From: Saccoglossus kowalevskii
Taxonomy: Eukaryota; Hemichordata; Enteropneusta; Harrimaniidae
Direction of reading: 5' to 3'
Length of the DNA: 64,000 nt
NCBI RefSeq assembly: GCF_000003605.2
Contig: NW_003147275.1
Span: 374,145 to 438,144, forward strand
Position numbers and translations under genes: made by a program. Below, one piece after another: positions 1 through 64,000 of the stretch (position 1 is its first letter; each line of letters starts with the position of its first letter). The notes beneath the pieces are model-generated. The model saw only the letters and a program-made list of their open reading frames with translations, made no database searches and was not told where the DNA came from.

Positions 1-43
1 GTCACGTGAGTGGGATAATAGTCCACGCTATGATGTGACTTGA
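1..43 (+). CDS. 3' end of a PLAC8-domain gene (partial, cut by window edge)
   Basis: The window opens inside the last coding exon of a PLAC8-family gene. Reading from base 2, the frame gives SREWDNSPRYDVT and then TGA at 41-43. The SREWDN segment is the same as the C-terminus of the complete PLAC8-like gene ending at 13165, and the first 20 bases match 13138-13157 with one difference. The two genes lie in the same orientation, so they look like tandem paralogues. This copy has a slightly longer tail (SPRYDVT against TH). Everything upstream is outside the window. The assignment rests on the paralogue match, because only 13 residues are visible. Confidence 0.72.
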   Translation, partial: SREWDNSPRYDVT

Positions 44-1380
44 TTGCATGACGTAAACCTGAATAATGAGCCTCATCGCTAGTAAAACGAGCCGTTTACA
101 CTACCCATGATAGTGACTTATATTGACTTCCATTTAAACAAGAAATTTCCTTGAAAGACGCAATATAGTAAACTTCGCTAATTCCTATAAGAACTAATTG
201 TATAACGACCACGATTAATTGAAGCAAATTTAAATGAGTTTCATGTCATCTATCTTATCAGCTAGAAGGCGTCACTTATTTGCAATTTTTAATATTCCCA
301 TGCTCAAAAATTTACGTCTAAGAAAGTCTATCATCTGGACTTCTTTGATATACACGTCAAATCATCAAATCAATTCATCCCCGGACTTAATTGTCTCAAT
401 TTCAATTCAGTGATCATTTTATTTGTAATGCCTTCGGATATACTGACGGCCATTGTTTTCGACCTTGCTAAATGCATATAATATTTGAACGTATCCGACT
501 TTTGTAATAACTTGATAAATCAACTGCGTTCAACCGTGAAATAAGGACCACGCGTCTACAAGAGGTCATTTATATTGATTTGGTGCTGCTGAGTGAACGC
601 GTATTTGAACTGATACCTCCCCCCCCCTCACCTAAGGAAAACGATTCAAGGAATGATTAGTTATCCACACGACATCGCATCTTTATGGAAAAGATAAATA
701 AACACTACATTGTTTAAATTGTAAAATAAATAATATAAGATTTATCTGACAGACAATTGTCATGTGTATTTGTTTTTGAAACCATGGTAACACATAGCAA
801 CACCAGTTCAAATAAACGTGCCTGGTGTATTCATCTTAAATAGACTTTTATCAAAAGTCGGTCCCCTACAGTTGTCTGTGGGAGAGGAACTAAGAAAGAG
901 GCTCCCGAGGGGTTAACTTCGCAGCTATGCTTGATCTTGCATTAAAGTAAACAAATAATTTTCATGGGGATTCCACCAAATGGCATAATTTTCAGAGGAC
1001 TGAAAATGTCTCGTTCATCATCAGGCCAGGCCCATAGGTTTGAGAGGAGATCGGGGGGGGGGGTTCAGTCAAACCCCCTAAATTTTGGAAATGAATACAA
1101 CTATGTACGGATATTAGTACATATTAAAACAAACGGTAATAATTATCATCGTTAAAATCACTTGACTCAGTGATTATGAGTCTCCGGGTGTTCTTTTAAA
1201 TGGGCAAGCTTTTACTCAGCGTTCAAGCAGCAGATGTTAAACATTAAGACGGGTAAGTATATTTATACAAACAATAATGTAACAGTAGCCACTCTCTAAA
1301 GGATGTGGTGACCTAGAAATAGGCCGTTTGTTTGGTACAAGTGTTTGCTCAGTTAGTACAGTATGATGAAATTGTTTTTG
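44..1380. other. Intergenic stretch without a recognised gene
   Basis: AT-rich sequence between the first PLAC8 gene and an LTR-like repeat. It holds only short open frames with no recognisable domain, and homopolymer C and G runs near 618 and 1050. I see nothing else I can support. Confidence 0.5.
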
Positions 1381-2080
1381 CGTATCTGTTAATCGACTTA
1401 ATTAGCTGATTGATAGCGAATGGCTGTGTTATGTCTGTCATCGTTTAGGCAGGCGAGGTCCTGGGCGGAACTTGGTTCAGTGATTTGGAACTAATTACGA
1501 GATAACCATCGCTATTCGGACTACTATTTCTGACAGTTGGTATTCGTAGTTATTAATGTAGTGAACGATTAATCAAAAGATATGACGTATTCAGTACTTA
1601 GTGTGATTGGCTTTATGATTGAAGGTTACGCCCTAGAGTCTTTTTTTCTGCTTTGTAATTGGTTAGAGTTTTGAAAATGAATAAAGTTGTTTTAGTTGGT
1701 CTTGGCGAGTACAGCACAACAGACGCAGCCCAGTCCTGGAGAGTCTTGGGGCGAGCCTTGAGGCAGTCCAGTCTTGGGCTAGTCTTGGGTCAGCCTTGCG
1801 ATAGTCTTGGGGACTTTTTCCCCAGGGCGCTGTGTCTTATAGAGTGCTCTACTGATCGACTAAGACGAGAGTTGAACGTATTTCGTTGTGTGTGTCTTAT
1901 TTGACTGTAAAACTTAAGTGACTTTCCTGATCCCTTACCTCAAGGGGACGAGATATAGAGACGAGACGAGATTCCCCCCTGACACGTGTGGAGAACCTCA
2001 AAGGAGAAGAATTTCCCCTGATAACAGTATGGGGATCAAACGGGTTGATCGGCCCTGTAATTTTTCTAGCACAGTCCAAC
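1380..2080 (+). repeat. LTR-like interspersed repeat, copy 1
   Basis: This stretch is homologous, with gaps, to 7820-8270. Shared blocks in the same order include ctaattacga, attaatcaa followed by atatgacgt, a gttttgaaaatgaataaag-like block (1669) and repeated agtcttggg. The order of a gttttgara block, gataaag, agtcttggg and later tgtgtttgtct-like sequence is typical of an LTR with promoter and polyadenylation signals, and no internal coding region accompanies it. A solo LTR is the likeliest reading. Ends are approximate. Confidence 0.5.
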
Positions 2081-3332
2081 ACTGTTAATTATTGTATTGC
2101 ACTCACTCACCCTAATAAATGTGGGTAACTTTTGAGTGTTGTGAGCATATTTAAATCGAGGAACGATATAATGTGATTTACGGTAAAAGCAGTATGCGTT
2201 CCGGCTGGATTTGCCGTTCCGGATTTGCCTATGCGAGCAACTAATTGCAAACTAATGTTTCCAGTACTTTTCTTTCAATACTGCTAAGTTTGCATTCAAA
2301 AGTTTATTTTAATTTTATGATATGTGATACCCTAATGTTTTATGTTTTATGTTAAGGCGAGTGGACGTGGTCACTCGTGATCAAAAATATAGCCGTCAAT
2401 AACTCACTTGTTGCAGGGTGGTAAACATGCCATATTATTGGGCCATAAATGTTCATGGCAACCAAGGCGTGTTATATATTCATTTCAACAACAAAAACAG
2501 CAAACGTTGCATTATATTGTATTATCGACCACAGCTACACATAGATACTGCACTGTTACCAGAACTAGAACGTAAGTATTGAAATTTGTATTGTTTGTAT
2601 GTGAGACGGTATCTCCCTCCCCAACACTTTCTTTCAATCTAAAAATGATATTCTGTCGCTGACGTGGTAACATATTTGAACTAATTTGTCAAGTTATTGG
2701 TAAAGTATTTATACAATGAGTGTATTTTATACGTGTAACATAATATAGACGATAATTATTTCCATGTTCTTTCCTGTGATTATGGTAGAACTATAACCAG
2801 TACTTTTCCCTGTCAACAACTCTCAAAATAAAAATGGTGGCTAAAATATACATACTTTCTACTTTTCTATGTTTTCAAATTGTGTCTCCTGCTTTTGATT
2901 ATCGCTGAAACAAACCAGGTTGTCTCGTCATGATTTGAAAGTTCAGCGCTCAGGTTATTGTCATACCCGACGCAAAAATGCAATATTTTTTTTTAATTTG
3001 AATTTTGGTCAACGAATATTCGCACGCAATGTGCCGGGTGATTCCTACTCAAAAACACGGTATTGCAACTAAAAACAGATAGTAATGCAGTGTATATCAT
3101 AATTATCCCTGGTTGATTCCGGATGAACAATCATCGTCTTTAGTTCCAATGTTTATTACACGCAGGATAGGACACATTTTATTCAGTAACTCAAACACAC
3201 GAGTATGGTATTGTGAATTCTACAATGTAAGAACAGGGGCAATAAATTAAGAACCCACATCAACACGGACTACGCTATATCGCCTGAGTATCGCCTGTTA
3301 GGTGTCAAATGTTGTTTTGTAGATGGTGGCGG

Positions 3333-3435
3333 TGCTGTTTGTTGTGGTGAATTGGTTGGGTGCTGTTTGTTGTGGTGAATTGGTTGGGTGCTGTTTGTTG
3401 TGGTGAATTGGTTGGGTGCTGTTGGTTGTTGTTGG
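3333..3435. repeat. 28-bp minisatellite
   Basis: The 28-bp unit beginning tgctgtttgttgtggtgaat occurs three times without change at 3333-3360, 3361-3388 and 3389-3416, then in a partial degenerate copy. It gives a repetitive open frame on the minus strand that is not believable as a gene. It lies just upstream of the first coding exon of the PLAC8-like gene. Confidence 0.9.
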
Positions 3436-3632
3436 ACTACAGGATACTTAAACCGTTGTGGCTCGTAGTGTTCGGTGTGGAACACATATGACGTATACAT
3501 TTCATATAAAGTACAGAATTTGTTCACAAATTCGAACGTGCGCTATGTGATGTTTTAATACTCAACAAATGAACTCCTCCCTGTTATATTTTAAATTGTT
3601 TTTTTTTCAGTAATCACGTGACTTGCTTTGCG

Positions 3633-6600
3633 ATGAACGAAACAGTAGATTCAGATTTTGGGAAAGTGACATCAATGCAAGTTGGTGAGGGAGAAGAACA
3701 TGTACAGCCTCCCGGAGTACCAGCAATAAGTACAGCCCCATTGGTGCCACCACAATCAAATGTGATGACACAGCAACCCGTTTCCGCTTGGCAGGCGCCA
3801 CAGGTAGGGGGAAATAACAGTTTCTAGGCTGCCTGTTGAAAAGATGAAAATAAAGCAATGAATAACGGAGGTCGTCGCGCCATGAGATTTGTGGCGAGCA
3901 CACACACACTATTTTTAATGTGCACAAACGAGGGACTGTGGTACAAAATACCGTCTTTAACACCCTGGAATATTTGTAGATGCGTTTCAAGCTGAATTAT
4001 CTAGTTAAACCACGGCAACCTTTCTGTTTGTACTCGTACTCGTTTTTGTCTGTATCACAAATAGACCGGCAACAATTTTCAGACCAATTTGTTTGAATAA
4101 GAATTAAGAATTGATTAAAACAGTTTACGGATGCGTTTAGTCTCGATTGAGTTTGAGAACTTCCTTTAGAAAGTGGACGGGTCACAGAGTCAGAATATAT
4201 GCCAGGCCATTTATTCTGGTTCTCAGTGTTGCAGTGCTGATTCCGAAATGAGCGTTGTCCGAATTTAGTTTAGCCTCGATTTTGCTAATGTAAAACTCCT
4301 CATTTAGAATATTGGGAGTCAATTTTGTGGGGCGCTATTTCCGAAATTGACAGGTCAACTTTTTCTGGACAATCAGAAATCCATGTTGCGTAGCAACATA
4401 TTTCAGCTTCTTAAACTATTACTAGTGAGGAGGGGTGATGTGTTATAAAATAGGGGTGTCAGATAAACTGTCTCTGAATAGTTGTGAGACGCTGCATCCG
4501 AAAATGCACGTTGTACAGGCGTACAAATCAAATTTTTTGGAAATTTGCCAGACAAATTTTATTTGATGCATTTTGAGAAGCTGATTTCACAATTTATCAG
4601 CCAAATTAAACATTTCACTAGGTCTCAATTGTGTCAAGTAAAATTGGGTGTGAGCAAAATTTATTGGAAATACAAGCACTTCAGACTGACTATATGGCCT
4701 AAAACCTGCATCGCACTGCATTATATTGTAGTCAAGTCAATCCGGTGGCCATTGCTTCCCAAATATGGTATTGTTTTTACGACGAGCTCCAAGTACAGCA
4801 TAACAATCATTATTAATTATGGTTTTAGTGACTGCTGCTGTGCACCTCGGTTATTTACAGTCATAAATTTGCCAAATCTGTTGAATTAAAACCATTTAAA
4901 CGAACCGAGTTTATGGTGTCGTAAACATAACGCGGTGAGTTACATTGCATCGTAGTCGAGTAGTTGCCATTCTGATACAGAACAGAACATATTCATGCAT
5001 TGTTATTAACTAATTGCAGCAGATTTGCAGGAATATAAATAGAAGCATGCGAGTCTCAACTCCCCCAAATCACCCCGAGTGAAGTTAATGTTGCATTACA
5101 ATGCTGCAGGCGTTCAGTATATTTGGGAAATGTCAAAGATTAGTTATTTGACTAACCTCAGATATCAAATAAATCCAATGAACTCTTATTGTCGTTTTTC
5201 TGTTGATACACGCAAATATGTTGAATGTTTTGAATATTAAAATGAATAAACGTATAATATTGTGGAGCCACTGTGAACATTTCAATAACCTAGCTTGAGA
5301 GAACCAAACATGTCCATATTAGTTTTCGTATATTTTAGCTTTTAGAATATGTATACAATGTACAGTATTTGGTTGTATAGAAACTAAGCAATTTTTGTAA
5401 GCCCTTATGTAAAACTGCTTTTCGGAGTTGACAGTGAACAATATTTTTCCTGTTATGTAAAGCTATTTTTAGACTTTAATATGCCAACAATTGCTATGTA
5501 GTGGTTGTATTCCAATGAATGTTGCTGCTATTACTGTGTTCAGATACAACATTTACTCAAAAAATATTGTGATTATCGCCAACTTTGTTCACATCATTAT
5601 TCTTATACGAAACTAATACATAACCTAATTACAATATAATTTTGATGAATTCGGGGTATTTTTATTTAATACCGAGTCGTTCTCTAACTTAAAACAAAGA
5701 TCAGATAATTACATCAAAATCATTTCTACGGAATTTCAGTGAACATCACTAATATCCTGATTGTAGTCGTTACCAAAAATTGGCTAATCAACATTGTCAT
5801 CGTCTGAATCAGTGTCATACCGGATTCCAAAACGACCTTCCCCCTCACCTAATAAATGATTAATGAGCTAGTGTGATGTGTTAACTCAGGAACACACGAA
5901 CATCAAAGAAATCAGAGAGTTCCCAAGTTTAACACCAACGGCACTACTATTTACATATCAATACACTCGAGTGATTAGGTGACATATAGCACCATTACAA
6001 AAGTATGTATTCTGATGCATGCAATAAAGTAGTCCCCAAAACGTCACACTCCTCCCTCTTACAAAGTCAGAAATTGGTTTCTGAATAACGTGGTAAGGTA
6101 CAATACAGGTACACGGCTAATATAAATCATGTTATAAAATAACAGAATACATTTATCTCCAATAGTATCAAACTTACAATAGTCAAACTGTAACAAAACA
6201 CTACAAATCTTTACGTTTGCTTTTCACACAACCTAATTTGCCCAAGCACTGGATTAACCATCGGCAATTTTGTTATCTGTGCATTTATGATATACAATAT
6301 CAAAAGAGAATTCTTGTAATATCAGACTCTGATTGGTCAGTTTGAACAGTAAAATGCCTACCAAATACAAAATGGCGTAACAATTGTATGGCCCAAACGA
6401 TACCTACACACCCCCTCTCTATAGTGGAATAGTTTATTTCTCTTGGAACCAGCTTTCTGCTCAGGTAAGTTATCGGATTTTCTTGGGCATCATTTTCCTG
6501 GTTTATCACATCACTAAGTACTGTGTTGTTTGCATCTGGATGATGACTGGTTTACCAAAGTCTGGATTTTGTAGTATTGGGTAGGTCGTTTGATCTTCTA

Positions 6601-9600
6601 GAATCATTTGCATAAAACTAACACATGTTACCGGTGCACTTGCCTTGCCGAACGGCATAACACTATATTAGTGGCCAAATGGGGTAACGAATGTGGACTT
6701 TGTACGTGCATCATTTTACAATGGTATATTTTATGGTTTATTGATTTCTCTATAGTCAACAGAGAATCCCCTGAGAGCAGCATATGGGTTAATACAATTT
6801 TCTATTATTCCAGCTGATAACATCGTGCTCGGTTCCGTTTTGACAGCTTCTTTTAGGGATTCCGGAATTCTATACAGTTTTTGATATATAGGTCATTCTT
6901 TTGTAGTGACCTCTTTGTGTTCTGTCAATGACGTTCTACCAGGTTGGTCTGTAAAGAGATCACTACATTTTTCTAACAGTGTATTTAATTCTTGTTTCTG
7001 TTCTGGTGTAAATCCTTTGTACAGCTCAACATATTTCCAAGTTTCTGTCTCAACTCAACTGGTGAACTTTCTGTAAATTTCTCATCTTCTTTTACTCTGA
7101 CTTTTACCCTCCTTGAGAACCATTATCATAGAATATTCACATGATATATATTCTTTTTGCATCTTTTCTTGCCCATCTCTACTTCATAGTCTACTGGAGA
7201 CACTGGTTATCTTGTATGGTCCTTGCCACTGCTTTTTTAATTTGTTTGTAGATGATGGTAACAAGATTAGCACTTTATTAAATTCTCTGTCTTTAGCATT
7301 GCTTACTGTTTTGCTGTGTTTTTGCGAGGTTCTGCTGAGCTAGACCTAAAATTAATTAGTGCTAACTTATCTCTTGTTTCAACTGAAAAATGCACTATAT
7401 TTTTTCATAACTGCTAAGAGTCCTCTCTCTAGCCAAGCATAGAGCAGTTCAAACGCCTATGGATGCTTGTGGCACTTCTCTATAGGCAAACAACAATGTA
7501 TGTATCTGTCCCAACTCTCTGGGTACTCGCGAAGTACCATTGAAATTCTCTACCAGACCATTTGCCATGGGATGATAAGGCGGACATATCATGTTTTTTA
7601 TTTTCTGAATATCAAGCAACTTACACAAGTCTTTCATTAAATGTGATAGAAAGTTTCGTCATCTGTTTCCTCACTGTCATTTCCAAGTAGTTTGTCTTCA
7701 GGTAGAGTTTCCAATACAACAGCAACAATTTGTCCATCATAACAAACAATCTTTACACTAATAACAGCCATTGGTAGTACCTTGGAACTACTGTATGGAT
7801 TTATTTCCATGTGTCTAGATACCGACTTGATAGCAGGTTTCATGTGGTGGGTGACATCATTCAACACTCTCCCATAACCTGTCATCATTCAGGGAACTAA
7901 TTACGAAAAACGTCGCCAACGGTTTGTTATTCCTGACAATTTGGTATGTGTAGTTTCCTAATGTGCCGGACAATTAATCAAGTACATATGACGTGTTAAG
8001 TACTTCGTGTGAATGGCTGCATGTGAGTGAAATGTGTGGATGCCACGCCTCGAGCTTTTAAACTTCCATGTGATGGGTTAAGGTTTTGAGAAGTGGATAA
8101 AGCTAGTCTTGGTCAGTCTTGGGGAGTTCTCCGCGAGGCGGGTCAGCACTGGAGAGCTCTACATGTGGCGCGAAGACTAGAGGTTGACACGATTCCATCT
8201 CTGTGTTTGTCTTTGCTTGGTCGAGAGGGTTGGTGAACGTAACGATCCCCGGTTACCTGATGTAACGCTAATAAGAACACGAGAATCAAAGCTCTCATAT
8301 TACCATCTGCAAATTCTATGTTAACAAACTGATCTACTAAATAAACTTCAGGGGATACAAAAGCAGTGTGAACAATCGTTTGATCACATCCAGTGTCTCC
8401 TAATATACTTATTGCTCGACCATCCACTTCTCCTGGGTGTCTATGTCAATTACCTCTCTGTTTTGTCTTTACATGATATTTGTAATTTGGAACTAACTTC
8501 TACAGATAACAACAAAAGGTTTTATGGTGTTCTGCACCTATTTTCTTATTAGGACATGTATTCGCTTTATGTCCTGGTTTATGACAAGCATAACGTGTAA
8601 GAATGAGCTTTTGTTTCGCTTGAGTTTGTTCTCAGTGGATATGTTGTTGTTTTTCTTTATCGTTAAAACGCCAATTACAACATTCTTGTTTCTTATGGGT
8701 TTCCAAAAGATTATTTGCCAACTCGACTCAGAATCAGTAGTTTTAGGTTTCTTTTCTCAAAGCCAAACTTGCAGGTATGTATGGGTCTGTTTCAACAGTC
8801 AGGATCCAGTCTTTCATTTTCTCAAGACTATCTACTCCCTGAGCATCCGAGCAATGATCCGAGTATCCAGAGCATACATTTCTCCATTCACCATATGAAT
8901 ATTTTTTCTGCTTTCCTCTCCAGTAAGTTCATATCGTTTCAAAATCGCTTTACAAACTTTTTGGATAAGAAATCTTAGAGTATGCATCAAGAGCCTTTCC
9001 TGACAGAAGTGCTGCCAGACGAGTAGCCCATGTGGCTTCTGGCTACTCAAATACATAACTTCATATAAAGATATACATCTATATACTCACCTTCTTCAAA
9101 CTTGGGCACAGTTGGTCCTTTATACTCTGTTTTTGTTCTAGTTCTAGTTCTAGTTGAAATTCCTGTCTTTCTTCCAGCTGTCTGGTACGCAGATCACGCT
9201 CATGTCCTTGTTTGTTCTGTTCACCAGGTGGTACTACAGCTGGATCAGGATTAAGTTCACCAATCTGTATCATAGCTTCAGCCATATCCTTCTCACCGCC
9301 TTGACGTGCTGCCATCTTAGCTGTCAGTACACCTACAAGCTTACAAGGAAAATTTAACTAGTCCACTCAATAGCTAAAACTACATACAATACTAATTAGT
9401 ATTAAATACTGAATATTTAAGAGTTTCCAAATGCTAACAGTATCAGTCTACACAGACTAAGTTCACAAAATCTTTGTTCACAATTGTTTCGTTTGTTTAC
9501 ATTTAAATTTAACACAAGGTTACACCTTATAGCAACCCAATAAACTACGTGCGGAGTCGATACGAATGAGCAGAAAGTACAATTCAAGTTATCAAATCAT

Positions 9601-12600
9601 GAGGAAAGTACATGTAAAACATATGAAACTATACAAGGTCACTCAACTCTGCAATGTACATAATACCAATTCTGCAAAAATACGGAAAAAATTGCAATGA
9701 CAATCAGTGAAAACAATTCAGTAAATAATCACTACTGAGTAAGTATAACAATTAAAACATGTATACACAAATATCACTGAAAGTAGTTATATAAGTAAAG
9801 TTATAATACTACTATCCTACCATTTATTTCAGCAAGCACACTAAAAATATATTTATAGTAACCTAATACGATTAATCACTGAAATAAGACTTAGTTATTT
9901 AGAAATTAGCAATGTGAATTCAAATGCGACAAAGAAACCAGAAAGCTTGCAGGTTTAACTTCTTGTTTATTCCGCCATTTGCAGTTAGATATTAATACAT
10001 TCGGGAGATCAGTGACAAGCAATAAAGTAGTTCCAAAAACCTTACAGGTAGTCAACAACGACAGTAAATATTACCGAATACACGACCAGGTAATTAATAT
10101 GTTAAATTAAAGTAAACATGCTTCTATTTTAGGAACTGATGGGGACTGACGGGAAGACACGTAATGACATATAGCTTGGCGATATTGTGTCGTACGGAAG
10201 CGTCGTTTAAAATCGCACATGCTGTATAGTAAATGTTTACTTTGAATTAACATAGTCAGAAAATTTAATCAAGTACAGGATTATTTACTTTGTTAAATTT
10301 GTCCCAGAAAATAGTGATTTGCATTGCACTGACTTCGGTTTCCAAAACAATAGAAACAATATGTACACTTTTTAAATCTGCCTGAAATGTTTTGTGTAAC
10401 AGACAGATCCAATATCTTGCTTAATACTTTCGAAGATTAGTTTCGTTTATCAATCTTTTTTAAAAAGCGATTTTCTTTTCCAAAAAAACGAAAGCTCTAA
10501 ACGCCAAACAGACAGCTTAGCGAAAATGGCGCGAAAGCATCCTGTAAAACTTTAACATATCAAAATAACATTGAGATAAAATGGGAACGATGTTCATTTT
10601 TTTCTTATGCGATGATAACTTTGATCCGCTTGCTTTGATATTTGATATGTCAGAATTGTTCATTTCGTGGCAGTAACGCCAATTTTTATATTTTAGTGAC
10701 TATTTTTGTTATGTTTGGTGCAAAATACTATTTTACATTTTAACGGCTAGTCCGGTTGCTTTCATTTCCCTTTTACACTGTGTATCTCAAACAGATGATG
10801 ATCTTAGCCAATAGGCTGCGTGTATATTGTAAGCCCATGAACATTATAGAACAAGTTATAATTTTTCCATGAAGTAGTTGGATTCTACTTACATCACATC
10901 GTAATATAACAAATATCAAAGTGGTATAATCCATATTGTCATAACTGAGGCAAAATCTAATTACAATGTAAGAAAATAAATTCACTCTCAATAAGTCTAA
11001 AATGAATGCATTCTACAATGATTTGACGAGGCTTCTAAATAAGATGAAGGCTGTATGCAGCATTGAAAACCTGTTTATCCTGCATTAACAGAATCGGCGC
11101 TTCAACATTCACCAGAAAATGCTTGTTTGGAGGTTCTCTACACACTGTCATCTCTTACCACTTAATGGTTAGTTTTTAGGATAATTTGACAAACACAAGC
11201 TGAAATCGGGTCTACACGCATCCCAGAACGCCCATATAAGGTACATTTTCAAAATCAGCACTGCCAAACTGACCAAAAATAGGTAGTCTAGCAGATTTCC
11301 TAAACGTATGACATCTCCTCTTATTATGGTAGGTGCTTTACCATAATATTACGAAAACTAGTCTGAAGAATTGAAAACGAAGTATTCGTAAACATCTGTA
11401 TAAAATTCATTTTCTGAATCACCACCCCCACATTGACCGTCAAAAGTTGGTCTGGCAAATTCACACCTTCCTCCTCGTGTATGCGATATTAGATCAACTT
11501 TTATCAACATCCTCCTTTGTTTTCAGAACGTCGTTATTATTAAAGAGTACGGTGGATGGTCTACTGGTCTATTCGGATGTTTCGAAGACTGTGAAAGCTG
11601 TAAGTACGGTCTATGGTGAAACGAGCTCAATCAGGTCAAACTAATACTCATTTGCATATTCTATTGGGTGTTTTATTTTGAAAACATTGACCCCTACGTT
11701 CATTCTATATATCAATACAATTGGCTATATATTAAAATGTGGTGCTGGTCATTAAAACATACACTGGGACTGGGAGAGGGGGGTTATGTCTCGACTTTAA
11801 ACTGATTTTGATTAATACAATGACTCATCATCCCAAGAAATAGCACCCCAAGACTGCACGTCGTAGAGCATGTCGGGTATCCTAAAATACGTATTGACAG
11901 AGATGTTCACGCTGAAAAACCGAAACACAGATTTTGACTGCATTCCCGATTCTGTACGATTCAATATATGCAGTTGAGGGTTGGGCTGGCATGTGAGGAG
12001 GGGGTTGCCATGAGAGACATATTTGAAGCATGAAATAATTATTGTGCATTATTCAAAAAATAATACAAATATTTTCACTCGATATGCGGTTCACTAATAA
12101 GACAAAATTAAGTGTCCTGCTGAGTTTGACACAGCGGTCTTGGTTTTTTAGTTATAAACGTTATTAGTACTGAAGTTTGTCCAACTATTACATGGGGGTG
12201 TACGTCAGTTGCCAAGGACGGAGGTGACAGAATATGAATAACCTTCCGCAATAATTAATTATTATGTTAATATCATCACTTGTAACGGAAATAAAATCTG
12301 TGTGTCAGTTAGTGATTTTTATATAGAGGATCTATTGATATCATGTCAACCTCTTCTGTGATATTCAGTCAATTGTTATTTATAAGACGTATCTATGGGA
12401 AGGGGTTGCGTTAATAGACAGTACTCAACTTAACATTTGGTGCAGATATGATATTATCGTATATATTATTTGTTAGAATCCAAGACAAGCAGTCTGCATA
12501 CAGTGTTATTGGCACACACGTAATTGTCCATAGTTTACACAGATGACTATAAAATATGTATGTTATCATAAAAATGATAATAAAATGATTAAAATAGTTT

Positions 12601-13165
12601 ATCTGACATGTAATGGTGTATATCTTTCAATAGGTATGGCGGCGTTCTGTTGTTTTGGCATTTATAGGTGTTTTTTGGCCAATAAACTGGGTGAAAGCTT
12701 TATGTATCCGTGCTGTGCCTGTTTCCCTACTGACCTAATGGTTCTACGAATGAAAGTCAGAACAATGAATCGTATAAATGTAAGTATACTAAAGTTGTGT
12801 TAATGTTAGTAGTATCCTCTCAGCAAATTTGAAATAAACATGTATTGTCCGGGTGTTGATTTGGTGCACAGGACACAGCATGTAGACATTTTTGACGCTT
12901 TTTATACAATCTAGCCATGCTGTCAACCATGCATATAACGTGTAATAACACTGCCTTACAATGGATATAACATGCCATTCATTCCACAGTACTAATGGGT
13001 GTTAGTGTGCTAAACGATTCCACGTTTAAACAAATCTGAATGTAACGTCTTCTTTTGTTTTTTTTTTGCTTTTAGGGCAGTGCCCTTGAAGACTGCTGTG
13101 TTTCTAGCTATTGCTCTGCATGCGTTGCCGCACAGCTGTCACGTGAATGGGATAATACTCATTGA
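3633..13165 (+). CDS. PLAC8-domain (cysteine-rich) protein, four coding exons
   Basis: Coding exons are 3633-3803, 11527-11599, 12634-12779 and 13076-13165 (stop TGA), joining in phase to 159 aa. Exon 1 follows a strong polypyrimidine-AG (3601-3610), so a 5' UTR exon should lie upstream; a GTAAGT at 2572 is one possible donor. Residues 1-57 are a Pro/Gln-rich N-terminus. The Cys-rich PLAC8 domain begins at about residue 67 with GWSTGLFGCFEDC, continues with RCFLANKLGES (93-103), and ends with GSALEDCC (131-138) and CCVSSYCSAC (137-146). These are hallmarks of PLAC8, cornifelin and plant FCR/PCR proteins, which are small, membrane-associated and of incompletely known function. Length is within the family's usual range. 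Intron 1 is 7.7 kb and contains a retrotransposon. The donors are GTAGGG, GTAAGT and GTAAGT. Linking exon 1 to the rest is the least certain step: it relies on matching phase 0 and the Pro/Gln-rich N-terminus usual in invertebrate PLAC8 proteins. Confidence 0.86.
3804..5640. other. Intron sequence, no further feature recognised
   Basis: First part of intron 1 of the PLAC8-like gene, before the LTR element. Only short spurious frames are visible. I see no conserved domain, repeat array or RNA gene. Confidence 0.45.
5800..6048 (-). repeat. 3' LTR (minus strand) of the Gmr1-like element
   Basis: On the minus strand this begins with TGTGACGTTTTGGGGACTAC at 6048, directly after a polypurine tract, as a 3' LTR should. 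It shares blocks with the sequence starting at 10046: a TGTRAsGTTTT start, ACTACTTTATTGC, GTATTRATAT, a TGRTTTCTTTG block and a TATTAGGT block. The outer end is not resolved and may extend to about 5650. Confidence 0.55.
6300..7637 (-). pseudogene. Integrase - RT - RNase H region of the Gmr1-like element (broken)
   Basis: In minus-strand order: integrase core (CPPYHPMANGLVENFN near 7560; AYREVPQAS near 7470, frameshift, then FELLY), an integrase C-terminal GPY-type motif (KQWQGPYKI near 7210), the pre-RT linker (LLEKCSDLFTD near 6970), a remnant of the RT palm and connection (VMPFGKASAP near 6650), and RNase H (YLSRKLVPREINYSTIERG and RHFVFGRHFTVQTDQ, 6509-6300). Frames are interrupted by stops and shifts, and the RT catalytic core with its YxDD box is absent. 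The sequence order itself, integrase then RT then RNase H, is directly readable and is what places the element in the Gmr1-like group. Confidence 0.75.
7640..8427 (-). pseudogene. Retropepsin-like aspartic protease of the Gmr1-like element, split by an insertion
   Basis: The minus frame 8427-8143 opens with ISILGDTGCDQTIVH, where DTG is the catalytic aspartate motif, and runs to FADGN near 8285. The second half of the protease fold appears at about 7800-7640 (VLETLPEDKLLGND, resembling the conserved LLGxD end). Between them lies an LTR-like repeat of about 450 bp (7820-8270), which splits the domain. The fragment is non-functional. Its position between gag and integrase fits the element. Confidence 0.65.
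7820..8270 (+). repeat. LTR-like interspersed repeat, copy 2, nested in the protease
   Basis: Homologous in the same strand orientation to the repeat at 1380-2080 (blocks ctaattacga, attaatcaagtacatatgac, ggttttgagaagtggataaag, agtcttgg). It separates the two halves of the retropepsin of the minus-strand element, so it inserted later. No internal coding region is seen, consistent with a solo LTR. Exact ends and target-site duplication are unresolved. Confidence 0.55.
8832..9315 (-). pseudogene. Gag remnant of the Gmr1-like element
   Basis: Two consecutive minus frames. 9315-9079 starts MAARQGGEKDMAEAM and continues with a Glu/Gln-rich helical stretch. 9056-8832 contains a typical Gypsy gag helix (ILKRYELTGEESR). 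The two frames are separated by a stop or shift. A following stretch to about 8430 is low-identity and has no clear zinc knuckle. Assignment is by position upstream of the protease and by motif resemblance. Confidence 0.55.
9840..10046 (-). repeat. 5' LTR (minus strand) of the Gmr1-like element, outer part
   Basis: On the minus strand it begins TGTAAGGTTTTTGGAACTAC at 10046 and shares ordered blocks with the 3' LTR at 6048. The inner end, towards gag, is not resolved. The LTRs are clearly diverged, so the insertion is old. Confidence 0.5.
10047..11526. other. Intron sequence, nothing recognised
   Basis: Remainder of intron 1 of the PLAC8-like gene, ending in a pyrimidine-rich tract and AG at 11521-11526. 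Only short frames with no recognisable domain. Confidence 0.45.
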
Positions 13166-14900
13166 GCATGTATAGATGACATGTCACACAACTTGGATAA
13201 CGGTCTATAAACATACATAGATGACATCAGTATCAGCATTACACATATATATTCATGTAATGCCAGTTGTACTTGTTCAAAAAATATTTTTCACATATTC
13301 CCCCGAAAGCGTATATAGTGTTAGTGATAATAGTGATAACAACAAAGAAACATACAATAATAATCATACACCAAGTCATGCATTCAATTGTACGAAATTA
13401 ACACGCTAAGCCAGTTGTTTGTTATAAGAATCGTCTCAAATAATTACATCTCTCAAATGTGTTTTAACAAAGAAACGCCTAACAAGCTACAACTCCCGAT
13501 TTGCCTACAAGTAACACACATGTATTCGTTCACTGTCACTTTCTATAATGACGCTGTGTTTCTTCTAAACGGACTTTCCCACGCGATGGGCTTTTCATCC
13601 ATGACCTAAACCAAATAAGGCTTAAAATCCAACCTGGACTGCGATCAATAAGTAAATGTAGTTACCAATGAAAGCAAGCAATGAATTAAGAATTATCTTA
13701 AACCTGTCATTAATTTTAAATTATTTATTAATTCATGTTTCTAATTCAGATATCACGCACCCCATTTCCTCACTGTTGACATTGTTTGAATTACTTTGTT
13801 GTTTATTAGTACCCTGCTCTAACTCAGTATTCATTGTTTCTCTTATATATTGAATATGAAACAGCGGTTGCCCTGACTCAAATGATTATTAAAATTTAAA
13901 TTATGTAATTCATCCCCAGTAGCCAGGTTTGATAACATTCATAAATTCTTCAACTTTTGGTACATAACCAGTTATGCAGTATTCAATTTTCAAAAACTCT
14001 TTTTACTTTTATGTTGTAAAAAATACACAGTAGATAAATCTATGAATGGTCATATCTGTAACCATATGAGATTTTACAACTCAAAATATCAAGTAGTGGT
14101 ATAATCTACTAAATTTTCCCGAATTTGTGGTTGTTATTTATAGGGGGAGTATGTTGGATATTTGAATTCACCAGATCGTATATGTTCCTACTCCTTGAAT
14201 CGACTCCCATATCTGGTATTAGGTCCCAACAGGATTTCTCTCTACGTTTCTGATTTTAACATGTGGTGTTAAAGGATAACATTTTACAACGTGTCCATAG
14301 TGTAAAAGCATCCTTTTTTACTCTAACAGAAATTGGCAGCACAAAATAAATCGATAAATGTACAAAAAATACATCACACGAAATTATCAAAAACAAATAA
14401 AAAATTGACAATGTAACCAAACTACACTTTTCTCTTCATTTACATATGTAATTATACTGTTAATGTGTTTTGTTGTTTCCTTCTTTCTTTCAATTGCTCA
14501 TTTTTTTAAATCAGCCTAGTTATGTATACACTTTAATTGTATATTTACATGTAGTAAAACACAAGACAACTCTACATATTACTTTCTACATGGTAGTTGC
14601 AAGTTATACATTTGATAACTCATACTCAAGAAGGTACTGTACCTTTATACCAAACCACTCAACATGATTACCTAGGTGTTTTCTACTAACAACTGCCGAG
14701 CAACTTCTTTAATTTCAAAGTATATACTTCATGCAGTTATTTTGACGTCCAAAATAAAGCATGAAAGATGTTCTATAGCCAACTGTTCTTCGCAACGATC
14801 ATGATGTACAGTTGAAACAATGCACTAATAAGAAAATAGTAGACAATATGAAAAGTTAATCCCCATTACTACTCTCAACATAGGTCAACCGAAATAACAT
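13166..14900. other. Intergenic, no gene recognised
   Basis: AT-rich region between the PLAC8-like gene and the accessory block. The frames (for example at 13221-13409, 13388-13609 and 13668-13853) show no domain, no splice context that I trust and no repeat relationship to the rest of the window. Confidence 0.45.
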
Positions 14901-14979
14901 AATGGTAAACACAATTACCTGAACTGCAAGGTTGACCCACATGATGGAGAATGGTGTTAATTATATGTGCTTTAAATCA

Positions 14980-16060
14980 CTTTTTTGTAGCAAGTAGATA
15001 TGTCTTCCCTGATCTCTGGTCAATAGTCATAAAATTAAAAATACCTCAACCTAAGCTCAAGTCATGATATGACTGATGATAAATGAAAATTTACATATTT
15101 GATAAAAAATGTATACAAACAGCTAACTTGATAGTACAAGTTTATGTTTTATAATCTAATAATTTTATTCTGAATCGGGTTGGTAATGGTCATTGATATA
15201 ATACAATAAATAATGAAAATTTATTAGAGGAGTGTGGATTGACTTACATAGTCAAGGTTGTTTCACTTACCCTAAATGCCTTGATTTTTTCTGAGCCTCA
15301 GAATTGGAAAAGCAGTTTCTTGCTGTGTTATTTAAGTGTGATCCACCAGTTGAACTAAATATGTTGGTTGACATGTTGACATTTTGATTTTGAGGTGCTC
15401 AACGTACAGCTTGTGATTCCATGTAGCGCCATAACTCACAAGTACATTCTAGGCAATTACTTTCAAAATAAGTGGGAACAAATTATCAGCACTACAGGCA
15501 ATTGTAGGATAGTATGTAACAATTGTACGAAACTTGGCTGAAAAGCCACAGAATGTCTAGCCGACAAAGTCGACAGATTTTCAATTATTTTCCCCAAATT
15601 CAAAAGTCTTATTGTTTCCCTATGTATCAAAAACTAGATCCTGTTTGACTTTAACTTCATCATGAAGTAAAACCACATAGGTTTTAGGTTCTTCAAGGTC
15701 AGTGAATCCACTTTTAGTAAAATAGAAATAACAATCATACCAATTCAATATCCAATTCATATGTCTAACAGGGGAAAGTAGAAGTTCTGGACAAAAGATG
15801 CAGTACAAAAGACACAAACAACACAAACCTGTGAGTGAAAGAATGACATATGAATCCCAAGGCATACAGCCATGAAGTGATGTCAGGTGTTTCGAAAAGA
15901 GTGAGCACATCCTGCTCCACATGTGGAACCCGCCATATATATAAATCTAAGTCGTAACAAGGCCTTCATATAATTGGACAAATGACATGAACGTGAAATT
16001 AACGATCAATACCCTTCTTGAATAAGGACCTGTCTTTAATTTATGGGCTCCATCACTTGA
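14980..16060 (-). pseudogene. P-like (THAP9-type) transposase fragment 1
   Basis: The minus strand encodes DLEEPKTYVVLLHDEVKVKQ and then DLVFD at about 15710-15620. This is the signature of the RNase H-like catalytic core of P-element/THAP9-type transposases (…DE…KxDLVFD…). Further down, SADNLFPLILKVIA (near 15490) and a GATxN-like segment (near 15415) follow the family order. Stops interrupt it. The sequence from about 14.98 to 16.06 kb is homologous to 29.7-30.45 kb, so the fragment is one of several copies. P-like identity is my judgement from motifs only. Confidence 0.5.
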
Positions 16061-16069
16061 CGAAATTGT

Positions 16070-17300
16070 AATAAACTGCCTGGGATAGATCTGTTTTGAT
16101 CTCTCTGGCTTATTTTCTTACTCCATGTTTCTTTCAGTCTATTTCTATGTGACATACACTTATGTAGTATTAGTACTATGTAACAGACATTTCCATAATT
16201 GTTTTATTTGTATAGTTATATTCATTTAAATGTGAAATAAATGGGGTTAATTGGGTTTACCTTTCCGACATACATACAGTCCATTGGCACACAATTCTGA
16301 TCATCCTTATATGTGGGCAAAACAGGGTTCCCTTCTCCAGTCTTCCTATAAATATTTTCAATCACTTTCATTTAGGCTTGAAAACTCCTGAGATGAAATA
16401 ATGTGTTTGTATGATTGCAGGCAGAACTATTAGTCACGTCTTGTGTGGTTTCAATGGAATATTTATTAACTTACCTGACACCAAGCGGTTTAAATTTGTT
16501 GAGATATTTAATTTTCTCCTTTATTTGATTAAGTGTTTTACCATATTTAATATCTTCAAGATTGGTGGTTCTGCTACTCGATAGCATGATGCACTTTGAA
16601 GGAGGGTAATTCCATGTCATCTTTCAGTGGATGACCAGTTGGTAAAAAACAGTCTAACGCTTTCATATGTTTACCTTCGAAGACAAATTGAAAAAAGAGT
16701 AGTTAAAATTTGTATTTGTAAAAACAAATTCACCTCGGATTCTGCAGTGAAGCATGTTGACAAAGATGTTGCCGATTTATACTTGAAGCATTCGGATTTA
16801 GCAGGCCAATTCATTTTATATATGGTTATAGCTGCTTTCAAAACAAAATTTATCCAAAATTTCAACACCTTGCCAACTACCCCTCAACTAACAGTTCATG
16901 GTACCCTTGGTGTCTGACAGCCTTGCCTGTAATATATAATCAAAACGTATTGAAACACTATATGATGTTTCAGGTATATGTTTATGTTCATATCAATTAA
17001 GTTAGCGAGGGAGGACATTTTTATTTTTTCTTGATTTTTCACAAATCGATAAACGTTTAAGTCAGATATTGACGCATTATCCCAGCTGTTTAAAAGATCA
17101 AAATGTCGGCAAGACGCTGCTAAAATTAGTGTTTTAATGCTAACACAAATAATTACGGCTGTCGTTTCGCGGATATTTGCAAAATGTGTATCTTTGGCAC
17201 GGCTTACATGATATCATCTTAAGTGCATACTCTGTTGTTGACGATTCTGATATAACGGGTGATAAGCTTCCTGTCGCGAACAATGCATGTTTATCTAACG
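16070..17300. other. No recognised gene
   Basis: One plus-strand frame of 96 codons (16627-16917) is open but has no recognised domain, and the opposite strand is also open there. I do not call it a gene. Otherwise AT-rich sequence. Confidence 0.4.
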
Positions 17301-17308
17301 TCTATTGT

Positions 17309-17373
17309 AAATTCAAAAGTCTTATTGTTTCCCTATGTATCAAAAACTAGATCCTGTTCGACTTTAACTTCAT
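17309..17373. repeat. 65-bp near-identical copy of part of the P-like fragment
   Basis: Bases 17309-17373 match 15596-15660 in the same orientation with one difference (a T/C). It covers the end of the KVKQDLVFDT segment on the minus strand. The surrounding sequence is unrelated, so this is a short dispersed duplication. Confidence 0.85.
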
Positions 17374-17379
17374 GTAAGC

Positions 17380-20300
17380 ATTATTTTCGGTCAAGACTTC
17401 GTTCGAGAAACACGGTCATAACTTTGCACAACATTCGTTTAAAAAAAAGAAGGAAAGCGGAGACGTCGATGACAGACGAGGCAAAGAAAATTCTGCGACT
17501 CAGTGGTGCGAAGTCATAAAACGACTAACAGCACCAGTAGTTTGAGTTCGACGATGAGGTTGAATTATACGCCTCCACGCAAACAATATATTTAATTACC
17601 TAACTGATGACTACACCAGACGACGACGAGGAAGCGAGTACGGGAAATCTGTTGCTCATCGATATCCGCCAGACAAACAAGGTCATCAGTAAAGTTTCCG
17701 TGTGCGAATGCAACGAGGGACACATGCGTATTGTCGAAGAAACAACTGCGCGACACGAATGGGGCAACAATTTGTACTGCAGCCGTCTGTCAGCAATGTT
17801 CCTGACTTCCCTCAAAACGGCCACATTAGAAGTGGCAAAAGCAAAGGAAGAGTTCCAAGATGCTGCTGAGGAAATCTATCAGCTGAAACTTGGTTTAGAG
17901 GAGAAAGAGGATTTAGAAAACCCCATAAATATTATAGCTGTCTCCGTAGATGGTTCGTGGTGTTCAAGTGGTTTAAGGGCAAAAGGAGGACTCGTGACGG
18001 CAATATCCATAGACACGGGTAAGTGCATTATCGCCGTATTTTATTACTGAAATGCGTTCCTAACTTATTGAAAATCTGACCGTTGATTTTCCGCCTGTTT
18101 GAGTTGTGTGAGAAAAAATAATATTATTAGTCAGTTTACCCAACACCAGAAAAAATAATCAAAATCCAAACCTCACATGAAAACACTATGTTTTGTGACA
18201 CTAGGGTTAATTTAGTACTTGGTGGAAACACTTTATTTAAACTGCGTTTGTGTCGTAATTATTTTCTATAAGTATGTGTCATCGTTATGTTTGTGTTTTT
18301 TGTGGGAAAGGTCATAGATTCACATGTTATAGTGAATCATTGCAGTGAATATGAGAAATGGGATGGTCCTAAGTCGGGACCAGAATACATGGAACAGTAT
18401 ATATATATATAATCCGAATCACGAGCCCAAGTGTCAAGCGAATAACGAAGGATATTCAAATCAGATGGAACCTCATGGCAGCCGAACTCTATTTGAGAGG
18501 TCCCTAAACCAAATTAGTATAACTTCAGGTAGGAAATACAATGTCGACGTATCACAAACAAAAAACGAATGGGAACGAGACTTCGTAGACTACTAATAAT
18601 TATTTATTTAAGGTAGAGATGTAGGTTCATGGGCACTTGAGAGTGAAATTGTTTTTCTTTTTGCTTGTTATTATCCAAACAGTCTTGGCTATAGACTTTT
18701 AAAATTTTGTAGAATTGGGAATAGTGGAACATACTCAAAAAACGATTTTAAAATATAGATAACAGGTGCAAACATTCTCTATTTTGAATACTTAGCAAGA
18801 TTTAGCAAGGCTGTACATAAATAATAAAAAAGAAACACGGTGAAAAAAAGAAATGACGGGATCTCCATATTATGCACTACATTTAACTTTTAACAAAACG
18901 ATAATACATTTAAATTTGGAACTGTTACAGCCATTTTAATTATGAGCATTAGCAAACTTCTTACTGAGTGAATTGTTATGCAAATCAGCAATTATCTCGG
19001 CTTCTTTTTAGTGCACATCCCAGAACTTAAAAAAATGCTCCTAGACGCTTTGACCTTTTGTTTTGTAATTTTCACAAATGATTGACAGTGTGTTTATCTT
19101 CAAAACGCCGTCGGGGCATTGTTTTTGGTTGAACACTGTTACAACAATCGTACAGACAACTAACCTGAGTGTTAATTTATGCATAAACTTGAAGTAGTGA
19201 AATTTGAGCTGCTGCCCTGCAAAATTGACAACTGGTAGACAGTTTTCAAGACGGCACTTTTTTCATAACGAACAGATGTACCCATAAACCAATTTTGACA
19301 GGAAACAGAAGCATGGTTTAGAAGCTAATTTATTTTACTTTACTTTATCACTTTTGACCAAAAAAGCACATTTTTGTGCATATTTCAAACTACAGTGTCC
19401 ATAAAAAATACTAACAACATTTTAAAATCCATACAATAAGCTTTCCAAAAATATATAGTTTTGTGGACAAGGGAGGTCATATTGGTTTCCTAATTAACTA
19501 ATTAAAATACCTGAAAGGTAAACCGCATCTCTACCTTAAAATGAGTTGATGGTATATGTCGAGTAGTATTGTTTTAGATCTGATACTTCACTATGAAACC
19601 AATAAGACGAATTGACTTACTTTTGGTGTATGATTCTGTGTGGTTTGTTTGAATGTGTTTGATTGTAAGAGAAACTTTCAGATGGAAAGTCGGTTATAAA
19701 TTCCATCTAAACATTTTATGAAATGGCTTTACGACATAACAAAGGTAAGAATTTAGGGCTACAGTCTCGAAATAATGTACACACAATGACAGTATATTAT
19801 CACATACTATGATATAATAATATTCAATCTTTGGGTTATTCATTTTTCAGGGAATGCAGAGGCGATGAGTGAAAACACCAAAACAATACTGGCCCACTAT
19901 AGTAGTACATATGAATCACCAATACATCAGCACTACCCTACGGGTGCCAAGTCATGGTGTAAATTCCAATCAGATTAGGCAACCTTTCTCCAAACCTGTC
20001 GTATAAGTCCTTCAACCGTAAATTGACGTCTTGTCAAACGTACATCTGCTTAAGGGCACTGAAATTTCTTTGACCCAAAACTCAAACGAGTCATTGCATC
20101 ACGTGATGTGAAATATAGTGCCAAATGGACGGCACTACGGAATTTCAAGTATCATAACGTCGGCATTTGTATGACAGTGCTACATTATAACAGCGGCATG
20201 GAAAAATTCAACTATCGACTCTACGAAGGGTTCAACGTTCCGGTCTCCGAATTTAGAACGACACGACTGTGGAGCAAAATCTACCAGTTCGGCAGAATGT

Positions 20301-20484
20301 TCAAATATACAAACACCTCAAAATGGTAGACATACTCTAACATCAAGAAGGGCCATCATATTCATCAGGACAGTTCGTCCGGGTCTACGCGGCATCGACG
20401 GCAACGAGAATACTCCAGGCGTGTTGTGTATGTAAGAAACCTCGAAACGGCCATCCAAGGAAGAGATGCACGCCCGAAAATTAA
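17380..20484 (+). pseudogene. Mutator-like transposase gene, copy 1 (broken)
   Basis: Segments with splice signals: 17607-18018 (Cys-rich N-terminal part, then IIAVSVDGSW and ISIDTG, donor GTAAGT), 18346-18538 (NEGYSNQMEPHGSRTLFERSL), 19851-19978 (HQHYPTGAKSWCKFQSD, then an in-frame stop), and 20108-20484 (ICMTVLHYNSGMEKF, ending with a small CxC..H..C tail CVCKKPRNGHPRKRCTPEN). The order VSxDGSW, NxEGxSxxME, CPxGxxSWCKxQxD, HFNSG is that of the Mutator-like transposase domain proteins common in invertebrate genomes. The GDGDS exon seen in copy 2 is missing here. A separate TTAA-flanked element sits in an intron. The copy cannot encode a full transposase. Confidence 0.68.
18612..19535. mobile_element. 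Non-autonomous DNA element with TTAA target duplication
   Basis: Terminal inverted repeats: GGTAGAGATGTAGGTT at 18612 and, on the other strand at 19535, GGTAGAGATGCGGTTT (14 of 16 matching). Each end is flanked directly by TTAA (18608-18611 and 19536-19539). TTAA duplication is the signature of piggyBac and Kolobok elements. The 924-bp interior has no transposase, so it is a MITE-like passenger. It lies in an intron of the Mutator-like copy 1. Confidence 0.75.
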
Positions 20485-21400
20485 TATTATTATGGTGCTA
20501 ACTGCACTTGTTATATACAACTACATATTATCGTTAATGTTTATCTTAAATAGCTGTACATACCTGATGTAATGATTTTAATATTGCATATTAATAAAAT
20601 AGTTTACAACATTATAGGAAATAATGAATGTGTTTATTTTATTTTATTTTATTATATAATTCAAATCCCTCCGATGCTTTCTACTTCTACTTTTTTGTTT
20701 TTTTCATTCCTGATCAGACTGGGTTCTGCAGTAACTTCTGATATAAATAATTTGAGAGAAAACAGAATTGTTCTACTACCCTATCAACAATACAGTCTTC
20801 CACAGAGAACATGTCACGCATAAATTATATAACCAAGTATAACAAAGAAATAATGCATACACATTCGGGCTCGTTGTGGAGTTGAATCGTTAATTTTGTC
20901 AGCATTTTTGTGTGTGCAAATCTCGCATTTGTAAACATTTGTGTCACTTTTTATAGACTGGCCATAAACAGGAATTCCTGCACGTTTTCCTGACGCTTCC
21001 CAACTGTGGCAAAGCGATTATAATCAGGCCACAAGATTCATTCAGTTTGTTGTATTTACCAATTGTCATCTCGCGTTTGTTGCCAGGTAACATAAATGAG
21101 AAGACATAAAAGACATTAATTTCAATATTGAAATCAAAATCACTGTAAAAAAAAAAAACATTTTGGAAAGTCTGTGACGTCAACATACTATCACATACAG
21201 CAGTACAAAGCTCTTAAATGGTTACGGGGTATGCCTCCGGCAAAATGTAATAATAAATTGTCATAGTTACTAAGAGGCATGACATCCATCGTATGATTGA
21301 CAAATATTACACACTATGCAAAACGTTATATTATTATGGTTCAATAAAGCATGTTCTGAGTTCAACAGTGCAACCACCACTACGGACAGATTTGTAAAGG

Positions 21401-22720
21401 CATCCATACGGGTTGCCACACATTCCTTTTAATCCTCCATACTACTATCGACACTCACTACCCAGGTCTACAAACCAATACAATTATCCTACACCAGCAG
21501 CCGAAAGATCTATGCAACTTAGACTAAAAAGACCCAGACCATGCCCAACATTCTGTGGAATGTTGGAGTGGAGGCTAGAAACTAAGGTAAGCGTTTTTAT
21601 CTTTTTCATATCAAATCGTTTGAGCCGATCCTGTTTGCCGCAAATTAATTTGTACAGAATAAATTCCTAAGCGCAGTTGAGCTAAAGCTTCATTCACAAA
21701 ACCTCCGCACAATAATTAACACATAACCCCTTTGTTTATGTCACAGAAAAGAATTGTGGACTCATGTCGGCCAGAGATGAAGCTATTTGAATCAAAGATC
21801 GATTATTCAAGAGGTATGCAAGTCCTATTTCAAGTTGGTGTGAATTAGTTATACAGTAGTTATTTTCCTCACCACACCCCTGCTTTGTGGTTTTTAAACA
21901 CCGAGACAGCACTGTCATCTAGAAGCTTTTCACCAAATTGTACACTATAAAGCTGAAATTCTGAGATAGTTTAGAAGAGACAATGCTTTTGTTTTACTGA
22001 AAGAAAAGGTATGGATTGTTTTGAAGAGCTTTTATTATTTTAATCGTGAAAGATGTAAATAAAGTAAATGTCAACTTTTAATTTTGTCTTTACAGGAAGA
22101 TAATTAAGACAAATTCATGGATTATGGGCCCAAGCAATTAAAATGTCCTGACACGGGGCCTGATTCGGTACATTGTTATTCATTAATGTGGCAGCACTAT
22201 TCTTCCTAGGAAATTGGAAGAGGATAATTTAACACAAAAGAGTACAACTAGGAGGAGAAAAAAAACCGCCATACTGATATAGTAATTATTTAACCCAATA
22301 CTGAAAAAAACGCATATATTTATTTAGCCAATGTCATCCAAGTTAAGAACTCGATGGGACATCATATTGTTACTTATCTTCGAAAGTCCTCAAAATAACA
22401 TCATGGCATAATTCACTCTTTGATAGTATTACCTGTAGTGGAAACGCAGATTTGGACCATAAATTGGGTATATATATTACTAATATCATTCATCATGGTT
22501 GCCAAGAATTGTGTACACAGGGTTTGACTTTAGAAGTAGGCCTTGGTACTTTTTGTGCATATACATGTAAAATCACATGAGCATTTGCCTTATTAGCAGA
22601 ACTTTTCTGTTTGGGAATGTTTTTCATATTCAGATTAAGGACAATGTTACTTGGCCAAGAAAACTGATAAGTGATTATGACATAATCGAAGATGCCGACT
22701 TTAAGTGGGACATACAATGA
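21401..22720 (+). pseudogene. Unidentified second coding sequence in unit 1 (exon remnants)
   Basis: An exon-like segment, 21401-21586, reads HPYGLPHIPFNPPYYYRH, continues Pro/Tyr/Arg-rich to MLEWRLETK, and ends at a good donor (AAG|GTAAGC). A terminal exon 22634-22720 follows a CAG acceptor and reads DNVTWPRKLISDYDIIEDAD, ending FKWDIQ and TGA. The same two exons occur in unit 2 at matching positions with the same lengths or splice signals. A TAA lies just before HPYG in both units. I do not recognise the protein. It may be a gene fragment carried with the transposon or an accessory transposon ORF. Confidence 0.4.
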
Positions 22721-23609
22721 CATATTTGAGAGGAGTGCCAGAAAATGTGAGCAAGGGGATTGCCGCAGTTTTCAAAGACAAATTTTCCATTGGACAAATA
22801 GTGAAGCCAGTGTGTTTGTAGAATATACAACCTGCTATGTCTTTAGAAATCTTAGGACCCTGGACATATTTTGTACCAAATTAACGTACATTATACAAAC
22901 CAATGGGACAGAGAGGTAGGTACTCAGTACTTGGAATAAGTCCGAAGTAACAAAAGTACTAAAAAGTAAGAATAGGTAATAATTTTCGTTACGGTATGAC
23001 TGGTAACTTGTATAGTACTGGTGATGTCCTTATTAATTTTGGAATGTTTCTATAATTTCTTTTGAACTTTTTTAGTGCAGGCGTGTTCTTGCTCGGATAT
23101 TTTTTTGGTCATGTCTCGTGATTTCATCAGTGCAATATAAGCCTGAACAACCACCAAATCAAAGTAGAAAATATAAAATTTAATCAAGAATCTCTGCTTA
23201 TGCTTTGACTGTACGTATGTACATGAACTATCTTTAAGGATGCTGTATAGGTTTTCCTGCTTTGTAACCCAAAATTCAACTTTTTTGTATTGTTCAATGC
23301 TGAACTATAAGAAACAAACACACAGTAGGGAAAATTGAATTGAGTGTTTTTATAGGGTGTAAAACACCATTTTTATTAATTAAAAACAAGAGCATATGGC
23401 TTTGGTTGTCCAATTAAAACATGGCTTTCAAAACAAAAACATAACAGACAGCATAATAATATATAATTTGCATAATACTAGTAGTCACCACCCACAGCAA
23501 ATATAAACAGTCTCTCGCATTCAGTACAAGTTACGCTTCAATGATACACGCATTCCATTTACGATCATCGTCTACGAATTTAATTCGCTCTTCAACACTA
23601 AAGTCTTCC

Positions 23610-26239
23610 ATGAGACGGAGACGAAAGAAAACGAATCCAAAGAAGTTTGGAGAAAAACGTCGGCAGTAGAGATTTCGCCGAGGAAGTATGCAACAGTTTA
23701 ATCAATCGGCCGACGAGAAAGTAGCGACGTTCCGGAGATTGAAGACGATACAATGGAAAACCCACAATTTGTGCAACCTGAAGAAAGTGTCAGTATATCA
23801 GGATTGAAAGTCGCAATTTGCGAAACAGATGAGGATGACGAAGCTGAACTTGACACCATGACCGGCACAATTCGAATTGTTGACTTGGACATCATAAACG
23901 AACAAATCGCGGAAACAGCTGCGTGCGAACAATGTACAAACGACTCCTTCCGTATAGTAGAAATACTACAGCATGGTTTGGGATCGCATTTGTTATTGCT
24001 TGCAGTAATGAAACGCGCCATGTTCAAAAGCCGAAACAATTTGCGTCAACAAAAAAGATCGGTAGTCACTTTGAAACAGGAAGCTTGCAATCGGTGGTCG
24101 CGCGACTGGAAAAGGGTACCAAAGTTTGGCAAAATCGTCATCGTACATTGGTTAACCTCCACCAGTAACTCGCAGACCAGTTCTTGCCCACATCAAGGAA
24201 CGGCAAATTCAGCCAAAACTATTTTGGACGAGGAATTTAAGTTGGCTGCTAATAAAGTCCGAAATTGTTCGAGATACGGGTGGATTGCAAGATGACGGCA
24301 CAGCGAAAATCACTGTGTCTCTCGATGGGTCGTGCAGCAATCGAGGATTTTCTGCCAAAAACGGCGTGGAGTCAATAGTTTTATTGGATACAGGTAAATC
24401 AAACGATTTATTGTTTGACTCGCCTTTACTACGACGATCATTTTATTTCTCGAGTGGTGCCCGCCCTAGCAACATGACAGTGGCATGTTTATTATGATGG
24501 TTTTACGCGTGATTACGTTTCATGCTTCTGCATTTTGTAAATACAAATCGTTTTGTGCTTTTAATCTTGATCAGAGCATAATTTTTGATACATTTTCATT
24601 GTCACCATTAGGCAAGATTTTAGACAGTGTACATTTGTGCATCTACTGCTAACATTGCCAGAAATGGGAGGGCAAAGAGACGCAAGCTATGAGGATTGGT
24701 ACATGGACCATCTTCCCGACTAGCACTGTCAATCATGAGGGCAGTTCAAAGAGCATGGAACAGGAGGGAGCGGCTGCATTGTTCAGTCGATCATTAGAGG
24801 TACATAAATTCAGGTACCTGTCTATTATACACTATATAGATATTAGTTATGTATTTATTGTCGCACTTGGCATATAACAATCGGGGTCACGTATTTTTGT
24901 CTTTTCGTTTTTTTATTTATGTATTTTTTCTTCATATTATTCATTCAGATATACAACATTTATTTGAGACGGGGATAGCTCTGCATATCACACAGTGAAG
25001 TACACGTATGGAGATGAATTTCCTGTTGTAAAAGAGGAATACGTGCAGAAAAGAATGGGAACGCGGCTGAGAAGCTTGGATGGAAAAATTAAAGGCATGT
25101 TCAACACCGTTATCATTTTAGAATAGTTCGTTCTATATTCAACCCTAAAACGTACATTATGTTCATTTTATTTTTATATTTACACGGTTGGACAAAAATT
25201 AGGAGACGACAAATCATTGACAGGCCAGGGCCGGCTGAAACAAAAAAACATCAAAAACATTTTATGTCATTGCCATAAGGAATAACCGTGGTAAATATAT
25301 ATTATTATAATTACATAGTGTTGTACTACATGTCTCAAGCACCACATTAATTAATTCATAGAATAAATGGAGTAATCTCACTAACTGAACCATATTGAAC
25401 AATGTTATATTATAATTTTGTTTCTCCAAATTTTGACTTTATTTTCAGGGGATGTTGAAGACATGACCAAGGCAACTATCATGCACTATGATTGCACCTG
25501 GGAAGAACCACTGCACGAGTTCTGTCCAGAAGGTCCTAATACATGGTGCAAATGGCAGAGCGACAAATCTACCGGCAAATCCACTTACTTACTGTCTGTA
25601 GTGAAAGCAATATGGCCCATTGTAGAAAAACTTTTAAACAGAGATTTTCTGGAAGAGGCCAAACATGGATACACCCAGAATGCTAATGAGTCATTCCACC
25701 ATTATCTTTTGGGGTTCCTTCCAAAGGAAACGTACAATGGCTATGATGTAATTCGCCTAGGCACTTGCTTCACAATCGCACATTTTAATTCCGGAATGTT
25801 CAAATTTAATAAAGATTTGTAGCTTCAATTATGATTGCAAATACCTATCACTTCGTTGTCAGCATGTAAAGCTCAAACGAGTCATTACATCACGTGATCT
25901 GGAATATAGTACCAAAGGAGCAGAACCACGGAGTGTCAAGTATTGACGTCAGCATTTGTATGGCAGTGGCACATTTCAACAGCGGCATGGAAAAGTTCCC
26001 TTTGCGTTCCATGGACCAAGAACGACGCGAATGTGAGGCAAAATCTATCAGTTCGACAGAAAGTTCAAATATACAAAAAACCTCAGAATGGTAGAACATG
26101 GATGTACTAACAGTACAGGGGCAGCTCGTAACCGGGTCTATCGCGACATCGACGGCAACAAGAACACCCCCCAACGTGTTGTGTGTGTAAGAAACCGCGA
26201 AAAGGTCATCCAAGAAAGAGATGCACGCCCGTAAATTAA
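23610..26239 (+). pseudogene. Mutator-like transposase gene, copy 2 (better preserved, broken)
   Basis: It starts at 23610 with a very basic N-terminus (MRRRRKKTNPKKFGEKRR, then a stop). Then 23753-24295 has a CxxC-type N-terminal segment (IRIVDLDIINEQIAE, ACEQCTND). After a frame break, 24285-24393 has KITVSLDGSC and LLDTG with donor GTAAAT. Next come 24670-24799 (VNHEGSSKSMEQEGAAALFS), 24949-25094 (DGDSSAYHTV and YVQKRMGTRLRSLDGK, the acidic catalytic-type motif, with the expected Gly before DGD replaced by TGA) and 25449-25822 (HEFCPEGPNTWCKWQSDKST, YTQNANESFHHYLL, AHFNSG). A further C-terminal exon, 25870-26239, ends CVCKKPRKGHPRKRCTPVN. Order and motifs match Mutator-like transposases. 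Stops and frame breaks show it is dead unless some stops are removed by splicing. Confidence 0.7.
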
Positions 26240-26677
26240 TATTATGCTGTTACTACATTTGATATATGCGAATACATATTATCGATTATGTTTATCATAA
26301 AATAGCTGTAATTTTAATATTGCATATTAATAAAATAGTTTACAACATTATAGAAAATATTTTATTATACAATTTAAATCCCTTCGATGCTCTCTACTAG
26401 ACTGGCTAAGTTGGAAATTTTTGTTTTTTAATCTCGCACAATTCCTGATCAGGCTGGGTTTTGCCGTAGCTTCTGATCAATATAAATTGAAAGAAAACAA
26501 ACTCCAGACTTTGTCAGTCTACATTTCCTCCATCAACAATACAGTCTTCCACAGAAAACGTGTCATGCATAAATTATGCAACCAAATATAATAACAATAG
26601 TATGTAGGCAGGAAGTTTGATTCGTGTACTTTATTCACACTGTATATTATTGATTGAGATTATTGTTAAAAGTATTC

Positions 26678-26797
26678 CTACTCTATTATGGGATATCACC
26701 GAGTTATGTTTAGCTTGTTGGGGCTATATAAAGACTTCTACTCTATTATGGGATATCACCGAGTTATGTTTAGCTTGTTGGGGCTATATAAAGACTT
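26678..26797 (+). promoter_or_regulatory. Exact 60-bp tandem duplication carrying a TATA box
   Basis: 26678-26737 and 26738-26797 are identical 60-mers. Each ends ggggctatataaagactt, so each contains a strong TATA element (tatataaag). It lies just upstream of the second coding sequence in unit 2. Promoter function is inferred. The duplication itself is certain. Confidence 0.55.
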
Positions 26798-26819
26798 TAG
26801 TATACAATTTATCAGCTTG

Positions 26820-29176
26820 ATTCATGACTCTAGTTCTGAACATCCTCTTGGCTATGGTGATCTGTATGCACATGTTCCTGAGTTCACTACAACTTTTGGT
26901 ACAAGTTCAGCACTGCCACCACCACTACGGACAGATTTGTAAAGACATCCATACGGGTTTCAACACATTTATTATAATACTTACCTCAATACTACCACGG
27001 ACACCCACTACCCAGGTCATGATCTACAAACAATACAATTATCCTACACCAGCAGCTGAAAGATCTATGCAACTTTGAGCAAAAAGACCTAGCCATGCCT
27101 TTCTGTCGTTCCATCACATCACCCAACACTCTTATTAATAGTGAATGCTGGAAATTAAGGTAAGCATTTTTATTTTGCTCATCTTCTTCATATCAAACCG
27201 TTTGGCCGATCATATTTGCCGCAAATTATTCTGTACATAATACATTCCTGTGAAGTAAGCGCAATTGCTTTTATACTTGAGTTTCATTCACAATAACACA
27301 TAACCCTCTTTTGTCATGTCACAAATAAATTGTGAACTCGTGTCTGACAAGGATGAAGCTATTTAAACTAAAAATCATATCAAATAGCGATTATTCAAGA
27401 GGTGTGTAAACAAGTACTGTTTTAGACATTGTGTCATATCATTTCATTTCATTTACTTTTATGCACATGACAGAGTGAAAAGGTAAACTCACAAAGCTTA
27501 TGTGTCTAGTGTCTTTGTTCCTTCATAAGTTGGTGTGAATTGGTATACAACAGTTATCTTCCTAACCACACCTCTGCTTTGTGGCTTTTAAACATTGGGA
27601 CAGAACAGCACTGTCATCTAGAAATGTGTCACCAAATTGTACATATTAACAAATATTTATCAAAGATCTTTTAGTTGTTAACTACATACCCAACTAGTAA
27701 ACTTAAATTCTTTGAAATTAAGTTGAGAAGAAAGATTGCTTTTGTTGAGCTTTACAGAAAGAAAGGGTATGGATTATTTTACCTAGTAAACAATTGGCAT
27801 TTTTTTTATTGTGAAAGATGCAAGTAAATGTCAACTTTTAATTTTGTCTTTACAGGAAGATAATTAAGACAAATTCATGGACCAATTAAACTTACAAGAA
27901 TGTCCTGTCGAGGAGCCTGATTCGGTACATTGTTATTCATTAATGTGGCAACACTATTCTTCATAGGAAATTGGAAGAGGATAATTTAAGCAACAATTTC
28001 ATGAAAGGATTACTGCAAAAGAAAAAGTAAATTAACAATTATAGTTATGTGTCACAAAAGAGTACAACTCAGTGATTTTTTTTAAATCGCCATACTGATC
28101 TAGTAATTATTTATTTAGCCTAACAATGTCACTCGATGGGACATCATATTGTTAATTTTCTTCAAAGGTTCTCAAAATAACATCATGGCATAATTGACTC
28201 TTTGATAGCTATTACCTGTAGTGGAAAACGCAGATTTGGACCATGACAACAAGAATGATGATATATATGTTATATCTGGTTAATGTTTATATTATGACTT
28301 AGTAGTTTGATAAATCTTTTGTTGTAACAAATTGCATTTATTCATATTGTTAATTATTATATTAACACACCATATTTATTGATACCAATCTGAATGAAAT
28401 TAACATTAATATTCTATTCTTCTTTTTAATTCCAGCCTGTAATACATTGTCTGTCAATAAGATGATGAATATTGCAGCTAAAGGTTGGTGTTTGTTCTTT
28501 TATTAATATTGATGAAGAGTTTAAATAATGGTATGGCATTATTCTTTTCTTTTCTCTTTTCATTTATTGTTGACTGTGACTGAAGCAATATATCTATATT
28601 TCAGGAGGACATTTCTCCTTTGTACAAATAAATAAAATATTACTTGAAACATGGATGAATGTCACATTAATTGGGCACACGTACAGGTGAGACGAATTTG
28701 GTTTTATATCCATAAAAATACCCTTTTAAATTCACCAATGTTTGTCTATATATTTAAATTCATAAACTATAAAAAAAAATACATTATGTTTACCACTCAC
28801 ACAATGCCAATAGCTCAGTTGTATTTAGCTGATACATTGTGAATTGGGTATATATATTAATAATAACACCCATCATGGTTGCTGTGAATTGTGTACACAG
28901 GGTTTACTATGACTTTAGAAGTAGGTCTTGGTACATTATACATGACCCACCTATATTACTCTATGTTGTAAAGTATGTGCTTTGTCTATTTGGCTGTCAT
29001 GTATCTAAAAGCTATATTATTTATATTGACTTTTTGTGCATTTACATGTGAAATCACACAGGCTTTTACCTTATTATTTTCATATTCAGATTAAAGACAA
29101 TGTTACTTGGCCAAGAAAACTGATAAGTGATTATGACATAACCGAAGATGCCGACTTTAAGTGGGACATACAATGA
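26820..29176 (+). pseudogene. Unidentified second coding sequence in unit 2 (exon remnants)
   Basis: Exon-like parts: 26831-26942 (EHPLGYGDLYAHVPEFTTTF, then PPPLRTDL and a stop), a decayed HPYG-like stretch to the donor at 27159 (AAG|GTAAGC as in unit 1), 28438-28485 (NTLSVNKMMNIAAKG, phase-1 end), 28604-28686 (GGHFSFVQINKILLETWMNV, compatible phase-1 start), and the terminal exon 29090-29176 (DNVTWPRKLISDYDITEDAD, FKWDIQ, TGA). The last exon differs from unit 1 by one residue and keeps its length, suggesting past or present constraint. Family unknown. Confidence 0.42.
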
Positions 29177-29659
29177 CATATTTGAGAGGAGTGCCAGCAA
29201 ATGTGGGCATGTGATTGACACAGCTTTCAACGACAAATCTTACATTGAACAAGTCCGAGGTAACAAAAGTACTAAAAAGTCTGAATAATTTTCATTACGG
29301 TATGACTGGTAACTTGTATAGTACTGGTGATGTTCTTATTAATTTTGGAAAGTTTCTGTTTCTTTTGTAATTTTTTTAGTGCAGGCGTGTTCTTGCTCGG
29401 GTAGTTTTTTTGGTCATGTCTCGTGACTTCATCAGTACAATATAAGCCTGAACAACCAAATCAAAGCAAAAATATAAAAAATCCTCAAGAATCTCTGTGT
29501 ATGTGTTGATTCTGTTTGAATCTTTTACTATAATTGTAATTTACAGGAATGTAAATCTCAATGTCACCAACATTTCCCAAATACTGCATATGAGGCAAAA
29601 TTGGTTATTTAACTGAGTTTCATGCAAATGAAAAGGAACACCAATTTAGCAGAATACCG

Positions 29660-30450
29660 AATTTCCAGGACGATTTACAATATATCATGGAAGAAAAAAT
29701 CCAAGGACTTTGCAAACAGTTGATAATGAATACCTCAAACTAAGATCAAAACAAGACAAGACTTGTATACTTGATAAATATGTATACAAAAGGCTATCTT
29801 TGTACTATCAAGATATAAGTTGTTATTACCTAATAATGTTATTCTGAATTGAATTGATAGTGGATATAAAATAATTCATCAGTTGAACTAAATATGTTGG
29901 TTGACTTGTGGACAATATGGTCTTTTGGTGCTCCATGTACACATTGTGATTCGAAGTAGCGCCGTCACCTGTGAGCTAAAAGTAATTGCTTCAACAAGTA
30001 TATTCTAGGTAATAACTTTCCAAATAAGTGGGAACAAATTATCAACAGTGCGGCCAGTTGTAGGATAGTGTCGCAAAATCTGGATTAGACTTTTTGCTGC
30101 TCACAGAATGTCTTGCCAGAGTTGACAGATCTACAATTATTTTCCGAAATTCAAAAATAAAACAACACGTACGTTTGATTCTCTTCAAAGTTAGTGAATC
30201 CATCGCAGTAATTAATTCTTCAAGTACTTGAAAGCAAATTACAAAATAATCAAAGCCATCTAATTATTTTTCTGAAATTGGTACATTATGCTTGTTTCAA
30301 CTTCTGGAAATGAATTTGCAACGTCCTTGGATTTTCTCTTCCATGATAGTTTTCAGATCAAGACCCTTCTTAAATAATGATCTTTCTCTCTGTGTTTCAT
30401 AGGCTCTATTACTTGGTTATGAAACACTCAGAAATTCTGATTTTGTGAAA
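29660..30450 (-). pseudogene. P-like (THAP9-type) transposase fragment 2
   Basis: The minus strand shows LFKKGLDLKTIMEEKIQG (near 30380-30330), HYPTTGRTVDNLFPLIWKVI (near 30060-30000) and a GATSNH-type segment near 29940 with a frame change. This order resembles P-element/THAP9-type transposases, where a conserved xDGAxxN motif follows. It is homologous to 14980-16060. Several stops. Confidence 0.5.
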
Positions 30451-30461
30451 CTTCGCAGCTA

Positions 30462-30980
30462 GAGAACATCAGATCAGAGAGTCCTTTTTTGTTGGATTAC
30501 ATTCATCGTGCTAAAATTGGGAAGCCATTGTTTTACATAATTCATTATATTGAAGAAAAATGCATCAACACATATTTTTCTTCTGTTTCAAAAATGAAAA
30601 AAATTCCAATAGACTATATTTAAAAATTAATTTAATTTTAAATGCATATGCTCAACCCAGATTCTCAAAAAAAAAAGAGATGCAACAAAAAGTACACTTA
30701 ATCACAGCATAAACTGTTTTACCATGTTGAGAACATCAGATCAGAGAGATCCTTTTTTGTTGGATTACATGCATCGTGCTAAAATTGGGAAGCCATTGTT
30801 TTACATAATTCATTATATTGAAGAAAAATGCATCAACACATATTTTTCTTCTGTTTCAAAAATGAAAAAAATTCCAATAGACTATATTTAAAAATTAATT
30901 TAATTTTAAATGCATATGCTCAACCCAGATTCTCAAAAAAAAGAGATGCAACAAAAAGTACACTTAATCACAGCATAAAC
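30462..30980. repeat. Tandem duplication of about 252 bp
   Basis: 30462-30714 and 30729-30980 are nearly identical direct copies (both run from gagaacatcagatcagagag to cacttaatcacagcataaac), separated by 14 bp. Differences are a few bases, such as poly-A length and attcatcg/atgcatcg. The duplication looks recent. Confidence 0.92.
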
Positions 30981-30989
30981 GCCCAACAT

Positions 30990-31790
30990 CAGTGGCATTT
31001 AATGACCTCGATTTGTTTTACTTTAAATGATATGTTGACTCCATTTTTTCTTTACACCAACATTATATTCCAGGTCCTTTACATGTTGAGTTCTCCTTGT
31101 TCTACCTAAAGCATTCAACCAAAAACAATATTTTGTTTTTACTCTGAAAAGAATGGAATTGAAATGGAAAATCGTATTTGTAATCTATTTCTCTTATTTT
31201 GTTTAATAATACACAGTTGATTTCAGATGGATTTTGTTTGGTTTGGCTAATGGAGTTGATTGCTGAATATGTTGGTGATAGTTCACACACAATAGTAGTT
31301 AACCCATGAAAATAATTGAATGAAGTCTGCAATTGGGTAAATACCGAAGACTACTTAAGCAGTGTGTCTAGGTTAGGGGACCAGTAATGGAATTATTCAT
31401 TGGAGTTACTTCATTGATCAACATACAGCGGTTTCGTATCAACTTCACGATTTAAAAACAAGTCATTGATAATTCTAGCCTGATATTGGGTGTCTGATAG
31501 AGGTCCAACATGGGGGCGTGGCACATGTGATTGTAGTCCCTTTTCATCCGACTAAGAAGTAACAAAAACCAATGGAGGACAATATCAAAACCCCGTAACA
31601 AGGAAGGTAACAGTATATATTCACCTTTGAGAACATCACAATGAACTTGTTTGACATGTCCCCGAAAACCACTCGCCCTGTTGTGTGTCTTGTAGCATGA
31701 AGGCAATTGTACACAATTCAATATTAATATCTCGATCAATGAAATCAAGTCACTTTAAGTCTTCCAAATAGCTTGTTTTGATTCGTCAAA
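30990..31790. other. No recognised gene
   Basis: Short frames on both strands (for example minus 31332-31102 and 31748-31452) without domains. I see no repeat relationship to the neighbouring modules. Confidence 0.4.
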
Positions 31791-31799
31791 CAATGACAA

Positions 31800-32560
31800 C
31801 AACAACAACTGATTCGAATTGGGTATATACCCCTCATGGTTACTCTGTGCTGTGAATTGTGTACACAGGGTTTACTATAATGTTTTAACAAAACCCCTTG
31901 ATACATTAAAATAACCTACCAATGTTGTGTAGTCTGTGGGTATAATTTGGCTGACATGCATCTAAAAACTATTATTTTTTTGTGCATTTACATGTAGAAT
32001 CACACATGATTTTACCTTAATAGCAGAATTTTTTTGTTGAGAAAAAATAAAATTTTAAACTATGTTTAAAACGAAGCAGTTTCTGATGAGACCGACAGTA
32101 AATTCACATATTGTGGCATGAATAACAGCAACAGAAACTTCAAAAATGTGGATTGACACAGCTTTCAAAGACAGATTTTCCATTTGACAAATAGTGAACC
32201 CAGGGCATGGCGACAGAGTGTTTGCAGGCTGTCTATTCTTTGAAGTCTACAATGTCAATGTGTACCAGTATATATATATTATTTATATTATTATCTATTG
32301 TGTATTTTTATTTAGTATATTTGTTATTATATTCCAAGATGATATATATATATATCAACTTGGAATATGATAACAAAAATACTAAATAAAAAAGACAATA
32401 GATATTTTTTTTGTTATCATATGGCTGGTAGCTTATGTAGTACTGGTGATGTTTTCATAAATTTTCGAAAGTTTACATTTTAGGTGCAGGCGTTTTTTTC
32501 AAACTGTACACAATTCACGACAACCAAAACAATTCAAAACTAAATATAAAAATGCTCAAG
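31800..32560 (+). repeat. Third, partial copy of the module 3' part
   Basis: Homologous to 22450-23160 and 28840-29470: the blocks gaattgtgtacacagggtttacta, gcatttacatgtagaatcacac, gattgacacagctttcaaagac and gtactggtgatgtt occur in the same order. The terminal exon seen in the other two copies is not recognisable here. Confidence 0.65.
32294..32402. repeat. 109-bp near-perfect palindrome
   Basis: The arms, about 50 nt each, pair around a (AT)n centre: tctattgtgtatttttattt on the left matches, inverted, the right end near aataaaaaagacaataga. The middle attccaagat pairs with a(t/c)cttggaat. A few mismatches. It lies inside the third module copy and could fold as a long hairpin. Confidence 0.85.
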
Positions 32561-32589
32561 AATCTGTAACTTTCCATCCAGAGAACATT

Positions 32590-32820
32590 AAATGACTACA
32601 CTAATTACTTCAGACCACAACACGGTATAAGCCATAAAGAACTTGCAAAATTGATTATTGAAAGTGGAATCACCAACATTGAAGAGAATCAAACCTATGT
32701 GGTTTTACTTCATACTGAAGCTAAAATCAAACACGATCTAGTTTTTGATAAACACACAATTGATTGGATTTGTGAATTTGGGGAAACTCAACTCTGGCTA
32801 GACTTTCTGTGAGCTGCAAA
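32590..32820 (+). pseudogene. P-like transposase fragment 3
   Basis: The plus strand reads NYFRPQHGISHKELAKLI, then ENQTYVVLLHTEAKIKHDLV and FDKHTIDWICEFGE before a stop. It corresponds to the same catalytic segment as fragment 1 (VVLLHDEVKVKQDLVFD), on the opposite strand. At the position of HDE it has HTE, so a conserved acidic residue is lost. Confidence 0.5.
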
Positions 32821-33382
32821 AATTCTAATCCAGATTCGGTGACACATGCACTAGTCTTGATTACCAACCAGGTGTTGTGCAAGTGTTGTATACTAGCCCA
32901 CAATTTGTTTGTGGTAACAAATTATCAACAGTACAGCCATTATATACAACAAGTGATGATGATACTTTGAATCGCAAGCTGTACAAAATGCACGCAATAA
33001 ATGAAGCACCACAAATCAAATCAACATATTTAGTTCAACCGATGGGATGATCTACTTTTTCTCTGATGAGCCAGTCATAAGGACTGACAATGACAATGGC
33101 TATATAAATACTTTAGAACTATGATGAGACAAAACAACTGTCATAATAAAGGTGAATAAAGTACATGAAAATAAAGTTTCCTATGAACTCTAGATCACTA
33201 TATTTTGTGGTAGTATTTACAATGTAACAAGGCAACGCTGACACTGTACTGGTGTAATTTTACCAGTGTATGCAGCAATATTTGCAATATGCTGATGTAC
33301 CTTTAATTTGCATTTTGATTTTCATAGTGATCTCTTTTAGAGAAGCTTGATCAATGAGTACAGTTCATCTTAATTTTGCCAG

Positions 33383-33558
33383 GATTCTCACAACATTGTC
33401 ACAGAGAAGGTGTGAACAATGACCCTACTTTACACAAGTGTTTGGCTACCAAGAAAACAAGATTAGACTTGATCGCTTGTCAACATAGAAGACCAGCTTT
33501 GGGGAAAGTGGTCGACAACTCGCCCTACCAAAATAGAGTCAACGAATTACTGCATTAA
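33383..33558 (+). other. Exon-like open frame, family unknown
   Basis: After ttttgccag the frame reads FSQHCHREGVNNDPTLHKCL, then RLDLIACQHRRPALGKVVDN, and ends NELLH with TAA at 33556-33558. The composition looks protein-like and an acceptor precedes it, so it may be a last coding exon of a decayed transposon gene. I do not recognise the family. Confidence 0.3.
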
Positions 33559-33688
33559 TACAACTCAAAATAGCTATCAACATGTTTCCATATCTAATTT
33601 TTGTTTAATAAAATATTTCCACTGCACCGCACTGCACTCTTGTAATTGATTAATGTGAAAAAAGTATAGCATAAAGCCAGATTACAAA

Positions 33689-34920
33689 ATGCAGAATCAA
33701 GAACCAACAAGCAGTTGGAGAATTGGCACAACCAGTATTTCGGCTTCCAATCTCGAGAAATTTGATGGATCGACAGGACCAAAACAAGCAGAATTGTGGC
33801 ATAAATGGTGATAATGTTTTGAAAGATTAAGAACAGAACGTGAACAGGTCCGTACACTGGGAGAATGTGCAGATGATATTATTACTACTCTCCATATTGA
33901 TCAGGAAACTGTTACATATGACAATGTGAAAAACTCTCTCAATGATTACTATGAAGTTCGTCACAACATAATTGTAGAACGAATTCTATTCTACAAATGC
34001 CAGGGGAAACAATTGATGGACTTGTACAGGTTAGCTGAAAATGCGAATATGGTGCCTTATAAGGACAGAATCGTTGTTGGGGTTTCAGATATTTCGCTGT
34101 CAGACCACCTCCTAACGACTTCATATTTAACGCTTCAATAGTTATGCAAACATGTCTACAGACAAAAGCCAGAAAACAAAGTCGAGAAGTAGTTTGTGGG
34201 GACTCTAAGCTAAGTAATGTGGATTCCGTAAAACGCACATAGCCAAGAAGTAATCAGTAATACAAGTCTTAGTTCAGGAAATTTTACAAGCAAGGTTACA
34301 ACCGTACCAGTAATCAAAGACACATTAGCTGTAACTGGTGTGGTGGACAGTGTCACAAACGTTGAATATGTCCTGCCAGAGAAGCAACATGTCACAAATG
34401 TCAGAAAAACGGACACTGTAACAAGTTTGTCGTAGTTCTATGCAAAGCAGTAAAGTAAACACAATTCAAAATCTTGAAGAAATCGATATGCCATTAATCA
34501 GAGAAATAAATAGAGGCAATGAATAGTGGAGTGCAGAAATAAAGGTAAATGGCCATGATACACACTTCAAGTTAATACCAGTGTTTCAGTCATTGGTGAC
34601 AAAGTTCCATGGCTGCAAAAGAATAAATTTAGTCAGACCCAGCAATCTCTTCGAGGACCGTCTGTTACCAAACTTTCGGTCATCGGTACATTTCAAGCTA
34701 TGCTACAATAACACTATGAAACTTTTGAGAATGACACCTTGCATACTACGTTTTTGCATCAGAATGATGCAATTTAGCCCAAATGTGTAATACATTCCAG
34801 GGAAACCTCAAATTTCAGCGCATACTTTATCGCACACCAGTCAGTGGGTGCATCCAGCTGACACAGCATTCAGCGTAGATATTCAGAGTGAAGTCGAACA
34901 CGTCGTTAGTCACTCAGTAA
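33689..34920 (+). pseudogene. Gypsy-type gag-protease remnant
   Basis: ATG at 33689. The gag part reads LEKFDGSTGPKQAELWHKW, then stops, then GECADDIITTLHIDQETVTY and VERILFYKCQ, ending DRIVVGVSDISLSDHLL. A Cys/His-rich stretch (about 34320-34430) resembles two zinc knuckles, and VNGHDTHFKL followed by an altered DTG-like site near 34580 marks the protease. A later stretch (DTAFSVDIQSEVEHVV, near 34860) could be from further downstream in the polyprotein after a deletion. Numerous stops and shifts. It is a different family from the element at 5.6-10 kb. Confidence 0.6.
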
Positions 34921-34929
34921 ATGTAATGT

Positions 34930-36830
34930 AATGAATTTTTTGGTAAGAGGACAGCCATGACAATACAGTACAGGCAGAATATTGCACCTATGGTTGTATT
35001 ATCAATGGCTTTACAGGTCGATTCTCATGTTCGGCACTCGAGTAGTGACTGCTGCATCATGTTCTTTTCGTAGCTTTCACTGTGGATAAGGTTCCGAATT
35101 AACTTTGTTGTTCGACACATATTGCTACCACAATGCAACAATAATACAATTTTCTAATTTAGCAATTACAATATGAAAAGTGCAGTCAAATAGCTTATAC
35201 ATGCATTCAACGAGTCGATTGTTTACCAAGGCACGTTTCGCTATGAACACTACATCCAGTATCAAGCTGAATGTAGATTATGCATGACAGTTTGTTACAT
35301 ACACACGGTTTTCACATGTAATCAGTAATGCTGAATACCTACAGTCACCTGGATATTCAGAAATAGTGAAGAGAAACTTCTAAAACAGAGTGGGAAAGAT
35401 CCTTATTGAACCTTCACAATATGCTTAGTAATATGACATTGAGATCTCTATCTCAAAAACAGAAAAAGCACTTTGGTAATAATTTGTAAAAGGCTGCCAT
35501 CAAAACTGAGTAACGGTTGATCTGACAGTTTACAAACTACAGATGGTAATAATGGCTTAGGCTTAGTCAATGATATTTCAAAATATGAAACAAAGCAGTC
35601 ATTGAAATATACTACCAGTTGTTAAAAGTGACAAGAGTAAATTACCTGATGAAACAGTCCTACCTAATTAAAAAATTAATTAGTTAATCAATTGAGAAGC
35701 AACACCATCCAAATAATAATCATGTTTGAGAACTACCTGACCAAACAATAAAAAAAAACTAGATAACTGATCAAGACGTGGTACAATAGTTTTGTCAGAC
35801 CAAACAATGCAAAAGAATTTGCAACAAATTTGAACCAAGCTAAATGGCTTAAGAGGCAGGAAAAACATCAGCTTTTGGATCCGAGGAAGAGTGGGTAGTT
35901 CTTCACGCCACGAAAGAAAAAAAACAATTTTCATTTGCTTGCCAAAAATGGCCTTCTTAATAGAAGAACCATTCTCCGGAGTTTTTTTTGTTTTCCGGAT
36001 ATATTAGTTAGTCAAAATTTGTGAAAAATGTGTCAGATTGTCTTTTCACCAACTTAGAGGGGTCATTATTTTAATTGTTCATAAACTCAATTTGGAACCG
36101 GTCAGATATATATATAATTCAAGTTGGCCATAGATCTGAAATACGTGTCGAGAAAAGAGAACATATATTGAATGACTAATGTACATAAGAGGGAGGCAAA
36201 ATAGTACTGTCCCTAACCAAAATACACGCTCACAAAACGTTACAAAGCAAGAAGAAAACAAAAAATTCCAAATATAACTTAGAATCATGAAAATCAGCTG
36301 TATATTATGAACAGTACAAATATTGTTGGTGGTTTGTAAAGACTATTTTCTCCTTTGAAGACATTTGCTTAAACCATGGTTAAATGTCCATTCTATTGTA
36401 TGGTTTCCACAGAGTAAAGTTTTGAGTAATTTAAAATATTTGAAATCAATACGTTTCTGGTCAGACCTGTGCATAATAATTGGCTATTTTGCATATTAGT
36501 TCTCAAGAACCAGTTTTGGAATAATTCACTGACCGAGCTAGTTCTTGACTGAACACCGTGAATATTGAATATGATTTTCGCAATATTCAGTACATTTTAT
36601 TCCCACCGATATATCATTAATGCTTTGGGGTAATCCACAGAATACGTGTATGCAAAAAATAGTTCATCATTAGACGTACATATAAACTTATGTATAATGA
36701 ATCACAGGATGAGGAAACATCTCAGTTCCCACATGTCTGTCAAAGAGTCATGAGTCAAAAAGTGTAAAGCCATCATTCCTCTTGAATTATACAAACATCT
36801 GCATGGGATGGCAATGTTGAAATGCTGGAG
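34930..36830. other. No recognised gene
   Basis: AT-rich sequence, possibly including more of the Gypsy remnant at its left end. The open frames (minus 35934-35680 and 36288-36079) have no domain. Nothing further supported. Confidence 0.4.
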
Positions 36831-36834
36831 CAGG

Positions 36835-39800
36835 TTACAGAACTATACATGTGTTTGCCCTGGGTTTAAATTGGAATTTTGGACATTTGCATCTGTCTTC
36901 GACAGGTACGTCCTTCAGCACTTCATTAATATGTCGACCAGAGCCTGCAAGTCGAGAAGAAAAGCCTGTTGTGATATTGAAGAGCTTGAGAATGCGGCTT
37001 GGTTTCGTGAAGATCAAGTATATATAATATATAAGAATATAAATATAAAAATATATAAAAACAAATTTAATAAATCGCGCCCTCTAGTGACAATGTCGTT
37101 TAATGGGGGTAGAGAAAACGCAGACATCATCGATATTATAACTGATTATTATACTTCATGGTTACAATACTAAACCGCCTGCAGAACTGAATCAATCGGT
37201 CTATAATAATCATAACTTGTATTTCTGTCATACATTCTGAACGTTTTTCTTCGACAGTTATAGATTTAGACAGATTGTCCTGTACATTCAAACCTCTTTG
37301 GCTGAAAAAAAAACGTTTGGCCTACCCAAAGTTGTATACCGTAGAAGAATCACATCATGATTTATACTAGTGTTGGTGCGTCTGGTGTCACTCAGCACAT
37401 CATTAGCTTTCCTAACATGTGTAGCTTGTTCAGAAATCATTAGGTCACTTGAGCCAACCATTGGATCCTTCTAATCAGTGACCTGCTACAGTAAGTGCCA
37501 CGCAACTTGTGTTTGATTGTTAGTATGATCAAAATGTGCGACTTTGCACTTGTCTTTATTAAAGAACACTAGGAAAACAGCAGGCCAAGACCTGACCTCT
37601 GTGCGACTCCACTATTTACAGTGGACCAACAAGAAGCTATAGCATTCAGCATAACACGCTGAACACTGATGTAACCACAGGAGAGAGCCACTAATGCCAT
37701 GGCCAAGTGTAATGTCTAAGAAGCTTTGTGAAAGTCCAAATAAATAACATCAAATGCTAAACCCGGTTCAATACATTACACTTTGTGAATAATTGGGTCA
37801 GACAAGACGAAACCCATGTGTGAAACAATAAATTATTATGTTCAACATGTTCTAGAGTTGTTCTTTGCATAATAGACTCCATCACCTTGAAGACTACAAA
37901 GGTCAAATTTATTGGTCAGTAGTTATAGTCTGTAGAGACGGTTTTGTGTGATAGCATTACGCCTGTCTGTCTTTGCTCAGCAGGAATCGATCTTTCACTA
38001 ATACAATGTTGCATATCGGTATGGACAATTCAAGGTTTGCAAAACATGGGATTCATTTTGTATCTCTAGAAGATATTAGCAATATCAGAAGCACTGAAAC
38101 ATATTGTTCAATATTGAACAATTAACAAATCATGTCTTTGTTTTTTGTTTGACTTCCGATGTAAGCATTGTCTTTTTTGATGTTACATGTAAATTTATGA
38201 TTGTTTTGTTTCCTGACCTTCCGTGAAGTTATTCAAATTTGTTTTTTTATTTATCAAAGTCACGGCTGTCGTTCCTAATGCGAATATGGCTCACTATTTA
38301 CGCTGCAGCTGTAATAACTTGAGAATTTTGCATATCATCCATTTGGGTTAAATATTATTTTTGTGTCCGATACATATCGGCATATAATTCCGACATTGGT
38401 TGTCTTTAAAATTTTGGGCATATTAAATATTCCCAGATTTGTCTGCATGGCTGACGACACATTGCATTTAAATGACAGCAAAACATAATCACTAACAATA
38501 CTGAAGGAAACAAGGCTAGGGAATCTACTATGGTACCATCGCTTGTGAACTCAAGATCAAGATAAGTTACATAGATAGACAGTAGGTAGACAGGTTCAAT
38601 CAATATCTGGAAATAAAAATCCCTGATGATCAAAACATTTTCTTCTAATCAGATTGTTCAGCTTGATAAGGTCCTCGTCACAAAGTAGAACAGAATTAGA
38701 CCACTGGATAGTGACTCAAATGTAGTCCTCAACATCTTCAATATTTACATCCTTGATAACATGAACTTTTAACTTGTCATTAATATAAAATGTCAGAAAT
38801 GTATCTGACAAGCCGCACAGGTAATGTATATTACAGGCAGAAAACACACCAAAGTGCAGTATAGAATTACTGCACTTTATTAAGCTGATTGTGATTTGTT
38901 CACATAGGTGATCCTATGGAAAATTTTACCAGTTAAATCAAAACTGGTCGCAACTCCATAAAAGGGCATACAATTATAACACCAACCAGACTACACGCTC
39001 ATCAATTACAATAATGCGTGAAGCATATACGTTTTAAGTATGAGCAGTAAAATAAGATCTAGCATTACAAGTTGGTAATGCAACAAATTAGGCCTCAAGA
39101 ACACATCACAAATTAACACGTTCAGACGGTCACTATCTTAGGTAAGTTCAATTGTTCACTTTTCAGCTTCACTATCAATAGTCCACAATTTGAATTCACA
39201 GTATTTCACTCTGACTGCTCTCCGTGCACCATGCGTTACGATGGCTCACCACTCACTGGTCATCTGGACAAGTTTGCATTCCATAATCCCTGCCGTTTTT
39301 AACACAACTGAAGTGACAATATATGAATGTCTTCAACCTGGCTACCATTCACATTACAGTTGAATGAGCTACTCAGAAACGATTACACTGAAATCTCAAC
39401 TGCAAGACCAATTTGAAATACCTCTACTCTATACACTTGGCTGACCTAATACAGTTATCACAGACTCTCACCAACTTAAAGCATGAACACCTTGCTAGTT
39501 GACAGAATGAGTTGAGTAAAATTGCAGGAGATGCTCTCTCTGGACAACTGCCCACATCACACTGTCGAATTGCCCAGCACACTGATCTACTTTGCATCAC
39601 AAAAGCAGTTCCATTCATCACTCCAAGCTACACTAGTAAAATTCTATACACCCACATGTAATTACATACCACCTGTACACTAGTTGCCACTGGGCACCAT
39701 TAAGTAGATGTGAATTGGGTTTATTCAATTAAATTACATTGCTTTTGCAGTACTGTAATCTACATACACAAATTATTAGTCAATATAACAAATAACACCA

Positions 39801-42115
39801 GACTAGTGAATTTTCTGAATGGCATCCATTTAAGCATAGTTCAGATCAATATGCTTCTAGTTTGGCCAATGTTTTTGTTACTGCAAGAATATCGGGCTTA
39901 TTTAGTCCAACCGAAGAATCCAAATTAACAAACTTGTTCATCAAACTTCCAGCGTTTATGAGAAAAGTGGTAAGATACTTCGTACTCCCAGGTTGGTATT
40001 TTTAAAGGTGGATGGCGTCTCTTGTTGATTTCAAAGCATTGAATTTATTTAGCCTTCATCCTGTATTTGCTTGATTTCTCTCAGTCTTCCGTCAATCTTC
40101 CTTTCTGGACGAATCATGTCTGATTTGATGACAATGGCTTTTAATTTTGGATTTTCCATTGAATTTAGTTTCCGATTTCTCAAAATTTGCATTCTTGATC
40201 TGCTGCTTAATACTGCTACTCCTAATGATCTTGGTCCTCCTCTTTTTTGAATCATTGCCATCTATGTCAGTTGCTCTCTCTCTCCAATTCGCCTTGCTTT
40301 CTCAGGAACTAATCCGCTACTATCAACACAACTTATTTGAGAACATTAGCAACGTGTGCACTGTCTTGCTCTACCCTGACTCTAACATCATTATCGTACG
40401 ATTCTTCAATGCCAAATGAAACTAAATTAACCTTTCTTTTTTCTCTAACTTCAACACAAACTTCTTCAACTTCATTGCAAACATTCACAGTACCCATGCT
40501 ATGATGCAGATTAACCATTCTATGATGCAACCATATCAATGGCATAGAGATCTGCTTATTATTTTTGACTACTGATTGTAGCTAACCCTTTGTTTATTTC
40601 TGTTTGTTCCCTTTCCAGCTTGTCAATAGATGGAAATGGAAAATGTCGCATTACATTTCTTGCTATGCAAGCATTTCCTTTGACTAGCAAATCGTACATT
40701 TAAGCATCTATTGATTCGCATGTTCTGTACCAAAAAACTACACATTTCGCACTGCATCGGTGTTTTGGGGGTACCATTGTCCATATTAGAATCTTATGTA
40801 GTTTTTACAAATGCGCCCCCTCCCTCAAGGTACTGTAATCCTTAACAGTCATCTTAAATTATTTTCAGTTTCCCCCACAATACTTGAACAATATCAGAAA
40901 TCTTGAAAATCAGTATGTTCATGTCACTATATAAAACCATAGGATCATATTTAACAAATATAAATTTTCTACACAGTGAAGTTCCTCTTCCATTCGTCTT
41001 ACTCAACATACATAACATTATACGCCACCATGAAAATCCATCAAACTCACTAGAGAAATACCGCAAAACGCTCAAATTACGCGATGACAAAAACACAGAT
41101 TCAAAGCAGGCAGTAACTCTCTGTACATAATAGACCAGTAGCGTCGCTAGTGAAGCGAATTAATCCATAATTCGGTTAAAATACGTTGAACGAAAGCTGA
41201 GTAGACAGTGGATTATTGTAAAATGCATGAACACATTGTTTCCATATCTTGTCGTTCAGTCAATAATACACAACCGAACACAGTTATGGCTGTAATCTCG
41301 TCCACGTAATTTGTACGTCATAAGAACGTGTCGACATATAAGGGTGCGACATAATAAAAAGGTGCATTTCAGGCTATTTTTCTGCCCATTGTAAAACATT
41401 GTTCCTACAGTGAATTGAGTTAGAACCACAATTAAATCGCATGTAAGAAGCATAAACAGTAATGATCCCTCAATCAATTCAGTACTGGTTTCGGGCCCCA
41501 TAATGCACACACGCTGGTCCCTTATAAATATTAATAATCCTCTGGGAATACATCATGGTATATAAATAGATGGACTGTTAAATTTACTGTCCAACTGAGT
41601 GGTCCAATATTACTGGTATAGTAAAAACACTGCTGTTCATACACTTCTTTAAATTATCAACAATGAATTATTTATCTCTCCATCTAAAAGTAATATCACT
41701 ACTCATATAAAATGCAATCAATATCGATATGTTCTACGTCTACATGATTCATTTTGAATTCCCACTGTTCAGTGCATCGATTAATGGGTTATCAATATCG
41801 ATATCGCCATCTTGCATTGGTCTGCTGTGGATTATTTAGTTTGTATATGCTTTTCCAAATCCTTTACTCGTCAGGTAAAAACATTTACTTTTGTAATGGT
41901 ATATATATTACAATGTGTTATGTGATGTTTTCCAATACCACGAACACCCCCTCCTATCCCACCCCGAGAGTATTGTCTGCAAATGTATTTTGAGGAATGA
42001 AACAACTCGTAACGAATGTATCGCCGTAAAATGAAATAAATCACATCATATGCAGTAAATACTTACCCTTGTAACTAGGTTTTTGGCACTTCTCACAAAT
42101 TATTCTCTCGCACAT
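36835..42115 (-). CDS. Small Cys/His zinc-ribbon-like protein, paralogue A (two exons)
   Basis: Exon 1 is 42115-42067 (MCERIICEKCQKPSYK, then G split by donor GTAAGT). Exon 2 is 36944-36835, preceded by cttttcttctcgacttgcag and ending IVL-TAA. The joined protein is 52 aa. It reads C7xxC10 ... G17-S-G-R-H21 ... LKDVPVEDRCKCP ... C49. Compared with the paralogues, the first Cys of the central CGxH motif is Ser18. The intron is 5.1 kb and holds a CR1-like LINE of about 3.2 kb in the same orientation. Without it the intron is close to that of paralogue B. From memory, short hypothetical proteins with CxxC...GCGxH...CxC occur in many organisms, with no function I can name. The distance makes exon pairing less certain. 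Loss of the Cys may mean altered metal binding or a pseudogene. Confidence 0.58.
37370..40545 (-). mobile_element. CR1-like LINE, ORF1-EN-RT, decayed
   Basis: Minus-strand order: ORF1 with a KRKVNLVSFGIEES segment (40450-40400) and VIKSDMIRPERKIDGRLREI (40140-40070), the RRM-like ORF1 end. Then an AP-endonuclease start (LINAGSLMNKFVNL, NKPDILAVTKT, about 39990-39860). Then RT (FDVIYLDFHKAS near 37745; VNSGVAQRSGLGLL near 37600, equivalent to SGVPQGSxLGPLL) and a C-terminal KDKCKVAHFDHTN and HVRKAND segment (37560-37400). Frameshifts and stops throughout. It lies in the intron of the small Cys/His gene A. The clade assignment is by motif memory. Confidence 0.65.
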
Positions 42116-43790
42116 ATTGATGTATTGGTGTGTCGGTGCTTGTAGTAATGCGGTGATCATGTGATGTTGAATGCACTTTCCAGTACGCCCTCACATGTCA
42201 TTTTTGAAAAATAAAGGTTTAAGGACATTAAACCTGCTCATAAATGACATTTTGTAATAAATTATATTCCCAGTCAATATATGGATATTGACTTAAATGA
42301 GTCTTCATCATCGATCAAAGTTTTTTGGACGTCATATGCTATTGATAAATACTCGACCATTTTACTCAAGGTACTGTGTCATACAACAGAAGACCAGTTG
42401 TTCCATGTTACCATGGACCTTCATTGTACACAATAATCATTTATTTTAGACCAATTTTCTTTTACCACAACTGATGTCCAGACCATACTAGTATATGTAA
42501 TTAATACTAGTTATGTAAAGTCTGCGAAGTAAGCGAACGCTATCACCATCATAGCAAACCAGCGAACATGTTTATATTAAATAGATGTAGATTTCAATAA
42601 ATTTGGAAAACAGCGTTCAAAAATTACACAGATTAGAAACAAAATAGCTCTCAACATAGATGATTGTTGATAGGGTCTTCGTGATATATTTATGTTTATT
42701 GTTACAGTAATCTATTTATACTAAGCCAACTAGATCAACAACATAGTAAGTAGATCTACGATTCCCGGCGGATACAAACTACATATACTGTATGTGGAGC
42801 CATACACAAACAAACTGACAACATGCTTAATTCTATAGGTGGCCACATTAGTACAGAAAATAAAACATATACAGTGAGAAAATAATAAATACATAAGGCA
42901 CAGACATGCTACGGTGTCGAATGAGTCTGGGAAGAAGTGTGCAAAATAATATCGTAAATACAATACCAACATCTCACTAATTGAATATGTATTCACTCAG
43001 TGGTTTTCAGCACATCTGAGTAAATGTATGTACAATTAGTTCTAGTGCTACAAAATGATATTCAGACGCAAAATAAATGAATGTAGTATCACATATTGAT
43101 TGGATTGATAACAAAGATCCATGAAAATACTAAAGAATAGTTCATAAATTGTAAGCATCAAATATGCCGCCAATAGGTCAGGTGCGGGTTAGGGTCACGT
43201 GGTATTTTTGTCGTCCTTGTTCGACAATCCTCCAAGTATTTATTTGAAATAACGCCAACTGTAAAAGTTCGACTCATAGCACCGTGTACTGATTAGGCCT
43301 GTTACATTTCGCTTGGCACAGGCACACAAAATGTAAACAAGTCTGATCTATTGCGTGTTTCGTTGTTTTAAAGAGTGACAAATCACATTAGGCACGAATT
43401 AAACAGCTATTTAATTCAATGGTTTTACCATCACGTAAGTTAGTAGGTTTGTTTCCCATAGTTTTACCAGGTCAGTGCTGTTAGAAAGTACCATGTAACA
43501 AAGATCATTAGACGAGTTACTAAGGTGAGAAGGCCATGGTTGCAGTGCCATAGGTAGTGGAAGTAGTATTACACCAGTCCTCATAAAGATCGTCTTGAAC
43601 GAGGTTACATTACTGAACATTTATCTCCTTTCATCTTTAAGTTACGGCATTTACATCTTTCATCCACCGGTACATCCTTTAACACAATTTCAACATGGCA
43701 TCCACAACCTACAACAAAATAAACAGTGTTTTCAAAGCAGAGAGTTGGGAAACGGAAAAGCCATAACCTTATTTTAAGCACGGATGTGGC
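40990..43790. repeat. Segmental duplication, unit 1
   Basis: Collinear with 44160-46720. Landmarks: aatagaccagtag (41128/44280), aaattatcaacaatgaattat (41653/44463), the conserved exon at 42067-42170/44871-44975, atctatttatactaagccaa (42710/45548) and ggtcagtgctgttagaaagta (43470/46387). The offset drifts from about 3.15 to 2.8 kb through indels. This duplication multiplied the small Cys/His gene. Confidence 0.8.
42120..43600. other. Intergenic between paralogues A and B
   Basis: Duplicated non-coding sequence with short frames only. The first 55 bp upstream of exon 1 of paralogue A are identical to the corresponding bases of paralogue B, then similarity falls. This leaves room for 5' UTR and promoter sequence, which I cannot define further. 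Confidence 0.45.
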
Positions 43791-44919
43791 AGGCTAAAAT
43801 TGGACAAACAATCTGACATAAGAAATCCACAAAAAATGGCTTAATCTTATACGAATAGTACAAAAACGTATGCGAGTCAACAGAAAAGCTCAAACATTAC
43901 ATAAAGAGAACAGCGAGGTCGATATTCACATATGGTAGACATCTATATTGCATACAGAGCTGATCTTGGTCGGTATCTACAAATGATGGACAACTATATA
44001 TTGCATACAGAGTTGAGATAGGTCGGTATCTACGTATGTCGGACATATGCATTGCACACAAAGCAGAGCTTGGTCGGTATCTACGTATGGAGGACAACTA
44101 TATTGCAGATAGATCCACACAGTCCTGCAGTCCACAGTCCAGACGTCCAGTAGTAGTACAGCTCCTTTCATACTCAACGTACAAAACATTAGGCGCCATA
44201 ATGAAAGTCCACCAAACTCACTAGCGAACATGAAGTACCGCACAAAACAGCCTCAAAGCAGGCAGTAACTCCCGTAAATAATAGACCAGTAGCATTACTA
44301 CTGAAGAAAAACAATCCATAATTCGGTGGTGAAATTACATTGAATTACACTAAAACAGGACGGTGCTAGATGAGCAGTGGATGATTGTAAAATGCATGAA
44401 CAAATTGTTTCTGTGTCTTTACGTTCAGTCAATAATACACAACCAAGCAATGTATATTCACTAAATTATCAACAATGAATTATATATCTCTCCATCTAAA
44501 AGTATTATCACTACTCATAGAAAATGCTATCAATATCGATATTTTCTACGTCTATGTGATTCATTTTGAATTCCCACTGTTCAGTGCATCGTTTCATGGG
44601 TTATCAATACTGATATCGCCATCTTGCATTGGACTGCTGTGGACTATTTAAGGGACCCAATATTGTAAACTAATGCAAATTCGGCTGTATATACGTTTCC
44701 CGAGCATTTACTCGTCATGTAAAAAAAAAAAAAACATTTCTTTTTCTAATGATATATTTATTACAATATGTAATGAGGTTTTTCACCACCACGCTCCCAT
44801 CCGACCACACCCTGACATATGCCTGCATATGCAGTTCGAGGGATGGGACAACTCAGAAATTAATACTTACCCTTGTAACTGGGTTTTTGGCATTTCTCAC
44901 AAATTATTCTCTCGCACAT
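43605..44919 (-). CDS. Small Cys/His zinc-ribbon-like protein, paralogue B (two exons)
   Basis: Exon 1 is 44919-44871 (MCERIICEKCQKPSYK plus the first base of Gly, donor GTAAGT). Exon 2 is 43708-43605, after tttattttgttgtag, ending KCSVM-TAA. The phase-1 join gives 50 aa: C7xxC10 ... G17-C18-G-C-H21 ... VLKDVPVDERCKC ... C47. Possible metal ligands are C7, C10, C18, H21, C35 and C37. The central motif is CGCH here, against CGRH in paralogue C. Exon 1 differs from that of paralogue A at only two bases, both synonymous. An in-frame upstream ATG 15 codons earlier (start MITALLQAP) is also conserved, but the inner ATG matches the start in paralogue C. The family is not named; the fold is inferred from Cys/His spacing. 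Confidence 0.7.
43946..44104. repeat. Minisatellite of 51-53-bp units
   Basis: The block ggtcggtatctac recurs at 43968, 44021 and 44072 within units starting ttgcatacagagct. The same unit recurs at 46885-46990. It lies in the intron of paralogue B and, in the second site, in the intron of paralogue C. Confidence 0.85.
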
Positions 44920-46720
44920 ATTGATGTATTGGTGTGTCGGTGCTTGTAGTAATGCGGTGATCATGTGATGTTAAATGCACTGTCCAATACACCTACACAT
45001 GGCATTATTGAAAATTAAAGGTTTAACCACAGACCCCCAACACATTAAACCTGCTCATGAATGACATTTTGTAATACATTATATGAATAATGAATTAAAT
45101 AAGTCTGGGGTCATCGGTCGAATTTACTTTCACCTCGTATTGCATAGATAAATATTCGACCAGTTTTCTCAAGGTACTGTGTCACATCGCAGAAGGTTAG
45201 TTGTTCCATGTTACCATTGTACATAAAAGTCATTTTTTTTAGATCAATTCACTTCTACTCTAACTGATGTCCAGGCCATATATCGCATGTAAATTTTCAC
45301 TAATACTAGCTTATGTAAAGTCAAAAAATGGCAGCGTTCTAATAAGTATACTCGTGTTCGAAGTGAGCGAACGTTATCACCATCATGGAAAAACAGCGAA
45401 CATGTTTATTCTAAATAGATGCAAGTTTCAATAAAATTGACAAACAGCGTTTGGAAATGTTCACAGATTAAAAACAAAACAACTCCTAACATAGATGATC
45501 GTTGACCGGGTCTCCGTGATATATTTATGTTTATTGTTACAGTAATCTATTTATACTAAGCCAAGTAGATCAACAACATATTAAGCAGATCTACGATTGC
45601 CGGTGGATATACACTGGATAGACTGTATGTAACGCCATACACAAACAAACTGACAAAATGCTTAATTCTTAGTGCAGAAAACAACACATATACAGAAGGA
45701 CAATAATAAATACATAAAGCACAAATACGCTGCGGTGTCAAATTTTAGATTGAGAAGAAGTGTGCACACAATACCAACACCTCACTATTAGAATATGTAT
45801 TCACTCAATGGTTTTCAGCTACAAAATTATATTCAGAGGCAAAATAACATGGCAATAATTATTCGATTACTGTATTCGTCATTTTCATATAGTGCATGTC
45901 GTTATCAATATAGTCATACTGTATACCTGTTTTATGAATGTAGTGTCACACATTGATTGGATATGTTAGTAACAGAGATACATTAAAAAAAATAAAAAAA
46001 TCATGAATAGTAAATTGTAAGTATTAAACATGCCGCCAATAGGCCACGTCCTCGTCCTTGCTCTATCATCCAAGTATTCTTTTGAAATAACGGCAACTCA
46101 TAGCACCGCAAACTTTTTAGGTTTGTTACATTCCACCGGATTTCTTGAAAATAAAAATTGCCTGAGCTATTGCGTGGTTCGTTGTTTTCAAGACAGAAAA
46201 ATCACATAAGGCACGATTTAAACAGATATTTAAATGATTGGTTAGTTGAATGATTGATTGATTGATTGATTTTACTATCACTTTAATAAATTGGTAAGTA
46301 TCGATGGCTGTATTTTTGAAGAGGACGATATGCATGTATTCTAGTACAACAAACAACTGCTTTACAAGTTTCCCATAGTTTAACCAGGTCAGTGCTGTTA
46401 GAAAGTACGATCGTTAGACGAGCTGCCAAGGTGGGAAGGCCATGGTTGCAGTGCCACGGCTAGTGGAAGCTACGCCAGTCTTCATAAAAATGGCCTTGAC
46501 CGGGGTTACATTACTGAACATCTAGCTCCTTTCATCTCGCGACATTTACATCTTTCATCTACCGGTACATCCTTTAACACAATTTCAACATGACGTCCAC
46601 AACCTGCAACAAAATAGTAATAAAAAAGAAATTTTAAAGCAGAGAATTGGGAAACCGAAAATTCTGAATAATATTTTAACCAGGGATGTGGTAAGCTAGA
46701 ATTAGACAAACAATCTGACG
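44160..46720. repeat. Segmental duplication, unit 2
   Basis: Second unit of the direct duplication described for 40990-43790. It includes exon 1 of paralogue B and, at its right end, exon 2 of paralogue C. Flanking minisatellite copies also match (43.95 and 46.9 kb). Confidence 0.8.
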
Positions 46721-47304
46721 TAAGCACCCCACATATAATATGGCCTAACCCTATATGAATATTACAAAAACTTATGCGAGTCAACAGAAAATCATTGCAT
46801 ACAGAGACCAGCGAGGTCCATATTCAGGTATGGTATATTCGCTGGGCTAAGTTTGTATCTACCGTGACGCATGGGGGGGGGGGGGGGGACTGTATTGCAT
46901 ACAGAGCTAACCTTGGTCGGTATCTACGAATGGTGGACAACTATATTGCATACAGAGCTAACCTTGGTCGGTACTACAAATGGGGACAACTATATTGCAA
47001 CAGCTTAGCTTGTGTAACCTCAGACAACCAATACAATTCTATTATATTCCGTTCTGTTCTCTGTCCAGTATTGTACTATAGAACGACTTAGATTGTATCA
47101 TGAACCTATTTTGCTATTCTATCGTATGTATGACGTGCTTGTGAGAAAACGTAATAATCAAATAATGACTGTATACATGCGTGCATTCACACTTGGTCCT
47201 TTACTACGCTATATCTATATGTGGACCAGGATTCTGGCTTCCCTGCAATACTCACCCCAGTATGTCGGCTTTTTGCAAGTTCCACAGCTGGTTCTATGAC
47301 ACAT
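46506..47304 (-). CDS. Small Cys/His zinc-ribbon-like protein, paralogue C (two exons)
   Basis: Exon 1 is 47304-47256: MCHRTSCGTCKKPTYW plus the first base of Gly, then donor GTGAGT. Exon 2 is 46603-46506, after ctattttgttgcag, ending RCSVM-TAA. The phase-1 join gives 48 aa with the clearest motif set: C7xxC10, KPTYWGCGRH (12-21), VLKDVPVDERCKC (25-37), C45. This is the copy closest to the pattern I recall in small unnamed proteins of other organisms (CxxCxKPTWxGCGxH...RCxC). It is likely a compact zinc-binding protein; partners and role are unknown. Upstream is a promoter-like patch and then a LINE. It is the most intact of the three paralogues by motif. Too short for ordinary gene finders, because neither exon is open for long. 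Confidence 0.74.
46873..46888. repeat. Poly-G run (16)
   Basis: Uninterrupted G run inside the intron of paralogue C. Length may be unreliable in sequencing. Confidence 0.9.
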
Positions 47305-47445
47305 TGTACCCGTTTGCAGGTGGGAAATATTGCGCGTATACAACCTCTGGTCTGACCTCTACGAGTATAGTTATGCAAAGCATGCTGGGAGTCAACAATA
47401 AACCGCTGCACTTCCGGGTTCACGTGAAGTTCATGGAGATACAAC
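47305..47445 (-). promoter_or_regulatory. Promoter-like patch of paralogue C
   Basis: On the minus strand, in order towards the ATG: ttCACGTGaa (E-box), CCGGAAGTG (ETS core) and ctCCCAGCATGC (the 3' half of the ZNF143/Staf site), then about 90 bp to the start codon at 47304. The patch is visibly richer in GC than its surroundings. Such clusters mark TATA-less housekeeping promoters in animals. Inferred from motifs only. Confidence 0.5.
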
Positions 47446-47459
47446 CGGCAGTCTAGCTT

Positions 47460-49197
47460 CGTAAGTAAAGTAAGTAAATAACTTTATTGATTTCGTATCC
47501 TTATTGGAATCTTGAAAATAATACAATAAAGAATGTTGTTTAAATAAACAACAGCTAGCTAAAAAAGTAACTAAAGTAAACAATTAGAAAATTAGATCAA
47601 TAAGTAAAACAAAAATATAAAATACAAGAAATGTAAAATTGAATGATTCTTTTGGGGCAGCTGGTGGTTTTTTCAGTGCACTATCTCTGCGGTTAAAGCA
47701 GTTTTCGGTAATCTGTAGGTTTTAAGTGTGTTTTTATGACTTTTTAGATTTATTGTCATCATACATGCTGTTTTCAGCGACTGTTTAATGAGTCTATCTA
47801 AAATTAGATGAAGGAGACTGTAATTGCTGTTATGTTTACATTGTGTCCATGCGTCACCAAGGTCTAGAAAGTTTAGAATGGTTTTTATTCCTGTTACCCA
47901 ATTTTGTACGCCTGCATCATCTAGCTGTATGCCCAGCTGGTAAGCTTCATGAACTAATGTATTATGATCCATGTCATTTAATCGCATCCAATATTTCAGC
48001 ATTTGCTTTATACTTGAGATGGCAAGTGGAAGTCTACCAAGCTCAAGCAAGCTTGCTAAATTTGTTGCTGTTTACTTTTAATAAGGACTTGCTGAATTTA
48101 ATATGTAATTTTTCAATGGGTGATTTGAGATTTGTCAAGAAGCTTCCTTTGTTAATAATGCAATCGGACCAAATTTCACTACAGTACAGCAGAATTGGTT
48201 TGATCATTGCATTTCTACTAGAATTTAGTTTTCGGAGAACAGCATTTGGTTCATTTTGAAGCATGCTTTCATGGCTCTATTTTTGAGATCTTCTTCGGCT
48301 TTATCAAGTTTGCCTGTTGTGTTTAATTTCATTCCCAAATATGTATAAGAGGGTGTTATTTCCAGCTCTGCCCCATTAAGAATGAAGTCAGATTTGTTAA
48401 TTTTTTTCCAGACTCATTGAAAATCATAATTTTGGATTTATTTATATTAATGTCTAATTTTCATTTTCGGCAGTATACTTCCATGGACTGAATGGCATTT
48501 TTTGGTTTGGTCTCTGAGAGAAGCAGAAGATCATCTGCAAACATCAGACATGGTAGACTTTTGTTGAGTAAAGTTGGTGGTTCGTTGCCAGAGTTGTTTA
48601 TGTGATTTTTTATGTCATTAACATATATATTAAACAACACTGGACACTCCCATCACCCTGTCGTATGCCTTTTTGAATTGGAAAGGTGTTTGTTATATTA
48701 TGATTTATCTTTACTGCACCTAATGAGTTTTGGTACATAGAATTAATTATTTTATAGAATTTACCTGTAATGCCGTTCATGATGAGTTTTTGTAACAGAC
48801 CTTCATGCCAAACAGAATCGAAAGCTTTCTGAAAGTCAATAAAGCATGCATATATTTTTTTTCCTTGACTGAAATATTTTTTAAGGAGTTGTTTTAGAAC
48901 AAATATGTGATCTTCTGGTCTAAACGTGGGCATAAAGCCAATTTGTTCTTTAATAATTATATCTTTTTCTTGTAGGTGATTTGCTAATCTTTGTTTTAAT
49001 ACAGAAATGAACAATTTGTTTAATGTATTCAGAAGGGTAATACCTCGATAGTTACCAGGATCATTTTTATCTCCCTTCTTGAAGACCGGAGTAATAATTC
49101 CCAAATTCCAGCTACTAGGGAAGTGACCAGATGACAAGATCATGTTGAACAGTTTTTGAATAGACTGGACTAATGTATTATAAGCAGGTTGTAGCAC
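47460..49197 (-). mobile_element. 5'-truncated LINE (RT and 3' end)
   Basis: The minus frame 49197-48610 is an RT: NYRGITLLNTLNKLF, FIDFQKAFDSVWHEGLLQKL and IRQGD. After a frameshift come MFADDLLLLSETKPKN near 48530 (the FADD catalytic box) and a C-terminal region (YCSEIWSD near 48170; GRLPLAISSIKQMLKYWMRL near 48035). The 3' end is a short TTAC-type repeat (47460-47490). The copy is truncated at about 49197 before the endonuclease. Broken by frameshifts. It lies immediately upstream of the promoter of paralogue C. Confidence 0.85.
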
Positions 49198-49619
49198 TGT
49201 CGGCTGACGTTAAGTCGACCGATATAGTTGCCAATATGCTAATTGATGAAATCTAGAAATACTAGTTAGACATTTACTATTTCAACCTCAATCAACTGGA
49301 AACGCATGTAGAGATGTGTATGTGTGAATATTTATTTACACCAAGCACTGCGCTTACAGTCGACTCAACATCAGAGCACATATGTGGTTAGAAGAACATT
49401 ACCCTCATCAGTTCGATAGTTAAAGGCGCCCTATAACTGACCGGAGTATTGTTGCACGGGTCTGTTGAACATCTATTTTCTAAACAGTGGAAATATCACG
49501 ATTCGACTCAGAAGATCCCTCTGCCTATTTTAGAACATAATAAAAATGCTTGTTTAGAAAATAATTCACAAATAAAAGAGTGTTTACCTGTGTACCTGTT
49601 CTGTAGACAACAACATTGT

Positions 49620-50520
49620 GTAGTGCATGTATCATATATGATGCATTTACCTTGTCATGTGCATTTACCTTATGTAAGGCATTATCATATTATGCAGTGT
49701 ATTTATCATGTTGTGTGGTGCATTTACCTTGTTATGTAGTGTGTTCATCATATTATGTAGTGCATTTATCGTATTATGTAGTACATTCATCATATTATGT
49801 AGTGAATTCATCATGCTATGTAGTACATTTATCATATTAGGTGATGCATTTATCTTGGTATGTATTGCATTCATCATATTATGTGGTGCAGTTACCTTAT
49901 TATGTAGTGCAATTACGTGATCATGTAGTTCATTTATCATATTTGGTGCATTTACCTTGTTATGTAGTGCATTTATCATGTTATGAGGTACATTTATCTT
50001 ATGTAGTACATTATCATATTATGTGGTGCATTTGTCGTATTATGTGGTGCATTTACCTTGCTTTGTAGTTCATTCATCATATCATGTGGTGCATTTACCT
50101 TGTTATGTCGTGTATTCATCATATTATGTAGTGCATTTATCGTATTATGTAGTACATTTACCTTGCTTTGTAGTGCATTTATCTTGGTATGTATTGCATT
50201 CATCATATTATGTGGTGCATTTGCCTTATGTGGTGCATTCATCATATTACGTAGTGCATTCATCATATTATGTAGTGCATTCATCATATTATGTAGTGCA
50301 TTCATCATGTTATGTAGTGCATTCATCATATTATGTAGTGCATTCATCATATTATGTAGTGCATGTACATGATTGTGTAGTGTATTTATCATATTATGTA
50401 CTGCATCCATCATATTATGTGCTGCACTTACCTTGTTATGTATTGCATTCATCATATTATGTTGTGCATGTACATTGTTATATAGTGAATTCGTCATGTT
50501 ATGTTTTGCATTTATCATTG
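49620..50520. repeat. 21-bp minisatellite
   Basis: Units of the type gtagtgcattcatcatattat, about 21 bp, are repeated over some 900 bp with variants. The stretch 50240-50360 is almost perfect. Because 21 is a multiple of three and the unit lacks stops, both strands stay open: minus heptads of the type MMNALHN, plus VVHSSYY. I regard these as by-products, not a gene. Confidence 0.92.
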
Positions 50521-50639
50521 TTAGTGGCTATTCAAAAGTTGTTTAGTTGTGTATATCAATGAATTATCGAGGGAAATGAAGCCAGAGTGAATGATAAAAC
50601 TGTGCAATGACATGATAGGAATGAAGACCCAAACGTAGA

Positions 50640-52378
50640 GTGGAGCGATAGGGACCAAGAGATAAGGTGTGAATGGTGGTGAAGCAATGCAGGAGAGATG
50701 TGAAGATAAAAGGGTCAAGAGATAAGGTACTAATGGGGTTGACGGGATACAGGAGGAGAGTCAAGTGGACGGGTCATAAGATAAGGTACCAATGGGGTTT
50801 AAGCGATACAAGATCGAAGTAAAGAGGTCAGGAGATAAGGTAATAATGGGGATAAGGCGATACATGAGGGGAGTGAAAAGAAAGAGGTCAAGAGATAAGG
50901 TACCAATGGGGTTTAAGCGATACAGGATGGGAGTGAAGAGAAAGGTGTCGGGAGATAAGGTACTAATGGAGGTGCAGCAATACAGGATGGTAGTGAAGAG
51001 AAAGAGGTCAAGAGGTAAAGTACTAATGGGAGTGAAGCAATACAGGAAGAGAGTGAGCAGAAAGGGACAAAATATAAGGAACTAATAGGGTTGACATAAT
51101 ACCAGATGAAAGTGAAGAGAAAGGTGTCAGGAGATAAGGTACCAATGGGGTTTAAGCGATACAATATGGAAGTAAAGAGGTCGAGAGATACTGTACTAAT
51201 TGGGTTTAAGCGAGGGGAAGAAAGGGTCAAAAGATAAGGTACGGTAAATTTGGCTGAAGTGATGCAGAAAGGGAGTGAAGGGAAAGAGGTAAATAGATAA
51301 GGTACTAATGGGAGTGAAGCAATATAGGAGGGAAGTAAAGAGAGAGAGAGAGAGAGAGAGATAAGGTACTAATGGGAGTGAAGCAATACAGGCTGGAAGT
51401 AAAGAAAGAGAGGTCAAAAGATGATGTACTAATGGGGTTGAAGTAATACAGGATGGTGGTGAAGAGAAAGAGGTCAAGAGGTAAGGTACTAATGGGGTTT
51501 AAGCGATACAGGGTGGAAGAGGTCAAGAGATAAGGTACTAATGGGAGTAAAACGTTACAGGATGGAAGTGAAAAGAAAGGGGTTAAGAGATAAGGTATTA
51601 ATGGGGTTGAAGCAATACAGGAAGGGAGTGAAGAGAAAGGGGTGAAGAAATAAGGTATTAATAGGGTTGAAGCAATACAGGAAAAGAGTGAAGAGAAAGG
51701 GGTGAAGAGATAAGGTACTAATGGGGTTGAAGTGATACATGAGGGGAGTGAAGAGAAAGGGGTCAAGAGATAAGGAACTAATGGGGTTGAAGTGATGCAG
51801 GAGGGGAGTGAAGAGAAAGGGGTGAAGAGATCAGATACTAACTGGGTTGAAGTGATGCAGAAGGGGAGTGAAGCGAAAGGGGTGAAGAGACCAGGTACTA
51901 ACAGGGATGAAGTGATGCAGGAGGAGAGTGAAGATAAAGGGGTCAAGAGATAAGGTACTAATGGGGTTGAAGTGATGCAGGAGGGGAGTGAAGAGAAAGG
52001 GGTCAAGAGATAAGGTACTAATGGGGTTGAAGTGATGCAGGAGGGGAGTGAAGAGAAAGGGGTGAAGAGATCAGATACTAACTGGGTTGAAGTGATGCAG
52101 AAGGGGAGTGAAGCGAAAGGGGTGAAGAGACCAGGTACTAACTGGGTTGAAGTGATGCAGAAGGGGAGTGAAGAGAAAGGAGTGAAAAGACCAGGTACTA
52201 ATGGGGTTGAAGTGATGCAGAAGGGGAGTGAAGAGAAAGGGGTCAAGAGATAAGGAACTAATGGGGTTGAAGTGATGCAGAAGGGGAGTGAAGCGAAAAG
52301 GGTGAAGAGACCAGGTACTAACGGGGATGAAGTGATGCAGGAGGAGAGTGAAGATAAAGGGGGTCAAAAGGTAAGGTA
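50640..52378. repeat. 60-bp purine-rich minisatellite
   Basis: Units such as ggggttgaagtgatgcagga, continuing through a gagtgaagagaaagg block and ending ataaggtacta, recur every 60 bp. The period is exact from 51721 to 52380; the left half is more degenerate. A strong purine strand bias gives long open frames on the minus strand, which are not genes. An (AG)n tract lies at 51340-51361. A stray unit lies at 52571-52606. Confidence 0.95.
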
Positions 52379-52423
52379 TTAATAATAGTATTGCCGATAT
52401 TGCCTGGCTTGTAATGTGAAAAG

Positions 52424-53575
52424 TGCGCCCTCACATCAGGGAAATAATTTCCTGCATCATGCCCAGCAGCTGGGTTTTCATTAATCAAAGCTAAATGCAT
52501 CATTTTGTTGCCTGTTTGAGGTGACGCAGTGGTATAAGTGGCAAAAGTCTTATCCAGTCCATAATATTAATGAGAGTGAAACGATACAGGAGCGAAGTGA
52601 AAAGGAAGAATGAATAATAAATTCCTTAATATTTAAAACTTAATAGTAATTTATTTTCCAATAAACTTTAAAAAAAAAATCAAAACATTACTAATACTGA
52701 AGACTAAATCTCACAAAAGTTAATGGGACTCCCTGCCTAAATAACCCCAGTAAATACAGACAGGAGATTGAAGGATGAATAATTTGATACTGCGAAGAGT
52801 CAAGAAACCAAATGGATAAATTGACTATATGAACATTTTTATTTTTCAAACAATTGTTATTGCACTGTGAAAGTCAGCTTGAAAATTGTTGTGACCCCTC
52901 CCCTCCCCAGTTCAAATGGTCCACTCCTCAGTTATTTAGTGCAACCTGAGTACAGCATGGAATAAACAGCATAGTAAATACTACGTCAAATCAAAGTTTA
53001 CATGTACGATGGCCAAAGAGGAGACGAGCTGTGACATAAAGCTCTGTGATTAGGTGCAGTATTAAAGCAAGCATCGGTTCAAGTCATGCATGTAGTATGT
53101 GTTTACTTTGATTTGAGATAGTATTTACCATGTCATTTATTTGGTGTTATTTACTTGCTTTAATTTATATGTCAGCAGCTACTGAGAATACAACATGTAG
53201 CTTTCATTGAACATGCAAGATATGATTTATAGGCAAGTACTATATATAAGCATCCTATATTATAAATTGTCATTGACTTTTCATTTTGCCATTTTGAGTG
53301 ATATTATCATGGAAAATACTTAATACATCATCCAGCCAGCAAGGTGATATCCACACACAATATGGTTATATAAAAACAAATATGAATAAAAACAAAAACG
53401 AAATTTCTTTTTTCTCTGTACACTTTTGGCAAAAACAAAAACACAAACTAAGCTGTGATATATTTTAATAAAACAAAGACTGATTTCGTAAATGAAAAAA
53501 AACAACAAAGGAAACGTATTTAGCTGAATTTTGAATAAAAACAAAAGCACACCATTGACGTGATGTGAGGGCGCT
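52424..53575. repeat. Sequence bounded by a 14-bp inverted repeat; internal hairpin
   Basis: gcgccctcacatca at 52425-52438 recurs inverted at 53561-53574. Inside, 52960-53003 and 53098-53142 form an inverted repeat (aatactacgtcaaatcaaag against its partner). It could be a non-autonomous DNA element, but no clean target duplication is visible. Confidence 0.35.
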
Positions 53576-53661
53576 GTGAAGATCTTAAATGCACAACGCA
53601 GGTTAGAGATCTAACAACTATTGGTATTATTTGTTTTCATAAATATAACTTCATGAAATAT

Positions 53662-56600
53662 TTAACTTGATGATCCACCACCCACTGATGTACCCAGTGT
53701 CTCGGCACGCTTGATTTCTTGTGTAATCTGGGTGAGATCCATTATGAAAACTTGAATCTGTAAAAACAAAGACAGAACAGAATTAATAGTTTTGACAACA
53801 AATCATTGCATTGTTTAAGTGTACTAGACAAAAATGCACGTTTATTACACTTTTAATTTCACAAAAACTCTATATATGGTTTAGAATAGCTTTTTTCTAG
53901 AGTTTTTCTTTCAGTCCAGTGAACTAGCCATTGACTGTTGTCATGTGTATGAACCGCTCCTATGCAGAGAACGCTTGTTCAAGACAGGGGCAATCACAAA
54001 AGTTATGAAGATGATATTAATCTCCTTCTTATTTATAATTTAAATTTATAAATATTTCCATGACGAATAGTGGGAATACATTCATAATATAAATGGATAT
54101 AGTTGTTTGCAGTTCATTGTAGTTATATATAAACTAACATGCAAGAATGTGGTAAAAATTACTATTATCGATTTTTTCTTGAAAACTACCAGCCTAATTG
54201 CTTCAAGTGTTTAGCAATTTTCAGTGGACCTCTATCAGGTTTATTCATTTCACGTTAATTGTTTATCCAAAATGTTGCATTTTAAACCCAAATATCAGAA
54301 GTGAGAGGAAAAGCCTTCATTGCTTAGTTTTATGAGAACAATAAACTGTACATATCTCATGCTTTTATCATAATTTGAACAATTACTTTGATGGCTTATC
54401 TGCTGGACAATTCAAGATTGTCAATACAGTGTCCCGAGCTTGGTGTTCCATATGAGTGTACTGGTAGGATTTTATAATCAAAGTCAACAACCTAAGTTTG
54501 TTTTAGACATCCACAATTTTACTGTATTGTCAAAACTGTAGCAGTGTACGAGACGTCAAAATAATGCTAAGCATACCTTGCTAAGTTGTTCTGTTGTATC
54601 TTCCACCAACTGTTGCTGTTTAAGATGCCTATTTACCAGCATAAACAAGTTATGTGCTGCCCTGTATGAAAAGAACAAAAGTAAAAATGTTTCTTTGTAC
54701 ATAATAATCATCTGAATGGGTTTTAATTTGAGGAAAGCTGGCAGTTCATTCACCTGCAGTAGATGATAACAAGACTTACATTTTAATTCTTCCAAGTACA
54801 AGAGTCTTTTCGGCAGCTGTATTCTTGATGTGAGTCCATACTGACTCCCTATATGCCAAAAAAAAGATTTAAGTGACTTATTGGTATCAAGAAGTAGTAG
54901 CGACATGAAAGAAATGACACAGAACAGAATATACCAAGGTCATAGTTACAACTACACTTTTATGCTGTATTCAGGGAAGCAAACACGATTAACTCTAGCT
55001 AATTTATGTGCCAGCAATACTGCTTCAATTCATGTTTACTTGCATCGTGTCTCTTATGACACAACTTTTGTCATAAGTAGTAGTGATATTGTTACTAATA
55101 GAGCAAATACGATATGTTTTTAGCATGTCCAAATATTGCCAATCACTTTCCATTTGTTTGTTCGTGTTTCATTTGCTAGTGATTTTGAATAATGTTTTAA
55201 CTAATGTTGATTTACTGAGATTCCCCACTGTCCAATTATATCGCAGCACACAGACATTCAAAGCAAATCAAGACAAATCCTTAAATTAAATTCTTGCATA
55301 TTTATAGAATCAAATATTTCATGTAATAATCCCAATACCCCAATATAACTTTAAGAATGAGCTCAGAGCTTTACAATTAAACAGAAATTTAAATAATGTC
55401 GTTGTGTTTTGTATTTTTTTTAATAAAATTGTGCTTTTAATTTGATTCTTTTTTTTCTTCCTTATATTCTATAAAAGAAACTGAGCAAACATGTCAGTAA
55501 CCCTTTATTGTGATAACCTGGAGTCACACACGATACTATATACAATCTGTGGAATGCAACTCCCTCACAAAGAGGCAGTGAGTATTATACTCTTACCAAG
55601 TATACACCATATGAATACACACAGCTTACATATAATAACACTCACCACTTGACTGCTTCACTCTGTGCTTTGTCAAGCTGTGTTTGAAGATTTGCTAACT
55701 GGTTATTGAATTCTAAAATTTCATTGTTTCTGTCCTCTGTAAATTTATGAAGTTTTGCTCTTTCTGCTTCCACTGCTTCTTGGTTTTCATGGTCCTTCTC
55801 AATAAGATCCTAAACAAAACCAATAGAATAAACATTATAAATAAATGTAACTGGTCAATTTTTGCAATTTGTCGTTTTCAAGTGCTCTCTCTCTCTTTGA
55901 GTTCATTCAGTTGGGAATTGCTGTTATTATTCATTTTTGTGTTGATTTGATATACTCTCGCCTACTGTACATTTTTACTATATATCATATAGTATTGACA
56001 TTTACTAGCATATCAAAGTCATGTTTAATAAAAGTACAATGTTACATATACAAATACTACTGCAACGCTTTGAGGTACCCATCAGACAAGGAACGTTTGT
56101 TTCGAGTCACCCCTCCAAACTAACCCTTGGCAGATTGAACCAATACAGTGTGTATTTAATAGGTGCTCTTAACATCAAGGAGGGGGAGATGCCACAAAAA
56201 TTCACAGCCAATCAGCTATCTTGTATCAAAATACAGAAAAGCATTTTTTTTAAATGAGACCCAAGCAGAACAGATCACGCAGTTTTTCAAGATAAAAAGC
56301 CCCACGATCACCAAAACCATGCAATTGAGGCATTACTAGCTGAAAGAAAAATGAGTGTGTTGCAAAGAGGACAAGGAGTGGCAAATGGCATTTTACCTTA
56401 ACATATATGTACCACCAACTTACCTCATTTGTGGCAACTAAGGTATCATATCTAGCTATGATCTCCCTGATTTCATGAAATTCATCAGCTGTCTCTAATA
56501 CTTTTTCTAAATATCGATGGAATATTGTATGCTTAGATAACTTCTTAGCTAATTTATCTCTCTGCTGTTCTAGTTGTCGCTTCTCATCTAAAAACTTGGC

Positions 56601-59322
56601 TATCTCAGTATCTTTAGATAACTTCAATTTTCTTTCATCTTCAGCTTTTTTCACAGCTCTTGCTCTCTTAGAATCATTTTCCTAAAATAAAGTGTTTTAA
56701 AAACCCATTAACGTAATATCTTTATTAGAAATGCACATAAACTAAAAATTGCATTTATTGTATACCAGATTATCAAGACATATTTTGACACACATCTGTC
56801 ATTTGCATAACTTTTGATTTTATGTGCACTTCTGATAGAGCAATTACAGTACACATTTTTCAATAAAAAATCCATTATTCACTTAAAATTATATCCATAA
56901 GACTGTACAAGATATATTATAAATCTTACAATGACTACTTTCAAAAATTGGTAGTTAGGATTGGTGAAAATAATACAATTGTCAATTATATTACTGGTAC
57001 ATATGAAGATATTCAGATGATAATAATGTAGGTTTATTTGGATTTTTTTTTTTTTTTTGCTTTTATTTTTCAATTTGCTGTGATTACGGTATCTTCAAAT
57101 TATTTAATACAATATTCACACAATATTACCTTCAAAAATTTATCAAATTTTAAAAGTGACTCCTTCAACTGGTATTCTTTCCTTTCAAGTTCCTCTCTTC
57201 TTTGTTGTAAGCTTTCCATTTTCATTTGAAATTCCTGGAAAAGAAGTAATTTACAAATTGTGTTTGATGTTCTGCATAATTTGACAGTTAGCAAGAATGT
57301 AAGGCACTGACATCTTTAAATTTCATTTCAGCTCTTATTCTGGTAACATACCATTTCATGTGTCCAGTGTCATTGGCTCAAATGAGTGTATGGGTATACA
57401 TTTATCAAAGTGTGTAATCCCTGTTGTGATGGGGACTGATTTACACCCAAACATGTCAAAGGTAGGAGGTAAGATGTTACATGAAAAACAATATTCTGGT
57501 AATAATATTATGGTCTGATTAATATTACAATATAAAAACTGACCTCTTTCTGAGCTGCTAAGGCTTGTTCCACTTCTGCCATTTCTCGTCTCTTCTCCAG
57601 GAGCCTGGTTGCGGGAGTGAGATGATCATCTTCCCTTTCCGGCATCTTCCTATATAGACACAAAAATTAAATTCATATATTATATAGATTTGTTTTCCTT
57701 ACTTGGAATTAAACTAATGCTTTATGTGCAAGTAAAAACAATTTTTGCAACGTCATCCTTTAGAAATTCATTTAAAATTATTATAGTTCTTCATTAGTAG
57801 CATATGCACTTATATCAAAAAATTCCATATTTTGAGCTTAAAATAAATGTAATTATGTGCACTTCTATTGGAGATTTGCTTCTAATAGAACAAATATTGT
57901 AAACATATATCAACATAAAGAGGCATGTTTAGTTCAAAATACAGTGTGTTTCTATCTATCATTTTCATCCCTCATTACATGGCACACAACCAGTAGCCAT
58001 GTAATTTGCCAGATGATTCCAAATGACCATTTACAATTTATAAATGTTGATAACTATTGTATGACTTTACAAAAGGGGTAATAAAAGTTATAAAATATAT
58101 TGAGTATACTTACCTACAGTTGATTTTGAGTAATTTTTGATCTACAATAGACCCAGTGTGTTAGAAGTCACCATGACACCACCATGATACGTTCAATATG
58201 TCATTTTTCAATGCAGATCTTTTGGCAAGGCTCCAAAATATATTAGGCACTTACGTTCAAAATATTTAATGTATATTGTTTAGGACATAGATCATGAAAG
58301 GTTAGTGGAAGTTGAATGCATTTATTTTTTTCAAGTAATCATAAAATTGAACAAAAGACCATAGGTGGGGGCCACTTGTTGAGCAGTCTGCTTGTCTATT
58401 TCATATTGTGAAGATATGCTGATAATAGTGCCTGTTATTAACACATCGTCGATTGAAAGCTTCAACGGATAGCCAAAATAAATAGGAAAAAACAATGTCA
58501 ACAGGGAATGCATTACTGACATTTATTTTATTTTTTTTTGCTGGTTAGGTTACATTATATGTCAGGGGATTTTGCAACCAATCCATGGACGTAACGGTAA
58601 TGATGTAGAGTGAAGAACTATAGAACTGTTTCTAGTTCTCCTCTGTCTGTGATATTTATATAAAACATAATTATTTTTAAACTTTCGATGTTTAAAAATT
58701 ACAATTTTAAAATTGGGCATGCAGAGTCATGTTATCCAGACATCTTCATTGGACTATGTATTGATAGACATGTACCAGGAGTAAATGTATATAGGGTAAT
58801 AATAATTTAATGTAGATAGATGGGAAAGTAAACAAAGATGCAATAAAATGGAAACACACTCAAATGGTTTCGAGCTGAGGTAAACTGAGTTTCAACAACT
58901 GGCAGTGAGTTTATTGTGGTGTGGACACACGGCAGTTTTTATTATTCAACACATGTAACAATGTCAGTTGTTATCAATGGACTTGGACATCAAAATAAAG
59001 TTCAAGATCTGAGTTGATACTGACAGGGAGATGGAGATATTTTATTGCATTGTTGGCATTCAATGAATGCATTATAAACTACATATAGATAATGCTCAAA
59101 ATGCCATATTCTTATTTATACTGTAAATTGTCTCATCTTCAATATTCACGGGTAGTTTTATGATTGCTCAATCATGTAAAGACGTTATTAACTTGTTAAC
59201 CACAAAAGAAATGTCACATTATCTTTACGGTATTAATAAAGAATTCTGTTCTATTGTACTTACACGAGGAGCTTGTCCTCAAAGGTAGTCCTGAAATATT
59301 CTTCTAAAGTAACCGTCCCCAT
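53662..59322 (-). CDS. CFAP73: Cilia- and flagella-associated protein 73 (CFAP73/CCDC42 family)
   Basis: Eight coding exons on the minus strand: 59322-59264, 57649-57544, 57234-57130, 56681-56424, 55809-55646, 54848-54780, 54661-54577 and 53757-53662. All have GT-AG introns and phases that agree, giving 313 aa, as expected for this family (about 310). Landmarks: TLEEYFRTTFEDKLL at the start, TRLLEKRREMAEVEQALAAQ (about 32-51), KRQLEQQRDKLAKKLSKHT, YLEKVLETADEFHEIREIIA, WESVWTHIKNTAAEKTLVLG (about 212-231), then IKMAAHNLF. It is almost all coiled coil. The N-terminal EEYFR, LLEKR and QALAAQKE pattern favours CFAP73 over CCDC42. CFAP73 (MIA2 in Chlamydomonas) works with CFAP100 in axonemes, linking inner dynein arms to the regulatory complex. 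The start is the only ATG of exon 1 and matches the family. The gene is complete. Confidence 0.93.
54176..54262. repeat. Dispersed repeat copy in a CFAP73 intron
   Basis: cttgaaaactaccag, then aattgctt, and later a ggacctctatcaggtttatt block match the copies at 61013-61362. This is a dispersed family also present in the 3' part of the window. Confidence 0.7.
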
Positions 59323-59526
59323 GATGACGTCCTTAATCTCTTGTCGACGACGAATGCAGTAAACAACTCGATGAAGCCACACGAAAATTTACCAAGATGG
59401 TCAGACTAAAAACAATATGGCGGTGTTGCCAAGAAACGCAAATTTGCAAAAAGTTGCCGTATGCTGGCGCTATTTACTTAGCGAGACCGAGGCTACAGAA
59501 ATTTCGCCGAGTACTAGTATTCAATC
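59323..59526. promoter_or_regulatory. Bidirectional promoter of CFAP73 and the divergent gene
   Basis: The two start codons (59322 on minus, 59527 on plus) are 205 bp apart, head to head. The interval carries the X-box below and YY1-like AAnATGGCGG-type sites (aatatggcgg at 59414; aatcatggcggc over the plus-strand ATG). No TATA box is seen. Confidence 0.7.
59425..59437. promoter_or_regulatory. RFX X-box
   Basis: GTTGCC-A-AGAAAC fits the X-box consensus (GTNRCC, 0-3 nt, RGNAAC) bound by RFX factors, the master regulators of ciliary genes. It lies 103 bp upstream of the CFAP73 ATG, the usual distance. This supports the ciliary identity of the gene. Confidence 0.75.
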
Positions 59527-59600
59527 ATGGCGGCTATCATCCGACGATTTCCCGTGCATTTGCGTTCGAATGCCAGACTTTTGGCACCGCTTGTCTGCAG
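59527..59600 (+). CDS. First coding exon of an unidentified gene, mitochondrial presequence-like
   Basis: ATG in gcggc context at 59527. The exon encodes MAAIIRRFPVHLRSNARLLA and then PLVC, and ends with two bases before a consensus donor (CAG|GTAAGA, 59601). There are five Arg, one His and no acidic residue in 24 codons, alternating with hydrophobics, which is typical of a mitochondrial targeting presequence. No following exon was recognised before the window end, so the gene is partial or has a long first intron. It shares a promoter with CFAP73. Confidence 0.55.
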
Positions 59601-61005
59601 GTAAGACATTCTCCAGTCTATCCCTTAGTTTACAGATTTTAACATCATATTACAATGCAGCACAGAATGCGTCACATTGCTCGTTTTTTTTTTTCTGGAA
59701 GACGTATTTATTAAAGTTTCCGAGGTGATATCGACACTTTCATGTTCGGGTCGACGACCTTGTTGTCTGGCATTCCAAATCCACTACATTTATTTTTAGA
59801 AAACAGACAACTGCATTACTATAAGCTGTATTTTGAGTTGCAGCATTCAGTTTTCTTATTCACGACTGGATAATAATTTAAATAAAGCATTTTTATAAAT
59901 ACAGTAGCTCCATGCACGATCTAGAGTGCCGTTGACATGAACTTTTTGTGGATGACATTTGCGTATCATTGACACTATAAGATAAAATGACAGTCAGACC
60001 ATGGCTGATATCGAACCACCATTGCCAGACGTGCTCTCTTTATCACATTATTTGTCGCTTTCAAAAGTACAGTGTAGCTGAAACCTTGACACACTGACTA
60101 ACGGGGTTATGAGCGAGTTAGCATACATAGACGAAAGGACCCTGGAGCTAAATTAGTTTTGATGTAAATCATACATATTAATTATCTAATTTGCATAATT
60201 AAATAATTAAAAGTTTTGTCAACTTTGGTCTTTTCTTTGATGTCTTTGAATTCAAATTTGATTGCTAACGTTCAACAATTACATGCTACAACTACACATG
60301 CAAATCCCAAAAAATATTAATTACATTATTCAGTAAATAGATTTTAAAACATAAACATGTCTATGTAAAACATTAAGCGCAGTAGGGAACAAACTTGTCT
60401 ATTGTGAACCTTTTTTTGCGTTACATGTTTTTATGGAATGTTTACATAAACTAGTGTTGAAAAGGGATCAAAGATGCCCACGATAATGAAAGAGATGCCC
60501 AGTACATGTAGCCGATAGAGACAGTGTCTAAAATTACCAATAGATAAGAAAAAAGAAACAGAAAGAAAGCCATATTGACCATAAAAGGGAATCGTATAAT
60601 AATAAAAAAATCCAAAATTACAAGTAATTAATACCCATAAAAATGTCCACAAGGCATAAAATCTTGCAAAACAAGGGAAGCATGTTGCTCTGACAAGGTA
60701 GTCAATGAATTCATTGAAAGTGGTAGGGAATCAATAGTTCAGTCTTTAACAGTTCTATTTCAATCATGTCTGAGAGAGAGCAAGATGATTTAAAACAAGT
60801 ACCTGTAGTTGTAAAACCTATTCATAGAAAAATTAGACAAAGAAGACCTAAACAACTAAATTGTATTGTTAAATCATTACGCATCATACAACAAAAACAC
60901 ATTTGCTCATGTCGCAGCATGGTGTTCTGAAAATGCATGTCAATAAATCTAAATGTTAAGCAATGTTGATAACTACGAGTTAAAAATGCCACAAACATCA
61001 ACAAT
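59601..61005. other. No recognised feature
   Basis: Probably intron of the gene starting at 59527. AT-rich, no domain-bearing frame and no repeat array. Confidence 0.4.
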
Positions 61006-61012
61006 TGCATTT

Positions 61013-61362
61013 CTTCTTGAAAACTACCAGTGCAATTGCTTTGATATTTAGTATGTAGGTTCCTTGGGAGGACATCTGTCAGATTTGTTCATTTTGCGTT
61101 CATTTCTTCACTTCTCTATTTTTGTCAAATATTTTTGGTAATAATACTATTTTTGACTTCTTGAAAACCACCAGCGCAATTGCTTTGATACTTAATACCG
61201 GTATGTACCGGGTAGGTACATTGGGTGGACTTCTGTCGGATTTGTTCATTTCATTACTATGACATTAATTATTTACGGTGATTTTTTTTTGTAATTTTCT
61301 GTAAAAAATTATATTTTCAAATACTTTATGAACACTACTAATCCGATTGCTTTGATATTTGA
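61013..61362. repeat. Direct repeats, about 145-150-bp period
   Basis: ttcttgaaaactaccagtgc (61015) and ttcttgaaaaccaccagcgc (61159), each followed by aattgctttgatacttagt-like sequence and a gtcggatttgttcattt-like block. A third, weaker start at 61328 (gaacactactaatccgattg). Related copy at 54176. Confidence 0.8.
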
Positions 61363-61364
61363 GG

Positions 61365-62825
61365 TGCACATTATTTTCATGAACAATTTGTTTGATGAAG
61401 TTAAGTTGATATGTTCTCAACAGCCAGAACCAAACTACCGTACTTTTTGTGGGTTAACTGCGTTTTGTCATATGGGTGTTCGTTGCTTGACTTGCCTACC
61501 TCAATGTTCTTGTAGGACAGCAGAGTTATTTCAACTGGCTTGTTACTTATTACCTGTTAATAAAAGTAAAATGTGGTAAATATTTCATGTCGTATTCAGT
61601 TTACCTATCAAAAATTGCTAGTTACCAGTTTTTTTAAAAAAAACATGCCATTTATTTGTTGAAATCTATTCTAACAGATCGATCTTCAACATCAATAATT
61701 CACTCCTGTATTGCATTACCAGAAAGTCTTTGGAATTTCCGAAGAAATATGTTCGTACAACACCGCATTCTGATTAGTTGATAAAAGACTTGACCCATTA
61801 GGTAAAAGGACGTTGTTGCAGGTCAAATCGTGGTCAAAACATCATGGCGGAAAGTGCTTTTCATCAAGAGTTTGTTTATTATCCAACAGATTCGACAATG
61901 TAGATAATGATGAAGATTTTGACTTTAACTGTGCTCCAACAGACTCTTAATATTTTTAATCTCATAAATTCAAGTGGTGCGTAATTAATATTGTAATAAA
62001 ATGTGCATATTTTTTGTGACCATTTTTGTTTCTTCTTTGTAAATGTCAATGATGACGCAACTAATTTTGTAATTTTATTTTCCCTCAAAGATGTAATATC
62101 CCCTCAATCTGTCACATGGTGGATTAAAATTGTCATTTACACTCTTTTTTGAGGGGGGTGCTCAGGTAAGTGCCCACCTCTAACAAAAAATCATTTTTGA
62201 GTTGAGGACCCTGAGGACCCTGAGTGCTAACGTGGTCGAATACGGTAATAATAAATGGGAAACACCAACACAGTGAAAATTCACCTTAAATGTATTAAGA
62301 TATTACTTGGTATCAAAAAATACACGGCAAAATATAGCTGCATTGAAGCAATGATGGGTCTTGAGCACAGCGTGACTTATCAGCAATGTTCCAAATTTAA
62401 CGCTATTAACAAGACTATATTTAAGGGAAGTGACCAAAATCAAACTGGTCGGTTTCCTGTGAGGTACCGCCAATGCCCGAACCGGCACGACATGGCCCGG
62501 GAATACCGTAGTTTCCTCACACTTAATTTTTAGGTGTCAATTACTCCCAGGTCTAGTAAGTGCGACAGTTCCTCGCCAACACAGGCAGTTCCCCGGCAAG
62601 ACCGGCGGTTCCCCGTCCGAAAGAATGAGAAATGCATCAGAATTGAACAACAGAAAATCGCTAGATGATGCATTTTCATGTAACATTGTTGCCAAGAAAT
62701 ATTATTTGGTGTAATGTAGCCATAATAAAACTTTTTTGTGAAAAATGACTACTCATTGGAACAGCGAAAAGGTGGATTGTCAACTATTTCAAGGTGGATG
62801 GTTGCCCCGAACAAAAAGTCAGTGA
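61365..62825. other. No gene recognised
   Basis: Short frames at 61328-61579 and 62255-62533 have no domain. A small GC-richer patch with repeated gttccccggcaagaccgg-type words lies at 62570-62615. Confidence 0.4.
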
Positions 62826-62829
62826 AGTG

Positions 62830-63532
62830 TTATACTGGCCAGATAGACACAAAACTTGTCGGTTTGGATGTAGTAGTAGTAGTAGTGATAGTAGCAGCAG
62901 TTGCTGGACACGATATGTGTGGAGTTGTGGACTTACTGTCCGTCAAAACTTGTCTGGGCACGGGAGCTGTTGGGTGACGTGCCGATGAATGAACTGTGTC
63001 TGGTTGCAAAATCTGACGGTGCTGCTGATGTTGGTGGTTGATGTGAAATTGTTTTTGTTTGTCCAGTTGATCAGTGATGTGTCTAACGTTTGTTTCCATT
63101 GCTTGCCGAATGTCGATCTGCTCTTTCCAACTGATCTCGTCGAATGGCATGCAAAAATTAAAGAATAGAACTAAGTGTTGTTTGACCACCTGTATGTGTT
63201 GGTGATGGCAGGTTTGCCATGATGTTATCCTCGCTGAGGACAGGCAAATCCCCTGACTTCGTAACCGTTGCTTGTACGGCGTCTTGCAGGTCGGTTAATC
63301 GTGATGCGACCGAAACGACCTTATTTCTTGTGTTTTTCGTCGAAGGAAGGTCTTCGTCACTGCTTCTGTCATTCAGATCTCCTGTGTAGAAATAAACAAA
63401 CTGAATAAATAAATAAATAAATACTTAAAGTCCCGAGCTGTGGATAATGGTAAAATACATTAGTCATATTTAGTAATGTAACTTACCACTTAGTATTCTT
63501 TTGACTAGGGCCTTATAAAAAGAACTCGTCTC
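62830..63532 (-). CDS. Putative minus-strand exons, family unknown
   Basis: A possible exon 63532-63487 (after tatacagtag, reading ETSSFYKALVKRILS, donor GTAAGT) joins in phase 1 to 63381-63158 (after tctacacag: DLNDRSSDEDLPSTKN, ASRLTDLQDAVQATV, ending SSIL-TAA). Further minus frame sequence to 62830 (QIDIRQAMETNVRHITDQLD, then His/Gln- and Thr-rich) may belong to an alternative last exon. A second overlapping frame (63650-63513, RDCRKYEEVFVSRIKSKHYT) is also open. It may be a host gene end or a transposon protein. No domain recognised. Confidence 0.33.
62866..62897. repeat. (GTA)n trinucleotide repeat, imperfect
   Basis: gtagtagtagtagtagtgat, then agtagcagcag. On the minus strand it encodes the Thr-run of the unassigned frame. 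Confidence 0.85.
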
Positions 63533-63733
63533 CTACTGTATAATGTTTGGACTTGATCCTGGAAACGAACACTTCTTCATATTTTCTGCAGTCACGTTCT
63601 GGTTGTAACCAAGTAAACTTTTGCTGATATTTTTGAATATATATAAAGAGCTGGAATACGACAGCGATGTGTGATACGATACTGTGACTAACCACGAATG
63701 AATTAATAATGGTTGCTCTTGCTCTTCTATATA

Positions 63734-63815
63734 CAGTAAAACCTGTCAAAACCGACCATGACTGGGACTGGGATCTATGGTCGGTTTTCAGAGGGAGTCG
63801 GTTTATTCAGGGTGG
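63734..63815. mobile_element. Terminal inverted repeat-like end of a Tc1/mariner-superfamily (Tigger-like) element
   Basis: TA followed by cagtaaaacctgtcaaaacc, with ggtcggtttt and gagtcggttta internal echoes (63779 and 63797). TA-CAGT(A)AAACCTGTC is a recurring terminus of Tigger/pogo-like elements in marine invertebrates. Only one end is recognised here. Confidence 0.4.
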
Positions 63816-64000
63816 GCGTGACTTTGATTGAAACAACAATTACATGTGCTGTAAACACGGGACAAATGAAAGACATCGGAGTTTGCCTCCGGTGATTCTA
63901 CATGTATTTACAATGTGCATTTATTGTATTGTTTCAATAAAATAATTTACCAAACAAGACAAAAATATTATGGTATGTACATGACATCAATTAACATTAA

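Follow-up and report, generated by a model that had tools for sequence, protein, structure and literature searches.

Three very small cysteine- and histidine-containing proteins, each encoded in two pieces, can be read from a 64,000-nucleotide stretch of Saccoglossus kowalevskii DNA (the window). The locus raises the question of whether these are real genes, and if so, to what family they belong and what that family does. A preliminary description had proposed three two-exon loci on the minus strand, and re-reading the window sequence bore out both their coordinates and their predicted products of 48 (A), 50 (B), and 52 aa (C). Gene A consists of exon 1 at 47304-47256 (minus strand, 49 nt), which encodes MCHRTSCGTCKKPTYW plus the first base of a Gly codon, and exon 2 at 46603-46506 (minus strand, stop included). 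Gene B has its exons at 44919-44871 and 43708-43605 (minus strand, stop included), and gene C at 42115-42067 (49 nt) and 36944-36835 (minus strand, stop included), with a 5.1 kb intron between them. Exon 1 is 49 bases long in all three and is followed by a phase-1 intron inside one Gly codon, as had been claimed.

The splice signals, GT(G/A)AGT donors and TTG(C/T)AG acceptors, are likewise conserved in all three loci, as the preliminary description had it. The donors are GTGAGT in A and GTAAGT in B and C, and the acceptors are TTGCAG in A and C and TTGTAG in B; exon 2 then begins with GTTGTGG in A and B and with GCTCTGG in C. Against the consensus, the donors score 7-8 of 9, a score equalled by 0.8-3.7% of all GT dinucleotides on the same strand. 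Read without splicing, the frames reach a stop after 29 (A), 19 (B), and 24 (C) codons. The first AATAAA or ATTAAA lies ~190-235 bases past the stop in each gene. Exons of 49 and ~100 bases explain how such genes could escape routine gene calling.

Independent evidence comes from a profile HMM of 88 bacterial-side sequences, built with the window sequences left out and searched against all six reading frames of the window. It recovers exactly the six exons, on the correct strand and split at residue 17, with E values of 1.1e-10 to 5.2e-5. The three second exons score 38.6 (gene A), 33.9, and 31.3 bits and the three first exons 25.4, 24.4, and 20.5 (gene A) bits, against 10.6 bits for the next match in the window and 6.3-10.3 bits in five shuffled windows. 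No further copy was found in the window by the HMM on six frames or, among the matches listed, by tblastn.

A fourth gene lies elsewhere in the genome. Searching the source assembly (572,110,611 bases, 4,830 contigs) with protein A gave five matches: four fall in the window and the fifth on contig C685. The first exons of genes B and C escaped this search, and since two known exons were missed, further copies may be missed too. The match on C685 represents exon 2 of a gene, D, that is unlinked to the array. Its exon 1 sits ~1.4 kb upstream, is exactly 49 bases long, and is followed by GTAAGC, with an intron position identical to that of A, B, and C. The two exons match the bacterial-side profile at 48.2 and 21.3 bits. 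The 40-aa product, MCFKVVCDKCKKFTWKGCGNHVARVLKDVPENERCKCPRK, fits the family pattern (Cys2, C7xxC10, G17-x-G19-x-H21, C35, C37 or H38); it has neither the tail nor the CaaX box of the array proteins and ends in CPRK. Because an unlinked gene shares the exon 1 length and the intron position, the intron must predate the array.

Blastn self-comparison bears out the proposed local duplication, resolving two tandem units at 40997-44107, with exon 1 of C and exon 2 of B, and 44168-46999, with exon 1 of B and exon 2 of A. The units match in four pieces that are 67-75% identical with gaps counted. The piece carrying exon 1 of B and C spans 1.4 kb and is 85% identical with gaps excluded; the exons themselves agree at 47 of 49 positions, and both changes are synonymous. 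The piece carrying the homologous second exons of A and B is 80% identical overall, and these exons differ by eight nucleotide changes (three silent, five in changed codons) and a 6-base indel. Sliding windows as identical as the exon numbered 17 of 187 for exon 1 and 0 of 77 for exon 2. Exon 1 of B descends with that of C and exon 2 of B with that of A, which makes B a hybrid. Judged from these alignments, gene B is a recombinant with a C-like exon 1 and an A-like exon 2, most simply produced when an A-like and a C-like gene underwent unequal crossing-over between their introns; the common phase-1 intron would have kept the hybrid in frame.

The 53 bases upstream of B exon 1 (44920-44972, minus strand) are identical to 42116-42168 upstream of C exon 1 and hold TCACATGATCACCG. 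They may be a shared promoter or 5′ UTR. Their conservation exceeds that of exon 1, so they are likely to reflect a control element or local gene conversion, and the identity of exon 1 by itself is no proof of coding constraint. One could also argue from the five of eight A/B exon 2 changes that fall in amino-acid-changing codons that the loci are chance open frames or decayed duplicates. The synonymous nature of both B/C exon 1 changes, the independent HMM, the unlinked gene D, and the splice sites all speak against this reading, which we consider extremely improbable, in line with the earlier judgment that chance was unlikely. Genes A, B, and C, with their predicted splice junctions, are almost certainly real split genes of one family.

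Other repeats occur in and around the array. The B intron contains tandem units of ~104-116 bases that have counterparts in the A intron (43896-44113 and 46891-46995). A LINE-like reverse transcriptase fragment (RVT_1, E 5.3e-17) lies at 48613-49209 on the minus strand, ~1.3 kb upstream of A. Long open frames at 49987-50562 and 51305-52363 encode short repeats (YYVVHSS-like and SLPSCITSTPLVPYLLTPF-like) and are probably minisatellite DNA.

The suggestion that similar small proteins exist elsewhere proved correct. On plasmids, tblastn gave 76 records with E values of no more than 1, the best being 4e-7, and a bacterial genome scan found at least 556 relatives among 593 candidate stretches, of which the best 80 loci are used in the counts below. 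Judged by record title, Actinomycetota make up most of these 80, joined by Myxococcota, Acidobacteriota, Eisenbacteria, and one Proteobacteria MAG. The highest identity to protein A among them is 69% over 39 aa, in a Myxococcales locus (L010). We almost certainly see here, from sequence comparison, an ancient mini-protein family, mostly of 40-60 aa, common to bacteria and at least one eukaryote. A tree on 38 columns groups A, B, and C together (95/88) and places the trio in an open fork of 25 rows that includes Myxococcota, Eisenbacteria, and actinobacterial rows; it is poorly resolved, and we draw no conclusion from it on origin.

Conservation was read from 91 aligned sequences (80 genome, seven plasmid, one phage record, and three from the window). 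C2, C7, C10, G17, G19, H21, and C35 are present in 91/91. C18 is present in 90/91. C37 occurs in 77/91, H38 in 13/91, and both in 1/91, and no sequence lacks both. Proteins A, B, and C carry all core family positions; beyond these, C has Ser at C18, the sole exception in the alignment. The alternation between C37 and H38 is as expected of a metal ligand able to come from either place and, together with the invariant Cys and His residues, suggests that the family binds Zn. The fixed Cys2 (91/91) also fits a sensor in which the Cys exposed after Met removal is oxidized or persulfidated and so controls protein stability, as in Cys N-degron proteins. Cys2 is just as fixed in bacteria, however, and the Cys N-degron pathway is not known there; a metal or chemical role for Cys2 is thus simpler, and we regard the degron-type sensor as quite unlikely.

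Known families offered no home for these proteins. No Pfam or NCBIfam model scored above its curated cut-off for A, B, or C, nor did any Pfam model for six bacterial-side proteins. Library matches from 63 aligned members were weak (best E 0.008 in Pfam and 0.0062 in NCBIfam), and against PDB sequences the family profile reached no better than E 0.48. Two short NCBIfam families share the CxxC and match weakly: FmdB (TIGR02605; one of 63 members, best E 0.65) and YnfU (NF038384; two of 63, best E 0.018). We dismissed PF09170 (STN1_2) as a chance match (E 0.0065 for B and 0.13 for C; 16.8 bits over 28 residues versus a cut-off of 27.2), and zf-C5HC2 in Pfam fell below cut-off. Viral origin was also rejected: two scans of viral contigs turned up no relative, and PHROG matches were weak (E 0.099 and 0.17). 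The one phage record, L008 (“Bacteriophage sp.”), is unverified, has matches to persulfide dioxygenase (PDO), rhodanese, and TauE, and is probably bacterial DNA. A structure model of one bacterial homologue was of modest quality (pLDDT 74.5 and pTM 0.45), with a helix at 52-58. Literature searches by sequence string found no paper, and those by topic brought up, among the papers listed, no description of the family. That a core of ~40 residues extends from Actinomycetota to a eukaryote and yet has no family entry in the searched libraries marks a genuine gap in annotation.

Outside the core, the array proteins and their bacterial relatives part company. The “late Cys” of the preliminary description is indeed there, standing fourth from the C-terminal end of A, B, and C, and it is the Cys of a CaaX box: each protein ends in Cys-a-a-X with an aliphatic a2 (CSVM in A, where the tail reads GARCSVM, CSVM in B, and CIVL in C). 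A Cys after residue 38 is present in 3/3 window proteins, which amount to two independent cases since A and B share their end by descent, versus 0/88 bacterial-side sequences, 73 of which have at least 12 tail residues. CSVM suits farnesyltransferase and CIVL suits geranylgeranyltransferase, and the array proteins are predicted to be prenylated at this Cys. In bacterial-side proteins of at least 52 aa, the last 12 residues are 28% W/F/L versus 2% in the linker, and 20% Arg versus 13%. An amphipathic helix in the bacterial tails was not upheld, as the hydrophobic moment is weak (mean z 0.62, 73/88), and we keep only the predicted helix at 52-58. The bacterial tails and the eukaryotic CaaX might be two different means of membrane contact, an attractive but unproved idea.

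Gene linkage in bacteria offers a testable role in reactive-sulfur biology. Seven plasmid loci carry MBL-fold hydrolase, rhodanese, DsrE, TauE/SafE, thioredoxin, DUF302, and CsoR-type neighbours in varying sets; of these kinds, plasmid locus L003 has DsbA and MMPL/MmpS only. For the best 80 genome loci, we ran tblastn with annotated genes and compared matches within 2 kb of the small gene (near) to those at 3.5-6 kb (far); clustering of neighbouring ORFs had been swamped by antisense frames. With queries from plasmid loci only, PDO (CstB/ETHE1-type) was found near in 23/80 loci versus 6 far (P = 0.001), CsoR-type genes in 18/80 versus 3 (P = 0.0008), and thioredoxin in 8/80 versus 1 (P = 0.02); these P values are modest, the query families were picked after the neighbours were viewed, and the 80 loci include the near-duplicates L035/L036 and L070/L075. 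Queries drawn partly from the 80 loci, which count themselves, gave rhodanese 22 near versus 7 far, which is no independent count since PDO itself includes a rhodanese domain, TauE 10/80 versus 3 (P = 0.06), and MMPL 4 versus 1. Those drawn wholly from the 80 loci, which likewise count themselves, gave YeeE 10/80 versus 0 (P = 0.001), the controls ABC ATPase 4 versus 4 and SDR 2 versus 3, and LuxR-type regulator 0 versus 4. DUF302 stood at 4 near versus 0 far.

PDO lies within 320 bp of the small gene in 17/80 loci, 14 of them on the same strand; it is 170 bp away in Streptomyces griseofuscus DSM 40191 (L088), and 618 bp away in an Amycolatopsis locus (L016) whose small protein is 68% identical to A over 37 aa. 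In 15 genomes chosen from those behind the 80 loci (103.7 Mb), there were 24 PDO matches at E 1e-40, a strict threshold because genome G008 gave none although PDO is matched locally at its locus L055. This background predicts 0.12 near cases, or 1.2 at a tenfold rate for the looser local threshold; 23 were observed. The small gene is statistically linked to PDO-rhodanese, thioredoxin, and CsoR-family genes, a linkage confined to some of the bacterial loci; the eukaryotic genes do not lie in operons. In four loci (L006, L056, L058, and L065), the small gene occurs twice, with a thioredoxin match between the copies and then PDO, a Microbacteriaceae-type order.

The hydrolase of plasmid locus L004 matches PDB 3tp9 (beta-lactamase and rhodanese domain protein), 3r2u (which we take to be CstB), BpPRF, and ETHE1 (4chl), and is ~38% identical to plasmid genes annotated cstB. 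Actinobacterial hypothetical proteins encoded beside CstB-type PDO (e.g. WP_085990432.1, Rhodococcus pDK1) have the same MC, CxxC, GCGxH, and RCxC as the array proteins but no intron, a W/F/L/R-rich tail or none, and no CaaX. TusA/CstA-type carriers are likewise small and persulfide-handling, and are encoded with CstB, CstR, and TauE. Their fold and their Cys-Pro-x-Pro motif are unlike the sequence of A, B, and C; we use them as a possible working analogy and claim no membership.

CsoR-type matches occur in 32 of 88 loci, from which 27 open frames were recovered. All 27 proteins have Gly or Ala at the His of HxxxC, the copper-sensor motif (PMC4528141), and copper regulation is disfavoured by this missing copper-site His. 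The first one listed has Cys-x28-Cys, equal in spacing to the Cys31/Cys60 pair of CstR (PMC9774590). In S. coelicolor, a sulfane-sulfur circuit of CsoR, PDO, TauE, and rhodanese has been tested (PMC7533328).

We compared plasmid records by hand (60 of 115 PDO records, and 40 of 76 and 60 of 78 small-gene records). At least 18, among the matches listed, carry both PDO and the small gene: of these 18, six have the genes 153-241 bp apart and 11 are Rhodococcus plasmids of one arrangement, at 5.25-5.42 kb. In CP072877, the best-ranked PDO place is elsewhere, and an annotated MBL-fold gene lies 41 bp from the small gene. Direct adjacency to PDO in 17/80 genome loci and an all-Cys/His ligand set would also suit a Zn or Fe chaperone, or a maturation factor, that serves the MBL-fold dioxygenase and comparable metal enzymes, in place of a sulfur carrier. 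Thioredoxin, YeeE, and CsoR-type neighbours without the copper His point to sulfur rather than to one enzyme, however, and listed PDO plasmids of several genera do without the small gene; the Staphylococcus and Deinococcus ones are absent from the 76 small-gene records, among the matches listed. We hold the chaperone reading to be improbable.

The linkage is far from universal: 29/80 loci have no queried sulfur or thiol gene within 2 kb, and PDO matches are missing from the five Myxococcota loci, which count among the nearest relatives. The sulfur linkage may then be a habit of some Actinomycetota and the protein a small zinc-finger adaptor whose eukaryotic role is unrelated, such as CaaX-anchored scaffolding; the W/F/L/R-rich bacterial tails and the CaaX ends do suggest targeting. 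Against this stand the five invariant Cys/His positions and the thioredoxin neighbours found also in Myxococcota (L010, L046, and L048) and Eisenbacteria (L013). Of the remaining Myxococcota loci, L011 has a DUF302 neighbour and L009 none of PDO, thioredoxin, or DUF302. We think the adaptor possible but doubtful.

The reading we prefer, at a probability of roughly 0.45, is a zinc-thiolate mini-protein for handling or sensing sulfane sulfur, with a CaaX box that would tether the array proteins and a gene B formed by crossing-over; its Zn, sulfur, prenylation, and tethering parts are inferred, and the sulfur role of the family stands at about even odds. Cys2 would be exposed if Met is removed, and Cys2, the C7xxC10 knuckle, C18/H21, and C35/(C37 or H38) would provide the Zn ligands. 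A reactive thiolate would accept sulfane sulfur (RSSH or polysulfide), which would be passed to PDO, rhodanese, or thioredoxin, or its level signalled. A farnesyl (CSVM) or geranylgeranyl (CIVL) group would tether the array proteins to membranes, and the gene D protein, lacking CaaX, would be soluble. The CaaX tail suggests a transfer of the sulfur role to membranes in a eukaryote; the fuller proposal, in which an unnamed family of sulfane-sulfur carriers or sensors gained a CaaX on its bacterial-type core in a eukaryote and so came to handle persulfide at the membrane, is a tentative one that we would not bet on.

A longer version of the bacterial protein, of ~76-99 aa, is encoded in ten loci that are Streptomyces by title (L017, L022, L050, L051, L052, L057, L059, L069, L078, and L087). 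In these ten long-tailed loci, a YeeE-like gene lies 0.9-1.1 kb from the small gene.
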